From positions 2,242,001 through 2,306,000 of the forward strand of contig NZ_CP061813.1 in NCBI RefSeq assembly GCF_014784055.1: a stretch of 64,000 bases of DNA, written 5' to 3'. Below the pieces are notes generated by a model. That model had not been told where the DNA came from. It worked only from the letters and a program-made list of their open reading frames with translations, and made no database searches. Origin of the DNA: Polaribacter haliotis. Its GTDB lineage: Bacteria > Bacteroidota > Bacteroidia > Flavobacteriales > Flavobacteriaceae. Shown here one piece after another: positions 1 through 64,000 of this stretch. Numbering within the stretch: the first letter of the stretch is position 1; each line of letters opens with the position of its first letter. Made by a program: the position numbers and the translations under genes.

Positions 1-1
1 A

Positions 2-151
2 TTAATGCATGAAGCAGCCTCTAAATTGTATAATTCTTTACACGAATTAGATAGTTTAAAGTTAGATGTTATTATTGCAGAACGTTTTCCTGATAATGGT
101 TTAGGAAAGTCGATTAACGATCGTTTACAACGTGCAACTTTTAGCGCATAA
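2..151 (+). CDS. L-threonylcarbamoyladenylate synthase, C-terminal fragment (Sua5/YrdC/TsaC family)
   Basis: The gene begins before the window; the last 49 codons are visible and end in TAA. The fragment reads LMHEAASKLYNSLHELDSL and ends with DNGLGKSINDRLQRATFSA. This resembles the C-terminal end of Bacteroidota Sua5/YciO/YrdC proteins, which typically finish with a GLGxAINDRLxRA segment. The family makes threonylcarbamoyl-AMP from threonine, bicarbonate and ATP for the t6A37 modification of ANN-decoding tRNAs. The assignment rests on this tail only, because the catalytic YrdC fold lies outside the window. The gene is convergent with the lipoprotein gene downstream and shares a terminator with it. 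Confidence 0.7.
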   Translation, partial: LMHEAASKLYNSLHELDSLKLDVIIAERFPDNGLGKSINDRLQRATFSA

Positions 152-180
152 AAAAAGGATAGCTTTTCAGCTACCCTTTT
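151..180. terminator. Bidirectional intrinsic terminator
   Basis: An inverted repeat (AAAAGGATAGC, short loop, GCTACCCTTTT; one mismatch) has A and T tracts on its two flanks. It lies between two convergent genes, so it can stop transcription from both sides. Confidence 0.75.
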
Positions 181-203
181 ATAAAATCAAAATAATGTTT
201 TGA

Positions 204-758
204 TTATGATTTTTTATATTTTGCAATAACTTCATTCAACTCTTCACGTAAATCATCAAATTTCTCGTTTAAATCTTCGATGTTTTGCTTTACTTTATCT
301 GCTTCGTCGTTTTTATTATCAACTACATTTTTATACTCTTTTTGAATATTTTTAATATCGTCCATAACCTCATCCGTTTTTAACCAAGCAGGAATATTAT
401 TTCCTAAACTAGCAATTGTACCTTTTAAATTTTCAATTCTAGTGTTTACTTCATCTGTATCTAAGTTCTCTATATCACTTAATTCTTTATTTGCAATGGT
501 AAATCCATCCCAATTGTCAAAAGCTAAAGAACCATCAGAATCCATTTTGTAATTTACTTCTGTTCCGTCTTCTAATTTCATTTTCATTTCTTGGAAACCT
601 TCAGAAATATCATCGCCAATTTCTTCCATCGTATTTTCTACTTGCTCCATCTTTTCATCTACCTTATCTTCTACTTTTTCTTTCTTTGTTTTATCACAAG
701 AAACAAATAGTAAACCTGTTATCGCTAATACTGCTGTTAATTTTTTAATTGTTTTCAT
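204..758 (-). CDS. Small charged lipoprotein of unknown function
   Basis: This encodes about 184 aa. The start chosen is MKTIKKLTAVLAITGLLF, a lipoprotein signal peptide ending in a VSC lipobox (Cys about residue 21). A longer start at 797 is rejected because it falls inside the likely promoter -7 box (795-802). After the Cys the protein is very rich in Glu, Asp and Lys with predicted coiled-coil helix. A short central part contains a YKMDSDGSLAFDNWDGF stretch and an IPAWLKTDEVMDDI stretch. I do not recognise a catalytic domain. It is probably a periplasm-facing inner- or outer-membrane lipoprotein. The function is unknown. Confidence 0.75.
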   Translation of the reverse strand: MKTIKKLTAVLAITGLLFVSCDKTKKEKVEDKVDEKMEQVENTMEEIGDDISEGFQEMKMKLEDGTEVNYKMDSDGSLAFDNWDGFTIANKELSDIENLDTDEVNTRIENLKGTIASLGNNIPAWLKTDEVMDDIKNIQKEYKNVVDNKNDEADKVKQNIEDLNEKFDDLREELNEVIAKYKKS

Positions 759-794
759 ATTTATTATTTTTTGATTGTTTTTACTAATTTGATA

Positions 795-802
795 CAAAAC
801 TA
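795..802 (-). promoter_or_regulatory. Candidate -7 box (TAGTTTTG) for the lipoprotein gene
   Basis: On the minus strand TAGTTTTG matches the Bacteroidota -7 consensus TAnnTTTG and lies 37 bases before the chosen ATG. No good TTG -33 element is visible at the usual spacing, so support is moderate. It decides between the two possible starts of the gene. Confidence 0.5.
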
Positions 803-893
803 TAGCAAATTGACAGTTTACATTAACACAAATAGATTTAATATGAACTCTTTAGAAAACACTACTTCTATATTTTATAACAGATAAACTAAC

Positions 894-901
894 TATCTTT
901 G
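894..901 (+). promoter_or_regulatory. Candidate -7 box (TATCTTTG) for the pseudouridine synthase gene
   Basis: TATCTTTG fits TAnnTTTG and ends 12 bases before the ATG at 914, giving a very short leader. A TTG at 899 that could act as a start is part of this box, so the ATG at 914 is preferred. Confidence 0.5.
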
Positions 902-913
902 GCAATTATTCTT

Positions 914-2581
914 ATGAAATTGAAACATATTCAACATTTTAAAACAGCTACTTCTGGAATTTCTCTTCCAGAAAAATTTACGTTTCCTTTTTATTACCAA
1001 CCACATCCGTTGGCTAAAATAGCTGCAAAAGAATTGCAAGATTATTTAGAAAATCAAAACGATTTTATACATAATTTCGGTTTTAATGCTGATGATAAAG
1101 AAACTGCAATCGGAAAAATGTTTGGAGTTTTAGTAGTGAAAAATAAACAAAACGAATTAGGATATTTAGCGGCTTTTTCAGGAAAATTAGAAGACGAAAG
1201 TTGCCCTGAAACATTTGTGCCACCAGTTTTCGATTTAAGAACTAAAAATAGTTTTTACAGAAAAGGCGAGTTAGAGATTGAACAGATTAGCATTCAATTA
1301 GAAGCTTTAAAAAGCGATAGAAACTATCTTCGATTAAAAAAAGAAGTAAAAAAATTATCCAAAGAAATTGAAGATGATTTAGCTCTGCAACGTAAAAAAT
1401 TGAAACTAAATAAAAGTAAAAGAAAAGCCCTAAAAAAAGAAAATATAAATGCTGATGATTTTAAAAACCTTGAAAAAAAATTAACGCAAGAAAGTTATAA
1501 CGACCAGTTTTTCTACAAAGAATTGGTGGAATATTACAATGCTAAAATTGATAAGAAAAGAACAAACCTTATTAATATTGAAGCAAATATTTCAACATTA
1601 AAAAAATTAAGGAAAACGACTTCTGCTTTTTTACAACAAACGTTGTTCGAGAAATTTCAATTTTTGAATCAGCAAAAAGAATCAAAAGCACTGATTGACA
1701 TTTTTAACAATCCCGAAATAAAACCTCCTGCTGGTTCTGGAGAATGTGCTGCTCCGAAATTATTACAGTTTGCATTTAAAAACGATTTAACGCCAATTTG
1801 TATGGCAGAATTTTGGTGGGGAATTTCGCCAAATTCAGCAATTAGAAAACACAAAAACTTTTATCCTGCTTGCCAAAGTCGATGCAAACCTATTTTAGAA
1901 CACATGTTATCTGGCATTAAAATGGATGAGAATCTATTAATCAAAGAAATTTCAAAAGACAAAGATTTAGAGATTATTTATGAAGATGATGTTTTAATTG
2001 CCGTAAATAAACCCGCAGAATTTTTATCGGTTCCTGGAAAAGAAATTAGCGATTCTGTTTATACTCGAATTAAGGATAAATATCCAAATGCTACTGGTCC
2101 TTTAATTGTGCATAGATTAGACATGTCTACTTCAGGGATTTTATTATTAACGAAAACCAAAGAAGCTAATAAGGTTTTACAGAGTCAGTTTATAAACAGA
2201 AGTATTAAAAAACGCTATGTTGCTTTGTTAGATGGAAATTTACCCGAAAATAAAGGAAAAATAAAATTGCCTTTACGTGTAGATTTAGACGACAGACCAA
2301 AACAATTGGTTTGTTACGAACATGGAAAAAATGCAGAAACCATTTGGGAAGTTATTGAAAGAAAAAACAATAAAACGCGTGTTTATTTTTATCCAATAAC
2401 TGGTAGAACGCATCAACTTAGAGTACATGCTGCTCATAAAAACGGATTAAATTCACCCATAATTGGTGACGATTTATATGGAAAAAAAGAAAATAGATTG
2501 CATTTGCATGCCGAATTTATTGAGTTTTTGCATCCTACAACAAACGAAAAAATGAATTTTAGAATTGCGCCTGATTTTTAG
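914..2581 (+). CDS. RluA-family pseudouridine synthase with a long N-terminal extension
   Basis: This encodes about 555 aa. The C-terminal half (from about residue 355) is a clear RluA-type catalytic domain: IIYEDDVLIAVNKPAEFLSVPG, then VHRLDMSTSG with the catalytic Asp at about residue 403, then GRTHQLRVHAAH and SPIIGDDLYG. The family isomerises uridine to pseudouridine in rRNA or tRNA. The N-terminal half is a distinct region with a Lys/Glu-rich coiled coil (about residues 120-230) and a conserved-looking Cys/Trp segment (GECAAPKLLQFAF, AEFWWG). This long architecture is known in Bacteroidota and Vibrio relatives. The RNA target cannot be read from the sequence. The gene stands alone and diverges from the lipoprotein gene. 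Confidence 0.88.
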   Translation: MKLKHIQHFKTATSGISLPEKFTFPFYYQPHPLAKIAAKELQDYLENQNDFIHNFGFNADDKETAIGKMFGVLVVKNKQNELGYLAAFSGKLEDESCPETFVPPVFDLRTKNSFYRKGELEIEQISIQLEALKSDRNYLRLKKEVKKLSKEIEDDLALQRKKLKLNKSKRKALKKENINADDFKNLEKKLTQESYNDQFFYKELVEYYNAKIDKKRTNLINIEANISTLKKLRKTTSAFLQQTLFEKFQFLNQQKESKALIDIFNNPEIKPPAGSGECAAPKLLQFAFKNDLTPICMAEFWWGISPNSAIRKHKNFYPACQSRCKPILEHMLSGIKMDENLLIKEISKDKDLEIIYEDDVLIAVNKPAEFLSVPGKEISDSVYTRIKDKYPNATGPLIVHRLDMSTSGILLLTKTKEANKVLQSQFINRSIKKRYVALLDGNLPENKGKIKLPLRVDLDDRPKQLVCYEHGKNAETIWEVIERKNNKTRVYFYPITGRTHQLRVHAAHKNGLNSPIIGDDLYGKKENRLHLHAEFIEFLHPTTNEKMNFRIAPDF

Positions 2582-2647
2582 GATTTAGTATTAAGACACG
2601 AATTTCACAATTTGCTCAAATTATTTTTTTTCTAGAAATTAATTTAG

Positions 2648-2671
2648 GTTTCGACTGCGCTCAAGCAGACA
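2648..2671. repeat. Fragment of a flavobacterial intergenic repeat
   Basis: The stretch TTTCGACTGCGCTCAAGC lies between two convergent genes. From memory it matches a short intergenic repeat common in Flavobacteriaceae. It is GC-rich against an AT-rich background. It may be a decayed relative of the longer repeat at 36597-36674, though the two share little sequence. Confidence 0.4.
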
Positions 2672-2691
2672 ACTTTAACTATTCAATAAAC

Positions 2692-5319
2692 TTATCTTAC
2701 AAATCTATAAGTCGCTTTAATTAGAAAAGTATCATTGGCAGGAACATCAAAAACTTGTGTTCTTACACTCTTGCTTAAAGAATCTTCGAAATCTTGACTT
2801 CCAGAAGAACCTCTTGCCCAAACAAAAAAGAGTTCGGACCCTGGAATATATTCCCATCTTACTACTAAATTTGTTTGCAATTGCACAAAAGAGAAATCTG
2901 GTTTTCCGAAAGAATAATCTGTTACATTATCTTTATTTTCATCAATTAAAAAATTATTATTCGCATCTGTAGAAATTTGATTTTCATCAAACATATTTAC
3001 TCGATCGCTAAATGAACTCGCAACTGAATTATTTACAAAATTAAAATCGGAATATCTTCCTCTAGAAATAAATGGTTGTCCATAAAACTGAACCGAAAAA
3101 TTAGGATTTAAACTGTAATTCAATCTTAAGGTGGTTGTCCAAGAATCGTTTTCTATGTTTCCTAAAATGTATCTTTTTATATTTCCAAAATCTCTGGTGG
3201 TTACATATTGCGATTTGTCTTGGGTTTGTTCAAACTCATTTTCTAAAGACATGCTAAAAGAATCGAAAGGCTGGTAATTCATCCGAAAAACATATCTATT
3301 TCTACTAAACACATCTTCGTTACTTCTAACAATAACATGCCCTAAAGTAGCACTAAACTTTCTACTCCTATCTGTACCAACAAACGCGTAAATAAATTTA
3401 TCATCTGCAACTCGCCAACGTGGGCCACCTCTTAAAAAAGCATTTCTATGAATTTGGCTGCTAGAACCCATTCCTATTTCTGTAAACCAATTGTTTTTCC
3501 AATTTATGTTTCCTTCTAACTCGAATCTTATTCTGTTTAAATTCCCACCAAAATCGTAAGTTGATGATTGCTCTACTTGCAGACTCATTTCTCTATAGAT
3601 TCCTTTTGGAACTTGCCACAAATATTTTCCTTCAACAAACTGAATCATTTCATCTGTATTTCTTAAAAAACCAACATCATTTAATTCTAATTCTGGCGAA
3701 CGCCAAATAAAACCTCCATTGTATCTCCAATTTCCTCCACCTTGTTTTCCTGCTTCAATTCTTCCTCCAGTTCCTGTTAACGAAGTTCTTGTTGGGTCTA
3801 AATTCACATAAGTTGCATCTGGTCTTTGGAATAATCTTGCAATAGAAAGTTGTGTGTTTTCAATAGCTTCCTTACTTCCTGTAACATGACTCATTATTGC
3901 ATTTCCTTCCAAATAAAAGTCTCTTTTTCGCCAAGTATGCCTAAAATCAATTCCACCTGTATAAGCAGCTTTGTGTAATTCAGTAAAATTACCGTCTAAA
4001 TTTCTGTTTGTAGCTGTAAAGATTCCTCCTAAATAAGAATTTCTTTCATTAAAATCTTTTTGGGCTCTTGCAACAAAATAATTAGTTAACGGCTCTACAA
4101 TTTCTTCTCTTGTTTTACCATCTGTTTGTTTTATTTCTGCATATTCGTTTGCAGTAACACTTTCTAAAACACCAATAAACCAACCATCTTTGGTTTTTCC
4201 AGAAAATTTTGCAGCTCCTAAAATTGTTGAATTTTGTGGAACATTTGCAAATTCTCCAATTTTTAAATTTGCATTTCTATGTGGATTCCTACCAATTCTT
4301 CTACTATAAAAAAGATTGTCTCTTCCATTTGCAAATTCAAAATCGAAAATATTTTTATTTTCTACAAAAAACGGTCTTTGTTCCTTAAAGAAAATCTGAA
4401 ACCCATCCAAAGCAATCGCTCCAGGATCTGCTTCTACTTGACCAAAATCTGGATTTATGGTTAAATCTAGAGTCAAATCGTTCGTAATTCCAATTTTTGC
4501 ATCTAAACCACCATTGATTTTAAAATCGCTTCCATCCCTATATGGGTTTCCTGGTTCTGCAGGATAATTATCGTATTGTAAAACCGTAAAAGGTTGAATT
4601 TCTAATTGTTTTTGAGATTTTAAATTCACCAATCCATGTAATTCTCCTGCTTCACTTATATAACCTGCTTGGTCGTTTGGAATTCGTTGCCAAAGAGAAC
4701 GCTCTTGCAATCTAAAAATAGTTCTGTTTACATTAAAACCCCAAATTTGCTCTTTATCGTCTCCAAAACGTAATTGACTAAATGGAATTTTCATTTCTGC
4801 AGTCCATCCTTTATTATCTACTTTTGCGTTTGTGTACCAAATAGGGTTCCAACTATCGTCCCAATTATTTCCATTTTGGGTAACAATTTCTTCTCCTTTA
4901 ACACCAGCAGCAGTTGTTGTAAAAACAAAAGCCGTTCTTTTATCGTGATAACTATCTATAATTACATTTATTCTGTCGCCAGCAAAACCATCTCTTCTTG
5001 TTAATCTTTGTTGAATTAATTCTGGATTATCATCCAAAGCTCTTAAAGCGATATACAAGTATTTCGCATCGTACATTACTTTAAACTTAGTTTGATATGT
5101 TGGTGGTGTTCCTTCATCTGGATTATTTTCTGTAAAATCTGAGGACCATTCTACAGCATTCCAAGCTTCTTCATTTATAAAACCATCAATTACAGGAACT
5201 GCATTCAATTTTTTAGTAGTGTAAATTCTTTTCGGAAGCGATGTATTTTTAACCTCTTGCGCAGAGAAATTCAATGCAAAGAAAACACTTATAAAAAGTG
5301 ATATATATTGTAATTTCAT
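2692..5319 (-). CDS. CBM9-like / DUF5916 outer-membrane protein
   Basis: This encodes 875 aa with a Sec signal peptide (MKLQYISLFISVFFALNFSAQ). Residues about 35-230 form a carbohydrate-binding family 9-like domain (VPVIDGFINEEAW, KVMYDAKYLYIALRA, WTAEMKIPFSQLRFG, WGFNVNR). The rest matches the DUF5916 type: an FFKEQRPFFVEN motif followed by many alternating aromatic strands typical of an outer-membrane beta-barrel, ending in a short strand with a terminal aromatic (YRFVR). Proteins of this type are widespread in Bacteroidota. They are often labelled hydrolases, but the enzymatic role is unproven. No operon partner is adjacent. The substrate is unknown. Confidence 0.85.
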   Translation of the reverse strand: MKLQYISLFISVFFALNFSAQEVKNTSLPKRIYTTKKLNAVPVIDGFINEEAWNAVEWSSDFTENNPDEGTPPTYQTKFKVMYDAKYLYIALRALDDNPELIQQRLTRRDGFAGDRINVIIDSYHDKRTAFVFTTTAAGVKGEEIVTQNGNNWDDSWNPIWYTNAKVDNKGWTAEMKIPFSQLRFGDDKEQIWGFNVNRTIFRLQERSLWQRIPNDQAGYISEAGELHGLVNLKSQKQLEIQPFTVLQYDNYPAEPGNPYRDGSDFKINGGLDAKIGITNDLTLDLTINPDFGQVEADPGAIALDGFQIFFKEQRPFFVENKNIFDFEFANGRDNLFYSRRIGRNPHRNANLKIGEFANVPQNSTILGAAKFSGKTKDGWFIGVLESVTANEYAEIKQTDGKTREEIVEPLTNYFVARAQKDFNERNSYLGGIFTATNRNLDGNFTELHKAAYTGGIDFRHTWRKRDFYLEGNAIMSHVTGSKEAIENTQLSIARLFQRPDATYVNLDPTRTSLTGTGGRIEAGKQGGGNWRYNGGFIWRSPELELNDVGFLRNTDEMIQFVEGKYLWQVPKGIYREMSLQVEQSSTYDFGGNLNRIRFELEGNINWKNNWFTEIGMGSSSQIHRNAFLRGGPRWRVADDKFIYAFVGTDRSRKFSATLGHVIVRSNEDVFSRNRYVFRMNYQPFDSFSMSLENEFEQTQDKSQYVTTRDFGNIKRYILGNIENDSWTTTLRLNYSLNPNFSVQFYGQPFISRGRYSDFNFVNNSVASSFSDRVNMFDENQISTDANNNFLIDENKDNVTDYSFGKPDFSFVQLQTNLVVRWEYIPGSELFFVWARGSSGSQDFEDSLSKSVRTQVFDVPANDTFLIKATYRFVR

Positions 5320-5381
5320 TTGTTTGGGTTGTTATTTGACGAAGATAAATATGCTAAAAAAAGCAGGATTTTATCATCTTA

Positions 5382-5389
5382 CAAAAGTA
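5382..5389 (-). promoter_or_regulatory. Candidate -7 box (TACTTTTG) for the DUF5916 gene
   Basis: TACTTTTG on the minus strand fits TAnnTTTG and lies 62 bases upstream of the start codon. A second, weaker match (TATCTTCG) lies closer to the gene. No clear -33 TTG is seen. Confidence 0.35.
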
Positions 5390-5473
5390 ACCTTCTATTT
5401 TCTTAACGATATGTTAATTATTGTTAGATGATTTTTGAAAATTAAATTCATAAAAATAATTCTAAACCACTAT

Positions 5474-5503
5474 TTGTCAATCAAATAAATAGTAGTACAT
5501 TTG
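5474..5503 (+). promoter_or_regulatory. Promoter of the rplM-rpsI operon
   Basis: TTG at 5474-5476 and TACATTTG at 5496-5503 are separated by 19 bases, an almost ideal Bacteroidota sigma-ABfr promoter. Transcription would start near 5510, leaving a leader of about 50 bases. Confidence 0.75.
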
Positions 5504-5560
5504 CACTCCTTTTTTAAGGAAAAATTAATTTATTAACACACAAAAACTAATAGTGTAATT

Positions 5561-6016
5561 ATGAACACATTAAGTTACAAAACAGTATCAGCAAACAGCG
5601 CTACCGTAAACAAGGAGTGGGTTTTAGTTGATGCGGACGGGCAAACGTTGGGTCGTCTATCTTCTAAAATAGCAAAGCTAATTAGAGGTAAATACAAACC
5701 AAATTTTACTCCTCACGTAGATTGTGGAGATAACGTGGTTATTATCAACGCAGAAAAAATTGTTTTAACTGGAAACAAATGGAGAGACAAATCTTACATT
5801 CGTCACACAGGATATCCAGGAGGACAAAGATCGTTAACTGCAACAGAAATGTTCGAGAAAGATCCTACAAGATTAATCGAGAAAGCAGTAAAAGGAATGT
5901 TACCTAAAAATACTTTAGGAAGTGCTTTATTTAGAAACTTGTATGTTTATGCAGGAACAGAGCACAAACATGATGGGCAAAAACCTAAAGCTATTAACCT
6001 TAACGATTTAAAATAA
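5561..6016 (+). CDS. rplM: 50S ribosomal protein L13
   Basis: This encodes 151 aa, the usual length. Family hallmarks are WVLVDADGQTLGRLSSKIAKLIRGK near the N-terminus (residues about 20-45), VVIINAEKIVLTGNKW and the KAVKGMLPKNTLG segment. L13 binds 23S rRNA early in 50S assembly. It has a strong promoter and a short leader upstream. Its TAA overlaps the ATG of rpsI by one base (TAATG), so the two are translationally coupled, which is the universal L13-S9 pairing. Confidence 0.97.
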   Translation: MNTLSYKTVSANSATVNKEWVLVDADGQTLGRLSSKIAKLIRGKYKPNFTPHVDCGDNVVIINAEKIVLTGNKWRDKSYIRHTGYPGGQRSLTATEMFEKDPTRLIEKAVKGMLPKNTLGSALFRNLYVYAGTEHKHDGQKPKAINLNDLK

Positions 6017-6402
6017 TGGATACAGTTCACAAAATAGGTAGAAGAAAAACTGCTGTTGCTCGTATTTATCTTTCTGAAGGAAAAGGTAACATTACAGTTA
6101 ACAAAAAAGACTATAAAGATTACTTTTCAACTGGAACTTTACAGTATAAAGTACAACAACCATTAATGTTAACAGAAAACTTAGAGTCTTACGACATAAA
6201 AGTAAATGTTTATGGTGGTGGTGTAACTGGACAAGCAGAAGCAATTCGTTTGGCAATTACAAGAGCTTTAGTTTCTATTGATGCAGATCATAGAGCTGTA
6301 TTAAAACCAGAAGGTCTTTTAACACGTGATCCAAGAATGGTAGAACGTAAGAAATTCGGTCAGAAAAAAGCACGTAAAAAATTCCAATTCTCGAAACGTT
6401 AA
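6016..6402 (+). CDS. rpsI: 30S ribosomal protein S9
   Basis: This encodes 128 aa. It has the S9 signatures IGRRKTAVARIYL at the N-terminus, VYGGGVTGQAEAIRLAITRAL in the centre and the basic C-terminal tail ending KKARKKFQFSKR, whose last Arg contacts P-site tRNA in known ribosomes. It overlaps the rplM stop by one base. It is followed by a 151-base spacer before rpsB. Confidence 0.97.
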   Translation: MDTVHKIGRRKTAVARIYLSEGKGNITVNKKDYKDYFSTGTLQYKVQQPLMLTENLESYDIKVNVYGGGVTGQAEAIRLAITRALVSIDADHRAVLKPEGLLTRDPRMVERKKFGQKKARKKFQFSKR

Positions 6403-6553
6403 TATTTTACAGAATTTATTCTGTAATTTATTATATCGAGAACTGTTATTATTACAAAAAATTAATATTAAACAGTTTAGCATCTAAATAGTTAAGACTC
6501 GAAAGACTACTTAATTATTGATTTCACAAACAGAAAGTAAACACATTTATAAA
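6403..6553 (+). promoter_or_regulatory. rpsI-rpsB spacer, possible S2 leader
   Basis: This 151-base non-coding stretch contains a small hairpin at 6407-6426 (TTACAGAA, TTTA, TTCTGTAA) followed by an AT-rich run. No TAnnTTTG promoter is obvious, so rpsB is probably read through from rplM. Ribosomal protein S2 genes often carry autoregulatory leaders, but a specific structure cannot be confirmed by eye. Confidence 0.3.
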
Positions 6554-7372
6554 ATGGCAAACATAAATATTCAAGAATTATTAGACAATGGAGTACATTT
6601 TGGTCACTTAACAAGAAAGTGGAACCCAAACATGGCACCATATATTTATACAGAACGTAATGGTGTACACATCATCGATTTGTATAAAACTGCAGCTAAA
6701 ATAGAAGAGACTTCAGAAGCTTTGAACAAAATCGCTAACTCTGGTCGTAAAATTTTATTCGTAGCTACAAAAAAGCAAGCAAAAGATATCGTTGCTGAAA
6801 AAGCAAAAGCAGTAAACATGCCTTACATCACAGAAAGATGGCCTGGGGGAATGTTAACAAACTTTGTTACTATTAGAAAAGCTGTTAAAAAAATGGCTCA
6901 AATCGATAGAATGAAAACTGACGGTTCTTTTGATGCATTGTCTAAAAGAGAGAAATTACAAATAAACAGACAGAGAGAAAAATTAGAAAAGAATTTAGGT
7001 TCTATATCTGATATGACTCGTTTACCTGGTGCTTTATTTATAGTAGACATCAAAAAAGAGCACATTGCTGTAGCAGAAGCTCAAAAATTAAACATTCCTA
7101 TTTTTGCAATGGTAGATACGAACTCTGATCCAAGACAAGTAGACTACGTAATTCCAGCAAACGACGATGCTTCTAAGTCTATCGACAAAGTATTATCTTT
7201 TGTAACGGATGCAATTGCTGAAGGTTTATCTGAAAGAAAAGCAGACAAAGCTGATAAGGAAAAAGCAAAGGAAGTTAAAAAAGAAGCTAAAGCAGAAGCT
7301 CCTAAAAAGGAAGAAGCTAAAGCTGAGGTTGCTCCTGAAGTAACTGAAACTCCTGCTGAAGAAAAAAAATAA
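6554..7372 (+). CDS. rpsB: 30S ribosomal protein S2
   Basis: This encodes about 272 aa from ATG 6554 (MANINIQELLDNGVHFGHLTRKWNP). An upstream in-frame start adds 12 non-conserved residues and is rejected. Family motifs are GRKILFVATKKQAKDI, ERWPGGMLTNFVTIRK, and LPGALFIVDIKKEHIAVAEA with NIPIFAMVDTNSDP. The last about 45 residues are a low-complexity Lys/Glu/Ala tail (KADKEKAKEVKKEAKAEAPK), common in Bacteroidota S2. It precedes tsf by 48 bases, the conserved rpsB-tsf order. Confidence 0.97.
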   Translation: MANINIQELLDNGVHFGHLTRKWNPNMAPYIYTERNGVHIIDLYKTAAKIEETSEALNKIANSGRKILFVATKKQAKDIVAEKAKAVNMPYITERWPGGMLTNFVTIRKAVKKMAQIDRMKTDGSFDALSKREKLQINRQREKLEKNLGSISDMTRLPGALFIVDIKKEHIAVAEAQKLNIPIFAMVDTNSDPRQVDYVIPANDDASKSIDKVLSFVTDAIAEGLSERKADKADKEKAKEVKKEAKAEAPKKEEAKAEVAPEVTETPAEEKK

Positions 7373-7420
7373 TTTAATAACAATTTAGAAATTTTATATT
7401 TCTATAAAAAAATAAGTGAC

Positions 7421-8386
7421 ATGGTAAAAGTAAGTGCTGCTGATGTTAAAAAATTAAGAGAAGCAACTGGAGCTGGTATGATGGACTGTAAAAAGGCATT
7501 AGTAGAAGCAGAAGGTAACTTCGAACAAGCAATTGATGTTTTACGTAAAAAAGGTCAAAAAATTGCTGCAAAAAGAGCTGATAGAGAATCTACAGAAGGT
7601 GTTGCAGTAACAAGAATTAATGACGATAAAACTGCAGGTGTTGCAATAGTATTAGCTTGTGAGACAGATTTCGTAGGTAAAAACGAATCTTTCGTAGCTT
7701 TAGGTGGTCAATTCGCAGATATCGCTTTAAATTTCGATAACAAAGAAGATTTCTTAGCTGCAGATTTTGGTGGTATGACAGTTGCTGATAAATTAGTTGA
7801 ACAAACTGGTGTTATTGGTGAAAAGTTAGAAATTACAGCTTTTGAAAAAGTAGAGGCTGCTTATGTTGGTGCTTACACTCACATTGGTAAAATTGCTGCT
7901 TTAGTAGGTTTATCTGCTGTTGTAGACAATGCTGAAACGTTAGCAAAAGATGTAGCAATGCAAGTAGCTTCTATGGGAGCTACAACTTTATCTTACAAAG
8001 ATTTCGATCCTGCATTTGTTGCAGCAGAAACTGAAGCTAGAATTGCTGTAATTGAAAAAGATAATATTGAGTTAGGTAGATTAGGGAAAACGTTAAAGAA
8101 CGTACCTCAATTTATTTCTATGTCTCAATTATCTGATGAAGTTCTAGCAAAAGCTGAAGAAGCTGCAAAAGCAGAATTAAAAGCTGAAGGTAAACCAGAA
8201 CAAATTTGGGATAGAATCTTACCAGGAAAAATGGAAAGATTTATTGCAGATAACACAACTTTAGATATGGAGCAGTGTCTTTTAGACCAGTCTTTTATTA
8301 AAGATGAAAAGAAAAATGTTGCACAATATGTTGCTACTTATGGCGATGTTGAAGTTTCAACTTTCAAAAGAGTTACTTTAGGGTAA
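7421..8386 (+). CDS. tsf: Translation elongation factor Ts
   Basis: This encodes 321 aa. The N-terminal UBA-like motif VKKLREATGAGMMDCKKALVEAEGN and the core TDFVGKNESF and IGKIAALVGL segments identify EF-Ts, the nucleotide exchange factor for EF-Tu. It is somewhat longer than the E. coli protein, as is usual in Bacteroidota. It lies in one transcription unit with rpsB and ends before a strong terminator. Confidence 0.97.
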   Translation: MVKVSAADVKKLREATGAGMMDCKKALVEAEGNFEQAIDVLRKKGQKIAAKRADRESTEGVAVTRINDDKTAGVAIVLACETDFVGKNESFVALGGQFADIALNFDNKEDFLAADFGGMTVADKLVEQTGVIGEKLEITAFEKVEAAYVGAYTHIGKIAALVGLSAVVDNAETLAKDVAMQVASMGATTLSYKDFDPAFVAAETEARIAVIEKDNIELGRLGKTLKNVPQFISMSQLSDEVLAKAEEAAKAELKAEGKPEQIWDRILPGKMERFIADNTTLDMEQCLLDQSFIKDEKKNVAQYVATYGDVEVSTFKRVTLG

Positions 8387-8433
8387 ATCCAGTATTGTTA
8401 TTCTTGCAAGTAAAAAGAATACCATAAATAAAT

Positions 8434-8473
8434 AAAACCTCGTTTTCAAAATATTTGAAAGCGAGGTTTTTTA
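8434..8473 (+). terminator. Intrinsic terminator after tsf
   Basis: A long hairpin (AAACCTCG-TTTTCAAA paired with TTTGAAA-GCGAGGTTT) followed by a T run ends the ribosomal block. Confidence 0.88.
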
Positions 8474-8499
8474 GTTATTAAAAAATTAAAAAAAAAACG

Positions 8500-8507
8500 T
8501 AGTTTTG
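8500..8507 (+). promoter_or_regulatory. Candidate -7 box (TAGTTTTG) for pyrH
   Basis: TAGTTTTG fits TAnnTTTG and ends 20 bases before the pyrH ATG, directly after the tsf terminator. No perfect -33 TTG is present. Confidence 0.55.
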
Positions 8508-8527
8508 CACAACTATCAAAACAAACT

Positions 8528-9238
8528 ATGCAATACAAGAGAATTCTTTTAAAATTAAGTGGAGAAGCTTTAATGGGCGATAGACAATATGGAATAGATC
8601 CTAAACGTCTTGCGGAATATGCTAAAGAAATTAAAGAAGTAGTCGAAAAAGGAATTGAAGTTGCCATTGTAATTGGTGGTGGAAATATCTTTAGAGGCGT
8701 TGCTGGCGCTGCAAATGGTATGGATCGAGTTCAAGGAGATCATATGGGAATGTTAGCAACTTGTATAAATGGTTTGGCATTGCAAAGTGCTTTAGAAGAT
8801 GCAGATGTAAAAACAAGGTTACAAACTGCTTTAGAAATTAAAGAAGTTGCAGAACCTTATATTAAAAGAAAAGCAATTCGTCATTTAGAAAAAGGACGCG
8901 TTGTTATTTTTGGAGCAGGAACAGGAAATCCATATTTTACAACTGATACAGCTGCAGTTTTAAGAGCAATTGAAATTGATGCAGATGCCATTTTAAAAGG
9001 AACTCGTGTAAATGGAATTTACAATGCAGATCCTGAGAAAGATAAAAATGCTGTAAAATTTGAAACTATTACTTTCAAAGAAGTTATAGAAAAAGGCTTA
9101 AAAGTAATGGATATGACAGCATTTACTTTAAGTGAAGAAAACAATTTGCCAATTATTGTTTTTGATATGAATACCAATGGAAATTTACTGAAATTAGTTT
9201 CTGGAGAAAAAATTGGTACTATTGTTGATTCTAAATAA
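8528..9238 (+). CDS. pyrH: UMP kinase (uridylate kinase)
   Basis: This encodes 236 aa. Motifs are [13 protein letters not shown] at the N-terminus (phosphate-binding Lys), [33 protein letters not shown], and [22 protein letters not shown] followed by the [19 protein letters not shown] segment. It phosphorylates UMP to UDP in pyrimidine nucleotide synthesis and belongs to the amino acid kinase fold. It is followed after 25 bases by frr, the conserved bacterial order. Confidence 0.97.
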
Positions 9239-9263
9239 TAAAAATCTTTAAAAAATACTGAAG

Positions 9264-9818
9264 ATGAACGAAGAAATTGAGTTTATATTAGACACTGCCA
9301 AAGAAGCTATGGAAAAAGCAATGGCGCACTTAGAAAAAGAATTACGTACAATTAGAGCTGGTAAAGCAACACCATCTATGTTAGGAACTGTTATGGTAGA
9401 TTATTATGGTTCACAGACTCCATTAAGCCAAGTTGCGAACGTAAATACACCAGATCCAAGAACATTAAGTGTGCAGCCTTGGGAAAAGAATATGTTACAA
9501 CCTATTGAGAAAGCAATTCAAATTGCGAACCTAGGTTTAAACCCAATGAATAATGGTGATATTATTATGATAAATGTACCACCATTAACAGAAGAACGTA
9601 GAATAAATTTAGCAAAACAAGCGAAAGCAGAAGCTGAAGATGCGAAAGTTGGAATTAGAAATGCACGTAAAGATGCAAATAATGATACTAAAAAATTAGA
9701 CATTTCAGACGATTTAAAGAAAATCGTAGAAGATGATGTTCAGAAATTAACAGACGCATTCGTAAAGAAAACAGAAGAAATACTTTCTGTTAAAGAAGAA
9801 GAAATAATGAAAATTTAA
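9264..9818 (+). CDS. frr: Ribosome recycling factor
   Basis: This encodes 184 aa. It contains HLEKELRTIRAGKATPSML, VDYYGSQTPLSQVANV, and the VPPLTEERRINLAKQAKAEAE motif of the long helical domain. RRF works with EF-G to split post-termination ribosomes. It is co-transcribed with pyrH and ends at a strong terminator. Confidence 0.97.
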   Translation: MNEEIEFILDTAKEAMEKAMAHLEKELRTIRAGKATPSMLGTVMVDYYGSQTPLSQVANVNTPDPRTLSVQPWEKNMLQPIEKAIQIANLGLNPMNNGDIIMINVPPLTEERRINLAKQAKAEAEDAKVGIRNARKDANNDTKKLDISDDLKKIVEDDVQKLTDAFVKKTEEILSVKEEEIMKI

Positions 9819-9834
9819 TGTTTTCTAAAAAATA

Positions 9835-9869
9835 AAAAAGAGTGTTTTCTAAAACACTCTTTTTTTTTG
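9835..9869 (+). terminator. Intrinsic terminator after frr
   Basis: The inverted repeat AAAAGAGTGTTTT-CT-AAAACACTCTTTT is followed by a long T run. Confidence 0.9.
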
Positions 9870-9898
9870 CTCCTACCTTTCTAATTTAGTTACCTTTG
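9866..9898 (+). promoter_or_regulatory. Promoter of the RND/MMPL transporter gene
   Basis: TTG at 9867-9869 sits at the end of the preceding terminator's T run. TACCTTTG at 9891-9898 follows after 21 bases. Both fit the Bacteroidota promoter consensus, and the ATG is 17 bases downstream. Confidence 0.65.
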
Positions 9899-9914
9899 CT
9901 ATAAATACTTTTTA

Positions 9915-12293
9915 ATGAATTTCTGGACAAAAGCAGCGGGTCTAATTCTACGAAACCGCTATTTAGTTTTATTAATAATAGCTATAATAACTGGTTTATT
10001 AGCATCCCAAATGAAGTATATGAAATTTTCATATACAGAAGCAAACTTGTTACCAGAAGATCATATTGCAAACGTAGAATACAATAAATTTCTTGAAATT
10101 TTCGGTGAAGAAGGGAATTTAGTAATTCTAGGAGTGAAGGATTCAACCGTTTTTACACCTGAAAAATTTAATGCTTGGAATAAATTAGTCGAACAATTCG
10201 ACGAAAGAGACGAAATTGATTTTACCATTTCTATTGCTGACGTTCAAAAATTGAAAGCAGATAGAAAAAAACGAAAATTTGTTTTAGAACCTTTATACGA
10301 AAAAAATCCAACTACTACAGAAGAAGTAAATGCGATAAAAAAACAGCTTTTCGAGAAGCTTCCATTTTATGATAATCTTCTTTATAACAAAGAAACAGGA
10401 ACTTTACAAACTGCTATTTACATTAAAAAAGAAATTATAAATACGCCAAAACGTAGAGATTTTATTTTTGATGTTTTAATTCCTGCAATCAAAAAATTCG
10501 AAAAAGAAAACAACTTAGATGTTCGTGTTTCTGGAATGCCTTATATAAGAACGCTAAATGCACAAAACATTCAAGATGAAATAATTCTTTTTGTTGTTGG
10601 AGCTTTGGGAATTACCGCACTTATTTTCTTCTTTTTCTTTCGTTCTTTTAGAGCAACTTTTATTACACTTTTAGTCGTTTTAATTGGAGTTATTTGGGCA
10701 TTTGGCTTTATTGGTTTATTTCGATATGAAATAACTGTTTTATCAGCTTTAATTCCACCTTTAATTATTGTAATTGGAGTTCCCAATGCTGTTTTTCTTA
10801 TTAATAAATATCAGCAAGAAATAAAAAAACACGGTCAGCAAGCAAAAGCATTACAACGTGTAATTGCTAAAATTGGTAATGCTACTTTAATGACAAATAT
10901 TACAACTGCGTCTGGTTTTGCAACCTTTGTTTTTGTAAAAAGTAACTTACTGCGTGAATTCGGAATTTTAGCTTCCGTAAATATTATTAGCATTTTCATT
11001 TTGGCATTGTTAATCATTCCGATTATTTACAGTTTTATGCCACTTCCAAAGAAAAAACATTTGAATCATCTTGAAAAAAGATGGATAGAGAATGTAGTAG
11101 ATTGGATGGAGAAAATGGTTAGAAACCAAAGAATTACGATATACTTTACCACAGTTGTTGTAATTGTTTTGGGAATTATTGGTGTGTATATGATTCGTGT
11201 TTCTGGTAGTTTGATTGAAGACATGCCTAAGAAAATGGATTTCTATAAAGATATTAAATTCTTCGAAAAAGAGTTTGGTGGAATTATGCCATTAGAAATC
11301 TTAATCGACACAAAAAAGGATAAAGGTGTTATGAAACTTTCCACTTTAAAAAAGATGGAAAAACTAAATGAAGCCATTGAGACTTTTCCTGAATTATCGA
11401 AACCAATTTCTGTTGTAAACTTAGTTAAATATTCTAAACAAGCATACTATAAAGGGAATCCAAAATATTATCAACTACCAACATCACAAGAACAAAGTTA
11501 TATATTTTCGTATACCAAAAATTCTAATAACGATGCTGGCATGCTTAAAACATTTGTAGATTCTACTGGACGTTATGCTAGAATTACTACTTTTATGAAA
11601 GATATTGGTACAGACAAAATGGACGTTATTCAGGAACGTTTAAAAGCTGTAATTGCCAAAGAATTTCCTTCAGATAAATATTCGGTTTCGTTAACTGGAA
11701 AAGCATTGGTTTTTATAAAAGGAACCAATTATTTGATTAAAAATTTAGTAATTTCTTTATCCTTAGCTATTTTATTAATTGCCATTTTTATGGCTTGGAT
11801 GTTTCGATCGCCACAAATGATTTTAATTTCCTTAATTCCAAATATGCTTCCACTCCTAATTACTGCAGGATTAATGGGGTTTTTGAATATTCCTATAAAA
11901 CCATCTACAATTTTAGTTTTTAGTATTGCTTTTGGTATTTCTGTGGATGACACCATTCACTTTTTGGCAAAATACAGGCAGGAATTAATTGCCAATAAAT
12001 GGAAAATAAAACCTTCTGTCTATGCTGCTTTACGTGAAACTGGAGTAAGTATGTTTTATACTTCCATTGTATTATTTTTCGGTTTCTTGGTATTTACTTT
12101 ATCAAGTTTTGGAGGAACAATTGCTTTGGGTGGTTTGGTTTCTGTAACGCTTTTATTAGCTATGGTTTCTAACTTGTTACTATTACCTTCATTATTGTTA
12201 ACTTTTGAAAAGAAAATAGCAAATAAGAAGGTGTTTAAGGAACCTGCAATGAAGATTTTTCCGCAGAATGAAGAGGAGGAATCGAAGAAATAA
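9915..12293 (+). CDS. RND-superfamily transporter of the MMPL type
   Basis: This encodes 792 aa with twelve predicted membrane helices in two homologous halves, each with one helix, a large periplasmic loop and five helices. The second half carries the family motif FGISVDDTIHFLAKYR, with charged residues likely used for proton coupling. The equivalent place in the first half reads VIGVPNAVFLINKYQ and lacks the acidic pair, so the halves are asymmetric. Homologues export lipids or hydrophobic compounds, and in some bacteria hopanoids. The substrate is not predictable here. It is a single gene with its own promoter and terminator. Confidence 0.85.
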   Translation: MNFWTKAAGLILRNRYLVLLIIAIITGLLASQMKYMKFSYTEANLLPEDHIANVEYNKFLEIFGEEGNLVILGVKDSTVFTPEKFNAWNKLVEQFDERDEIDFTISIADVQKLKADRKKRKFVLEPLYEKNPTTTEEVNAIKKQLFEKLPFYDNLLYNKETGTLQTAIYIKKEIINTPKRRDFIFDVLIPAIKKFEKENNLDVRVSGMPYIRTLNAQNIQDEIILFVVGALGITALIFFFFFRSFRATFITLLVVLIGVIWAFGFIGLFRYEITVLSALIPPLIIVIGVPNAVFLINKYQQEIKKHGQQAKALQRVIAKIGNATLMTNITTASGFATFVFVKSNLLREFGILASVNIISIFILALLIIPIIYSFMPLPKKKHLNHLEKRWIENVVDWMEKMVRNQRITIYFTTVVVIVLGIIGVYMIRVSGSLIEDMPKKMDFYKDIKFFEKEFGGIMPLEILIDTKKDKGVMKLSTLKKMEKLNEAIETFPELSKPISVVNLVKYSKQAYYKGNPKYYQLPTSQEQSYIFSYTKNSNNDAGMLKTFVDSTGRYARITTFMKDIGTDKMDVIQERLKAVIAKEFPSDKYSVSLTGKALVFIKGTNYLIKNLVISLSLAILLIAIFMAWMFRSPQMILISLIPNMLPLLITAGLMGFLNIPIKPSTILVFSIAFGISVDDTIHFLAKYRQELIANKWKIKPSVYAALRETGVSMFYTSIVLFFGFLVFTLSSFGGTIALGGLVSVTLLLAMVSNLLLLPSLLLTFEKKIANKKVFKEPAMKIFPQNEEEESKK

Positions 12294-12337
12294 TTTGTTT
12301 CTAGAGTCTTCTAATTATTTTTTTAAAGAATATACAT

Positions 12338-12369
12338 AAAACCCTTTAAGTAATACTTAAAGGGTTTAA
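12338..12369. terminator. Bidirectional terminator between the transporter and LRR genes
   Basis: A strong inverted repeat (AAACCCTTTAAGTA, AT, TACTTAAAGGGTTT region) lies between two convergent genes, with A/T flanks on both sides. Confidence 0.75.
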
Positions 12370-12386
12370 ATTGTTACTTTGTCTTT

Positions 12387-15300
12387 TTACTTTTTTATTA
12401 TTCTTTTTACAATTTTCCCATTTTCGCTATTAATATTTAAAAAATAAATTCCTTTTGATAAATCAGAAACATCTATTGCATTTTCAGGATTTCTTATCAC
12501 CTTTACTTTTTTGCCTAAAACATTAAATATCATAATAGTACTGATTTTTAAATTATCTGAATTTTTAATTTGTAATATATCGTTTACAGGGTTTGGATAA
12601 AATGATATTTTTTGTACAATCACATTATCAGCATTTAAAGCACCACAATTTGTATTGTATGATGTTGTAGTATCTTTTTGCCAATCAAGTTTTGCTTCAG
12701 CTTTAGCTACATCATCAACTTTAATACAACTTAAAGCATTATTAAATTTTGTATTTACTACAATAATTGCTTCATTATTTCCATTTCTTAAATTTAAATC
12801 GGTTAATTTATTAGACTCTAAAGTCACAAATTCTAATTTGGTATGCTTGCTTAAATCTAATTTTTGTAAATTATTATTTGTTAAAAATATATCTCTTAAT
12901 TCTAAGTTATTTGATAAATCTAAATTCTCAAGATATACATCAAAAAAATTAATATGGGTTAATAATGTGTTTTTTGTTAAATCTATATTTTGTAACTCTA
13001 ATTCGCCTGCATATAATTGAGTAAGTTTTAAATTTTTGGTTACGTCTAATACTTTAAGACCAGAAGTGGTAACATTTAAAATTTCTAAATTTAAAAGATT
13101 GCCAATATCTAAAGTAGCTAAATCTGTTGTAGCTAAATTTAGATTAATTAAATTGGTTAAAGTATTAATATTTATTGGTGTTATTTTATTGCCCCTTAAA
13201 TTTAAGTACTCTAAATTAGGATACAAAGCACCATTAAAACTTGATAAATTATTGGTATTAAGGTTTAAAATTTTTAAAATTTGCTTGTTAGGTATATCTA
13301 TACTCGTAATTGAATTGTTAGTAACCGTAAGACTAACTAAAGCTGTATTTGTTAATAAATCTATAGAAGATAATCCCATTCTATCTAAACGTAATAATTT
13401 TAAATTTGGAGAAGTTTTTACATCAACAGTAAGTTTAGCTGAGTTACTAATTTCTAAATTTTCTAAATTTGAAGCTTCACTAAGATTTAAACTTTCTAAA
13501 TTTACATGACCATTTAATGCCAAAGTTTTAAGTGCACTATTATTTTGTAATTTTATTTCTAATAAAGTATTATCGAAAGTATTAGATTGGTAACTTTCTA
13601 GTTTTTGCAAACCAGATAAATCAACACTAATTACTGGGTTAAAATGAACTTGTAAATCTTTTAAATTATCAAATTCTGTTATTCCTTTTAAACTAACAAT
13701 GCCTCTATTATTTAAGTTTAACTCTTCAATTTTTAATGCTTCAGATTTTAAGATGTAGCCATTGTAAACATCATCAAAACCGAGATTAACTAATGCATAT
13801 TCAAAATTTTGATCTTCTATTTTTATTGGTGTTCCTAAATTATTTGAAGTTTGAAAGCCACAATTACTATTAAATACTGAATTAGCATCCACATCTGTAA
13901 AATTAGCAACTGCATAAGCTACATCGTCTACTTGTACACAAGTCAGATTTGGTGCATTTAATAGCTCTATAGTAGAGGCCACTTTATTAAAACCATTATT
14001 TAAGTTAACTTTTTCTAAATTAGTAATATTTTTAGCATATAAAATAGTAATTGGACAATTACCAAAATCTAATTCTTTTATAAAAATATTATCATTTATA
14101 CTAAAAGTGCCTAATTTTTCATTTTTACTAACATCTATATTTTCTAATTTATTTGAATTTACGTATACTTCTTCCAATAAAGTATTTTTTGTTATATCTA
14201 AAGCATCTATTGAGTTATTATTTGCATATAAATATATCAATTTCAGATTGTTAGTAACATCTAATCTAGAAAAATCACAATTTTCTATATTTAATCTTTC
14301 TAAATCTAAAAAAGCATTTGTATTTATTGTATTGCCTATTTTACTACCTGCTATGTCTAAACCCTTAAGTTTTGTTAATCCGTTTATATTAAGTACTGTA
14401 AAATCTACCTTTTGATTATTTACATTTATAGTTTCTAAATTAGTTAAAGCAGTTGCATCAAAAGACGAAAAATTATTTTGAGATAAATTTATAGATTCTA
14501 TACTACTTGGTATTGTAATTGTATTTATATTGTTACTATAAGCACCTAAAGATTTTAATTTTATATTTTTACTTAAATCTAACTGCTGTAAATTGTTACT
14601 GTATATAAAAAAACTCTCTAAAACTACATTTTTAGAAACATCTATTTTTTCTATTTTATTTAAAGCTAAAAAACAACTGGTTAAATTTATATTTTTAGAT
14701 AAATCTATATCTTTAACACTTGTTAAACCAATTTGAAAGTTATCTAAATTTATGCATCCAGATAAATTTGTATAAACAAGAGCATTATTAAAGTTTAAGT
14801 TTAACGACTTTAATTCTGGATTATCTTTTAATAATACTGCTTGTGTAGTTGTATTATTTGCACCAATATATTCTAATTTTTGTAGGCCAGTGAAGTCTAT
14901 TATTTTCACTTGACTATTACTAAAGAGGAATCTTGTTAAATTATTAAAGTATTTAACTCCTTCATAATTAGCTGTAATATAATTTCTTACATTTAGGGAT
15001 TCTATCTTATTAGCGTTAGTTTTTAGTATGTAGCCATCAATAATATCATCAAAACCCATATCTATTAAAGCGAATTCAAAATCTTGATTTGGTATATTTA
15101 TTACTTCTATATAATTACAGTTGCTGTTAAAATTGGCTTTGCTATCTATGTTGCTCCAATTTATTTGAGAATACACTGGGTCATCAACTTGAATGCAGCC
15201 TAAATTAGAGTTATTGGTTAAATCTACAACAGTTAAATTTGTATTATTTCCATTTTTTAGATCTAGTTGCATTAAATTTTGATTGTTAAAAAGACGTAGT

Positions 15301-15908
15301 TGTTTTAGCTTAGTTGCTTTACTTAAATCTAACGAAGCAAACTTATTATTTGGTGCGTATAAATCTTCTAAATTGGAATTTTCACCAAAAATAATTGTGC
15401 CTAAATTATTATTTTGTATAAATAATGATTTTAGTTTTGTATTCTTAGAAATATCTATAGAGGTTAAAGAATTGTTAGCTAAGTTTACAGAAGGTAGGTT
15501 TATAAAAGCTTCAATACCTGTAAGGTTAGTAATACCTTTGTTACTGCCATCTAAAGCAAAATTTACAGCTTCAGCTTCAGTAATTTGTATTTCATCATCA
15601 TTATTTGTATTTATTGCTGGTTCTGCTAAAAGCGCATTTTTTAAAAGAATATCTGGTATTTTTACAATTTCAGAACTAAGAGACGTAGATTTTTTGTAAG
15701 TTAGGTTACTTATTGTTTTTTTATTTTGTTGCTTATTTATCTCTCTATATTTTATAGCATCTTTGTAAGTTATAGTTCCATCAAATCCATTATTGTCAAA
15801 CCCTTTTTCTATTAGTTCTTTCTCTAAGTTTTTATCTATAATTGTTAATTCTTGACAATAAATATTTATTGTCAAAAAAAGTATTGGTAATAGTAATTTT
15901 CTTTTCAT
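12387..15908 (-). CDS. Large secreted leucine-rich-repeat protein with T9SS sorting domain
   Basis: This encodes 1173 aa. The signal peptide is MKRKLLLPILFLTINIYCQ. The body consists of about 21-residue repeats of the pattern LxxLDLSKNxxLxxLxxxxN. It is split into blocks by internalin-type caps at about residues 82, 271 and 694 (IPNQDFEFALIDMGFDD; IEDQNFEYALVNLGFDD). Each block closes with a Cys-flanked segment (NLTCVQVDD ... FNSNCG; NALSCIKVDD ... YNTNCG), likely a disulfide-capped C-terminus. The last about 75 residues are a type A T9SS sorting domain (FYPNPVNDILQIKNSDN ... LSKGIYFLNI). It is predicted to be exported and surface-attached, probably for binding or adhesion. The ligand is unknown. 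Confidence 0.88.
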   Translation of the reverse strand: MKRKLLLPILFLTINIYCQELTIIDKNLEKELIEKGFDNNGFDGTITYKDAIKYREINKQQNKKTISNLTYKKSTSLSSEIVKIPDILLKNALLAEPAINTNNDDEIQITEAEAVNFALDGSNKGITNLTGIEAFINLPSVNLANNSLTSIDISKNTKLKSLFIQNNNLGTIIFGENSNLEDLYAPNNKFASLDLSKATKLKQLRLFNNQNLMQLDLKNGNNTNLTVVDLTNNSNLGCIQVDDPVYSQINWSNIDSKANFNSNCNYIEVINIPNQDFEFALIDMGFDDIIDGYILKTNANKIESLNVRNYITANYEGVKYFNNLTRFLFSNSQVKIIDFTGLQKLEYIGANNTTTQAVLLKDNPELKSLNLNFNNALVYTNLSGCINLDNFQIGLTSVKDIDLSKNINLTSCFLALNKIEKIDVSKNVVLESFFIYSNNLQQLDLSKNIKLKSLGAYSNNINTITIPSSIESINLSQNNFSSFDATALTNLETINVNNQKVDFTVLNINGLTKLKGLDIAGSKIGNTINTNAFLDLERLNIENCDFSRLDVTNNLKLIYLYANNNSIDALDITKNTLLEEVYVNSNKLENIDVSKNEKLGTFSINDNIFIKELDFGNCPITILYAKNITNLEKVNLNNGFNKVASTIELLNAPNLTCVQVDDVAYAVANFTDVDANSVFNSNCGFQTSNNLGTPIKIEDQNFEYALVNLGFDDVYNGYILKSEALKIEELNLNNRGIVSLKGITEFDNLKDLQVHFNPVISVDLSGLQKLESYQSNTFDNTLLEIKLQNNSALKTLALNGHVNLESLNLSEASNLENLEISNSAKLTVDVKTSPNLKLLRLDRMGLSSIDLLTNTALVSLTVTNNSITSIDIPNKQILKILNLNTNNLSSFNGALYPNLEYLNLRGNKITPININTLTNLINLNLATTDLATLDIGNLLNLEILNVTTSGLKVLDVTKNLKLTQLYAGELELQNIDLTKNTLLTHINFFDVYLENLDLSNNLELRDIFLTNNNLQKLDLSKHTKLEFVTLESNKLTDLNLRNGNNEAIIVVNTKFNNALSCIKVDDVAKAEAKLDWQKDTTTSYNTNCGALNADNVIVQKISFYPNPVNDILQIKNSDNLKISTIMIFNVLGKKVKVIRNPENAIDVSDLSKGIYFLNINSENGKIVKRIIKK
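12401..12600 (-). repeat. Sorting-domain cassette, copy 1
   Basis: This stretch, coding for the T9SS C-terminal domain, is almost identical to 16106-16305 with only about half a dozen mismatches in 200 bases. The rest of the two LRR genes is much more divergent. This indicates recent duplication or gene conversion of the tail. Confidence 0.85.
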
Positions 15909-15977
15909 TGCTTTTGGTTTTAATTAATTTTATGTTAAAATAATTTTATAAAACTATGATTAGTTCAAGAAGTTATC

Positions 15978-15986
15978 AATACCTAC
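15978..15986 (-). promoter_or_regulatory. Shared upstream motif of the LRR genes, copy 1
   Basis: On the minus strand GTAGGTATT lies 70-78 bases upstream of the start of the 1173-aa LRR gene. It is preceded 22 bases earlier by a second GGTATT (near 16004). The same GTAGGTATT core occurs 53-61 bases upstream of the 2451-aa LRR gene. It may be a regulator site; no regulator is identified. Confidence 0.35.
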
Positions 15987-16040
15987 AAATAAGTAATTTA
16001 ATACCCACCTTTTTTTTATCAATAAGAATATTACAACATA

Positions 16041-16072
16041 AAAAGCCAGTATCTTAATAAATACTGGCTTTA
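16041..16072 (-). terminator. Terminator of the 2451-aa LRR gene
   Basis: On the minus strand AAAGCCAGTAT, a short loop and ATACTGGCTTT are followed by T residues, 20 bases after the stop codon. It separates the two LRR genes into independent units. Confidence 0.85.
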
Positions 16073-16091
16073 AAAATCAAAAAAACTATTA

Positions 16092-19000
16092 CTACTTTTT
16101 AACGATTCTTTTTACAATTTTCCCGTTTTCGCTATTAATATTTAAAAAATAAATTCCTTTTGATAAATCAGAAACATCTATTGCATTTTCTGGATTTCGT
16201 ATCACCTTTACTTTTTTGCCTAACACATTAAATATCATAATAGTACTGATTTTTAAATTATCTGAATTTTTAATTTGTAATAAGTCGTTTACAGGGTTTG
16301 GATAGAGTTTTATTTTGTCAGAAAATGACACATCTTCTGTATTTAAGGTAGCGTCATAATTTAAAGTAATTCTTTCTGTTTCTATTGTTAAACCAGTAAT
16401 TACTGTGTTAGATACTACGCAATAATAAAAGGCGGCATCTGAACTTGTAGCATCTTTAATTTCATAAGTACTATTGGTTGCATCAGTAATTGGACTCCAA
16501 TTTTTATACCATTGATAAGTATTATTGGTTCCACTCACAACAGCTTCTAGTGTTTTATCAAAACCATCGCCAAAATCAATTGCTTCTTCTACTCCTACTT
16601 TTGCTTGAGTTGAGTAACTAAATGTTTGTAAATTTTGATAATTTGTAAACTCATCTTCAAAATCTCCAAACTGAAACTTGTTACTATTAACATATAAACT
16701 TGTTAAATTTGTAGCATTTGTAAAATCTGGTAAGTTACCTTCAATTTCGTTATTTTGTAGATAGACTGTTTTTAAGGCTAACATATTACTCATTTCTCTT
16801 GGTAAACTTGTAATCTTGTTACTATTTAAATACAAAGTTTCCAGTGAGGTTAAGTTTCCAAAAGTTGCTGGTAAAGCTCCTGAAATTTCATTAGAACTTA
16901 TTTGTAAATTCGTCAACTTGGTTAAATTCCCAATACTGGTTGGTAATTCACCCTTCAATTGATTACTACTCAAAGAAATATTGGTAATGTGTTTACCACC
17001 ATCTACAATTTTAGTAGTTACACCTTGCCATTTTGTAGCATTGTATGGATTATTAATTAAAGCTTTAGCTAAATTACCATTCCAATTGGTGTTATTTCTC
17101 CAATTTGCTCCATCCAAATTATTATACATATCTACCAAAGCTTGCATTTCGTTTTCTGGTATATTATTGTAAGCACTACAATCTTGCCCCCAAACTATGC
17201 TTGGGTAATTTGTTGCATGAGTAGTAGCTTCCCAATCTGAAATTGTATTTTGTGGAACTGCAATACAGTTTAAGTATTGATTGTAAAAACTAAAATCGTT
17301 CCTAAATTGGTTTTCTGAATCATAACTTCTATCAAAAACATTTGGTAAAACACCTATCTTTAGTCCAGTAATTTGGTTACTTGAAACGATTAATGAAGTT
17401 AGATTTACAAGGTTACTAAAATCTAAATTACCTTCTAATTGATTAGAACCTAGTTCTAATCTTTTTAAAGAGGTAAGATTATTAATTTCCGTAGGAATTG
17501 TTTTTAATATATATTCAGAATCTTTTAGTTGACTCGTAAAAGTTAACTGTTCCAAATTACCTAACTCTCCAATTTCTGCAGGAATTTCTGAAATAGCATT
17601 ACTATTTATTTCTAATTCTTTTAATTGAGTTAAATTTTTAATGACAGATGGTATAGTACCATCTAATTGATTAGAATTTAACTCAACTTTAGTAACATGT
17701 TTCTGTCCGTTTATTATAGCTGTTGTAACTCCATACCAAGCACCTACATTTCTTTTTTGGGTTGTATCATTTAACCAAGTAACACCATTATATGATGCAG
17801 ATAAATCGTTTCTCCAATCCATACCTTTTGTATTGTTGTAAATTGCAATTAAAGCATCTCTTTCTAAATCTGGAATAGAATTGTTAGTTACTGCACTACA
17901 ATTATTTGAATAAACTACGCCATTGTCTATTTTGTTATTTTTTTCATTTGCTTCTGATAATTGCCAAGCAACTAATTCATCTGTTGGCACTTCTATACAG
18001 CCTAATGCGTTTCTTTTTGCTGAAAAATTTGAAACAGAATTACCCCCAAAAATTGTAGGTGAAACACCTAATTTTAATTTTTTAATACCATTGTAATTTA
18101 AATATAATGATGTTAAAATTTTTAAATTTTCTAAATTTAAATCACCTTTTATTAGGTTATTATTAAGTCTTAATTCTTTTAGATTTAATAAATTACCAAT
18201 AGTACTTGGTAAACCCTTTAATGAATTACTCGTAACACTTAACTCTTCTAAATTTGTTAAACTACCAATAGTGCTTGGTAAACTTGTTAAACCATTACTA
18301 TCTAAATTTAGTAACTTTAAATTTGTAATATTTCCTATCTCATTTGGTAAAACCATTAATGTTTGGTCTCCTTCATAACAATTACCTGTACATTGACTAT
18401 CTATTATCAATCTTTCTAATTTTGCAAAATTACCAATACCAACAGGTAAACTCGTCAATTCGTTAGACGATAAATTTAGATAAGTTAAATTTGGTAAATC
18501 TCCTATTTCATCTGGTAATTCTGTTAATTTATTATTGTATAAGTGCAGACTTTCCAGCTTACCTAACAAACCAATCTCTTTTGGCAAGCTTGTTATGCTA
18601 CAACTTCTAGTTGGATAATTAGCATCACCTAAATTTAAAACAACTAGTTCTGTTAAATCTTTTATTTCTGACGGTATTGCTCCTTCTACTCCATAAACTT
18701 CTAAATGAATGGAAGTAATATGCTTCTGACCATTTACTAAACCTGTAGTAATTCCTTGCCAAGAACCAACATTACTTAATCCTGAAGGATTAATATCCCA
18801 ATTCGTACCAACCCAAGTCGTACCTTCATCACTAGTATTTGCTCCTCCTCCTGTAGATTTATAAAAAGCAATTAAAGCTTCTCTTTCTTTTTGTGGAACT
18901 CTGTAGCCTGTACAATTATCACTGATAGCAACTCCATTGTCTACTGATAATTGATTAGAACTTTTCCAAGAACTTAATTCAGCTGTTGGTACTTCTACAC

Positions 19001-22000
19001 AAGTTAAATTTGGATTACTAGTTATGTATGCATAAAATGGGCTTCCTCCTAACTTTATTCCTGTAATTAAATTTGTACCTAATGATAAGGAAGTTAATGA
19101 AGTTAAATTACTAAAATCTAAATCACCTTCAATTTTATTATTGGAAGCATTTAAAGTTTTTAAAGTAGTAAGATTATTAAGCGCACTTGGTAGACTCGTT
19201 AAATGATAAACATAAGGTGAACCTGACGTATATTGAGATTGTATATCTAAATCTTCTAATGAACTTAAATTACCAATCTCTTCTGGTAAACTCTCTAATT
19301 TATTAGAACTTAAGCTTGCTATTTTTAATTTTGATAAATTACCAATAGTACTTGGTAAACCAGTTAATAAATTACTCGTAATACTTAACTCTTCTAAATT
19401 TGATAAACTACCAATAGTGCTTGGTAAACTTGTTAAACCATTACTATCTAAATTTAGTAACTTTAAATTTGTAATATTTCCTATCTCATTTGGTAAAACC
19501 ATTAATGTTTGGTCTCCTTCATAACAATTACCTGTACATTGACTATCTATTATCAATCTTTCTAATTTTGCAAAATTACCAATCCCAGCAGGTAAACTTG
19601 TTAATTCGTTTGAAGATAAATTCAAGTAAGTTAAATTGGGTAAATCTCCTATTTCATCTGGTAATTCTGTTAATTTATTATTAATTAGATATAGAGTTTC
19701 CAGCTTAACCAACATACCTATTTCTTTTGGTAAACTTGTAATATTACAACTTCCATTCGGATAACGACCATCACCTAAATTTAGTGAAACCAATTCTGTT
19801 AAATCTTTTATTTCTGACGGTATTGCTCCTTCTACTCCATAAACTTCTAAATGAATGGAAGTAATATGCTTCTGACCATTTACTAAACCTGTAGTAATTC
19901 CTTGCCAAGAACCAACATTACTTAATCCTGAAGGATTAATATCCCAATTCGTACCAACCCAAGTCGTACCTTCATCACTAGTATTTGCTCCTCCTCCTGT
20001 AGATTTATAAAAAGCAATTAAAGCTTCTCTTTCTTTTTGTGGAACTCTGTAGCCTGTACAATTATCACTGATAGCAACTCCATTGTCTACTGATAATTGA
20101 TTAGAACTTTTCCAAGAACTTAATTCAGCTGTTGGTACTTCTACACAAGTTAAATTTGGATTACTAGTTATGTATGCATAAAATGGGCTTCCTCCTAACT
20201 TTATTCCTGTAATTAAATTTGTACCTAATGATAAGGAAGTTAATGAAGTTAAATTACTAAAATCTAAATCACCTTCAATTTTATTATTGGAAGCATTTAA
20301 AGTTTTTAAAGTAGTAAGATTATTAAGCGCACTTGGTAGACTCGTTAAATGATAAACATAAGGTGAACCTGACGTATATTGAGATTGTATATCTAAATCT
20401 TCTAATGAACTTAAATTACCAATCTCTTCTGGTAAACTCTCTAATTTATTAGAACTTAAGCTTGCTATTTTTAATTTTGATAAATTACCAATAGTACTTG
20501 GTAAACCCTTTAATGAATTACTCGTAATACTTAACTCTTCTAAATTTGTTAAACTACCAATAGTGCTTGGTAAACTTGTTAAACCATTACTATCTAAATT
20601 TAGTAACTTTAAATTTGTAATATTTCCTATCTCATTTGGTAAAACCATTAATGTTTGGTCTCCTTCATAACAATTACCTGTACATTGACTATCTATTATC
20701 AATCTTTCTAATTTTTCGAAATTACCAATCCCAGCAGGTAAACTTGTTAATTCGTTAGACGATAAATTTAGATAAGTTAAATTTGGTAAATCTCCTATTT
20801 CATCTGGTAATTCTGTTAATTTATTATTGTATAAGTGCAGACTTTCCAGCTTACCTAACAAACCAATCTCTTTTGGCAAGCTTGTTATGCTACAACTTCT
20901 AGTTGGATAATTAGCATCACCTAAATTTAAAACAACTAGTTCTGTTAAATCTTTTATTTCTGACGGTATTGCTCCTTCTACTCCATAAACTTCTAAATGA
21001 ATGGAAGTAATATGCTTCTGACCATTTACTAAACCTGTAGTAATTCCTTGCCAAGAACCAACATTACTTAATCCTGAAGGATTAATATCCCAATTCGTAC
21101 CAACCCAAGTCGTACCTTCATCACTCGTATTTGCTCCTCCTCCTGTAGATTTATAAAAAGCAATTAAAGCTTCTCTTTCTTTTTGTGGAACTCTGTAGCC
21201 TGTACAATTATCACTAATAGCAACTCCATTGTCTACTGATAATTGATTAGAACTTTTCCAAGAACTTAATTCAGCTGTTGGTACTTCTACACAAGTTAAA
21301 TTTGGATTACTAGTTATGTATGCATAAAATGGGCTTCCTCCTAACTTTATTCCTGTAATTAAATTTGTACCTAATGATAAGGAAGTTAATGAAGTTAAAT
21401 TACTAAAATCTAAATCACCTTCAATTTTATTATTGGAAGCATTTAAAGTTTTTAAAGTAGTAAGATTATTAAGCGCACTTGGTAGACTCGTTAAATGATA
21501 AACATAAGGTGAACCTGACGTATATTGAGATTGTATATCTAAATCTTCTAATGAACTTAAATTACCAATCTCTTCTGGTAAACTCTCTAATTTATTAGAA
21601 CTTAAGCTTGCTATTTTTAATTTTAATAAATTACCAATAGTACTTGGTAAACCAGTTAATAAATTACTCGTAATACTTAACTCTTCTAAATTTGATAAAC
21701 TACCAATCGTGGTTGGTAAACTCGTTAATCTATTACTATTTAAATTTAATGATGTTAACTTATTAATATTCCCAATATTAGCAGGCAACTTCGTCAATTT
21801 ATTATTTTGTAAAGTCAACTCCTCCAACAAAACCAAATCAGACATATCCTCTGGTAAATCTGTATTAAAATTAGCATTCTCTTCTCCTAATCTATTGTTA
21901 TGTAATCGTAAGAATTTCAACTTTGTAAAACCACCTAAACCAGAAACTACTTGTAATTCATTATCATTTAAAAATAACGTTTCTAATTGGGTAAGATTTG

Positions 22001-23447
22001 CAAAAGCGGCAGGTGTATTTGATAATTCACAATTTGCAAAATCTAAAAATTGTAGTTTGGTTAGTTGCCCAAATTCTGAAGGAATACTTGCAATATTATT
22101 TGGTGCTGCTACTAATCTTCTCAACTCCACTAAACCACCAATTTGCGGTGGTAATAAAGATATTTTTGTGTTGGCAAATTCTAAAATTTCTAACTTTTTT
22201 AAATTTCCAATTGTTGTTGGTATTAAATCTATTTGTGTATTGCTAAAATACAATTGTTCTAAATCTGTAAAACTACCTAAACCAGATGCTATTGAAGGAA
22301 TTTGATTATTACTAATATTTAGAATCTTTAAATTTACTAAATCGTAAAAATTAGCTGGAATTGCAGTAATTGAGTTATTATTCAAATACAAATCTTCTAA
22401 TTTGCTCGCGTTTTTTAATTCTGTTGCAATGGTATTAATTCCAGAATTTGGTATGTGTAAATGTTTTAACTCTGTAAAAACACCAATTTCTACTGGCATT
22501 GGTCCATTAATTCCTGAACCTGTAGTATGAATTTCAGTAATTCTGGTTTCTCCATTAAGGACTTCAACATTTAACCATTCTGTATCATTTACTCCAGATT
22601 TTATTGTGTTTGCGTACGTGTATGTTTTATTTTCATATAGTTTTTTTAACGCTTCTCTTTCTAAAGTGTTTGGAGTTGCTGTTTTGTCTGCTTGGTCATA
22701 AGCAACTATTTTTAAACCTAAATCGAAATAATCTGAACCTAAATTTGTAAAACTTGCCACATTTGGTATTTCTATAAATGCTAGATTTGGCGTATTTTGA
22801 ACTCGTAATCTTCCATTTTGGGTAATATTTTGACCTGAAACAGTATTAGAAGATAATTTTAAAAAACTAATATTGGTATCATAAATTTGAACAGTAGTGA
22901 TAGCATTAAACTGACTAAAATCTAAACTACCAGAAAATGGGTTCTTTGCAATCCAAACAGAATTAATATTGCTAGGAAAAAGATCTTGACTTATTTCTCC
23001 AGTTAACTTATTATCAATTAAATTTATAATTCTGAGACTACTTAATTGCGATAAATCTGGAAAATTACCAAAAAGGTTGTTTTCTCTTAAACCTATATAA
23101 TTAATATTATCAGGAAAATTACTGACTGCTATTTCATCACTTATAGAATTGTTTGATAATTCTAACCTTCTTAAATTTGTTAAATTATATAAATTGCTTA
23201 TGTTTCCAGACAGATTATTCTCAAATAATCTAATCTCTATTATAGTATTATTTTGTACAGTTACTCCAAACCAAGTAGAAACATCAGAAGTTGAGTTTAT
23301 ATCTGTATCCCAATTGGTATTATTTGTCCAATTGTCGCCATCTGTAGCATTGTAAAAATCTATTAAAGCTTGCCTTTCTGATTGAGAAATTTGTGCGGTT
23401 ATTGCAAAAGAAAAAAACGTAAATAATAATAGTAGTTTTGTTTTCAT
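16092..23447 (-). CDS. Giant secreted multi-block leucine-rich-repeat protein with Ig-like and T9SS sorting domains
   Basis: This encodes 2451 aa. The signal peptide is MKTKLLLLFTFFSFAITAQ. There are seven LRR blocks, each opening with a cap like the plant LRRNT_2 domain (ERxALxxxYNxTxGxxW, then W.GVT) at about residues 22, 261, 754, 1136, 1518, 1861 and 2099. The LRRs are of the 23-residue type LTSLPxxIGxLxxLxxLxLxxN. Blocks 3-5 are near-identical copies of a 382-residue unit. Residues about 2276-2357 form an Ig-like domain (TYQWYKNWSPITDATNSTY ... AAFYYCVVSN). The last about 72 residues are a T9SS sorting domain (LYPNPVNDLLQIKNS). It is predicted to be a very long surface protein for binding or adhesion. 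Confidence 0.88.
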   Translation of the reverse strand: MKTKLLLLFTFFSFAITAQISQSERQALIDFYNATDGDNWTNNTNWDTDINSTSDVSTWFGVTVQNNTIIEIRLFENNLSGNISNLYNLTNLRRLELSNNSISDEIAVSNFPDNINYIGLRENNLFGNFPDLSQLSSLRIINLIDNKLTGEISQDLFPSNINSVWIAKNPFSGSLDFSQFNAITTVQIYDTNISFLKLSSNTVSGQNITQNGRLRVQNTPNLAFIEIPNVASFTNLGSDYFDLGLKIVAYDQADKTATPNTLEREALKKLYENKTYTYANTIKSGVNDTEWLNVEVLNGETRITEIHTTGSGINGPMPVEIGVFTELKHLHIPNSGINTIATELKNASKLEDLYLNNNSITAIPANFYDLVNLKILNISNNQIPSIASGLGSFTDLEQLYFSNTQIDLIPTTIGNLKKLEILEFANTKISLLPPQIGGLVELRRLVAAPNNIASIPSEFGQLTKLQFLDFANCELSNTPAAFANLTQLETLFLNDNELQVVSGLGGFTKLKFLRLHNNRLGEENANFNTDLPEDMSDLVLLEELTLQNNKLTKLPANIGNINKLTSLNLNSNRLTSLPTTIGSLSNLEELSITSNLLTGLPSTIGNLLKLKIASLSSNKLESLPEEIGNLSSLEDLDIQSQYTSGSPYVYHLTSLPSALNNLTTLKTLNASNNKIEGDLDFSNLTSLTSLSLGTNLITGIKLGGSPFYAYITSNPNLTCVEVPTAELSSWKSSNQLSVDNGVAISDNCTGYRVPQKEREALIAFYKSTGGGANTSDEGTTWVGTNWDINPSGLSNVGSWQGITTGLVNGQKHITSIHLEVYGVEGAIPSEIKDLTELVVLNLGDANYPTRSCSITSLPKEIGLLGKLESLHLYNNKLTELPDEIGDLPNLTYLNLSSNELTSLPAGIGNFEKLERLIIDSQCTGNCYEGDQTLMVLPNEIGNITNLKLLNLDSNGLTSLPSTIGSLTNLEELSITSNSLKGLPSTIGNLSKLKIASLSSNKLESLPEEIGNLSSLEDLDIQSQYTSGSPYVYHLTSLPSALNNLTTLKTLNASNNKIEGDLDFSNLTSLTSLSLGTNLITGIKLGGSPFYAYITSNPNLTCVEVPTAELSSWKSSNQLSVDNGVAISDNCTGYRVPQKEREALIAFYKSTGGGANTSDEGTTWVGTNWDINPSGLSNVGSWQGITTGLVNGQKHITSIHLEVYGVEGAIPSEIKDLTELVSLNLGDGRYPNGSCNITSLPKEIGMLVKLETLYLINNKLTELPDEIGDLPNLTYLNLSSNELTSLPAGIGNFAKLERLIIDSQCTGNCYEGDQTLMVLPNEIGNITNLKLLNLDSNGLTSLPSTIGSLSNLEELSITSNLLTGLPSTIGNLSKLKIASLSSNKLESLPEEIGNLSSLEDLDIQSQYTSGSPYVYHLTSLPSALNNLTTLKTLNASNNKIEGDLDFSNLTSLTSLSLGTNLITGIKLGGSPFYAYITSNPNLTCVEVPTAELSSWKSSNQLSVDNGVAISDNCTGYRVPQKEREALIAFYKSTGGGANTSDEGTTWVGTNWDINPSGLSNVGSWQGITTGLVNGQKHITSIHLEVYGVEGAIPSEIKDLTELVVLNLGDANYPTRSCSITSLPKEIGLLGKLESLHLYNNKLTELPDEIGDLPNLTYLNLSSNELTSLPVGIGNFAKLERLIIDSQCTGNCYEGDQTLMVLPNEIGNITNLKLLNLDSNGLTSLPSTIGSLTNLEELSVTSNSLKGLPSTIGNLLNLKELRLNNNLIKGDLNLENLKILTSLYLNYNGIKKLKLGVSPTIFGGNSVSNFSAKRNALGCIEVPTDELVAWQLSEANEKNNKIDNGVVYSNNCSAVTNNSIPDLERDALIAIYNNTKGMDWRNDLSASYNGVTWLNDTTQKRNVGAWYGVTTAIINGQKHVTKVELNSNQLDGTIPSVIKNLTQLKELEINSNAISEIPAEIGELGNLEQLTFTSQLKDSEYILKTIPTEINNLTSLKRLELGSNQLEGNLDFSNLVNLTSLIVSSNQITGLKIGVLPNVFDRSYDSENQFRNDFSFYNQYLNCIAVPQNTISDWEATTHATNYPSIVWGQDCSAYNNIPENEMQALVDMYNNLDGANWRNNTNWNGNLAKALINNPYNATKWQGVTTKIVDGGKHITNISLSSNQLKGELPTSIGNLTKLTNLQISSNEISGALPATFGNLTSLETLYLNSNKITSLPREMSNMLALKTVYLQNNEIEGNLPDFTNATNLTSLYVNSNKFQFGDFEDEFTNYQNLQTFSYSTQAKVGVEEAIDFGDGFDKTLEAVVSGTNNTYQWYKNWSPITDATNSTYEIKDATSSDAAFYYCVVSNTVITGLTIETERITLNYDATLNTEDVSFSDKIKLYPNPVNDLLQIKNSDNLKISTIMIFNVLGKKVKVIRNPENAIDVSDLSKGIYFLNINSENGKIVKRIVKK
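16106..16305 (-). repeat. Sorting-domain cassette, copy 2
   Basis: This is the near-identical partner of 12401-12600 at the 3' end of the neighbouring LRR gene, 3705 bases away in the same orientation. Confidence 0.85.
18190..21710 (-). repeat. In-frame 1146-bp tandem repeat inside the giant LRR gene (about 3.07 copies)
   Basis: Equivalent positions recur at 18190, 19336, 20482 and 21628, exactly 1146 bases (382 codons) apart. Similarity ends near 21710. Variant sites alternate: the SNSLKGLPS version occurs at 18190 and 20482, and the SNLLTGLPS version at 19336 and 21628. GDANYPTRSCS and LHLYNNKL occur in the first and third copies, while GDGRYPNGSCN and LYLINNKL occur in the middle copy. 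The array is therefore best read as A-B-A-b, i.e. a 2292-bp dimer that has been amplified. Confidence 0.92.
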
Positions 23448-23499
23448 GAGAATAGTTTTTAAGTAATCTTCAAATATAGATTACAAACTAACATGAATA

Positions 23500-23517
23500 A
23501 ATACCTACTTATAGGTA
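23500..23517. promoter_or_regulatory. Shared upstream motif of the LRR genes, copy 2, within an inverted repeat
   Basis: The inverted repeat TACCTA-CTTA-TAGGTA (23502-23517) contains the GTAGGTATT core shared with the region upstream of the other LRR gene. It lies 53-70 bases before the start codon of the 2451-aa gene, a plausible operator position. Confidence 0.35.
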
Positions 23518-23632
23518 AATTTGCACTCTTAAAAAATTGAAATATCTTTCATTTTTTAACTAATATTTTACTGCAAAAAAAAGTATCTTTACTCTTTTAA
23601 TAGACTTTTTCCGAATACAATATATTTAATAA

Positions 23633-25069
23633 ATGATGATGAAAAGCAACGTAGCAGAAATTTTAAAATCAGGTACAGTATTACAAGAAATAGCCTTAAA
23701 AGGTTGGGTAAGAACTTTTAGAAGTAATCGTTTTATTGCTTTAAATGACGGTTCTACAATAAACAATATTCAATGTGTTATCGATTTTGAAAACACTTCT
23801 GAAGAAACACTAAAAAGAATTACAACTGGAGCAGCAATTTCAATAAAAGGAACTTTGGCAGAAAGTCAAGGAAAAGGACAATCTGTAGAAGTTCAGGTTT
23901 CAGAAATTGAAATTTTGGGAGATTCTAATCCAGATGAATATCCAATTCAACCTAAAAAACATAGCTTCGAGTTTTTAAGAGAAAACGCACATTTACGTGT
24001 TCGAACAAATACATTTAGTGCAGTAATGAGAGTGCGTTCTAAACTTTCTTTTGCTGTGCATAAATACTTTCAGGATAATGGATTTAACTATGTAAACACA
24101 CCAATTGTTACAGGTTCAGATGCTGAAGGTGCAGGAGAAATGTTTCGTGTAACTTCCTTCGAAGACAATAAAGCACCAGTTACAGAAGATGGAAAAATAG
24201 ATTATTCTAAAGATTTCTTCGGAAAAGAAACCAATTTAACGGTTTCTGGTCAATTAGAAGCAGAAACCTATGCAATGGCATTGGGAAAAGTATATACCTT
24301 TGGTCCAACTTTTAGAGCAGAAAACTCAAATACAACACGTCATTTAGCAGAATTTTGGATGATTGAACCTGAGGTTGCGTTTATGGATTTAGATGGCAAT
24401 ATGGATTTGGCAGAAGATTTTATAAAATCGGTTTTAGGCTATGTTTTAGAAAACTGTAAGGATGATTTGGCCTTTTTAGACCAACGTTTAACACAAGAAG
24501 AAAGTAAATTACCACAAGCACAAAGAGGTGAAATGAGTTTGTTAGAAAAACTTAAATTTGTCGCAGATAATAATTTTAAAAGAGTTTCTTACACAGAAGC
24601 AATCGATATTTTAAGAAATTCAAAACCAAATAAAAAGAAGAAATTCCAATATCCTATTGACAAATGGGGTGCTGATTTACAATCTGAACACGAACGTTTT
24701 TTAGTTGAAAAACATTTTAAATGTCCAGTTATTTTATTTGATTATCCTGCAGATATTAAAGCATTTTACATGCGTTTAAACGAAGATGGAAAAACGGTAA
24801 GAGCCATGGATGTGTTATTTCCTGGTATTGGAGAAATGGTTGGTGGTGCTCAACGTGAAGAACGTTATGACGTTTTAGTTGAAAAAATGAAAGCCATGAA
24901 TATCGACGAGAAAGAACTTTGGTGGTATTTAGACTTACGTAAATTTGGTACAGCAGTACATTCTGGTTTTGGTTTAGGTTTCGAAAGATTGGTTCAGTTT
25001 ACAACAGGAATGGGAAATATTAGAGACGTAATTCCTTTTCCAAGAACACCACAAAATGCTGAATTTTAA
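23633..25069 (+). CDS. asnS: Asparaginyl-tRNA synthetase
   Basis: This encodes 478 aa and opens with three consecutive ATG codons (23633, 23636, 23639), any of which could start. The N-terminal OB-fold anticodon-binding domain spans about residues 10-110 (LKGWVRTFRSNRFIALNDGS). The class II catalytic core has motif 2 around FGPTFRAENSNTTRHLAEFWMIEPE and motif 3 near GFGLGFERLVQF. AsnRS is distinguished from AspRS by the FGPTFRAENSNT signature and the lack of the AspRS insertion domain. It charges tRNA-Asn. The next gene, rpoN, follows after 24 bases. Confidence 0.96.
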   Translation: MMMKSNVAEILKSGTVLQEIALKGWVRTFRSNRFIALNDGSTINNIQCVIDFENTSEETLKRITTGAAISIKGTLAESQGKGQSVEVQVSEIEILGDSNPDEYPIQPKKHSFEFLRENAHLRVRTNTFSAVMRVRSKLSFAVHKYFQDNGFNYVNTPIVTGSDAEGAGEMFRVTSFEDNKAPVTEDGKIDYSKDFFGKETNLTVSGQLEAETYAMALGKVYTFGPTFRAENSNTTRHLAEFWMIEPEVAFMDLDGNMDLAEDFIKSVLGYVLENCKDDLAFLDQRLTQEESKLPQAQRGEMSLLEKLKFVADNNFKRVSYTEAIDILRNSKPNKKKKFQYPIDKWGADLQSEHERFLVEKHFKCPVILFDYPADIKAFYMRLNEDGKTVRAMDVLFPGIGEMVGGAQREERYDVLVEKMKAMNIDEKELWWYLDLRKFGTAVHSGFGLGFERLVQFTTGMGNIRDVIPFPRTPQNAEF

Positions 25070-25093
25070 AAAGAATTCTCTATCTTTAAATCT

Positions 25094-26554
25094 ATGTTAA
25101 AACAAAGTTTAAATTATAAACTCTTACAGAAATTATCTCCTCAACAAATTCAGTTGATGAAGCTAATTCAACTACCTACACAAGCATTTGAGGAACGTTT
25201 AAAACAAGAGATTGAAGAAAATCCTGCTTTAGATACAGGAAAAGACGAATCAGATTCTATAGACGACGATTTATCTAATGAGTTTGATGATGACTCTGGA
25301 AACGAAAAAATTGAAGCAGAAGATATAAATATTGATGAGTATTTAAGTGATGACGAAATTCCAAATTACAAAACTCAAGCAAATAATTATTCTGCAGATG
25401 ATGAAGAAAAAAACGTCCCTTATGCTGCAGGCACTAGTTTTCATCAATCTTTAAAAAACCAATTAAATACATTTCGTTTAGACGAAGAAGAAAAAGCAAT
25501 TGCCGAATTTTTAGTAGGTAGTATAGACGATAGTGGTTACATTCGAAGAGAAATTATAGATCTTGTAGACGATTTAGCATTTACAGCAAACATTTTTACA
25601 ACAGAAGAAAAAGTTATTTCCGTTCTTAAAAAAGCTGTACATACTTTAGATCCAATTGGGGTTGGTGCTCGCGATTTAAAAGAATGTTTAATCATTCAGT
25701 TAAAAGCAAAAGAGCCTAATAAAAATAGAAGTTTAGCGATTGAAATTTTAGATACTGCTTTCGATCATTTTGTAAAGAAACACTATAAAAAATTACAAGA
25801 GAAGTTCAATATTTCCGAAGAAGAACTCAAAGAAATAAATACAGAAATTTCAAAACTAAATCCAAAACCTGGTAGTTCTTATGCTGGGAATAATAAAATT
25901 GCAGAGCAAATTGTACCGGATTTTTCTATTAAAATTATTGATGGAGAATTAGATTTAGTTTTAAATTCTAGAAATGCTCCAGAATTACATGTTTCAAGAG
26001 AATATAATAACATGTTAAAAGGGTATCAAGAATCGAATATAAAAACGAAATCACAGAAAGATGCAGTTTTCTTTATTAAACAGAAGTTAGATGCTGCAAA
26101 GTGGTTTATAGATGCCATAAAACAGCGTCAGCAAACACTTTTGATAACCATGAATACTATTATGCATTATCAATACGATTATTTTTTAACAGGTGATGAG
26201 CGAAAGCTAAAGCCAATGATTTTAAAAGATATTGCAGATAAAATTAATATGGATGTTTCTACGGTTTCTAGAGTTGCAAATAGCAAATATGTTTCTACAC
26301 CTTATGGAACAAAGTTAATTAAGGTTTTCTTCTCTGAATCTATGAAAAACGATCAAGGTGAAGATGTTTCTACAAGACAAATTAAGAAAATTTTAGAAAC
26401 AGTTATAACAGAAGAAAACAAGAAAAAACCACTTACAGACGAGAAATTAGCGGCTATTTTAAAAGAAAAAGGTTACCCAATTGCAAGAAGAACTGTTGCA
26501 AAATATAGAGAACAATTAGATTTACCAGTTGCTCGTTTGCGTAAAGAAATTTAG
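25094..26554 (+). CDS. rpoN: RNA polymerase sigma-54 factor
   Basis: This encodes 486 aa. Region I at the N-terminus is LSPQQIQLMKLIQLPTQAFE, the part that contacts activator ATPases. An acidic region II covers residues about 50-120. The core-binding and DNA-binding regions follow. The C-terminus carries the RpoN box (ARRTVAKYREQLDLP). Sigma-54 directs transcription from -24/-12 promoters with AAA+ activators. None of those activators is visible in this window. The TAG stop overlaps the GTG start of the next gene by one base. Confidence 0.96.
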   Translation: MLKQSLNYKLLQKLSPQQIQLMKLIQLPTQAFEERLKQEIEENPALDTGKDESDSIDDDLSNEFDDDSGNEKIEAEDINIDEYLSDDEIPNYKTQANNYSADDEEKNVPYAAGTSFHQSLKNQLNTFRLDEEEKAIAEFLVGSIDDSGYIRREIIDLVDDLAFTANIFTTEEKVISVLKKAVHTLDPIGVGARDLKECLIIQLKAKEPNKNRSLAIEILDTAFDHFVKKHYKKLQEKFNISEEELKEINTEISKLNPKPGSSYAGNNKIAEQIVPDFSIKIIDGELDLVLNSRNAPELHVSREYNNMLKGYQESNIKTKSQKDAVFFIKQKLDAAKWFIDAIKQRQQTLLITMNTIMHYQYDYFLTGDERKLKPMILKDIADKINMDVSTVSRVANSKYVSTPYGTKLIKVFFSESMKNDQGEDVSTRQIKKILETVITEENKKKPLTDEKLAAILKEKGYPIARRTVAKYREQLDLPVARLRKEI

Positions 26555-27153
26555 TGAAATTTTATAAAACCATATCTGTAATTTTACATCCTATTGTGGT
26601 TCCTACAATTGGTGTTATTCTCTATTTTTTATTGATTCATAGTTATTTAAATAGCAATCAAAAACTAGTTTTATTAAGTTTAATTTTTGTAACCACCTAT
26701 TTAATTCCACTATTGATTTTAATTTTGTTTAAAAAAATTAAATTGATAAAAACGTTTAATGTACATAGCATTAAAGAACGAAAAATTCCTGTTGCAATGA
26801 TGATTGTGCTTTTCTATTTATTAGGAAACACACTTTTTAGAACCTCTAATTTAGATGATTTAGGATTATTATTTTATGCAACTTGTGGAGCCTTAGTATT
26901 AGTTTACTTCTTATTTGTTTTCCAACTTAAAACAAGTCTTCATTTAATTTCTATGGGAATAACAACTGGCTTTTTTATGGTTTTAGGTGCAAAATATGGT
27001 CAACCTTTTCCTATTATAATAATTACAATAATAATTCTTGCTGGTATTGTTGCGAATGCTAGGTTGTATTTAAAAGCACACACACCTTTAGAAGTTTATT
27101 TAGGGTATTTTATAGGCTTCTTATCTCCTTTTGTTACTTATTATTTATTATAA
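26554..27153 (+). CDS. Polytopic membrane protein with PAP2-like C-terminal motif
   Basis: This encodes 199 aa with a GTG start overlapping the rpoN stop (TAGTG), so the start is fixed by translational coupling. Six or more hydrophobic helices are predicted. The C-terminus reads ARLYLKAHTPLEVYLGYFIG, which resembles the last PAP2-superfamily motif (RxYLxxHTxxEV). The first PAP2 motif (KxxxxxxRP) is not clear, though a KERKIP segment is present. It may be a degenerate lipid phosphatase or an inactive relative. It forms an operon with asnS and rpoN. The function is unproven. Confidence 0.6.
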   Translation: MKFYKTISVILHPIVVPTIGVILYFLLIHSYLNSNQKLVLLSLIFVTTYLIPLLILILFKKIKLIKTFNVHSIKERKIPVAMMIVLFYLLGNTLFRTSNLDDLGLLFYATCGALVLVYFLFVFQLKTSLHLISMGITTGFFMVLGAKYGQPFPIIIITIIILAGIVANARLYLKAHTPLEVYLGYFIGFLSPFVTYYLL

Positions 27154-27825
27154 GAAGTAGAAAATCAATCCGAACTTTAATATTTTAGTATTTACAGCTT
27201 CAGAATTTATTACAGCGTCTTTAAAAATTGGAGACAAACCGTAAAAAACATTCATATTAAACTCATCGTAACCAGCAGAAATGGTTAAACCATATTGTAG
27301 TTTATTGTAAGCAGTAACGTTATTATAATTAAATTGATTGTTGTTTGCATCTTCAAACTGGAAACTATTAGAAACATTATATAGAAATTTAATTCCAGTG
27401 TATACTCTCCAAAAACTATATTTATTAGCTGTAGAAGTTCGCCATCTTAGTTCTAAAGGAAACTCAATATTATGGGATTTATAAAAATTAGAGTTGATGG
27501 TATTATCACTAGAAAATGATGTTTTCCCATTAATTTCTTCAACTTTTAATTTGTGATTAAAAAAATCATATCCATAGCCTAAACCTGCTGCAAATGAAAT
27601 ATTCCCACTTTTATTTAAAATAAAATCTTTAATGAAACCAGTAGATAAAGAATAGGAAAAACTACTCTTAGAAATTAAACTAGGTTGGTCGTTTAGCTGG
27701 CTAAAGGAAATAGAAACATAAATTTGATCCTCTGCATATCTATCTCCTAATTGTAAAGAATCTTTCTGCGCGAGAAAATTGGATGTATAAAAAAGTAAAA
27801 AAACAACAAATAAGATATGTTTCAT
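27148..27825 (-). CDS. PorT-family outer-membrane beta-barrel protein
   Basis: This encodes 225 aa with a signal peptide (MKHILFVVFLLFYTSNFLAQ) and then alternating strands of a small outer-membrane barrel ending in LKFGLIFYFL. The segment SHNIEFPLELRWRTS with GIKFLYNVSNSF resembles the OMP_b-brl_2 family that includes PorT (SprT), a type IX secretion component. It is uncertain whether this is the true PorT or a paralogue. It overlaps the end of the convergent PAP2-like gene by 6 bases. A terminator separates it from the exb operon upstream. Its neighbourhood with ExbB/D hints at envelope energisation or secretion. Confidence 0.6.
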   Translation of the reverse strand: MKHILFVVFLLFYTSNFLAQKDSLQLGDRYAEDQIYVSISFSQLNDQPSLISKSSFSYSLSTGFIKDFILNKSGNISFAAGLGYGYDFFNHKLKVEEINGKTSFSSDNTINSNFYKSHNIEFPLELRWRTSTANKYSFWRVYTGIKFLYNVSNSFQFEDANNNQFNYNNVTAYNKLQYGLTISAGYDEFNMNVFYGLSPIFKDAVINSEAVNTKILKFGLIFYFL

Positions 27826-27883
27826 AATGTATTTAACGAAATATAAAGATACATTATTTCATTTTTTTATGATAAAATGAAGC

Positions 27884-27920
27884 AAAAAAAAAGGATAATT
27901 CGTAATGAATTATCCTTTTT
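27884..27920 (-). terminator. Terminator of the exbB/exbD operon
   Basis: On the minus strand AAAAAGGATAATTC, a 5-base loop and GAATTATCCTTTTT form a perfect hairpin followed by T residues, 18 bases past the last exbD stop. Confidence 0.9.
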
Positions 27921-27937
27921 GGTATTCTATATAAAAA

Positions 27938-28399
27938 TTAATTATCTCCTTTTGAAGCAGAGTAACTAATTTTAAGAGCATTTACGTCTCTTAATTTTAA
28001 TCTAATATCTGTAATTGTACCTACATTAGATTCTTTATCTGCTTTAATAGAAGTTGTCATAAATGGTTGTTGGTTTTCTGGAACCTTAGACCTTTCATTA
28101 ATAATAAAAGCTGGTACATCATCTGCAGAAGCTATTTTATCATTTAATTGAATTTTGTTATAACTTGTACCATATTTAGCATCTTTTGCTTTACCAACAT
28201 AGATTGTACTTACTAAACTTTTGTGTTCTAATTTTTTAACCTCAGTTGCAGAAGGCAATCTAGGATTTTCTACCTGCAATTCAGTTTCTCTCATAGTTGT
28301 TGTAACCATAAAGAAAAATAACAACATAAATACAATGTCTGGTAAAGCTGCAGTATTAACTGCTGGCATTCCTTTTTTCTTTTTTCTAAACTTAGACAT
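27938..28399 (-). CDS. ExbD/TolR-family biopolymer transport protein (second ExbD)
   Basis: This encodes 153 aa. A basic cytoplasmic N-terminus (MSKFRKKKKGMPAVNTAALPD) leads into a single membrane helix. The Asp at residue 21 (ALPDIVFMLLFFFMVTTTM) occupies the proton-carrying position of ExbD/TolR. The rest is a periplasmic domain. It is the last gene of the exbB-TM protein-exbD-exbD operon, 18 bases after the first exbD. It is expected to form a proton-driven motor with the ExbB-like protein that energises TonB or a related system. Confidence 0.88.
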   Translation of the reverse strand: MSKFRKKKKGMPAVNTAALPDIVFMLLFFFMVTTTMRETELQVENPRLPSATEVKKLEHKSLVSTIYVGKAKDAKYGTSYNKIQLNDKIASADDVPAFIINERSKVPENQQPFMTTSIKADKESNVGTITDIRLKLRDVNALKISYSASKGDN

Positions 28400-28417
28400 A
28401 CTTGTTATTTTTAAAAA

Positions 28418-29047
28418 TTAGTTTCCTGAAGATGTTGGTTCCGCGTCAGAAATAATTTGAGGATATGAATTTTTGATATCATCTACTTTTTTCTGTAAAG
28501 CAACGTTATTTCTATCATCTTTATAAGATTCTTCTAATTCGTCAAAAGAAATCCCATAACGTTCTTTAGATAATCTATTACGTAACTCTGTATAAGCTCG
28601 TAATAATTCATTTTGAACTTTTAAATAAACTCCATATTCTGTACCTCTATCACTTAGTACAGAAATAATTGCTTTATTTGGATGATCTGAAGACGATTCG
28701 CTTTTCTCTCCTTTACAATACGTACAAGGTCCTGTTTTAACACCTTCTTCTATTTTACCTTCACCTCCACCATTATCTATAAATGCTATTGCAGCATCTT
28801 TTAGATCTTTAATTTCCATTCTTTCACCTTCTACTTGAAGCTCATTTCTAAAGTTTAAATTAACTTCAAAAATATTCTTTTCCTTAATAATAGGTGGAAC
28901 GTAATCTGCTGGTGGTTTTTCTGATAACTTTTTAGAAATACCAGAATCTACATTCATGGTAGTTGTTACTAAAAAGAAAATTAGTAGCAAGAAAGCAATA
29001 TCTGCCATAGAACCTGCATTAATTTCTGGATTCTCTCTTCTTGCCAT
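28418..29047 (-). CDS. ExbD/TolR-family protein with periplasmic CxxC insertion (first ExbD)
   Basis: This encodes 209 aa, longer than typical ExbD (about 140-150 aa). The N-terminus MARRENPEINAGSMADIAFLLLIFFLVTTTM has the key Asp at residue 16 at the start of the single membrane helix. The periplasmic domain contains an insert with a GPCTYCKGE motif (Cys 108 and 111), and an extra helical C-terminal region of about 75 residues (RLSKERYGISFDELEESYKD). The CxxC could be a disulfide or metal site. It is preceded by only 4 bases from the membrane-protein gene, so the operon is tight. Confidence 0.85.
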   Translation of the reverse strand: MARRENPEINAGSMADIAFLLLIFFLVTTTMNVDSGISKKLSEKPPADYVPPIIKEKNIFEVNLNFRNELQVEGERMEIKDLKDAAIAFIDNGGGEGKIEEGVKTGPCTYCKGEKSESSSDHPNKAIISVLSDRGTEYGVYLKVQNELLRAYTELRNRLSKERYGISFDELEESYKDDRNNVALQKKVDDIKNSYPQIISDAEPTSSGN

Positions 29048-29051
29048 AGTT

Positions 29052-29513
29052 TTATGATTTAATTAGTCCTTTTAATAAGTCGTACACAAAAAATAGCGAA
29101 GCTATTCCTCCTAAAATAATACTATACCAAATACCTGTTCCAACCCATTTATTTGATGTTGTACCAGCTTCTCCACCTTCTAAAACTACACCTTGAGTAT
29201 CTAAAACTGCGTTAGAATCTGACATAAAATATGCTACGATTAAAAACACACCTAATACACCAAGACCTAATAAAGTCTTTTTAAGATTTTGAGGATTTCT
29301 AATTAAACTCCACAGAGATAATACTACAGCAATAATAACTGCTGCGTATAACAAAAATGTAGAGTAATATATCATTGGACTTATTACTTTATTTTGAAGT
29401 GCTGCATCTGTTTTAATCATTTCTGCATCTTCCATAAAAATTCTTATGAAAAGAAATGCACCAATTAAAGCGATGGCAGCAATTAAAATACTTAAAATTT
29501 TATTGCTTTTCAT
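29052..29513 (-). CDS. Four-helix membrane protein encoded between exbB and exbD
   Basis: This encodes 153 aa. Hydrophobic helices are predicted at about residues 8-26, 48-68, 83-101 and 128-150. A non-membrane segment (DSNAVLDTQGVVLEGGEAGTTSN) lies between the last two. No known domain is recognised. It sits 8 bases after exbB and 4 bases before exbD on the same strand, so it is certainly co-transcribed with them. I recall similar proteins in this position in other Flavobacteriia. An accessory role in the ExbB/D motor is an inference from context only. Confidence 0.7.
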   Translation of the reverse strand: MKSNKILSILIAAIALIGAFLFIRIFMEDAEMIKTDAALQNKVISPMIYYSTFLLYAAVIIAVVLSLWSLIRNPQNLKKTLLGLGVLGVFLIVAYFMSDSNAVLDTQGVVLEGGEAGTTSNKWVGTGIWYSIILGGIASLFFVYDLLKGLIKS

Positions 29514-29521
29514 CTGTTTTT

Positions 29522-30244
29522 TTATTTTTTATACTTTACTAACAAATCAATTAATTGGATAGAAGCATCTTCCATATTATTTACAATACTATCGATTTTA
29601 GAAACGATATAATTATAAAAAATCTGTAAAATAATTGCTACAATAAGACCAAATACTGTTGTTAATAAGGCTACTTTAATACCTACAGCTACTACTCCTG
29701 GAGAGATATCATTTGCTACAGCAATCATATCAAAGGCTTGAATCATACCAATTACAGTTCCCATGAACCCAAGCATTGGTGCTAAAGCAATAAATAAAGA
29801 CAACCAAGAAATATTTTTCTCTAAAAGTCCCATTTGAACTCCTCCATAAGAAACTACTGCTTTTTCAGCTGCTTCCACACCTTCGTCTACTCTATCTAAA
29901 CCTTGGTAAAAGATAGATGCAACTGGTCCTTTTGAGTTTCTACAAACTTCTTTTGCAGCTTCTACACCACCAGAACTTAAAGCTTCATCTACATTCGCTA
30001 CTAATTTCTTAGTATTTGTAGTTGCCATGTTTAAATAAATAATTCTTTCAATTGCAATTGCTAAACCTAATATTAAGGCTACCAATACAATTCCCATAAA
30101 TTCTGGGCCACCTTCAATAAAACGTTGTTTTAATTCTTGGTGAAAAGTTTTTGATTCTGCTGCTGCTTCTTGCGCGAAAGTTGATTGAATAGCTCCAAAA
30201 AACATGAATCCTGTTACGGATAGAACATTTACTACTTTTTTCAT
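29522..30244 (-). CDS. ExbB/TolQ/MotA proton-channel family protein
   Basis: This encodes 240 aa. The N-terminus (MKKVVNVLSVTGFMFFGAIQSTFAQ) looks like a signal sequence or first helix, an addition seen in Bacteroidota ExbB proteins. Three core helices follow. The family signature lies at about residues 150-200 (LGFMGTVIGMIQAFDMIA; ISPGVVAVGIKVALLTTVFGL), with the conserved Thr and Gly residues of the channel. It is the first gene of the four-gene operon. It should assemble as a pentamer around the ExbD dimer to convert proton flow to work in the outer-membrane transport machinery. Confidence 0.9.
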   Translation of the reverse strand: MKKVVNVLSVTGFMFFGAIQSTFAQEAAAESKTFHQELKQRFIEGGPEFMGIVLVALILGLAIAIERIIYLNMATTNTKKLVANVDEALSSGGVEAAKEVCRNSKGPVASIFYQGLDRVDEGVEAAEKAVVSYGGVQMGLLEKNISWLSLFIALAPMLGFMGTVIGMIQAFDMIAVANDISPGVVAVGIKVALLTTVFGLIVAIILQIFYNYIVSKIDSIVNNMEDASIQLIDLLVKYKK

Positions 30245-30278
30245 CTCTGTTATAATTAATTTTTAATAGTTAACGGGT

Positions 30279-30310
30279 TAAAGATATAAATTTTCAATTC
30301 AAATAAACAA
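30279..30310 (-). promoter_or_regulatory. Candidate promoter of the exb operon
   Basis: On the minus strand TTG (30308-30310) and TATCTTTA (30279-30286) are 21 bases apart. The -7 box differs from TAnnTTTG only at the last base. Confidence 0.45.
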
Positions 30311-30473
30311 ATATAGTTGCTACTTTAACTTCTTTTTTTAAACAACAATTTCTAATTATCTATTTTTGAGACTGCCAAGTAACAAAAAAAATGTCAGTTT
30401 CTAAAAAAATCTAATCTATTTATTGTAAAAATACTGTTTTTTTATATTCAAAATTATTTTTTTGAAAAAAAAA

Positions 30474-31511
30474 CTACTTGTTTGTTATTTCTCCTCGTAA
30501 AGATTTCTCGAAATAATGTTTAAATTCTTCTTGTGAGAGTTCTTCATTTAACAAATACATTAATTTTGCAATTGCAGATTCTGTAGTCATATCTCCACCA
30601 CTAATTACACCTATTTCTTTTAAAGAAACACTGGTATCATAATGACCTAAAATTACACTTCCTCCTGCACATTGTGTAACATTTACTATTTTAATTCCTT
30701 TTAAAGTTGCTTCCTTTAGTAAATCTAAAAACCAATTTTCATTCGGTGCGTTTCCAGAACCATAGGTTTCTATAACTACTCCTTTTAAGTTTTTGATATT
30801 CAAAATACTTTCTACAACTGCTTTTGTTATTCCTGGAAACAACTTCAAAATAACAACATCAGTTACTAATTTTTTTCTGACAATTAATTTTTCGACCTTC
30901 TTTATTGGTTTCTGAATTAAATGCTCGTTAAAGTTTAAATGAACACCACTTTCTGCCAGAGGCGGATAATTCATCGAAGTAAATGCCTCGAATTGTTCTG
31001 CACTAATTTTTGTAGTTCTATTGGCTCTGTATAGTTTGTATTCAAAATACAAACAAACTTCAGAAATTACAGGTTTGTTCTCTTTTCTTGAAGATGCAAT
31101 TTCTATGGAAGTAATTAAGTTTTCTTTTGCATCTGTTCTTAAATCGCCAATTGGCAATTGAGATCCTGTAAAAATGATAGGTTTTTGTAAATTTTCTAAC
31201 ATAAAACTGACTGCAGAAGATATATAAGACATGGTATCTGATCCTGTAAGAATTACAAAACCATCGAATTTTGTATAGTTTTCTTCAATAATTTCTACAA
31301 TATCTATATAATATTGTGTGTTCATGTTAGAAGAATCGATTACTTCTTCAAAAGAAATACTTTCAATATTACAATCTAATTGCTGTAACTCTGGAATTTT
31401 ATCTACAATCTGACTAAAATCAAAAGCTTTTAATGCATTCGTTTTATAGTCTTTAATCATACCAATTGTTCCTCCAGTATAAATAATAAGGATGTTGGGT
31501 TTGTTTGTCAT
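30474..31511 (-). CDS. ansA: Type I L-asparaginase
   Basis: This encodes 345 aa with no signal peptide, so cytoplasmic. The first catalytic Thr is in ILIIYTGGTIGM (residues about 7-18). The second Thr/Asp pair is in VILTGSDTMSYISSAVSFML, where most relatives have GTDTM, so the usual Thr next to the Asp is Ser. The IFTGSQLPIGDLRTDAKENL segment is also typical. It hydrolyses asparagine to aspartate and ammonia. It is a single gene; the 229-base region downstream of it up to the exb promoter is AT-rich and non-coding. Confidence 0.92.
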   Translation of the reverse strand: MTNKPNILIIYTGGTIGMIKDYKTNALKAFDFSQIVDKIPELQQLDCNIESISFEEVIDSSNMNTQYYIDIVEIIEENYTKFDGFVILTGSDTMSYISSAVSFMLENLQKPIIFTGSQLPIGDLRTDAKENLITSIEIASSRKENKPVISEVCLYFEYKLYRANRTTKISAEQFEAFTSMNYPPLAESGVHLNFNEHLIQKPIKKVEKLIVRKKLVTDVVILKLFPGITKAVVESILNIKNLKGVVIETYGSGNAPNENWFLDLLKEATLKGIKIVNVTQCAGGSVILGHYDTSVSLKEIGVISGGDMTTESAIAKLMYLLNEELSQEEFKHYFEKSLRGEITNK

Positions 31512-31657
31512 TTTGTCATTGAATTCTAAATATTCTATTAAATTTTGACTTTTAAAGGCAAAAAACGTAACTTTCTTACTTCAAAAAATAAAATGGAATA
31601 CTTTATGTTGTAAATTTATCAAACAAAAATGATATACAATTTAAAACTTTATAAATT

Positions 31658-32356
31658 ATGATGGGATTTTATATTTTAATTGGTGCAATCTCTTTGGTGA
31701 GCTGGTTAGTTAGTAATCAATTGAAGAGTAAATTCAAAAAATATTCTCAAATTCAGTTAAGAAATGGCATGAGTGGCGCAGAAATCGCTACTAAAATGTT
31801 ATCCGATAATGGAATTTTCGATGTAAAAGTTATTTCTACTCCTGGTAGATTAACAGATCATTACAATCCAAAAGATAAAACTGTAAATTTAAGTGAAGCT
31901 GTTTACAATCAAAGAAATGCTGCTGCTGCAGCTGTTGCTGCGCACGAAGTTGGGCATGCAGTACAACATGCAAAAGCATATAGTTATTTAACAATGCGTT
32001 CTCAATTAGTACCAATTGTTAGTATTACTTCTAAATTTTCTCAATGGTTGGTAATTGGTGGTTTAATTTTAGGTGCTGCTTCAGGTGGAACTGGAGTTGG
32101 TTTTTATATTGCTATTGCTGGTTTGGTTTTTATGGCGCTTGCAACTCTTTTTAGCTTTGTAACTTTACCTGTAGAATATGATGCAAGTAACAGAGCTTTG
32201 GCTTGGTTAAAAGATAAAAATATGGTTACAAGAGAAGAGTTTGCTGGTTCTAAAGATGCGCTTAAATGGGCTGCAAGAACTTATTTAGTTGCGGCTTTGG
32301 GTTCTTTAGCAATGCTTCTATATTGGGGATTACAAGTGCTAGGAAACAGAGACTAA
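31658..32356 (+). CDS. YugP-type neutral zinc metallopeptidase, membrane-bound
   Basis: This encodes 232 aa. There is an N-terminal membrane helix (residues about 3-20), then the zinc motif HEVGH at residues 96-100 (AAHEVGHAVQHA), then two or three helices. The GRLTDHYNPKDKTVNLSEAVY segment before the motif is characteristic of the PF04298 (YugP) family. The active site faces the cytoplasmic membrane; natural substrates are not known. It is a single gene with two terminators behind it. Confidence 0.9.
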   Translation: MMGFYILIGAISLVSWLVSNQLKSKFKKYSQIQLRNGMSGAEIATKMLSDNGIFDVKVISTPGRLTDHYNPKDKTVNLSEAVYNQRNAAAAAVAAHEVGHAVQHAKAYSYLTMRSQLVPIVSITSKFSQWLVIGGLILGAASGGTGVGFYIAIAGLVFMALATLFSFVTLPVEYDASNRALAWLKDKNMVTREEFAGSKDALKWAARTYLVAALGSLAMLLYWGLQVLGNRD

Positions 32357-32374
32357 TGCCACAGGCATTTTTTG
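32356..32374 (+). terminator. Small terminator hairpin after the metallopeptidase
   Basis: ATGCC-ACA-GGCAT followed by six T residues lies directly at the stop codon. The stem is short, so it is probably leaky. Confidence 0.5.
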
Positions 32375-32437
32375 TATCTCACTCATCCTCTTAAGAATTG
32401 GGTGGATTTTCTAAACAATTAAAAAATAAATTTATTT

Positions 32438-32468
32438 AAAATGCTTCGATTTTTTCGAAGCATTTTTT
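32438..32468 (+). terminator. Second terminator after the metallopeptidase
   Basis: A stronger hairpin, AAATGCTTCGA-TTTT-TCGAAGCATTT, is followed by T residues. It backs up the weaker hairpin at 32356. Confidence 0.85.
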
Positions 32469-32622
32469 TGTTGTAGGAAACCTTTTTCTGATTTTATGCG
32501 TCTTTGTTTTATAGAAATAGAATTACAGTTCAGCCGAAAATTCACCCAATTCGTCAGATTTCTATTTATTTCTTGTAACAAAATAGGCACTTTTACAGTG
32601 TAATAAAAAACGAATCAGCCAA

Positions 32623-34998
32623 ATGAAAACTTTAACAAACACCCTTTTTATTTTATTTTTCGGAATTTTAGCAACTAATGCTCAACATTCTATTTCAGGT
32701 AAAATTGTAGACGAACAGAATCTACCTTTACCTTTTGCTAATATTGTTTTGTATAAAATTGGCGAAGAAGCAAATCCGAAAGGAACTGTTTCAGCTGATA
32801 ATGGAACTTATAATTTTGAAAAAATAGCTTCAGGAAAGTATAAAATTGAAATTTCTATGTTGGGTTTCGAAACTCAAAAAATTACTGTATTTGAATTGAA
32901 TTCTAACAAGACCTTCAACGTAACTTTAAAAGAAGAATCGCAAACTTTAAATGAAGTTGTTATAAAAAGTAAACGTCCTGTAATAAGACAAAATGCAGAA
33001 AAACTGATTGTAGATTTAGAAAAATCGGAAATGATTAATTCTAACTTGCAAGATGTTATGCGTAAAATTCCTGGTGTTTTGGTTACTAATAACGGAATTT
33101 CAATTGCTGGAAAAGGCGGAATTACCATTCTTATTAACGGAAAAACAACAGAATATATGGATGTTGATACCTTATTAAGAGATTTTCCTGCGGATAATAT
33201 TTCAAAAATTGAGCTTGTAGAACAACCTGGAGCAGAATACCAAGCTTCTGGTTCTGGAGCGATTATAAACATTATTTTAAAGAAAAATGTAAAATTAGGA
33301 ACTCATGGAAGTGTAAATACTTGGGTTGGAGAAGATGAAGGTTTCGAGTGGGGTTCAGGTGTTTCTATTGCGAGTTATAAGAACAAATTAAATTGGCAGG
33401 CAGGTGTAAATTACTCGCAACCAACTTATAGAGAAGATTTATTTTTAGTGAGAACTGTTGGTTCTGAAACTTACGACCAAGTTACAAGAGAACCTTATGA
33501 TCCAGATAATTTTACGATTAGAGGAAGTTTAGATTACTATTTAAGTGAAAATCATTCAGTTGGAGTTGGTGGTCGTTTTAACACAAGAAAATCGACAAGA
33601 ACTGTTCTTAGTGAAACTATTATTTCTGATGCAAATAACAGAAATACTTTATTTTCTGAAAATTATTTTGATAGAGATCGAGCAAACTTCAACATAAACC
33701 CTTATTACGAATATAAAACGGATACAGATAAATTGGTTATCGATTTTAATTATGTAGATTTTACGAATAATAGCACAAATACATTGTACGATGTTGCTGG
33801 AAGTACAGTTGCATTTACGGATAGAAGATACATACAAGATGGAACGTATTCTATAAAAACATACAGAGCAGATTATACAAAAACGTTTTCCGACAATTTT
33901 AAAGTAAGTGCAGGAACTCGTTTTGCAGACGTAAAAACAGACAACGATTTGCAAACTTTTGAAGAAAATACGAATAATGGATTTGATAAAGATAATGAAG
34001 CTAGTAGTCGTTTTGTAATTGATGAAACCATTTTCGCCTTGTATTCTAAAGTGAATGCAAACTATGGGAAATGGTCTTTTTCTGGTGGATTGCGTTATGA
34101 AAACAGTAATACAGATGGTACATCCACATTTTTAAAAAATGGAACTCTAACAACTGAAGTACAAAAAAGACCTATTAAAAAAATCTTTCCAAGTGCATCA
34201 ATAAGTAGAAAAATTACTGATGTTTTAGGAGCAAGTGTTTCTTATAGTTACAGAATTCAAAGGCCATCTTACAGTAGTTTAAATTCTTTTCAACAGTTTT
34301 TAGATCCGTTTTCTGCTGGCGAAGGAAACCCAAATTTAACTCCTGCTTACACAAATAATTATCAATTTAATTTAACATATGAAGGTCAGCCATTTTTTAC
34401 AGTTGGTTATAGTAAGACAGATGATGTACTATTTCAATTGATAAAACAAGACAATACAACTGCACAAATTAGACAAAAAGATGTAAATGTAGAAAATAAT
34501 GCAAATTGGAACTTTCGTTTGTTTGCGCCCGTAAATTTTGCAAAAGGTTTGGAAGGTTACACAGGAATTATTGTTACAAATACAGATTATCAATCTTCTA
34601 CTTATGGTGTAGATTTAAACAAATGGAACTTAATTTGGTTCATACAAGCAAGTTATCAGTTACCTTGGGATGTTAATTTTGAGTTGAGTGGAAATTACGG
34701 AACAGGCGCTTTAGAAGGTCAAATTGAAGTAGATTGGTTGGCAGAATTAGATTTTTCTTTCGGAAAGAAGTTTTTAGATGATAAATTAAAAGTAAATTTA
34801 GGCTTCAATAAAATGTTGAATAGAGGTTTTGTTGGTAACATAGATTACGGAAATGGAACTGCACAAGTAGAAAGTAATGGTTCCAGACAAAATATTCAAT
34901 TGAGATTGGTTTACAGTTTTGGTTCTCAATTTGGAAAGAAAAAATCGAAGAGAAATTCTAATAACGATGAAGAAAACAGAATTAATGCCGGTAATTAA
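32623..34998 (+). CDS. TonB-dependent receptor, outer-membrane beta-barrel family 3
   Basis: This encodes 791 aa. The signal peptide is MKTLTNTLFILFFGILATNAQ. A carboxypeptidase-D regulatory-like domain spans residues about 24-105 (SISGKIVDEQNLPLPFANIVLY). A plug follows at about 125-225 (LQDVMRKIPGVLV, GGITILINGK, QASGSGAIINIILKK). The remaining about 560 residues form a barrel of the OMP_b-brl_3 type (IQRPSYSSLNSFQ, NPNLTPAYTNNYQ), ending with a Lys/Arg/Asn-rich tail. It is predicted to import or sense a large ligand with TonB energy. It is followed after 14 bases by a membrane protein and a LytS/LytTR pair, suggesting a common function or regulation. The ligand is unknown. Confidence 0.85.
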   Translation: MKTLTNTLFILFFGILATNAQHSISGKIVDEQNLPLPFANIVLYKIGEEANPKGTVSADNGTYNFEKIASGKYKIEISMLGFETQKITVFELNSNKTFNVTLKEESQTLNEVVIKSKRPVIRQNAEKLIVDLEKSEMINSNLQDVMRKIPGVLVTNNGISIAGKGGITILINGKTTEYMDVDTLLRDFPADNISKIELVEQPGAEYQASGSGAIINIILKKNVKLGTHGSVNTWVGEDEGFEWGSGVSIASYKNKLNWQAGVNYSQPTYREDLFLVRTVGSETYDQVTREPYDPDNFTIRGSLDYYLSENHSVGVGGRFNTRKSTRTVLSETIISDANNRNTLFSENYFDRDRANFNINPYYEYKTDTDKLVIDFNYVDFTNNSTNTLYDVAGSTVAFTDRRYIQDGTYSIKTYRADYTKTFSDNFKVSAGTRFADVKTDNDLQTFEENTNNGFDKDNEASSRFVIDETIFALYSKVNANYGKWSFSGGLRYENSNTDGTSTFLKNGTLTTEVQKRPIKKIFPSASISRKITDVLGASVSYSYRIQRPSYSSLNSFQQFLDPFSAGEGNPNLTPAYTNNYQFNLTYEGQPFFTVGYSKTDDVLFQLIKQDNTTAQIRQKDVNVENNANWNFRLFAPVNFAKGLEGYTGIIVTNTDYQSSTYGVDLNKWNLIWFIQASYQLPWDVNFELSGNYGTGALEGQIEVDWLAELDFSFGKKFLDDKLKVNLGFNKMLNRGFVGNIDYGNGTAQVESNGSRQNIQLRLVYSFGSQFGKKKSKRNSNNDEENRINAGN

Positions 34999-35012
34999 AA
35001 GAAATAAAATTT

Positions 35013-35576
35013 ATGTATTATAAAATATTATTTGTTATTGGTTTACTATTCGAAGTTGTTGCACAAGTTTTATTAGCACAAGGTAATGAGTTTGTGTACG
35101 CGCAAAAACCTATAGATTTTGCACATTGGTTTTTGCTTTTAGGAGTCGTTTTTATGATTCCACAAGTAATTTCTTTTCCAAAGAAAATATATAGTTTTAT
35201 TGGTAAACCGCTAACAATAATTGGCATTGTGTGTATTATTGGAATGTGTATTTTAGACTTTATTTGGTGGAGTTATCCCACACAAGAATTACGAAATGAA
35301 TTTGCGAAACATATTTCTCAATTCCCCTCAATTTGGGATGTCTTTCTAAAAATAGGACCAAGTTCATATATTTTTAATATAGGCTTACTATTTTTAGCTT
35401 TTAACTATTTTAAAGAAAATAAAATTGGTGTTACAATTATTATTTTAGCAACTCTATTGATACTTTTTGCCAGATTTATTCCAAATAGATTAATTTATGG
35501 ATATTTAATTACAGTAATTGGGTTCTCATATATTTTTTATAAAACAAAACAAGTAAATGAATACCAAGTTAAATAA
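35013..35576 (+). CDS. Small polytopic membrane protein upstream of the LytS-type kinase
   Basis: This encodes 187 aa with about five or six hydrophobic helices and no recognised domain. Its last 20 bases overlap the start of the histidine kinase gene, and it follows the TonB receptor by 14 bases. It is therefore a member of a four-gene set: receptor, membrane protein, kinase, regulator. It could be a sensory partner of the kinase, which itself has only short membrane segments; this is inference from overlap alone. Confidence 0.65.
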   Translation: MYYKILFVIGLLFEVVAQVLLAQGNEFVYAQKPIDFAHWFLLLGVVFMIPQVISFPKKIYSFIGKPLTIIGIVCIIGMCILDFIWWSYPTQELRNEFAKHISQFPSIWDVFLKIGPSSYIFNIGLLFLAFNYFKENKIGVTIIILATLLILFARFIPNRLIYGYLITVIGFSYIFYKTKQVNEYQVK

Positions 35577-36564
35577 ATCTGATTGGATAATATTGGCCAT
35601 TATTTTTGGAACTAATATTTTACTAAACTCCTATGATTATTACAGAGAAGGAAATCAATTAATTGAATATTTAATTGATTTTCCAACCTCCACAATTTTA
35701 TCAATATTTATAATTTTAGTTTTTATTCGAAAAATTGTTCCAGAGTTTTTAGTAAAACGCAAAAACTATGTGCTTTTTTTAATTTCCAGCTTGTTACTAT
35801 TAATTATTGTTGGTTCTCTAGATAATGCCATTGGAAGATTAAGCGCAGGGAAATCTTTAAGCACAATTACAGAAAGACTGTCTTTTCTAATAGGTGGCTT
35901 GTACAACTCAACTGACATGGTAGGCTTACCTTTAGGTATCTTGTTAATCAAAAAGTTTTATGAAGGTCAACAAGAATTAGTAACTATTCAAAAAGAACAA
36001 AAAGAGAACGAATTAAAATTGTTGCGATCTCAAATAGATCCTCATTTTTTGTTTAATAATTTAAATACTTTAGATGCTTTAATTGATAGTAATCCTACAA
36101 AAGCAAAAGAATATATTAATAGACTTTCTTTAATTTACAGATATTTAATTCAGACGAAAGATGCTGAAGTTATGGAACTTTCCAAAGAAATTAGTTTTGC
36201 TGAAAATTATATTTTTTTGATAAAAACTAGATTTGGTAACGATTACGAATTTAAAATTGAAGAAAACACGTCTATTAAAGATAAATTTATTCCAACTGGT
36301 GCAATACAAGCTTTGTTAGAAAACGTGGTAAAACACAATAAATCTGATGGAAAAACTCCTATAAAAACAACCATTTTAATTAATGATGGCTGGCTAATAA
36401 TTACAAATTCTAAATCTGATGTTGTTTCCAAACCAGCATCTTTTGGCACAGGTTTAGAAAATTTAAAAGCACGTTACAGATTGCTTTCAGATGAGCAAAT
36501 TCAAATACATGATATGGATAAAAAGTTTGAAGTTTTTATTCCTGTGATAGAATTAACGGCGTAA
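35557..36564 (+). CDS. LytS/YehU-type sensor histidine kinase
   Basis: This encodes 335 aa. Four membrane helices are predicted in residues about 10-135, followed by a short coiled coil. The His_kinase domain (PF06580) has the phospho-acceptor His 163 in QIDPHFLFNNLN. The ATP-binding part shows an N box (LLENVVKHNKSD) and a glycine-rich lid (GTGLENLKARYRLL). Such kinases pair with LytTR regulators, here encoded 134 bases downstream after a palindromic repeat. The stimulus is unknown. Confidence 0.9.
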   Translation: MNTKLNKSDWIILAIIFGTNILLNSYDYYREGNQLIEYLIDFPTSTILSIFIILVFIRKIVPEFLVKRKNYVLFLISSLLLLIIVGSLDNAIGRLSAGKSLSTITERLSFLIGGLYNSTDMVGLPLGILLIKKFYEGQQELVTIQKEQKENELKLLRSQIDPHFLFNNLNTLDALIDSNPTKAKEYINRLSLIYRYLIQTKDAEVMELSKEISFAENYIFLIKTRFGNDYEFKIEENTSIKDKFIPTGAIQALLENVVKHNKSDGKTPIKTTILINDGWLIITNSKSDVVSKPASFGTGLENLKARYRLLSDEQIQIHDMDKKFEVFIPVIELTA

Positions 36565-36596
36565 CAATGGGGCATTCTCTCTTGTTGAAAAATTAT

Positions 36597-36674
36597 TTGT
36601 CATTCCGAGTGAAGCGATAGCGAAACCGAGGAATCTTTAACCTTTGAGATTTCTCCACAAGGTCGAAATGACAA
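36597..36674. repeat. Palindromic intergenic repeat element
   Basis: This 78-base element has outer arms TTGTCATT and AATGACAA. An inner inverted pair (GAGGAATCT near 36629, AGATTTCTC near 36647) can fold further. It has higher GC than its surroundings. It lies between the kinase and the regulator. From memory, sequences of this kind (ATTCCGAGTGAAGCG, CACAAGGTCGAAATGAC) recur in many flavobacterial genomes as small non-coding repeats. Confidence 0.75.
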
Positions 36675-36697
36675 GAAATATGAATAAAAAGTAAAAA

Positions 36698-37462
36698 ATG
36701 AATATTTTAATTTTAGAAGACGAAATTCCTGCATATCAAAAACTAACAAAATGTTTAGACAGTTTTTTTGATATTAAAATTACACACGATTGGGCAAGAA
36801 CAATTGTTGATGGAGAAAAATTCCTAAAAGAAAATACCTACGATTTTATTTTATCTGATATTCAGCTTTTAGATGGACTTTCTTTTGATTTGTTTGATAA
36901 AATAAAAATTGAAGCTCCCATTATTTTCTGTTCTGCACATGATGAATATTTGTTCCAAGCTTTTAACACAAACGGAATTGCTTATATTTTAAAACCATAT
37001 TCTCAAGATGATTTTAATAAAGCAATCAATAAATATGAATCTTTATTTAAAAAGGGAAATTATAACTCTTTAGACTCAAATACAATTGATGCTTTAAAAT
37101 CTGCTTTGCAACAAGAAAACACCACTTATAAAAAACGATTTGTTATTAAAAAAGCATCTGGAATTCAATTATTAAATGCCACAGATATTGCCTTAATTAC
37201 TGCTTCAGGAGATTTTTGTTTGGTAATTGAAAATCTTGGAAAACGACTTACAATTTCTCAAAATTTGGGAAGTATATATCAGCAATTAAATCCTAAAAAG
37301 TTTTTTAAAATTAATAGAAGTGAAATTGTAAACATCGATTTTATAGAAAATATCGAAAGTCATTTTAAGAATAGATTGCTAATTTCTATAAAAAACCACA
37401 AAGAAAAAGTAATGACGAGCTCTTCTACAACGTCTGATTTTAGGAAGTGGTTGGAGAGTTGA
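36698..37462 (+). CDS. LytTR-family response regulator
   Basis: This encodes 254 aa. The receiver domain (residues 1-120) has the acidic pair ILEDEIPAY, phospho-acceptor Asp 54 (FILSDIQLLDGLSF) and the Lys of LKPYS. The C-terminal LytTR DNA-binding domain (about 145-250) has KRFVIKKASGIQLL, DIALITASGDFCLV and the FFKINRSEIVN motif. It is the partner of the upstream LytS-type kinase. LytTR regulators bind pairs of short direct repeats; targets cannot be assigned, but nearby genes such as the TonB receptor are likely. Confidence 0.92.
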   Translation: MNILILEDEIPAYQKLTKCLDSFFDIKITHDWARTIVDGEKFLKENTYDFILSDIQLLDGLSFDLFDKIKIEAPIIFCSAHDEYLFQAFNTNGIAYILKPYSQDDFNKAINKYESLFKKGNYNSLDSNTIDALKSALQQENTTYKKRFVIKKASGIQLLNATDIALITASGDFCLVIENLGKRLTISQNLGSIYQQLNPKKFFKINRSEIVNIDFIENIESHFKNRLLISIKNHKEKVMTSSSTTSDFRKWLES

Positions 37463-37469
37463 AAAAATA

Positions 37470-38168
37470 TTATTTTTTACCAATCTTTTTATAATTTCTT
37501 TGAAAGTCATATAGAATACTTCCACAACAACCCCAACTAAAATACCAAAAAATCTCTGTTAAAGGAATATTCCCTAAAACCGTTTTTCCTAAATTTGTTT
37601 CAGTCAAGAAAAAATAATTATCTACGTAGTTTGGCGATAAGTAATTTACGAGTACAGAGTAGGTAGGAATTATAATAATTAGAATAAATATACCAGATAA
37701 AAGAGATGGCAATAATAAATCTCTCCTTAATAATATCATTAAAAATGCAAAAAGCATAAAACTAAAAGAGCAGACAATTATTGAGTTATATCCTAAATAA
37801 TTTGTAAATAATAATAATATTAATATCTCCGCAATTAATAAAATTACCCCTGCATAAGTATGTATCTTTTTTTTGTTATTTAAAACTTCATATCCTTTTA
37901 CAAAGAAAAAATCATAAATACCCACAGAAATTCCGGTAATTAGAAATGAAAAAATAGTGTCTTCTAAAATAAAGTATGGAAAATGAATTAAATATGGTGG
38001 ATCCCAATAATCTTTTAAATGCCAGACTTCTTCCATAAAAGTTCCAAAAGGAGCCATTATCAATCCAAAAATCATCATTCTTCTTCGGATTATTTTTTTT
38101 GACGAGTAAAGTAAAATCCAAATTAAAAAAAGGACTGCTAATAGAATAACGTATATATACTTATCCAA
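37470..38168 (-). CDS. Polytopic membrane protein resembling a lycopene-cyclase domain
   Basis: This encodes 232 aa with about seven hydrophobic helices. Two segments look alike: PPYLIHFPYFILEDTIFSFLITG and GNIPLTEIFWYFSWGCCGSILYDF. Each has a Pro then an acidic residue at the start of a helix, as in the PxE motifs of the small heterodimeric-type lycopene cyclase domain. The resemblance is weak and no carotenoid gene is nearby, so function is unproven. It ends 7 bases from the convergent LytTR gene. It starts 23 bases after the lepA stop, so it may be co-transcribed with lepA. Confidence 0.5.
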   Translation of the reverse strand: MDKYIYVILLAVLFLIWILLYSSKKIIRRRMMIFGLIMAPFGTFMEEVWHLKDYWDPPYLIHFPYFILEDTIFSFLITGISVGIYDFFFVKGYEVLNNKKKIHTYAGVILLIAEILILLLFTNYLGYNSIIVCSFSFMLFAFLMILLRRDLLLPSLLSGIFILIIIIPTYSVLVNYLSPNYVDNYFFLTETNLGKTVLGNIPLTEIFWYFSWGCCGSILYDFQRNYKKIGKK

Positions 38169-38191
38169 AACTTACTTTTATAAATTAAAAA

Positions 38192-39988
38192 TTAATCGTT
38201 CAACTTTAAAACCGCCATAAATGCTTCTTGTGGAATTTCTACATTACCAACCTGACGCATTCTTTTCTTTCCTTTTTTCTGCTTTTCTAAAAGTTTACGT
38301 TTCCTAGAAATATCTCCTCCATAACATTTTGCAGTAACATCTTTTCGTAAGGCTTTTGTAGTTTCACGCGCAATAATTTTTGCACCAATTGCTGCCTGAA
38401 TAGGAATATCGAACTGTTGTCTTGGAATTAATTGCTTTAATTTCTCAACAATTTTCTTACCAATTGTGTAGGCATTATCTGCATGTAAAAGTGCCGAAAG
38501 TGCATCTACTGGTTGTGCGTTTAACAAAATATCTACTCTTACCAATTTCGATTCTTTCATACCAATTGGATGATAATCGAAAGAAGCATACCCTTTAGAA
38601 ACAGTTTTTAAGCGATCGTAAAAATCGAATACAATTTCTGCCAAAGGCATTTCGAAAATTAACTCTACTCTTTGTGTTGTTAAATACGTTTGGTTAATAA
38701 TTTGTCCACGTTTTTCGATACATAAGCTCATTACTTGCCCAACAAAATCGGACTTTGTAATAATACTTGCTTTAATAAATGGCTCTTCTACTCTATCTAA
38801 TCTTGACGGATCTGGTAAATCTGTTGGATTATTTAAGATAATAATTTCATCTGGATTTTTCTTTGTGTAAGCGTGGTAAGAAACGTTGGGAACTGTTGTA
38901 ATAACAGTCATGTTAAACTCACGCTCTAAACGTTCTTGTATAATTTCCATGTGTAACATTCCTAAGAAACCACACCTGAATCCAAAACCTAAAGCTGCAG
39001 AACTTTCTGGTTGAAATACCAAAGAAGCATCGTTTAATTGCAGTTTTTCCATAGAACTACGCAATTCTTCATAATCTTCTGTATCTACAGGATAAATTCC
39101 TGCGAAAACCATTGGTTTTACATCTTCGAAACCTTCAATAATTTCTTGGGTTGGTTTTGCGAAATCTGTTATGGTATCTCCTACTTTTACTTCTTTAGCG
39201 GTTTTAATTCCAGTAATTAAATACCCAACATCACCTGTTTTTACAGATTTTTTTACAACCTGATTTAGTTTTAAAGTACCAACTTCATCTGCAAAATAAT
39301 TTTTACCTGTTGCAACGAATTTAATTTCTTGTCCTTTTTTTATTTCACCATTAAAAACTCTAAAATAGGTTTCAATTCCTCTGTAAGAATTATATACAGA
39401 ATCGAAAATTAGTGCTTGTAAAGGTGCATCTGGATCTCCTTTTGGAGCAGGAATTCTACTTATAATTGCTTCTAAAATATTATCGACTCCAAAACCTGTT
39501 TTTCCACTTGCATGAATAACTTCTTCTGCGTCACAACCTAATAAATCTACAATATCGTCTGTTACTTCTTCTGGGTTTGCAGAAGGTAAATCTACTTTAT
39601 TTAAAATTGGGATAATTTCTAAATCGTTCTCTAAAGCCAAGTATAAGTTAGAAATTGTTTGTGCTTGTATACTTTGTGCAGCATCTACAATTAACAAGGC
39701 GCCTTCACAAGCTGCAATAGATCTTGAAACTTCGTAAGAAAAATCTACGTGACCTGGAGTATCAATTAAATTTAAAATATATGGCTCTCCATTATGAACA
39801 TAATCCATTTGAATTGCATGCGATTTAATGGTAATTCCACGTTCGCGCTCCAAATCCATAGAATCTAATAACTGCTCCTTTTTTTCACGAGAGGTTACAG
39901 AACCTGTAAAATCTAATAATCTATCTGCCAATGTACTTTTTCCATGATCGATATGTGCGATTATGCAAAAGTTTCTAATGTTCTTCAT
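38192..39988 (-). CDS. lepA: Elongation factor 4 (LepA), translational GTPase
   Basis: This encodes about 598 aa from [21 protein letters not shown]. An upstream in-frame ATG (40012) is rejected because transcription from the promoter at 40017-40046 would begin about there. G motifs are AHIDHGKST (P-loop), [15 protein letters not shown] and NKVDLPSA. The LepA-specific C-terminus is present ([32 protein letters not shown]). EF4 acts on ribosomes during initiation or elongation stress, possibly by remodelling stalled complexes. Length is normal for the family. Confidence 0.97.
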
Positions 39989-40016
39989 ACTTCGTTTTCT
40001 AACTGCTTTCAATTGA

Positions 40017-40046
40017 CAAAGATATGCTATTTACAACCCTTCTCAA
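40017..40046 (-). promoter_or_regulatory. Promoter of lepA
   Basis: On the minus strand TTG (40044-40046) and TATCTTTG (40017-40024) are 19 bases apart, an ideal Bacteroidota promoter. The predicted transcription start near 40010 supports the internal ATG at 39988. Confidence 0.75.
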
Positions 40047-40049
40047 ATA

Positions 40050-40082
40050 AAAAAAGTACAATGAAATTCATTGTACTTTTTT
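40050..40082 (-). terminator. Terminator after the EF-hand gene
   Basis: On the minus strand AAAAAGTACAATG-AATT-type loop-CATTGTACTTTTT forms a strong hairpin with a T run, 17 bases past the EF-hand stop codon. It partly abuts the lepA promoter. Confidence 0.85.
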
Positions 40083-40098
40083 ACTATTTTATATAAAA

Positions 40099-40374
40099 TT
40101 ACAAATCTCTTTCTAACTCTGCAATTGCTACTTTAAATTCTTCTCTACTAATAGAATCGTCTCCAGATTTATCATAACCTTTAATCATTTCTCCAGCAAC
40201 CAAACCTCTAATTAACCCTCCAACACCTGCTTCTTTTAATAACGCTTTTACTTCGTCTCTATTTAAATTCCCATCTTGGTCTTTATCAAAAAAAGTAAAA
40301 GCTTCTTCAGCATTTGTAAATTTTTCTGTCATTAAAGTATGAATGTCTTGTAATATTTTTTCTTTTGCTCCCAT
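40099..40374 (-). CDS. Small EF-hand calcium-binding protein
   Basis: This encodes 91 aa with two canonical EF-hand loops. Loop 1 is at residues 30-41 (DKDQDGNLNRDE) and loop 2 at 68-79 (DKSGDDSISREE); each has Asp/Asn at positions 1, 3, 5 and Glu at 12. There is no signal peptide, so it is probably cytoplasmic. A hydrophobic GVGGLIRGLVAGEMI linker lies between the loops. Possible roles are calcium buffering or signalling; the target is unknown. It lies downstream of the propeller lipoprotein gene and may be in the same transcript. Confidence 0.8.
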   Translation of the reverse strand: MGAKEKILQDIHTLMTEKFTNAEEAFTFFDKDQDGNLNRDEVKALLKEAGVGGLIRGLVAGEMIKGYDKSGDDSISREEFKVAIAELERDL

Positions 40375-40393
40375 TTTAAAAATTTAAATTAAT

Positions 40394-40427
40394 CTTGCCA
40401 TTCTGCAATAAACAAGTTGGTATCTCT
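40394..40427 (-). pseudogene. Leftover 3' tail of a second PD40 propeller gene
   Basis: These 34 bases match 40461-40494, the 3' end of the intact propeller gene, with one mismatch. Read on the minus strand they encode RDTNLFIAEWQD followed by TAA. The distance between copies is 67 bases. The intervening part (40428-40456) keeps an open frame for about nine codons and is not similar to the parent gene. This looks like the remnant of a tandem duplicate that was deleted, or a short local duplication. Confidence 0.65.
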
Positions 40428-40455
40428 TTTTGTGAATTTCAGAATTGCAATCCTT

Positions 40456-41553
40456 TTAGTCTTGCCATTCTGCAATAAATAAGTTGGTATCTCTACCACC
40501 TCCATTATTTCTATTAGAAGAAAAAATTAGTTTTTTACCATCGTTAGAAAATACTGGAAATGCATCAAAAGTTTCTCCATGTGTTACTCTTTCCAAATTT
40601 TTCCCATCTATATCTATCATATATAAATTGAAAGGGAATCCTCTTTCTGCTTCAAAATTGGATGAGAATAATATCTTTTTTCCTGAAGGATGAAAAAACG
40701 GACTCCAATTCGCATTTCCTAAATCTGTTAATTGACGTAATTCAGATCCATCTGCATTACAAATATAAAGTTCCATTTCTGTTGGTTCTACCAAACCTTC
40801 TGCCAATAAATCTTTGTAGGCTTTTATTGCTTCTGGTGTTTTTGGTCTTGAAGAACGGAAGATAATTTTTGTTCCATCTGGAGAGAAAAATGCACCTCCA
40901 TCGTAACCTAATTCGTCTGTAATTTGTTTTACATCAGAGCCATCAATATTCATAGTGTATAATTCTAAATCTCCACTTCTGGTTGATGTAAATACAATTT
41001 TATCTCCTTTTGGAGAAACTGTTGGCTCTGCATCATAACCCTTTTCGTTGGTTAATTGTTTTACGATGTTTCCTTCTAAATCTGCCACAAATATGTCGAA
41101 ACTATCGTACACTGGCCAAATGTATTTTCCGTTTTTACGCAAAGGTACTTCTGGGCAATTTTCATCAACCAAATGTGTAGATGCATAAATAATATGTTTA
41201 TTATCTGGTAAGAAGTAAGAACAAGTTGTACGCCCTTTTCCTGTAGAAATCATAGGTGGTTTTGTACCATTGAATGTCTCATCTGCATTCATTAAAAACA
41301 TCTGATCGCAGTTTACGCCCCATTCTTTATAATTAGATTGAAAAACCAATTGTTTGTCATCGAAACTCCAATATGCTTCTGCATTATCGCCACCAAACGT
41401 AATTTGTTTGATACTTTTAAAATGTACTTCTTCTGGGTATATTAAAGAGTCTTTCGTAACAATTCTTTCTACTGATTTTGTTTCTGTTGGTTTTTTATCA
41501 TTTTTACATGAAACCATTAACAATGCAAATACAATTAGGTAAACAATTCTCAT
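40456..41553 (-). CDS. PD40/TolB-like beta-propeller lipoprotein
   Basis: This encodes 365 aa. The lipoprotein signal is MRIVYLIVFALLMVSCKNDKK, with the lipidated Cys at residue 16. At least five WD40-like PD40 repeats of the type FSPDGTKIIFRSSRP, VSPKGDKIVFTSTRSGDLELYTMNIDG and FSNDGKKLIFSSNRN follow. TolB-like propellers act as scaffolds in the periplasm or outer membrane, or as peptidase partners. Here the gene diverges from an M28 peptidase lipoprotein gene, which fits a joint role in peptide handling (inference). A copy of its last 34 bases lies downstream. Confidence 0.85.
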   Translation of the reverse strand: MRIVYLIVFALLMVSCKNDKKPTETKSVERIVTKDSLIYPEEVHFKSIKQITFGGDNAEAYWSFDDKQLVFQSNYKEWGVNCDQMFLMNADETFNGTKPPMISTGKGRTTCSYFLPDNKHIIYASTHLVDENCPEVPLRKNGKYIWPVYDSFDIFVADLEGNIVKQLTNEKGYDAEPTVSPKGDKIVFTSTRSGDLELYTMNIDGSDVKQITDELGYDGGAFFSPDGTKIIFRSSRPKTPEAIKAYKDLLAEGLVEPTEMELYICNADGSELRQLTDLGNANWSPFFHPSGKKILFSSNFEAERGFPFNLYMIDIDGKNLERVTHGETFDAFPVFSNDGKKLIFSSNRNNGGGRDTNLFIAEWQD

Positions 41554-41569
41554 TTTCTGTTTTATTAAT

Positions 41570-41577
41570 TAACTTTG
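41570..41577 (+). promoter_or_regulatory. Candidate -7 box (TAACTTTG) for the M28 peptidase gene
   Basis: TAACTTTG fits TAnnTTTG and ends 20 bases before the ATG at 41598. No clear -33 TTG is present. It rules out the longer in-frame start at 41478, which would lie inside the neighbouring gene. Confidence 0.55.
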
Positions 41578-41597
41578 CAAAAATAATATTTATCATC

Positions 41598-42821
41598 ATG
41601 AGAAACATTCTATTTCTAATCTTTTTGTCGTTTTTAATTTCTTGTAAACCAGAAATCAACCAAGAAAACCGAATTAAAGAAGATGTAACTTTTTTAGCTT
41701 CGGATGATTTAGAAGGAAGACAAACAGGAACTGAAGGCGAAAAAAAAGCCGCAAATTATATTGCTGAACGTTTTAAAGAGCTGGGTTTACAAGCTAAAGG
41801 AACACAAGAATATTTACAAGCTTTTACATTTAAACCAAAAACGAATCCTCATGACGAAGTGAAGTTCGATGTAAATGGAGATGGAACAATTACTGGAAAT
41901 AACATTTTAGGTTTTATTGATAATAAAGCAGAAAATACCATAATTATTGGCGCTCATTACGATCATTTAGGCTTTGGTGGAGAAGGTTCTTTGTATAGAG
42001 ATTCTATAAAAGCAATTCATAATGGTGCAGATGATAATGCTTCTGGAGTTGCAATTATGCTGAATTTAGCATCGAAACTAAAAAAGAAAAATACCAATAA
42101 TAATTATTTGTTTATGGCTTTTTCTGGTGAAGAAATGGGACTTTTAGGTTCTAATTATTTTGTGAAAAACCCAACTTTGGATACTAAAAAAGTATCCTAT
42201 ATGATTAATATGGATATGGTTGGTCGTTTGAAAAAAGACTCTGCTTTGGCTGTTTATGGAACAGGAACTTCGCCAATTTTTAAGCAGGTTTTAAAATCTC
42301 ATAACGATAATTTTAAATTAATTCAGCAAGAATCTGGTGTTGGACCAAGTGACCATACAAGTTTTTATTTGGCAGATATACCTGTGTTGCATTTTTTTAC
42401 GGGACAGCATGAAGATTATCACAAACCTGGAGACGATTCAGAAAAACTGAATTACGATGGCATGTATTTAATCTCTGATTATATTTTAAATTTAATTACA
42501 GATTTAGATGATAATGGAAAACTGGCTTTCAGAAAAACTAAAAATGAAAGTGAAGATTCTCCTCGTTTTAAAGTTGGTTTGGGTGTAATTCCAGATTATA
42601 TGTTCGATGGAAAAGGAATGCGAATTGATGGAATTTCCGAAGACAAACCCGCACAAAAAGCAGGTTTACAAAAAGGAGATATAGTTATAAAACTTGGCGA
42701 TAGTGCAGTTACAAATATGATGAGTTATATGCGTGCTTTATCTGTTTTTGAAAAAGGAAATACAACGAAAGTTATTGTAAAAAGAGGTAATACTGAAGTT
42801 GAAAAAGAAATTAATTTTTAG
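41598..42821 (+). CDS. M28-family metallopeptidase lipoprotein with PDZ domain
   Basis: This encodes about 407 aa. The start MRNILFLIFLSFLISCKPE is a lipoprotein signal with a lipobox Cys. The M28 zinc peptidase domain contains GAHYDHLGFGG, HNGADDNASGVAIML, the catalytic Glu in FSGEEMGLLGS, MINMDMVGRL and the last zinc His in DYHKPGD. A C-terminal PDZ domain (about residues 320-405) includes KPAQKAGLQKGDIVIKLGD. It is a typical aminopeptidase arrangement, anchored in the envelope. It diverges from the PD40 lipoprotein gene. Confidence 0.92.
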   Translation: MRNILFLIFLSFLISCKPEINQENRIKEDVTFLASDDLEGRQTGTEGEKKAANYIAERFKELGLQAKGTQEYLQAFTFKPKTNPHDEVKFDVNGDGTITGNNILGFIDNKAENTIIIGAHYDHLGFGGEGSLYRDSIKAIHNGADDNASGVAIMLNLASKLKKKNTNNNYLFMAFSGEEMGLLGSNYFVKNPTLDTKKVSYMINMDMVGRLKKDSALAVYGTGTSPIFKQVLKSHNDNFKLIQQESGVGPSDHTSFYLADIPVLHFFTGQHEDYHKPGDDSEKLNYDGMYLISDYILNLITDLDDNGKLAFRKTKNESEDSPRFKVGLGVIPDYMFDGKGMRIDGISEDKPAQKAGLQKGDIVIKLGDSAVTNMMSYMRALSVFEKGNTTKVIVKRGNTEVEKEINF

Positions 42822-42826
42822 AATTA

Positions 42827-43228
42827 ATGTTCAAAACGAAACAAGATTTCATCAATAAAATACATTTAATTATTTCTGTTTGTATTGTAATTCCTGTTTC
42901 TTTTATCTACGGATTTAATCCTTCTTTAAAATTTGATATTCAGCTACAAACCATAGACGAACATAATTTCTTTAAAGCAATTATGGGTTTATATCTTGGT
43001 TTTTCTACACTTTGGCTTTTAGGTATTTTTAAAAATAATTATTTAAAAATTTCCATTCTTACAAACATCATTTTTATGATTGGTCTTGGTTCTGGTAGAA
43101 TCTTAAGTATTGTTTTAGATGGAACTCCAACTTACGGTTATATATTCGGAACTTTTGCAGAACTCTTTTTAGGTTTCTACGGAATTTGGGTTCTGACAAA
43201 TAAAAACACTAATTTTGCAAAAAAATAA
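42827..43228 (+). CDS. DUF4345-family small membrane protein
   Basis: This encodes 133 aa with four predicted helices. The pattern FKAIMGLYLGFSTLWLLGIF followed by GLGSGRILSIVLDGTPTYGYIFGTFAELFLGFYGIWVL fits the DUF4345 family. No biochemical function is known. It starts 5 bases after the M28 gene stop and ends 6 bases before the dihydrouridine synthase, so the three are probably one operon. Confidence 0.75.
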   Translation: MFKTKQDFINKIHLIISVCIVIPVSFIYGFNPSLKFDIQLQTIDEHNFFKAIMGLYLGFSTLWLLGIFKNNYLKISILTNIIFMIGLGSGRILSIVLDGTPTYGYIFGTFAELFLGFYGIWVLTNKNTNFAKK

Positions 43229-43234
43229 TTAGTT

Positions 43235-44236
43235 TTGGTAAAAATAGGCAACATAGAATTACCCGATTTCCCACTTTTATTAGCACCAATGGAAGATGTT
43301 TCAGATCCTCCATTTAGAGCTTTGTGCAAAGAAAATGGAGCAGATGTTGTGTATACAGAATTTATTTCTTCGGAAGGTTTAATTAGAGACGCCGCAAAAA
43401 GCGTTATGAAATTAGACATTTATGAAAAAGAACGTCCTGTTGGAATTCAAATTTTTGGTGCCAATTTAGATTCGATGTTAAAAACTGTAGAAATTGTTGA
43501 AAAATCAAATCCAGATATTATTGATATCAATTTTGGTTGTCCTGTAAAAAAAGTGGTTTCTAAAGGTGCTGGCGCAGGAATTTTAAAAGATATAGATTTA
43601 ATGGTTTCATTAACTGAAGCCATGGTAAAACACACTAGTTTACCTATTACAGTTAAAACACGATTGGGTTGGGATCATGATTCTATAAGAATTGTTGAAG
43701 TTGCAGAGCGTTTGCAAGATGTTGGTTGTAAAGCAATTTCTATTCATGGCAGAACGCGTGCACAAATGTATAAAGGAGATGCAGATTGGAAACCAATTGC
43801 TGACGTAAAAAATAACCAAAGAATGCACATTCCTGTTTTTGGAAATGGAGATATTACTTCACCAGAAAAAGCAATGGAAATGCGAGATTCTTATGGTTTA
43901 GATGGTGCTATGATTGGTAGAGCTTCTATTGGGTATCCTTGGTTTTTTAATGAAGTGAAACATTATTTTAAAACTGGCGAATATTTAGCGAAACCAACAA
44001 TTGCACAACGTGTGGAAATGGCAAGAAGACATTTGCAGATGGCAATTGACTGGAAAGGCCCAGTTTTAGGTGTTTTTGAAACAAGAAGACATTATACCAA
44101 TTACTTTAAAGGAATTCCGCATTTTAAAGAATATAGAATGAAAATGGTAACTTCCGACGATGCAAAAGATGTTTTTGCTGCTTTTGATGAAGTGGAAGCT
44201 AAATTTGGAAATGCGATTATTCCTGAATTCGAATAA
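43235..44236 (+). CDS. tRNA-dihydrouridine synthase (Dus family, DusB-like)
   Basis: This encodes 333 aa. The start is a TTG at 43235: an in-frame stop lies at 43226-43228, and no ATG or GTG occurs before the conserved PLLLAPMEDVSDPPFR motif, so TTG is the only good choice. The TIM-barrel FMN enzyme carries the catalytic Cys in DINFGCPVKKV. Also present are VKTRLGWD, ISIHGRTRAQMYKGDADW and GNGDI..PEKA, which binds FMN phosphate, and GAMIGRASIGYPWFF. It reduces uridines in the tRNA D-loop. Confidence 0.92.
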   Translation: MVKIGNIELPDFPLLLAPMEDVSDPPFRALCKENGADVVYTEFISSEGLIRDAAKSVMKLDIYEKERPVGIQIFGANLDSMLKTVEIVEKSNPDIIDINFGCPVKKVVSKGAGAGILKDIDLMVSLTEAMVKHTSLPITVKTRLGWDHDSIRIVEVAERLQDVGCKAISIHGRTRAQMYKGDADWKPIADVKNNQRMHIPVFGNGDITSPEKAMEMRDSYGLDGAMIGRASIGYPWFFNEVKHYFKTGEYLAKPTIAQRVEMARRHLQMAIDWKGPVLGVFETRRHYTNYFKGIPHFKEYRMKMVTSDDAKDVFAAFDEVEAKFGNAIIPEFE

Positions 44237-44238
44237 AT

Positions 44239-45468
44239 TTATTTCTCAATAAACTCTTCAGAAATTCTACTACTTGCAATTCTCGCGGCTATATATCCTA
44301 AAATTGTAATTGTTAGAATTACAATAAATAAATTCGAAAAACGAAATTCTACTGGATAAGCCAAATCTGGAACAATCATAAAAAGTTCAAATTCCTTTTG
44401 AATAAATACTAAAATTATAGCCAATATAAGTCCAATACACATTCCAAAAAGCGTTAGCAAAAAGCCTTGTAAAACGAATATTTTTTTAATTTCTTTTATA
44501 GAAGCTCCCAAGCTGAGTAATGTTTTTAGATTTTGTTTTTTATCGATAATCATCATAATAATCGCTCCAATTACATTAAATAAAGCAATAATTACTATTA
44601 ATGTGAATATTAAATAGGAAACAAAATTCTCTGTATTAATCACTTTATAAAGCACTTCATTTAACTGCTCTTTCGTTTGTATTTTAAAATCTGACCCTAA
44701 TTTTTCTTGCAAATTCTCTGCAATTAAATTTGCTTCATCTGGGTTTTTTAATTTTAATTCTAAACCAGTAATTTCGTTTTCTTGAAATCTTAAAAGTTCA
44801 GATGCATCCTTAAAATCTACAAAAACAAACTTTCCTTCAAATTCTTCTGTTCCCATATAAATACCCACAATTTGAGTTTCTAATTTGTAGAAAGGGTTTC
44901 TTGGATTTATAAAACCTGTTCCTGGCTTAGGAACATTAATCGTTAGTGGTTCTCCATAATTTAAAACACCTAAAGAGAGTTTGTTAGATATTCCTCTGCC
45001 TATTACAGCAGTATTTTTAAAGTCGCTCTCAAGCCAAGTTCCTTGAGTTAAAGAAGAGTCTATTTGTGTGATTTGTGAATAATTTTCGTCAACACCTTTT
45101 ATATAGGCGATTTCATTTTTATCATTATATTCTAAAAAGACACGTTCTTCTATTACTTTTGATATAATTTCTATAGAAGAATTATCATCTAAAATCTGTT
45201 TTGTTTTATCATCAAATAAAAAAGATTTTCCTTTCGTTGTCGATATTTTAATATCTGGATCAGAAAAATCTAAAAAACTATAGTTAAATGTTTTTAATCC
45301 GGAAAAGCCAGAAAGGATAATAAAAAGTGCAAACGAACCTACAATAACTCCAAAAGAGGCAATTATGGTAATAATGTTAATTGCATTATTACCAGTTTTT
45401 GTAAATAAATATCTTTTAGCTATAAATAAAGGAAAGCTCAAAGATTTTGCTTGCGCTCTATCTGACAT
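44239..45468 (-). CDS. LolC/LolE-like ABC transporter permease
   Basis: This encodes 409 aa. The N-terminal segment FIAKRYLFTKTGNNAINIITIIASFGVIVGSFALFIILSGF is typical of LolC/E proteins. A large periplasmic MacB-like domain (about residues 55-270) follows. Then come three C-terminal FtsX-type helices with the LLSLGASIKEIKKIFVLQG motif that couples to the ATPase LolD. It is predicted to extract lipoproteins from the inner membrane for transport to the outer membrane. It is 9 bases downstream of rbfA and convergent with the dus gene (2-base gap). Confidence 0.88.
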   Translation of the reverse strand: MSDRAQAKSLSFPLFIAKRYLFTKTGNNAINIITIIASFGVIVGSFALFIILSGFSGLKTFNYSFLDFSDPDIKISTTKGKSFLFDDKTKQILDDNSSIEIISKVIEERVFLEYNDKNEIAYIKGVDENYSQITQIDSSLTQGTWLESDFKNTAVIGRGISNKLSLGVLNYGEPLTINVPKPGTGFINPRNPFYKLETQIVGIYMGTEEFEGKFVFVDFKDASELLRFQENEITGLELKLKNPDEANLIAENLQEKLGSDFKIQTKEQLNEVLYKVINTENFVSYLIFTLIVIIALFNVIGAIIMMIIDKKQNLKTLLSLGASIKEIKKIFVLQGFLLTLFGMCIGLILAIILVFIQKEFELFMIVPDLAYPVEFRFSNLFIVILTITILGYIAARIASSRISEEFIEK

Positions 45469-45477
45469 TTTAAGAAT

Positions 45478-45873
45478 TTAGATTTTTTTACGTTTTGGTA
45501 AAACATCAGGGTTTTTAATAGGATTTTCGTCTTCGCCTTTTAATGATTTATCAATATCTTCTATATAATCTAAAGTATCGTCACCAAAAAATAATAATTC
45601 TGGCATTCTTCTTAATTGGTTTCTCGTTCTTTTCGCCATTTCATGACGTATTAATGGTGTATTAGATTGAATTCCTTTTACAATTTCATCTCTTTTTATT
45701 GAAGGAAAAATACTTAAATACACTTTTGCAACTCCCAAATCTGAAGTTACATGAACTTTAGAAACGGAAATAATTACTCCTTTCATTCCATCTTGTGCTG
45801 CTTTTTGTAACACATCTACCAAGTCTTTTTGCAAGACTCCAGCAATTTTTCGCTGTCTGTTTGTTTCTTCCAT
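45478..45873 (-). CDS. rbfA: Ribosome-binding factor A
   Basis: This encodes 131 aa. The KH-like fold has the N-terminal TNRQRKIAGVLQKDLVDVLQ, a VTSDLGVAKVYLSIFP core and IRHEMAKRTRNQLRRMPELLFFGDDTLDYIEDID. RbfA is a maturation factor for the 30S subunit and is needed for 16S rRNA 5'-end processing. A TAAATTTG box at 45878-45885 is so close to the ATG that transcription would start nearly at the start codon, so either it is leaderless or the box is fortuitous. It is probably co-transcribed with the permease gene. Confidence 0.93.
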   Translation of the reverse strand: MEETNRQRKIAGVLQKDLVDVLQKAAQDGMKGVIISVSKVHVTSDLGVAKVYLSIFPSIKRDEIVKGIQSNTPLIRHEMAKRTRNQLRRMPELLFFGDDTLDYIEDIDKSLKGEDENPIKNPDVLPKRKKI

Positions 45874-45922
45874 AGTACAAATTTACAATTTTTTAAAGAG
45901 TTTCGCTCTTTGTTATAAAAAC

Positions 45923-45957
45923 AAAAATCTCAAAGTATTAGATACTTTGAGATTTTT
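45923..45957 (-). terminator. Terminator of the atpDC operon
   Basis: On the minus strand AAAAATCTCAAAGTAT, a 3-base loop and ATACTTTGAGATTTTT make a perfect hairpin, 20 bases past the atpC stop. Confidence 0.92.
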
Positions 45958-45977
45958 AAAGTTAATTATTTGTATTC

Positions 45978-46271
45978 TTAGTCTGCTAAAATAATCGCTT
46001 TATTATCATTCAATTCTAATGTACCAGAGTTTATGGCTAAGGTAATTATTTTATCATCATCATTTTGTTGTTCTAACTTGCCATGCAAATCGTCTAAAAC
46101 TAAGTGATCTTGAGAATGTACATGAATTTTAATAACACCTTCTTTCAAAACTGAAACAATTGGTGCGTGATTATCTAACATTTGAAATTCTCCATTTACT
46201 CCAGGAACTGATACTGCATCAACTTCAGATGAAAACAAAATCGCCTCTGGCGTTACAATTTCTAAAAACAT
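45978..46271 (-). CDS. atpC: F1F0 ATP synthase epsilon subunit (short form)
   Basis: This encodes 97 aa. It contains the beta-sandwich domain of epsilon (LEIVTPEAILFSSEVDAVSVPGVNGEFQMLDNHAPIVSVLKEG). The C-terminal helical hairpin found in E. coli epsilon (about 139 aa) is absent. This is usual in Bacteroidota and implies that the helix-based inhibition of ATPase activity is missing. It follows atpD after 75 bases holding a 7-bp repeat, and ends at a strong terminator. Confidence 0.93.
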   Translation of the reverse strand: MFLEIVTPEAILFSSEVDAVSVPGVNGEFQMLDNHAPIVSVLKEGVIKIHVHSQDHLVLDDLHGKLEQQNDDDKIITLAINSGTLELNDNKAIILAD

Positions 46272-46281
46272 ATTTATTTAG

Positions 46282-46336
46282 TTTGCAGTTCGTAGTTCGC
46301 AGTTCGCAGTCATTGATTACTGTTTACTGAATACTA
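46282..46336. repeat. Heptamer-period repeat in the atpD-atpC spacer
   Basis: The sequence falls into 7-base units: TTTGCAG, TTCGTAG, TTCGCAG, TTCGCAG, TCATTGA, then TTACTG (6), TTTACTG, AATACTA. The first four are near-perfect copies of one heptamer, and the last three share TACTG/TACTA. It occupies nearly all the spacer within the operon, so it is transcribed. Confidence 0.7.
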
Positions 46337-46346
46337 CCAACTATTT

Positions 46347-47882
<1,536 letters not shown>

Positions 47883-47918
47883 TTATATTTCGAGATTTAG
47901 CATCTCATTTTCAGGATG

Positions 47919-47926
47919 CAAAGGTA
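47919..47926 (-). promoter_or_regulatory. Candidate -7 box (TACCTTTG) of atpDC
   Basis: TACCTTTG on the minus strand fits TAnnTTTG, 61 bases before the atpD start. The leader contains a small hairpin (GAGAT-TTAGC-ATCTC type, 47892-47906). No TTG -33 is clear. Confidence 0.5.
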
Positions 47927-47984
47927 ATTCTTTTGTGTGTAATTAAAAAAGTTTTTAAATTAAAAAACGATTGTAATATAAAAT

Positions 47985-48015
47985 AAAAAAAGCCTCACCA
48001 AATGGTGAGGCTTTT
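47985..48015 (-). terminator. Terminator of the OmpA/TSP3 gene
   Basis: On the minus strand AAAAGCCTCACC-ATTT-GGTGAGGCTTTT is followed by a T run, 22 bases past the stop codon. Confidence 0.92.
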
Positions 48016-48036
48016 CTAAATAAATTATTTGAAGAA

Positions 48037-49398
48037 TTATTTCTTGTTTGTTACTTTGATAACAACTCTTCTGTTTTGAGCTCTACCAGCTCTTGTTTTG
48101 TTTGTTGCAACTGGATCACCTTCTCCATAACCAATAGCTTCTAATCTAGTTGTTTTAACTCCTTGTTTTACTAAGTAGTCTCTTACAGCTATTGCTCTTT
48201 TTTCTGATAATCTTAAGTTTAATGGAGCAGAACCTGAACTATCTGTATGACCTTCAATTACGAAAGTAGCTTGAGGATTGTTGTTCATAACTTTTACAGC
48301 TTCATTTAACTTAGATGTAACTCCTGGTTTGAAAGAAGATTTTCCTACATTAAAGAAAATCGCTTTTGCAACTTCTCCCATAAGAGTTTCATCTTCAGCA
48401 GTAATTACAGGCTTAGGACATCCATTGTTAGATGCTGGACCTGCAACAGAAGGACATTTATCATCTTTATCTAAAACACCATCACCATCAGTATCTGGCC
48501 AAGGACAACCTCCATTAGACATAGGACCTGCTACGTTAGGACATTTATCGTTTTTGTTGATTACTCCATCTCCGTCAGAATCTGGACAACCTTTATTTGC
48601 TTTAGTTCCTTTATCATTAGGACACATATCATCTTTATCAGCAACTCCATCTCCGTCAGAATCAGGACAACCGTTCATTGCAGCTAAACCAGCAACGTTA
48701 GGACAAGCATCATCAGAATCTTTGATTCCATCGCCATCAGCATCAGGACAACCGTTAAATTCTTTTAAACCTGCAACTTCTGGACAAGCATCGTCTTTGT
48801 CATATACTCCATCTCCATCTGTATCTTTCCCTCCAAATTTAATCACTAGACCTAAAGTCGTTTGATAGTGAGCTCTTACTTTATCAGCAAAACCTTTCTT
48901 TGTACCAGTTTGGAAGTTTAAGCCTAAGTTATCACTAAACCAAGTATTAAAACCTAAACCAGCATTTAACATACCTTCTCCACTTGAATCTACAGAAGTA
49001 TAACCTCCTCCTAAATATACATAAGGATCGAACCAACCAGTATCTCCAACTAAATTGTTAACATCGTACTTAACAATTGCATCTAATCCCCAATAAAGGA
49101 AATCTGAATCGTTTTCTGTCACTACTGTTTCAATTTTATTTAAAGAACCAGCTAATTGTAAAGAAAAACCTTTCTCTAAATACTTATCTACAGAAATTCT
49201 AGAAATAGAAGGTAATACATTCCAATCTTTGTTTCCTAATAAATCTTTAATCTGGTCTGAAAAATCATCCCCATTATAAAAATCTACATTGTTTAATCCA
49301 AAACCTACAACCCAAGGATTGTTTTCATCTTGTGCATTTACGTTGCTAACTGTTACCAACGCAAATAGAGCTATCACAGCCAATTTTAATCGTTTCAT
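48037..49398 (-). CDS. OmpA-family outer-membrane protein with thrombospondin type 3 repeats
   Basis: This encodes about 453 aa from [23 protein letters not shown] (signal peptide). The N-terminal region (about 25-200) is an eight-strand-type outer-membrane barrel. Then come five to six calcium-binding TSP3 repeats of the form [19 protein letters not shown], a flexible acidic spacer. The OmpA/MotB peptidoglycan-binding domain closes the protein ([53 protein letters not shown]). It links the outer membrane to the cell wall and is probably abundant, given its near-ideal promoter and strong terminator. Confidence 0.93.
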
Positions 49399-49436
49399 TA
49401 TCAAATTTTTAAATTAAAAGTTCGTTATTTTAATTG

Positions 49437-49466
49437 CAAAAGTAAGTTCTTAAAACTTATCTACAA
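49437..49466 (-). promoter_or_regulatory. Promoter of the OmpA/TSP3 gene
   Basis: On the minus strand TTG (49464-49466) and TACTTTTG (49437-49444) are 19 bases apart. The start codon lies 38 bases downstream of the -7 box. Confidence 0.72.
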
Positions 49467-49514
49467 AGACAAATCTACAAAATATTACTAAAATTGCAAG
49501 TTTTTTTTATTATT

Positions 49515-50708
49515 CTAAATAACACTAAGCTCTTTACCAACTTTTTTAAAAGCCGAAATCGCTTTATCTAAATGTTCTTGTGTATGTGCTGCAGATAACT
49601 GTACTCGTATTCTTGCTTTTTCTTTTGGAACTACTGGAAAGAAAAATCCAATTACATAAATACCTTCTTCTAATAACTTATTTGCCATTGTTTGAGATAA
49701 TTGTGCATCATACAACATTACTGGTACAATTGCTGCATCTGCTCCAACCAAATCGAAACCTGCTTTTTCCATTTCTGTTCTAAAGTAATTCGTGTTCCAT
49801 TCTAGCTTATCTCTTAAAGTGGTATCATTAGAAATTAAATCGAAAACTTTTAAAGAAGCTCCAACAATTGCTGGCGCTAATGAATTTGAAAATAAATATG
49901 GTCGAGAACGTTGTCGTAAAATCTCAATAATCTCTTTTTTCCCTGTGGTGTAACCACCCATTGCTCCTCCAAGCGCTTTTCCTAAAGTTCCTGTAACGAT
50001 GTCTACTCTATCCATTACGTTTTTAAGCTCCACAGTTCCTCTTCCTGTTTTTCCGATAAAACCTGTTGCATGGCATTCATCAACCATTACTAAAGCATCG
50101 TATTTATCTGCTAAATCGCAAATCTCATCTAATTTAGCAACAATGCCATCCATGGAGAAAACACCATCTGTAACAATAATTTTAAAACGGTGATTTTGTT
50201 TATTTGCTTCAATTAACTGCTCTTCTAAAGAATGCATGTCGTTATTATTGTAACGATATCTGGCAGATTTACACAAACGAACTCCATCTATAATGGAAGC
50301 ATGATTTAAACTATCGGAAATAATTGCATCTTCTTTTGTTAATAAAGGCTCAAAAACGCCTCCATTTGCATCGAATGCTGCTGCGTATAAAATAGTATCT
50401 TCTGTGGTGTAGAAATCTGCAATTTTTTGTTCTAACTTTTTATGGATATCTTGTGTACCACAAATAAAACGAACAGAAGACATTCCAAATCCGTGAGAAT
50501 CTAAAGTGTCTTTTGCAGCTTGAATTACTTCTGGATTGTTAGACAAGCCCAAATAATTATTCGCACAAAAGTTTATAACTTCTTCTCCAGTGGATATTTT
50601 TATAACTGCATCTTGAGATGATGTTATAATCCTTTCAGATTTGTATAAACCCGCATCTTTTATTTCTTGAAGTTCTCTATTTAAAGTATTCTTAATTTTT
50701 CCGTACAT
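49515..50708 (-). CDS. kbl: Glycine C-acetyltransferase (2-amino-3-ketobutyrate CoA ligase)
   Basis: This encodes 397 aa, the family's usual length. It is a PLP enzyme of the alpha-oxoamine synthase class. Motifs are [35 protein letters not shown], the cofactor-binding [16 protein letters not shown] and the Schiff-base Lys 244 in [15 protein letters not shown]. It cleaves 2-amino-3-oxobutyrate with CoA to glycine and acetyl-CoA in threonine degradation. Threonine dehydrogenase is not next to it. A TAACTTTG box at 50730-50737 may provide its own promoter downstream of the helicase gene. Confidence 0.93.
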
Positions 50709-50756
50709 TTTTTATTAATTTAAGAAATACAAAGTTACAAAGTTTATTTTCTTTGC

Positions 50757-53700
50757 TTATACTTCAACAACGTCAATTTCGTCGTTAATATATATGAGTA
50801 GTTTTTTATCTACTTTAAAATACATCGATTTTAAAACACTTTCGTAGTTTTTTAATTGTTGATGGTATTTTTCTGATGAAACACCTGTTTTATAATCTAT
50901 AATTGTCACTTCATTATTCGAATTGAAAACCAAACGATCTGGAATTATAATTTGATTATCCGCAGTTACAATCTCTCGCTCATTGAAAACAGTAACTTCA
51001 TCTGAATAATAAAAACTTAATTTTGGATGATTTATAACATTCACAACTTTTTCCTTTATAAGTTTTGTTTCATTTTCATCTAAAACTCCATGTTGTTCAT
51101 ATGAAGAAACAACTTCTTCAATTTGATGATTTGTTTTTATTTTCGAAAATATTTCGTGCAATAAATTTCCATAATCGATGGCTTCTCCTTGAAGAGTGCC
51201 CCATAATTTTGATGCACTCGCCAACAAAACAATATTATGTTCTTTCCAAGGTGTTGCTGTAAATTTTTGATGAATTTCTGCAACTGAACTATTTTCTTTC
51301 TTCTTACTAACTCTATTTTTATCTCCAAATGAATATTCTAACAACTCATCATTCCAGAGTGATTTCTCTTTTAAATAATTAATGAAGAATCCTGAATAAA
51401 ATTTTAAATCCTCTTCTTTATTTTTACCCACCAATTTTTTATCCGTAATTATATGCAATTGCTCTACAGCTCTTGTTAACGCAACATATAATAAGTTGAA
51501 ATTATCTAACTCTAACGCTTCTCTTTGTGAATTAAAAATCTCTAATCCTTTTGCATTTACATAACTTAAATCTCGGTTATAAGGCACCAATAATTCTTGA
51601 AAATTCGTATAACTTTCTGGCAGTTCGTCTAACCAAACTTTCGGGTTTATTTGATGATAAATATCTACATTACAAGGAAAAATAACGACTGGAAATTCCA
51701 AACCTTTCGATTTATGAATCGTCATTACCTGAACAGCATTTGCACTTTCTGGAGCAACAATACTTAATTTATCTTTTTTTAGTTCCCAAAAATCTAAGAA
51801 ATCTTGCACATTTGTACCTTTTCTTTGCTGTTCTAAACCAACATCCAAGAAAAATTGCACATATGCATCAGATGACTTTACCAAACGAAATCCTCTTACA
51901 ATTTCTTCAATTTTTTCGTAAAAAGGAAGCTGATGAAAGGTTGAAATCTCAAACGAAACTCCATATTTTTTTAAAGTTTGAAAAATGGTTGCATTTGCAG
52001 ATTTCGCAAACGTTTTTAAGAATTGATGTTTTGGTTCATCTAATTGTAAATGTTCGTATAAAAAATACAACATTTCGAAACGTGATTCCTCATCATTTGG
52101 GTGTTGTAAAACCTGCAAAACATTTACAATAAAATTGACTTTTACATCATTTTGAAGTAATAATGTTTCTGAAGAAATAATGTTTATTCCTTTTTCTGAT
52201 AAGTAATTCGCAACTGCAACTCCGTCTTTTTTTGTTCGTGTTAAAATGCAGATTTCATCTAAAGAAAAATCATTTTCGAGCTCTTTTATTTTATCAAAAA
52301 CTTTCTTCGGATATTTTAATTTGTCATCTTCCTTGTCTTCTTCTTTTTCTAAAAATGAGAGTGATACAAATCCGCCTTTTTTAGGATTTTCTTTTTGTTG
52401 ATTTCCTTCAAAAAACAACTTTTCATAAGCTTCATTTTGAAGAAATTTTGACGAATGTTGAAAAAACGAATTATTAAAATCGATAACTTCAGAAAAACTC
52501 CTAAAATTGGTTTCTAATTCTTTTATCTCTTTTTTAATTTGAAACGGATTTATTCCATTTTCAGTTTCTGAGCCCAAGTTGATAAACTGCTCCGCTTTTC
52601 CTCCACGCCATCTATAAATGGCTTGTTTTCCATCGCCAACCAACATTAAATTGCTGTTTTCTTGCGCCAAAGCATTGTCTATTAACGGAATTAAATTCTG
52701 CCATTGCAAAACAGACGTATCTTGCATTTCATCAATAAAATAATGCATAAAACGTTGCCCAATTCGCTCGTAAATAAATGGTGCAGGTTGGTCTTTTATA
52801 TTGTCGGAAATTAATTGATTAAATTCTGCATTTAAACGAATATTATTTTCTTCTTTTATGGAATCTAATTCTGCATTTATATTATTTAAAACAGCTAACG
52901 GAATAATACTTTTTAACGCCAATTTATTCATTAAAAATTGCTGGTAAATTTCTTGAGATTCACGAAAGAAACCTATAATTTGTGGTACAATTGCATCTAT
53001 AGAATTAGAAATTTCTGGTTTTGCAGTTTTTGTGTAATATTGATTATTTCCAATCGCTTTTTCAATGGTTTCACTTCTTTTTATATAATCAATATTTACT
53101 GATTTTTCACTTAAATCTATAAAAAATTTAGGTAAAGTTCCTCGCATAAAATCTTTAGTTTCTAAACCTGCAGAATTAATTAAGTTCATACAGTTTTGTC
53201 CTACTTCTTTTAAAGATTCTTTTAATTCTTTTTGATGTGTAAAAAGCTTCGATTTTAAATTCGTGAAATCATCTAATTTTTTATTGGCTAACTTTCTAAA
53301 GTGTTTGTTATCATCTTCATTTAAAAGAATTCTCGCAAAATCGTTTAGGTCTCTAGAAATATCCCAAGATTTATCATCATCTGTCTTATCGAGTGAATAA
53401 TCTATGAGTAATTTTGTGAGTTTTTCGTCTGTTCCAATTTTTGAAATTAATAAATCTACAGCTTCATTTAATAAAGAAACAGCATCCATTTCTACTTCAA
53501 AATTAAGTGGTAAACCTAAATCATACGCAAAATTCTTAATTATTTTATGCGTAAAACTATCAATCGTAGTTATTGAAAAAGCCGAATAATTTTGCAGAAT
53601 TGCATCTAAAATTTTCTTACTTCGTTCTTGAATCGTTTCTTTATCGACCGAAATTTCTTCAATAATTATTTTGAATAAATCGTTCTCTTTTCCTTCAGAA

Positions 53701-53897
53701 AATTCTTCTAAATTCTCTAAAACTCTTTCCTTCATTTCACCAGCTGCTTTGTTGGTAAATGTGATTGCTAATATTTTCTGAAAACGAAAAATATCTTCAG
53801 AATTTAGTAAGATTTTTAAGTATTCTTTTACGAGTGTAAAGGTTTTTCCACTTCCTGCTGAAGCGTTGTAAACTTGAAAAGTTGATGGTTGATGCAC
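50757..53897 (-). CDS. UvrD/RecB-like (AddA-type) helicase-nuclease
   Basis: This encodes 1046 aa with a GTG start. Superfamily 1 helicase motifs are Walker A YNASAGSGKTFTLVKEYL, motif Ia ILAITFTNKAAGEMKERV, motif II in FIDEMQDTSVLQW, motif III LMLVGDGKQAIYRWRGG, motif V VMTIHKSKGLEFPVVIFP and motif VI LLYVALTRAVEQLHI. The C-terminal PD-(D/E)XK nuclease ends with IIPDRLVFNSNNEVTIIDYKTGV. It is likely one half of an AddAB-type double-strand-break resection enzyme. The AddB-like partner commonly found nearby is not in this window. Confidence 0.9.
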   Translation of the reverse strand: MHQPSTFQVYNASAGSGKTFTLVKEYLKILLNSEDIFRFQKILAITFTNKAAGEMKERVLENLEEFSEGKENDLFKIIIEEISVDKETIQERSKKILDAILQNYSAFSITTIDSFTHKIIKNFAYDLGLPLNFEVEMDAVSLLNEAVDLLISKIGTDEKLTKLLIDYSLDKTDDDKSWDISRDLNDFARILLNEDDNKHFRKLANKKLDDFTNLKSKLFTHQKELKESLKEVGQNCMNLINSAGLETKDFMRGTLPKFFIDLSEKSVNIDYIKRSETIEKAIGNNQYYTKTAKPEISNSIDAIVPQIIGFFRESQEIYQQFLMNKLALKSIIPLAVLNNINAELDSIKEENNIRLNAEFNQLISDNIKDQPAPFIYERIGQRFMHYFIDEMQDTSVLQWQNLIPLIDNALAQENSNLMLVGDGKQAIYRWRGGKAEQFINLGSETENGINPFQIKKEIKELETNFRSFSEVIDFNNSFFQHSSKFLQNEAYEKLFFEGNQQKENPKKGGFVSLSFLEKEEDKEDDKLKYPKKVFDKIKELENDFSLDEICILTRTKKDGVAVANYLSEKGINIISSETLLLQNDVKVNFIVNVLQVLQHPNDEESRFEMLYFLYEHLQLDEPKHQFLKTFAKSANATIFQTLKKYGVSFEISTFHQLPFYEKIEEIVRGFRLVKSSDAYVQFFLDVGLEQQRKGTNVQDFLDFWELKKDKLSIVAPESANAVQVMTIHKSKGLEFPVVIFPCNVDIYHQINPKVWLDELPESYTNFQELLVPYNRDLSYVNAKGLEIFNSQREALELDNFNLLYVALTRAVEQLHIITDKKLVGKNKEEDLKFYSGFFINYLKEKSLWNDELLEYSFGDKNRVSKKKENSSVAEIHQKFTATPWKEHNIVLLASASKLWGTLQGEAIDYGNLLHEIFSKIKTNHQIEEVVSSYEQHGVLDENETKLIKEKVVNVINHPKLSFYYSDEVTVFNEREIVTADNQIIIPDRLVFNSNNEVTIIDYKTGVSSEKYHQQLKNYESVLKSMYFKVDKKLLIYINDEIDVVEV

Positions 53898-53956
53898 AGC
53901 TTATTTTTATTGCAAAATAATGTTTTTAGATGCAAGAGACAAGAATCAAGAGAAAA

Positions 53957-53993
53957 GAAAAGCAGGATTTCATTAAAGAAATCCTGCTTTTTA
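53957..53993 (-). terminator. Terminator after the ZIP transporter gene
   Basis: On the minus strand AAAGCAGGATTTC, a 6-base loop and GAAATCCTGCTTT are followed by a T run, 25 bases past the stop codon. Confidence 0.9.
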
Positions 53994-54017
53994 ATATTTA
54001 TGTGAACACATTGTGTT

Positions 54018-54854
54018 CTATCCTAAACCAACATCCAAACTCATCATTACAATAAAACCTCCAATAAAACCAAGTGTGGCAATATCTGTGTATTTATCTC
54101 TCTGGGTTTCTGGAATTACTTCTTCTACAACTACAAAAATCATTGCACCTGCTGCAAATGCCAAAGCGTAAGGTAAAATCGGAGTAAAAAACGAAACTGC
54201 TAATGCTCCTAAAACAGCAGCAACTGGTTCCACAACTGCAGATAATTGTCCATACCAAAAACTTTTTAATCTGCTAACTCCTTGCCTTCTTAATGGCATT
54301 GCCACTGCAAAACCTTCTGGAAAATTCTGAATTCCGATTCCAATTGCTAACGAAATTGCAGCAATAATCATCTCTGTCTGTTCTACTCCAACCAAAGTGG
54401 ATGCTGCTCCAAACAAAACTCCAACTGCTAAACCTTCTGGGATATTATGTAGCGTAATTGCCAAAACTAATAATGTAGATCTATGTAATTCGGTTTTTAC
54501 ACCTTCAGCTTCACTTTCCTTAAAGTTGATATGTAAATGTGGCAAAATTTTATCCATTCCAAACAATGATAATGCTCCTAAACCAAAACCAATTGCAGCT
54601 GGTAAAACTTTTACAAAACCTTCTCCTGGAGAATTTTCTATTGCTGGTGCTAACAAACTCCAAAAACTTGCTGCAACCATTACACCTCCAGTAAAACCAA
54701 GCATTCCATCTAAAACTGCTCTATTTAATTTTTTAAAAAAGAAAACCAAAGCAGCTCCTGCAGCTGTTAAACCCCAAGTAAAAAGCGAGGCGTATAATGC
54801 TGCTAAAATCGGATGTTCTTTACCAAATTCAACTAATTGATCGAATGTACTCAT
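54018..54854 (-). CDS. ZIP-family divalent metal transporter
   Basis: This encodes 278 aa with about eight membrane helices. Helix 4 has the metal-site motif HNIPEGLAVGV and helix 5 has NFPEGFAVAMPL. A loop before helix 4 contains LPHLHINF and acidic residues that may collect metal. It resembles the GufA/ZupT branch, which imports Zn, Mn or Fe. It starts with ATGA overlapping the stop of the DtxR-type regulator gene by 4 bases, so it is translationally coupled to its probable regulator. Confidence 0.9.
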   Translation of the reverse strand: MSTFDQLVEFGKEHPILAALYASLFTWGLTAAGAALVFFFKKLNRAVLDGMLGFTGGVMVAASFWSLLAPAIENSPGEGFVKVLPAAIGFGLGALSLFGMDKILPHLHINFKESEAEGVKTELHRSTLLVLAITLHNIPEGLAVGVLFGAASTLVGVEQTEMIIAAISLAIGIGIQNFPEGFAVAMPLRRQGVSRLKSFWYGQLSAVVEPVAAVLGALAVSFFTPILPYALAFAAGAMIFVVVEEVIPETQRDKYTDIATLGFIGGFIVMMSLDVGLG

Positions 54855-55507
54855 GATTTTTTGATATATAAATTGTTTGCTATTTTGTTTGATATTGATA
54901 ATTTTTTCCCTTCAACTAAAATGGATAAAGAATTATCAAACTCTTCTTTTTCTAAAATGGTTATTTGTTTTCCTAAAGTGATGCCTTTTTTATCTAAAAA
55001 CTGTAAAAATTCTGATGAAGAATCATCTACACCCACACAAACTCCACTTTCGTTTTTAGATAAAGTTGATAATAAACTCTTCTCTATTGTTTTTAAATTC
55101 CCTTCTTCATCTGGAATTGGATCTCCATGAGGATCGTGTGTTGGAAAACCCAAAAAAGAATCTAATTGATTTATTAATTTCGATGATTTTATGTGCTCTA
55201 ATTGTTCTGCAACTTCATGCACTTCGTCCCAAGAAAAATTTAATTTTTCCACCAAAAAAACCTCCCACAATCTATGCTTTCTAACAACATTAGCGCCAGT
55301 TTTCTTTCCTAATTTGGTTAAAGTTACTCCTTTATATTTCTTATAAACCACTACTTTTTTGTCAGATAATTTTTTAATCATATCTGTTACAGAAGAAGCT
55401 TTTGTTTGTAATTTTTCTGCAATTGCATTTGTACTAATTCCTTTATCAGTCTCTAACTGTAAATGATAAATTGCTTTTAAATAATTTTCTTCCGAAAGCG
55501 TAAACAT
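54851..55507 (-). CDS. DtxR/MntR-family metal-dependent transcriptional repressor
   Basis: This encodes 218 aa. The N-terminal winged helix (MFTLSEENYLKAIYHLQ, IAEKLQTKASSVTDMIKKL) includes the recognition helix. The dimerisation domain has metal-binding residues in KHRLWEVFLVEKL, EVAEQLEHIKS and FPTHDPHGDPIP. A C-terminal FeoA/SH3-like domain starts near residue 145. It probably represses when bound to Mn or Fe. A perfect 24-bp palindrome lies just upstream of it, between its own promoter and that of the divergent TonB receptor. Confidence 0.92.
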   Translation of the reverse strand: MFTLSEENYLKAIYHLQLETDKGISTNAIAEKLQTKASSVTDMIKKLSDKKVVVYKKYKGVTLTKLGKKTGANVVRKHRLWEVFLVEKLNFSWDEVHEVAEQLEHIKSSKLINQLDSFLGFPTHDPHGDPIPDEEGNLKTIEKSLLSTLSKNESGVCVGVDDSSSEFLQFLDKKGITLGKQITILEKEEFDNSLSILVEGKKLSISNKIANNLYIKKS

Positions 55508-55516
55508 TTGTACTTA

Positions 55517-55526
55517 TTTAGTCTTG
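55517..55526 (-). promoter_or_regulatory. Operator half-site upstream of the DtxR-type gene
   Basis: TTTAGTCTTG here (plus strand) repeats the same ten bases found at 55562-55571 within the palindrome. It lies immediately downstream of the regulator's -7 box on the minus strand, a position from which a bound repressor would block transcription. Confidence 0.5.
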
Positions 55527-55534
55527 CAAATATA
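55527..55534 (-). promoter_or_regulatory. -7 box (TATATTTG) of the DtxR-ZIP operon
   Basis: TATATTTG on the minus strand fits TAnnTTTG and lies 19 bases before the regulator's ATG. The palindrome at 55558-55581 overlaps the place of its -33 region. Confidence 0.6.
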
Positions 55535-55557
55535 AACTTTTTATTATTATAAAAATA

Positions 55558-55581
55558 TATTTTTAGTCTTGTCTAAAAATA
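55558..55581. promoter_or_regulatory. Perfect 24-bp palindrome, likely metalloregulator operator
   Basis: Arms TATTTTTAG and CTAAAAATA are perfect 9-base inverted repeats around TCTTGT. The spacing and AT-rich TTTTAG/CTAAAA arms suit a winged-helix dimer of the DtxR/MntR kind. It lies between two divergent -7 boxes (55527-55534 minus, 55586-55593 plus), and so can control both the repressor-ZIP operon and the TonB receptor-thioredoxin operon. Confidence 0.75.
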
Positions 55582-55585
55582 ATAT

Positions 55586-55593
55586 TATATTTG
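55586..55593 (+). promoter_or_regulatory. -7 box (TATATTTG) of the TonB receptor operon
   Basis: TATATTTG lies 18 bases before the GTG at 55612 and 4 bases after the palindrome. A TTG at 55591 that could serve as a start is inside this box, so GTG 55612 is preferred. Confidence 0.6.
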
Positions 55594-55611
55594 TCGAAAT
55601 ATTTATTTAAA

Positions 55612-57888
55612 GTGATAAAAATATTCATTAAAATTAGTTATCTTTTTTTCTTCGGAATTATCTCTACTTACGCTCAAAACAATAGTGTTTCTGGTAAAGT
55701 AATTTCAAACGAAGAAGTTTTACCTTTTGTAAACATCTATTTAAAGAATACAAAATTAGGAACTGCAACTAACGAAAAAGGTTATTTTGAGTTGAAAAAA
55801 ATTCCCAATGGAACCTATACAATTGTGGCAAGTTCTGTTGGTTTTAAATCGAAATCAGCAAGAATTATACTTTCTGGAAATGAAAAAATCACCAAAAACT
55901 TCAACTTAAACGAAAATAGTTCTTTGGAAGAAATTGTAATTTCCGGAACTTTAAAACCTGTTACAAAATCGAACAGTCCTGTTCCTGTTGAAGTTTACAG
56001 CAAAACATTTTTCAAGAAAAATCCTACAACTTCCATTTTTGAATCGATGCAAAATGTAAACGGAGTTCGACCACAATTAAATTGCAATGTTTGTAACACT
56101 GGCGATATTCATATTAATGGTTTAGAAGGCCCATATACGTTTGTTTTAATTGATGGAATGCCAATTGTAAGTGGGCTTTCCACAGTTTATGGTTTAACAG
56201 GAATTCCACAAGCATTAATAGAAAGAGTGGAAGTTGTAAAAGGGCCAGCATCTACTTTATATGGTTCTGAAGCTGTTGGAGGGATTATAAATATCATCAC
56301 AAAAAAACCTTCAAACGCGCCAATTTTATCAACGGATATTTTAACGAGTTCTTGGGGAGAAGTGAATACTGATATTGGTTTACGATATAAAATCTCAGAA
56401 AAAACACAAGGTCTTTTAGGAATTAATTATTTTAATTATCAGAATAGAATTGATAATAATAAAGACGGATTTACAGATTTAACGCTTCAAAATAGAATTT
56501 CAATTTTTAACAAAGTAAATATTGAAAGAAAAAGCAACAAAATTTTCACTATTGCTGGACGTTTTGTTTATGAAGACAGATGGGGAGGAGAAATGGATTG
56601 GGAACGTAAATTTAGAGGAACTGATATAAAATATGGCGAAAGTATTTACACAAATAGATGGGAAACTTTTGGAACTTACGAATTACCAACTTCAGAAAAT
56701 ATTAATTTTCAATTTAGTGCAAATGGGCATTATCAAAATTCTTTTTATGGAACAGATGCTTACGATGCTGAACAAGTTATTGGTTTCGGACAATTTGTGT
56801 ACAACAAACAAATTGCAGAAAAACATGATTTATTGTTAGGTTTGGCTTACAGATATACTTTTTATGATGATAACACTTTTGCCACTTTCGAAAATGATGG
56901 AATTACAAACAAGCCTTCTATAACACATTTACCAGGCGTTTTTATACAAGATGAAATTGCTCTGAATACTCAAAATAAATTATTATTAGGCGCAAGATGG
57001 GATTATAATAGTTTGCATGGAAGTATTTTTTCGCCAAGAATAAATTACAAATGGAACTCAAAAGACAAGTCAGATATTTTTAGAGCAAGTGTTGGTAATG
57101 GTTTTAGAGTTGCTAATGTTTTTACGGAAGATCATGCAGCTTTAACTGGTGCAAGAGAAGTGGAATTTGATGGTGAATTAGACCCAGAAACTTCTTGGAA
57201 CGCAAACATAAATTATGTAAAAAAAATAAACACAGAAAACGCTTTTATTACTTTAGATGGAAGTGCTTTTTATACCTATTTCAACAATCGTATTTTACCT
57301 GATTACGAAACAGATCCTAACAAAATTATATATGCAAATTTAGAGGGATTTTCTGTTTCTAAAGGTATTTCTTTAAACACAGATATTACATTTACAAACG
57401 GTTTATCACTAAATGCAGGCGCCACTTTAATGGACGTTTCCATAACAGAAAATGGTATAAAAACAAGACAATTATTAACAGAAAGTTTTAGTGGAGTTTG
57501 GTCTATTTCCTATAAATTTAATTATAATTTTTCTATTGATTATACTGGAAATGTTTATGGTCCAATGAGACTTCCTTTAATAAGCAAAACAGATCCAAGA
57601 GATGCAAATTCGCCTTGGTTTAGTATTCAGAATATTCAATTGACAAAAAAATTCACGAACAGTTGGGAGTTGTATGGAGGCGTAAAAAATCTATTGAATT
57701 TTACACCAGCTTCAAATAGTATTGCTCGTTCTTTTGATCCTTTTGACAAAGACGTTGTTTTTGATGCAAATGGACAAGCAACTGCAACACCAAACAATCC
57801 AAACGCATTGACTTTTGATCCAAGTTATGTTTATGCTTCCAACCAAGGAATTAGACTGTTTTTAGGATTTCGTTACACCATATTTTAA
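55612..57888 (+). CDS. TonB-dependent receptor with CxxC in the plug, probably metal uptake
   Basis: This encodes about 758 aa from a GTG start, giving the signal peptide MIKIFIKISYLFFFGIISTYAQ. A carboxypeptidase-D regulatory-like domain covers about residues 24-105. The plug (about 120-230) contains a CNVCNTGDIHINGLEGPYT segment with Cys 158 and 161, LIDGMPIVSGLSTVYGL and VKGPASTLYGSEAVGGIINI. A 22-strand-type barrel follows, ending in FLGFRYTIF. The divergent metal repressor, shared palindrome and ZIP gene suggest that it imports a metal or metal chelate. It is followed directly by a thioredoxin-like gene. Confidence 0.88.
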   Translation: MIKIFIKISYLFFFGIISTYAQNNSVSGKVISNEEVLPFVNIYLKNTKLGTATNEKGYFELKKIPNGTYTIVASSVGFKSKSARIILSGNEKITKNFNLNENSSLEEIVISGTLKPVTKSNSPVPVEVYSKTFFKKNPTTSIFESMQNVNGVRPQLNCNVCNTGDIHINGLEGPYTFVLIDGMPIVSGLSTVYGLTGIPQALIERVEVVKGPASTLYGSEAVGGIINIITKKPSNAPILSTDILTSSWGEVNTDIGLRYKISEKTQGLLGINYFNYQNRIDNNKDGFTDLTLQNRISIFNKVNIERKSNKIFTIAGRFVYEDRWGGEMDWERKFRGTDIKYGESIYTNRWETFGTYELPTSENINFQFSANGHYQNSFYGTDAYDAEQVIGFGQFVYNKQIAEKHDLLLGLAYRYTFYDDNTFATFENDGITNKPSITHLPGVFIQDEIALNTQNKLLLGARWDYNSLHGSIFSPRINYKWNSKDKSDIFRASVGNGFRVANVFTEDHAALTGAREVEFDGELDPETSWNANINYVKKINTENAFITLDGSAFYTYFNNRILPDYETDPNKIIYANLEGFSVSKGISLNTDITFTNGLSLNAGATLMDVSITENGIKTRQLLTESFSGVWSISYKFNYNFSIDYTGNVYGPMRLPLISKTDPRDANSPWFSIQNIQLTKKFTNSWELYGGVKNLLNFTPASNSIARSFDPFDKDVVFDANGQATATPNNPNALTFDPSYVYASNQGIRLFLGFRYTIF

Positions 57889-58377
57889 ATGATGAAACAA
57901 ATATTTCTTCTTCTTATTTTCTTCGGAAGTTTGGCTACTTTTTCACAAAAAAAGGAAGACAAATTAAATGTCTATACATTTTCTGAAGCAGAGAAATTAC
58001 ATCAGCAAAAACCAAAACCTATTATTGTTTTTGTTTCTACAGATTGGTGTAAAATTTGTTTTGGAATGCAAAAAACTACTTTTAAAAACGATGAAATTAT
58101 TCAGCTTTTAAATGAACAATTCTATTTCATAAAATTAAATGGCGAAGAAAAAAAAGACATCACTTTTTTAGGAAAAACATTTGTTTACAAACCTACTGGA
58201 ACAAATACTGGTGTGCATGAATTAGCAAATGAACTGGCTTTAGTTAACTCTAAAATAAGTTACCCAACAACTGTTATTTTAAACACAGAATTTACGATTG
58301 ATGTACAAATTCCTAATTATCTAGATAGCACTATGTTTTTAAAAATTATCGAAAAGTATTCCGAAGAAAAAATTTAG
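57889..58377 (+). CDS. Periplasmic thioredoxin-like protein
   Basis: This encodes 162 aa with a signal peptide (MMKQIFLLLIFFGSLATFSQ). The thioredoxin-type active site is WCKIC (residues 53-57) after IIVFVSTDWCKIC, and a cis-Pro motif is in ISYPTTVILN. It starts on the base after the TonB receptor stop codon, so it is translationally coupled to the receptor. It may reduce or remodel the CxxC in the receptor plug, or handle metal in the periplasm; this is inference. Confidence 0.85.
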   Translation: MMKQIFLLLIFFGSLATFSQKKEDKLNVYTFSEAEKLHQQKPKPIIVFVSTDWCKICFGMQKTTFKNDEIIQLLNEQFYFIKLNGEEKKDITFLGKTFVYKPTGTNTGVHELANELALVNSKISYPTTVILNTEFTIDVQIPNYLDSTMFLKIIEKYSEEKI

Positions 58378-58380
58378 TTT

Positions 58381-58923
58381 TTACAACTCCCAAAGTCTAG
58401 GATTCAAAGACCTAAATCCAAAACTATACACAAACCCAATAGAAGGATATACATGAGATTTTTGGCTCTCGAATTTAGATTCAGAAAACTTATACATAAC
58501 TTGTAAATTCATTCCATATTGTTGCGTAAACCAGAAAGTAGCACCTCCACCAAAATTTAAAGTTGGTGTAAGTTTTGTTGCGCTAATAAAACTTCCTCCC
58601 AACAAAACATAGGGCACAACATTGTCTATAGAAGTACCAAAATCGTAACGTAAAGTTCCATCGAAAGTGGTGTATTTTTGTTTATCTCCAACAGCAGTTG
58701 CAAAACCAGCATCTAAAACTAATCCTTTAAAAATATATCTAGAAATGTTTAGTCTAGGAGATTGATTTGCCAATTGACCACCAACGACTCTTCCTGCATC
58801 TAAAGAATATTTTGCCCCAGCAATACTTACTCCTGCAGTCCATTTATTCTGTTTATTTTGGGCAATAGTTCCAATTGAAAAAGTTAAAAAGAATAACAAC
58901 ACAAAGTTAAAATTGATTCTCAT
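58381..58923 (-). CDS. Small outer-membrane beta-barrel protein
   Basis: This encodes 180 aa with a signal peptide (MRINFNFVLLFFLTFSIGTIAQ), then about eight amphipathic strands (GLVLDAGFATAVG, GTLRYDF, VPYVLLGGSFI, LNFGGGATFWFTQQYGMNLQVMYKF, HVYPSIGFVYSFGF). It resembles the barrel half of OmpA-type proteins, such as the one at 48037-49398, without the peptidoglycan-binding domain. The function is unknown. It is convergent with the thioredoxin gene with a 3-base gap and has its own promoter. Confidence 0.75.
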   Translation of the reverse strand: MRINFNFVLLFFLTFSIGTIAQNKQNKWTAGVSIAGAKYSLDAGRVVGGQLANQSPRLNISRYIFKGLVLDAGFATAVGDKQKYTTFDGTLRYDFGTSIDNVVPYVLLGGSFISATKLTPTLNFGGGATFWFTQQYGMNLQVMYKFSESKFESQKSHVYPSIGFVYSFGFRSLNPRLWEL

Positions 58924-58963
58924 AATTGGAGGATTAGTTCGTTTTATATAAACAGATTGGCCA

Positions 58964-58992
58964 CAAATATATTGTAATCTTCAAGAAATCAA
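58964..58992 (-). promoter_or_regulatory. Promoter of the small outer-membrane protein gene
   Basis: On the minus strand TTG (58990-58992) and TATATTTG (58964-58971) are 18 bases apart, fitting the Bacteroidota consensus. Confidence 0.6.
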
Positions 58993-59024
58993 AATAGTAA
59001 ATGGTTTTTTATTAATGAACTCCT

Positions 59025-59032
59025 TACATTTG
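59025..59032 (+). promoter_or_regulatory. Candidate -7 box (TACATTTG) of mfd
   Basis: TACATTTG fits TAnnTTTG and ends 16 bases before the TTG start codon of mfd. No -33 TTG is visible. Confidence 0.5.
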
Positions 59033-59048
59033 CACAAAAATTAGCACG

Positions 59049-62000
59049 TTGAGCAAGCAGCACATTGTAAATCAATATCAAAAAACTGCGAATGTTTCGC
59101 AGATTGTTACAGCCCTTCAACAAGAAAAAAACCATTTTCAAATATCGAACTTGGTTGGTTCTTCGTTGTCTTTTGTTATTTCCGAAACTTTTAAAAAAGC
59201 AGACAAACCATATCTTTTAATATTTAATGATAAAGAAGAAGCTGCTTATTATTTAAATGATTTAGAGCAACTTTTAGGAGATAAAAATGTGCTTTTTTAT
59301 CCAGGATCATACAGAAGACCTTATCAAATTGAAGAAATAGATAATGCCAATATATTATTACGTTCAGAGGTTTTAAATAGAATAAACTCTAGAAAAAAAC
59401 CAGTAATAATAGTAACATATCCAACTGCCCTTTTCGAAAAAGTAGTTACCAAAAAAGAGTTAGAAAAAAATACTTTAAAAGTTACTGTTGGCGAAAATTT
59501 GTCTTTAGATTTTGTAAACGAAATTTTATTTGAGTACAAGTTTAAACGAGTAGATTTTGTAACAGAACCAGGAGATTTCTCTGTTCGTGGAGGAATTATA
59601 GATGTTTTTTCGTTTTCTAATGACGAGCCATACAGAATTGAATTTTTTGGAGATGAAATTGATAGTATTCGTTCTTTTGATGTAGAAACGCAACTTTCTA
59701 AAGAAAAGATGAAGAAGGTTTCTATAATGCCAAATGTAGAAAATAAAACTTTACAAGAAAGTAGAGAAAGTTTCTTAAAATATATTGCTGATAAAACGGT
59801 TATTTTTACAAAAAACCTTGATTTATTGGCAGGAAATTTAGATAAATTCTATCAAAAAGCAGAAGAAGCTTTTAACGATTTATCTAAAGAAATAAAACAT
59901 GCAAAACCTGCTGAATTATTTTGTGATGGAACCTATATAAAAAACCAAATTGAAGAATTTTCTTTGGTGAATTTTGGAAATCAAAATAAAGAAAATGCCG
60001 AAATTAGTTTTAACACAATTTCTCAACCTTCATTTAACAAACAGTTTAATTTATTAATTGCAAATTTAGAAGAATATCATAAAGCTGGTTTTACCAATTA
60101 TATTTTTTGCGCAAACGACCAACAAGCAAAACGTTTTCATGATATTTTTGATGATGCAGATGAAGATGTCCATTACGAAACTGTTGTTTTTCCATTATAC
60201 CAAGGTTTTGTAGATGTAGACAATAAATTAGTTTGTTATACAGATCATCAAATTTTTGAACGTTATCATAAATTCAGATTAAAAAATGGTTATGCAAAAA
60301 AACAGGCCATTACTCTTCAAGAATTAAATAAACTAGAAATTGGCGATTATGTAACACACATGGATCATGGAATTGGAAAATTTGGTGGTTTACAAAAAAT
60401 TGATGTTCAAGGTAAAAAGCAAGAAGCCATTAAATTGGTTTATGGCGAACGTGATATTTTATACGTGAGCATTCACTCGCTTCATAAGATTTCTAAATTC
60501 AATGGAAAAGATGGGAAAGCACCTAAAATTTACAAATTAGGTTCTGGAGCTTGGAAAAAAATAAAACAGAAAACAAAAGCCAGAGTTAAGCATATTGCGT
60601 TTAATCTAATTCAATTATATGCAAAAAGAAAATTACAAAAAGGGTTTTCTTTTGGACCAGATACACATATTCAGCATGAATTAGAAGGTAGTTTTATGTA
60701 TGAAGATACTCCAGACCAATTTACAGCAACACAAGATGTAAAAAATGATATGGAAAAAGAGCAACCAATGGACAGATTGGTTTGTGGTGATGTAGGTTTT
60801 GGAAAAACAGAAGTTGCTGTAAGAGCTGCCTTTAAAGCTGTTGATAATGGAAAACAGGTCGCAATTTTAGTGCCAACTACTATTTTGGCATTTCAACATT
60901 TTAAGACTTTTTCTGAAAGATTAAAAGATTTTCCAATTAGAATAGATTATTTAAATCGCTTTAGAACTGCAAAACAAAAAACTGCAGCCATAGATGGTGT
61001 AAATGATGGTTCTGTAGATATTATTATTGGTACGCATCAACTAACAAATCAACGAATAAAGTTTAAAGATCTAGGACTTTTAATTATAGATGAAGAGCAA
61101 AAATTTGGTGTTGCTGTAAAAGATAAGCTGAAAACTTTAAAAGAAAATGTAGATACGTTAACCCTTACTGCTACTCCAATTCCAAGAACTTTGCAATTTA
61201 GTTTAATGGCTGCAAGAGATTTATCTGTAATAAAAACGCCACCACCAAATAGACATCCAATTGAGAGTAATGTAATTCGTTTTTCGGAAGAAGTAATTCG
61301 TGATGCAATTTCGTATGAAATCTCAAGAGGAGGCCAAGTTTTCTTTATTCATAATAGAATAGAAAACATAAAAGAAGTCGCAGGTTTGTTGCAAAGATTG
61401 GTTCCTTCTGCGAAAATAGGAATTGGTCATGGACAAATGGAAGGCAAGAAACTGGAAGGTTTAATGCTTGGTTTTATGGACAATGAATTTGATGTTTTGG
61501 TTTCTACAACAATTATTGAAAGTGGATTAGATGTGCCAAATGCAAACACCATTTTCATTAATAATGCGAATAATTTTGGTTTGTCTGATTTACACCAAAT
61601 GCGTGGTAGAGTTGGTCGTTCTAACAAAAAAGCCTTTTGTTATTTTATAACTCCTCCTTATCATATGATGACAGATGATGCCAGAAAAAGAATTGAAGCC
61701 TTGGTTTTATTTTCTGATTTAGGAAGTGGAATTAACATTGCCATGAAAGATTTAGAAATTCGTGGTGCTGGAGATTTATTAGGTGGTGAACAAAGTGGAT
61801 TTATTAATGATATTGGTTTTGATACGTATCAAAAAATATTACAAGAAGCCATTGAAGAATTGAAAGAAAATGAGTTTGCAGATTTGTATCCAACAGATAA
61901 TTCCAAGCCAAAAGAATATGTAAAAGAAGTACAAATAGATACCGATTTCGAAATACTTTTTCCTGATGATTATGTGAATTCAATTACAGAAAGATTGGCT

Positions 62001-62378
62001 TTATACAACAAATTAGGAACGTTAGAAAAAGAAGAGGAATTACAAACTTTTGAAAAAGAAATTATAGATAGATTTGGCGAATTTCCAACCCAAGTTGAAG
62101 ATTTGTTGGATTCTGTAAGAATAAAATGGCTTGCCAAAGAATTGGGGTTAGAGAAAATTATTCTGAAACAAAAAAGAATGCTTGGCTATTTTGTTTCGAA
62201 TCAACAAAGTGATTTTTACCAAACTGAAGCTTTTTCTCGCATGTTAAAATACGTGCAACAAAACCCAAAAAGTTGTGTGATGAAAGAGAAAGAAACTAAA
62301 AACGGTTTGCGATTACTAATTACATTTATAAGAATAGATTCTGTAAAAACAGGGTTGAGTATTTTACAGAAAATATAA
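59049..62378 (+). CDS. mfd: Transcription-repair coupling factor
   Basis: This encodes 1109 aa. The start is a TTG (MSKQHIVNQYQ), supported by the -7 box just upstream and lack of a nearby ATG. The N-terminal UvrB-like region spans residues about 20-330 (VRGGIIDVFSFSNDEPYRIEFFGDEIDSIRSFD). The CarD-like RNA polymerase interaction domain (about 435-510) contains GDYVTHMDHGIGKFGGL. The RecG-like translocase has Walker A LVCGDVGFGKTEVAVRAA, motif II LLIIDEEQKFGV and VLVSTTIIESGLDVPNANT. The C-terminal TRCF domain follows. It removes stalled RNA polymerase and recruits UvrA. Confidence 0.97.
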   Translation: MSKQHIVNQYQKTANVSQIVTALQQEKNHFQISNLVGSSLSFVISETFKKADKPYLLIFNDKEEAAYYLNDLEQLLGDKNVLFYPGSYRRPYQIEEIDNANILLRSEVLNRINSRKKPVIIVTYPTALFEKVVTKKELEKNTLKVTVGENLSLDFVNEILFEYKFKRVDFVTEPGDFSVRGGIIDVFSFSNDEPYRIEFFGDEIDSIRSFDVETQLSKEKMKKVSIMPNVENKTLQESRESFLKYIADKTVIFTKNLDLLAGNLDKFYQKAEEAFNDLSKEIKHAKPAELFCDGTYIKNQIEEFSLVNFGNQNKENAEISFNTISQPSFNKQFNLLIANLEEYHKAGFTNYIFCANDQQAKRFHDIFDDADEDVHYETVVFPLYQGFVDVDNKLVCYTDHQIFERYHKFRLKNGYAKKQAITLQELNKLEIGDYVTHMDHGIGKFGGLQKIDVQGKKQEAIKLVYGERDILYVSIHSLHKISKFNGKDGKAPKIYKLGSGAWKKIKQKTKARVKHIAFNLIQLYAKRKLQKGFSFGPDTHIQHELEGSFMYEDTPDQFTATQDVKNDMEKEQPMDRLVCGDVGFGKTEVAVRAAFKAVDNGKQVAILVPTTILAFQHFKTFSERLKDFPIRIDYLNRFRTAKQKTAAIDGVNDGSVDIIIGTHQLTNQRIKFKDLGLLIIDEEQKFGVAVKDKLKTLKENVDTLTLTATPIPRTLQFSLMAARDLSVIKTPPPNRHPIESNVIRFSEEVIRDAISYEISRGGQVFFIHNRIENIKEVAGLLQRLVPSAKIGIGHGQMEGKKLEGLMLGFMDNEFDVLVSTTIIESGLDVPNANTIFINNANNFGLSDLHQMRGRVGRSNKKAFCYFITPPYHMMTDDARKRIEALVLFSDLGSGINIAMKDLEIRGAGDLLGGEQSGFINDIGFDTYQKILQEAIEELKENEFADLYPTDNSKPKEYVKEVQIDTDFEILFPDDYVNSITERLALYNKLGTLEKEEELQTFEKEIIDRFGEFPTQVEDLLDSVRIKWLAKELGLEKIILKQKRMLGYFVSNQQSDFYQTEAFSRMLKYVQQNPKSCVMKEKETKNGLRLLITFIRIDSVKTGLSILQKI

Positions 62379-62379
62379 A

Positions 62380-62915
62380 ATGGCGTCGATATTTGGTCAT
62401 GCTTTCATTTCATTTGCTTTAGGAAAAAGTTTTTCAAAAAAAACCAGACTTGGAAATTATTTACCCTTGCGATTATATGTGCAATTATTCCTGATGCAGA
62501 TGTTATTGGATTTCAGTTTAACATTTCTTATGGAAGTTTTTGGGGACATAGAGGTTTTTCTCACTCATTTCTTTTTGCATTAATTTTTGGAGTTCTAGTA
62601 ACATTTTTTTTCTTCAAAAAACATTTTTTTACCAAAAAAGGAATTATTTTAATGTTTTTTTTCTTTCTATGTACTGCATCACATTCAATTTTAGATGCAA
62701 TGACAACTGGAGGAAAAGGAGTTGCCTTTTTTTCTCCATTTAATAATACTCGCTATTTTTTTCCTTGGAGACCAATTAAAGTTTCGCCAATTGGAATTAT
62801 GCGTTTTTTTAGTGAACGAGGTTTAAAAGTTATATATAGCGAACTCATTTGGATTGGAATTCCAAGTATGGTTTATATGCTAATAACATATTTTATAAAA
62901 AGAAAAAATAGATAA
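62380..62915 (+). pseudogene. YdjM-like metal-dependent hydrolase membrane protein, broken by a frameshift
   Basis: The reading starts as MASIFGHAFISFALGKSFSKK and then needs a shift at an A8 run (62435-62442). Adding one A restores an open frame to 62915 encoding WKLFTLAIICAIIPDADVI, then GHRGFSHSF, ASHSILDAMTTGG and about five membrane helices, in total about 178 aa. This fits the DUF457/YdjM family with His and Asp metal ligands (GH, DAD, HRGFSHS, SHSILD). Without the shift only 67 aa are made. The cause may be a sequencing error in the homopolymer, a true mutation, or slippage-based expression. It starts 2 bases after the mfd stop and its end overlaps the next gene by one base (TAATG), so the operon layout is intact. 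Confidence 0.85.
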
Positions 62916-63772
62916 TGCAAAACTCCCATTTAAAAAATATACTCCTATTACTTTTAGCGACCACTTTTATAAGTACTTCTGGAGTTTTAGGTAAATATAT
63001 AAACATGGCTCCAGAAATAATTATCTGGTTTCGCTCTATTTTTGCAGGTGTTTTTTTGTTTATCTATTGTAAATTTAAAAAAGTAGACTTAAAAATAAAA
63101 CAGCGAAAAGATTTAACGCCATTTGTAATTAGTGCATTTTTAATGGCAATACATTGGATTACTTATTTTTATGCATTAAAGCTATCTAATGTTGCTATTG
63201 GAATGCTTTCTATATATACTTTTCCAGTAATTATTGCTTTTTTAGAACCGCTATTTATTAAAACGAAATTCAATCCAATTCATATTTTTTTAGGGCTATT
63301 AGTTTTAACTGGATTGTACATTTTAACACCAGAATTAAGTTTAGAAAATTCCGATTTAAAAGGAATTCTTTTGGGCGTTTTTTCCGCTTTTTGTTATGCG
63401 ATTAGAATCTTAATTCTAAAACAACATGTTGGTAATTACAATGGAAGTATGTTAATGTTTTATCAGACTTTAATTATAAGTATTATGTTGCTTCCTTTAT
63501 TGTTTTTTGGAAATTTCTCTAATTTTCAAAGTCAATTACCATATTTAATTTTATTGGCTTTAATAACTACTGCAATTGGGCACACAATGTTAGTGCATTC
63601 TCTAAAACATTTTTCGGCTTCTACTGCAAGTATAATTAGTAGTATCCAGCCAATTTCTGGAATAATAATTGCGTATTTTGTGTTAACAGAAATTCCAAGT
63701 AAGGCAACATATATTGGAGGTTCGTTAATCTTAGCTACTGTTATTATAGAAAGTTTTCGAAGTAAAAAATAA
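62915..63772 (+). CDS. EamA/DMT-family transporter
   Basis: This encodes 285 aa with ten predicted membrane helices in two EamA repeats. Typical segments are ISTSGVLGKYINMAPEIIIWFRSIFAG in the first half and FYQTLIISIMLLPLLFFG with SLKHFSASTASIISSIQPISGIIIAYFVLTEIPS in the second half. Members export or exchange amino acids and other small metabolites; the substrate is not predictable. It is coupled to the broken hydrolase gene by a TAATG overlap, the third gene of an mfd operon. Confidence 0.9.
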   Translation: MQNSHLKNILLLLLATTFISTSGVLGKYINMAPEIIIWFRSIFAGVFLFIYCKFKKVDLKIKQRKDLTPFVISAFLMAIHWITYFYALKLSNVAIGMLSIYTFPVIIAFLEPLFIKTKFNPIHIFLGLLVLTGLYILTPELSLENSDLKGILLGVFSAFCYAIRILILKQHVGNYNGSMLMFYQTLIISIMLLPLLFFGNFSNFQSQLPYLILLALITTAIGHTMLVHSLKHFSASTASIISSIQPISGIIIAYFVLTEIPSKATYIGGSLILATVIIESFRSKK

Positions 63773-63813
63773 ATTTATTTTTTATAAGAAACACTTTATA
63801 AATTATCATTTAA

Positions 63814-63855
63814 AAAAAAATGAAATCGCAATTCTCACTACGATTTCATTTTAAA
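63814..63855. terminator. Bidirectional terminator between convergent genes
   Basis: AAAATGAAATCG and CGATTTCATTTT pair across a 12-base loop, with A and T runs on the flanks, between the EamA gene and the gene running in from the right edge. Confidence 0.8.
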
Positions 63856-63878
63856 TAATTTACTATATATAATACAAC

Positions 63879-64000
63879 CTATTTCATAGGCACTTTTACG
63901 ATTACAGTTTCTCCTCTACCTTTTTCGTTAGCGATACTTTGTATGGTCCATAAATCTTTAAAATTATCTCCATCTACCATTGTTCCACTATAGTCTCCCC
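63879..64000 (-). CDS. Unidentified protein, C-terminal fragment
   Basis: An open frame enters from the right edge on the minus strand. It reads GDYSGTMVDGDNFKDL, continues through WTIQSIANEKGRGETVIVKV, and ends PMK before a TAG. 39 residues are visible. The pattern of polar strands fits the end of a soluble or secreted domain, but no family can be named from so little sequence. A terminator follows the stop codon, which supports this being a real gene. Confidence 0.6.
   Translation of the reverse strand, partial: GDYSGTMVDGDNFKDLWTIQSIANEKGRGETVIVKVPMK

What the first reader, a model, noticed from the sequence alone, without database searches (positions are those of the whole stretch)
18190..21710. 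A 382-codon unit in a giant LRR protein amplified as an A-B-A-b array
Exact 1146-bp periodicity keeps the reading frame, and each unit carries a complete LRR block: cap, LRRs and Cys-closed end. Variants alternate between copies (SLKG/LLTG, LHLYNNKL/LYLINNKL, DANYPTRSCS/DGRYPNGSCN), so the last event duplicated a 2292-bp dimer rather than a monomer. Near-identity of copies over more than 1 kb implies the event is recent, or that conversion keeps copies alike. Length variation by whole blocks would alter the reach or avidity of a surface protein, like a strain-variable adhesin.
Basis: seen in the sequence. Interest (0 to 1): 0.72.

Follow-up and report, generated by a model that had tools for sequence, protein, structure and literature searches.

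The report
Swappable, self-matching surface receptor array
A giant surface protein of a marine bacterium holds three nearly identical receptor-like blocks that its relatives hold too, but most species keep their own version alike in all copies, and some close relatives carry quite different versions in an otherwise nearly identical protein.

Summary
The repeat is real: window 18170-21707 (minus strand) holds three 1146-bp units plus about 0.1 of a fourth, inside an intact 2451-aa T9SS-type LRR protein. Copies 1 and 3 share variants at 40 of 49 in-array sites, clustered: one 189-bp patch has synonymous pS 0.52, the 708 bp beside it 0.00-0.013. Relatives change the interpretation. Of 15 genus genomes with the gene, 11 (own included) have a resolved array: three modules in 10, two in 1. 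Copies group by genome in 9 of 11. In a sister pair with one array layout, 49 sites are fixed between genomes, 14 and 9 vary within, none is shared. So the copies are old and kept alike (concerted evolution), not freshly duplicated. A second database sequence of this gene has the same length but A-A-A instead of A-B-A: conversion, or a polishing error. Some close relatives differ wholesale in the array: P097 and G041 are 96.5% and 97.0% identical on either side, 52% inside. Each unit is predicted to be one LRR domain with a variable concave face. Best reading: a homogenised three-module binding array, exchanged as a cassette. Ligand and donor unknown.

The parts
16092..23447 (-). 2451-aa LRR surface protein gene (P0001) holding the array
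   Evidence: Pfam LRR_14/LRR_4/LRR_8, Por_Secre_tail, Ig_3 below its cut-off
21768..23447 (-). signal peptide and N-terminal LRR region (residues 1-560); residues about 300-560 are the conserved pre-array LRRs
   Evidence: the signal peptide is read by eye
18170..21707 (-). tandem array, period 1146 bp, about 3.1 copies
20622..21767 (-). copy 1 (phase; its first ~60 bp lie before the array proper)
19476..20621 (-). copy 2 (holds the B patch)
18330..19475 (-). copy 3 (A patch, with its own cluster of four changes within 19 bp)
19608..19796 (-). diverged patch in copy 2 (DGRYPNGSCN type); counterparts in copies 1 and 3 at 20754-20942 and 18462-18650
   Evidence: pS 0.524 to copy 1, against 0.013 in the tail beside it; read as A type in P0003
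20046..21191 (-). central module 1, cap to cap: complete LRR domain, 382 aa
   Evidence: AlphaFold2 model; alignment A3
18900..20045 (-). central module 2, cap to cap
17877..18899 (-). central module 3, cap to cap; its 3' part has left the array and joins the constant region
16092..17876 (-). post-array region: two further capped LRR modules, weak Ig-like stretch, T9SS sorting tail (residues 2381-2451)
12387..15908 (-). second LRR/T9SS gene (P0002, 1173 aa), next to the first; its last 213 bases match those of 16092-16304 with 10 mismatches
   Evidence: best matches in the stretches of three relatives only 29-51% over 97-303 aa
23633..25069 (+). asnS, neighbour (found beside the gene in 13 of 14 relatives)
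9915..12293 (+). MMPL/RND transporter, neighbour on the other side (found in 11 of 12 relatives where that side was fetched)

Best explanation
The array is an old three-module block of complete LRR domains in a T9SS-type surface protein. SHOWN: in most genomes examined the modules are homogenised at DNA level, synonymous sites included, so that a species' modules evolve together (concerted evolution). SHOWN: between some close relatives the whole array differs, with borders at the array edges, while the flanking protein is nearly identical. INFERRED (likely): gene conversion does most of the homogenising, since copy number stays at three in 10 of 11 genomes; unequal crossing-over may help. INFERRED (likely): homologous recombination through the conserved flanks brings in a new array, or one new module that then spreads to the others. 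INFERRED (plausible): each module is a binding domain whose concave face sets specificity, three like copies give avidity, and swapping the array changes the target in one step. The target (algal or animal surface, prey, phage or kin) is unknown.
For: Copies group by protein in 12 of the 15 multi-copy proteins tabulated (10 with starred support; BM10 at 86 and G109 at 94 are not starred), and G041 c1 with c3. Sister pair G108/G109, same 431-codon layout: flank dS 0.18 and 0.10, between-genome array dS 0.175-0.21, within-genome 0.004-0.031; 49 fixed, 14 and 9 segregating, 0 shared sites; grouping of their first copies by position is rejected (AU p 2.9e-4). P0003, a second sequence of this gene, differs from the window only in the array: E911A plus one stretch (residues 1221-1362) that turns module 2 from B to A type at unchanged length, as one conversion tract would. 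Flank/array/flank identity 96.5/52.1/97.0% (P097 v G041), 95.2/53.2/80.3% (G000 v P. cellanae), 95.3/51.5/91.1% (P0006 v P0010), borders at the array edges. G000 v P. cellanae synonymous pS: array 0.60; neighbours asnS 0.31, rpoN 0.35, MMPL 0.36, gene at 26554 0.45; pre-array LRRs down to 0.00. Array data reject these three pairs (AU p 2.8e-4, 1.5e-4, 2.5e-116) that the pre-array tree joins (99, 96, 94). Exposed-face identity 0.25 in the array against 0.71 in the pre-array LRRs of the same 7 genomes. T9SS tail above cut-off, PorV family present.
Against: No donor: among the listed hits nothing but the query itself is above 55% identical to the G000 module or above 48% to the P097 module (120 hits shown each). 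Three Tenacibaculum-type proteins are not homogenised; their copies group partly by position. Homogenisation is incomplete elsewhere: within-array dS reaches 0.11 in G000 (c1-c2), 0.14 in Hel1_85 and 0.44 in P. litorisediminis. P0003 may be an assembly or polishing error rather than a strain. The post-array tree joins P097+G041 and P0006+P0010 but leaves G000 and P. cellanae unresolved. In 54 of 210 pairs the array is not less alike than the pre-array part, in 50 not less than the post-array part. Enrichment of amino-acid changes on the concave face is not significant between G000 copies (p 0.67) or between sister arrays (p 0.67), and a first motif-based test was flat (p 0.68). The AU groups were named after the trees were seen. 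Nothing bears on the ligand.
Confidence: 0.72

Rival explanations
1. Recent tandem amplification: one module was duplicated, then a 2292-bp dimer, so the copies look alike only because they are young.
For: 40 of 49 in-array variable sites pair copy 1 with copy 3; lag-2292 identity is 98% over 1302 bp.
Against: Three modules in 9 of 10 relatives with a resolved array; sister pair with the same array layout but separate homogenisation; the patch pS of 0.52 inside one unit exceeds the divergence of four neighbouring genes between G000 and P. cellanae, 0.31-0.45.
Confidence: 0.12
2. In-place hyperdivergence: the array was never replaced; strong diversifying selection plus homogenisation changed all copies together.
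For: Homogenisation lets a change spread to all copies; no donor found; concave-face positions are the most variable.
Against: Synonymous sites in the array are at pS 0.60, near saturation, while four neighbouring genes are at 0.31-0.45, which selection on amino acids alone does not give; P097 and G041 differ by 32 codons of unit length and in 48% of residues between flanks 97% alike.
Confidence: 0.17
3. Periscope-type length regulator: copy number is the trait, and the modules are a stalk that sets how far an N-terminal head reaches.
For: Highly identical tandem domains in a surface protein; P. ponticola has two modules, several metagenome proteins one.
Against: 10 of 11 resolved genomes, own included, have three modules; LRR solenoids are curved binding domains rather than plain rods (recalled); array type, not number, is what varies between the close pairs P097/G041 and G000/P. 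cellanae.
Confidence: 0.15
4. Assembly artefact: the copy number, or the B variant of copy 2, is wrong.
For: Repeats over 1 kb are hard for short reads; three draft genomes break in this gene (G083, G048, G139); P0003 disagrees with the window in copy 2.
Against: The window's genome is one contig; the B patch differs too much (pS 0.52) to be made by an assembler; independent single-contig genomes have the same layout; P0003 agrees on copy number.
Confidence: 0.03

Closest known systems
Periscope Proteins (SasG, Aap, Rib, Sgo0707; PMC9704523, passages seen)
   Same: Surface proteins with tandem, separately folding domains kept highly identical at the level of coding sequence; homologous recombination proposed as mechanism
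   Different: Here the unit is a complete LRR domain of 375-432 aa; copy number is nearly fixed at three in the genomes seen; T9SS protein; the array type can differ wholesale between near relatives
Streptococcal alpha-like proteins, Alp family (PMC13106166, passages seen)
   Same: Alleles with internally identical repeats whose repeat type differs between alleles, by mosaic recombination
   Different: Repeats of about 80 aa in variable number, LPXTG anchoring, on mobile elements in S. dysgalactiae; here LRR modules at a chromosomal locus shared by 13 of 14 relatives
Fungal HET-D/HET-E NWD genes (PMC1805685, passages seen)
   Same: Repeats of a recognition domain evolve in concert, grouping by species rather than by orthologue; variable interaction face
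   Different: Short WD repeats exchanged among ten loci (unit length and intracellular site recalled); here one locus and whole domains of an exported protein; positive selection not shown
Leptospira LRR proteins (PDB 4u08, 4u09, 4u06)
   Same: Among the best solved-structure matches to the predicted module (4u08: Foldseek E 3e-15, TM 0.56)
   Different: 28-29% identity; no three-module array in those entries' listing; other phylum (recalled)
Internalins / XopL-type LRR effectors (NCBIfam models)
   Same: LRR profile similarity
   Different: All below the curated cut-offs

Membership tests
T9SS type A cargo | C-terminal sorting domain above curated cut-off (TIGR04183, PF18962) | tested here: met
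   54.1 bits against 23; 57.1 against 27
T9SS type A cargo | T9SS in the same genome | tested here: met
   PorV family model over cut-off at two places; 72 sorting-tail matches, 71 marked over the cut-off; other T9SS parts not searched
T9SS type A cargo | Actual export and surface attachment | not testable with these tools
   needs cell fractionation or surface labelling
Array under concerted evolution | Copies group by species rather than by position | tested here: met
   12 of 15 tabulated multi-copy proteins, 2 of these without starred support; not in 3 Tenacibaculum-type proteins; sister pair
Array under concerted evolution | Homogenisation acts on DNA (synonymous sites) | tested here: met
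   within-array dS 0.00-0.03 in G050, G108, G109, G078 and G000 c1-c3; 0.02-0.44 in G013, G120, G062 and G000 c1-c2 and c2-c3
Periscope Protein class | Highly identical tandem domains | tested here: met
Periscope Protein class | Domain folds individually | tested here: inconclusive
   confident prediction only
Periscope Protein class | Repeat number varies between strains | tested here: inconclusive
   three in 10 of 11 genomes, two in 1; no strain series available
Periscope Protein class | Array forms a rod | not tested
   only one module was modelled
Internalin A family | NF033189 curated cut-off | tested here: not met
   146.3 bits against 1600
Antigenic variation from silent cassettes in the genome | Donor copies elsewhere in the genome | tested here: not met
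   outside the gene only 35-bp and 34-bp DNA matches; no further module-like place among the own genome's listed protein matches (capped list)

The most novel reading that the evidence does not exclude
A bacterial recognition locus with a 'write once, copy to all' design: a three-module LRR receptor whose specificity changes in one step by importing a module or array, after which homogenisation rewrites the other copies so that all three again bind the same new target. Near-fixed copy number with free choice of type would make it a recognition-type locus (host, prey, phage or kin), analogous to fungal HET recognition genes or streptococcal Alp alleles, rather than a length-variable adhesin.
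Probability: 0.3. Interest if true: 0.78.

Novelty: new variant of a known kind. Interest (0 to 1): 0.58.

Why it matters
It offers a clean natural experiment for two processes that are usually mixed up: homogenisation inside one gene, and replacement of an allele. If the modules bind a surface ligand, near relatives with the same backbone and different arrays would show directly how a marine flavobacterium changes its target while keeping the number of binding domains. It also warns that short-read genomes and metagenomes can break or collapse this gene, and that polishing may erase real differences between copies.

Tried and rejected
Motif-based test of changes on the concave LRR face: it found only 4 LRRs in the G000 frame and was flat (p 0.68). 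I then repeated the test with positions taken from the model: significant between array types (odds 2.8, p 1.5e-6, but the four pairs share one row and are not independent), weaker within six pooled array pairs (p 0.012), not significant within G000 or the sister pair. Silent cassettes: none seen. Origin of the diverged patch: no close match among fetched loci or proteins (best 59% over 66 aa; DNA list cut at 60 rows). Donor search with two modules: none. Tail conversion between neighbours: seen, not pursued. Papers: searches; no listing named this array. I saw listings only, and passages of three papers; the library is open-licence only.

Rows dropped: the G083 row; G041 copy 2 (cut by its frame break); G083, G048, G004 and G139 are not in the array trees; copy 2 of G050, G108 and G109 and G041's later modules are not in A3. 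One search examined 45 pairs and printed 11. In one search my label 'rpoN 23633' is wrong: one search shows asnS there and rpoN at 25094. A draft of this report treated P0003 as identical to the window protein and the gene as lying at one locus in all relatives; searches corrected both.
Full report
OBSERVATION. The gene at 16092-23447 (minus strand, 2451 aa) is intact. It carries a repeat with exact 1146-bp spacing. In three aligned copies 62 sites vary; 13 of them lie at the outer edge, before the array proper. Of the remaining 49, 40 pair copy 1 with copy 3, 5 are private to copy 1 and 4 to copy 3.

MOSAIC. The 40 alternating sites are not spread out: 36 fall in 183 bp (interval chosen after looking). 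Synonymous divergence between copies 1 and 2 is pS 0.524 in that patch and 0.013 in the 708-bp tail beside it; copies 2 and 3 are identical in that tail, with a 714-bp exact run. The patch divergence is higher than that of four neighbouring genes between this genome and Polaribacter cellanae (asnS 0.31, rpoN 0.35, MMPL 0.36, the gene at 26554 0.45). So one unit contains stretches of very different age. A single duplication does not give this.

A SECOND SEQUENCE OF THE SAME GENE. The database protein listed as the window's own (P0003; contig length 3,800,707 against 3,800,626 for the window's genome) has the same length as the window protein but differs at 15 residues, all in the array: E911A, eleven residues in 1221-1255 and three in 1349-1362. 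The last fourteen turn module 2 from the B to the A form, so that its three copies read A-A-A. One conversion tract of at least 420 bp (spanning residues 1221-1362) would do this without changing copy number, which crossing-over would not do as simply. The other reading is that one of two assemblies of the same or a very near strain was polished to the majority. The B patch itself is too divergent to be an assembly product. I could not tell these apart.

PROTEIN. Pfam and NCBIfam find LRRs along most of the protein and a T9SS sorting tail above cut-off. The genome has two PorV-family places and 72 sorting-tail matches. AlphaFold2 on one cap-to-cap module, with 27 aligned modules, gives pLDDT 89.8 and pTM 0.90: helical cap, hairpin, about ten LRRs, end cap. 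The best solved-structure matches include Leptospira LRR proteins, plant receptor ectodomains and SHOC2. Two end-cap cysteines are invariant in all 27 modules.

CONCERTED EVOLUTION. In a tree of 51 array frames the copies of one protein group together in 12 of the 15 multi-copy proteins tabulated (10 starred, 2 at 86 and 94), and G041's first and third copies do too. Three Tenacibaculum-type proteins are exceptions, with copies partly grouped by position, and the data reject grouping of the T. jejuense copies (AU p 6.4e-4). The cleanest case is the sister pair G108/G109: same 431-codon layout, flank dS 0.184 and 0.098, array dS between genomes 0.175-0.21, within genomes 0.004-0.031. Across 1125 aligned bases 49 sites are fixed between the genomes, 14 and 9 vary inside one, none is shared. 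The array was there before the split, and both arrays were homogenised since. Synonymous sites are included, so this is a DNA process. It is not complete everywhere: within-array dS reaches 0.44 in P. litorisediminis.

CASSETTE REPLACEMENT. P097 and G041 are 96.5% identical before the array, 52.1% inside it and 97.0% after it; in 30-residue steps identity is 0.87-1.00 up to residue 570, 0.27-0.67 in the array, and 0.97 again at about residue 1900. G000 and P. cellanae show 95.2/53.2/80.3%, P0006 and P0010 95.3/51.5/91.1%. The pre-array tree joins all three pairs (99, 96, 94); the post-array tree joins the first and third and leaves G000 and P. cellanae unresolved. Array data reject all three (AU p 2.8e-4, 1.5e-4, 2.5e-116; groups chosen after seeing the trees). 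For G000 and P. cellanae the DNA shows that this is not selection on amino acids alone: pS is 0.60 in the array, 0.31-0.45 in four neighbouring genes, and 0.00 in residues 301-350 upstream. The low value upstream suggests that flank segments are exchanged too. Over all 210 pairs of 21 proteins the array is less alike than the pre-array stretch in 156 and than the post-array part in 160. No donor was found, so the source lineages are unsampled or the arrays diverged in place; I put replacement well ahead.

HOW UNUSUAL. Of 236 proteins fetched as relatives of this gene or its modules, 15 repeat at least 300 aa at 90% or more; 10 of these are orthologues of this gene. P0113, a less close relative, is one of the other five. 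The property looks characteristic of this family rather than of giant LRR proteins in general.

FUNCTION. In the module, positions exposed on the concave face are 27% identical across ten lineages, against 78% for core and 57% for other positions. In the conserved pre-array LRRs of seven genomes the same class is 71% identical, against 25% in the array of those seven, so this is not a general lack of constraint on LRR faces. Amino-acid changes are enriched there between array types (odds 2.8) but not between G000 copies or sister arrays. Positive selection is not shown. I infer a binding face that sets specificity, in three like copies.

VERDICT. Not a fresh duplication and not mainly a length-variable adhesin: an old three-module array, homogenised within most genomes and replaced between some close relatives. 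The kind is known (Periscope Proteins, Alp alleles, fungal NWD repeats; passages seen in PMC9704523, PMC13106166, PMC1805685). The combination of whole LRR domains, near-fixed copy number and wholesale type replacement in a T9SS protein was not named in the listings of the paper searches made.

Noticed in passing
residues 911 and 1221-1362 of P0001 (window about 19362-19787 and 20715): A second database sequence of this gene (P0003) differs only in the array and reads A-A-A where the window reads A-B-A.
   Followed up: partly
12387-12599 and 16092-16304: The last 213 bases (T9SS sorting tail and stop) of two neighbouring, otherwise unlike LRR genes differ at only 10 positions, while the sequence just upstream is unlike; looks like conversion of the tail between neighbours.
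   Followed up: partly
12387-15908: Second LRR/T9SS gene between the array gene and the MMPL gene; in the stretches of P. cellanae, KT25b and P. ponticola only 29-51% matches over 97-303 aa were found.
   Followed up: partly
window 22398-22547: Residues 301-350 show no synonymous difference to P. cellanae although four neighbouring genes differ at 31-45% of synonymous sites, suggesting recent exchange of this flank as well.
   Followed up: partly
L029 (G041): The orthologue in G041 is broken by a one-base length difference inside its second module, in a genome of one contig; may be real or a sequencing error.
   Followed up: no
P0006 and P0010, residues 61-240 and about 1446-1535 of P0010: Two further stretches drop to about 0.43-0.67 identity between otherwise nearly identical proteins, so the first LRR block and a C-terminal stretch may be exchanged too.
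   Followed up: no
L032 (P. litorisediminis): The gene lies away from asnS, rpoN and MMPL, and its post-array part is unlike all others compared (33-44% identity in the pairs seen), as if gene and C-terminal part had been moved or replaced.
   Followed up: partly
G000:C1 864404, 899045, 1958006, 71546 and others: The genome has other giant T9SS-tailed frames (up to 4404 codons) that were not examined for arrays.
   Followed up: no
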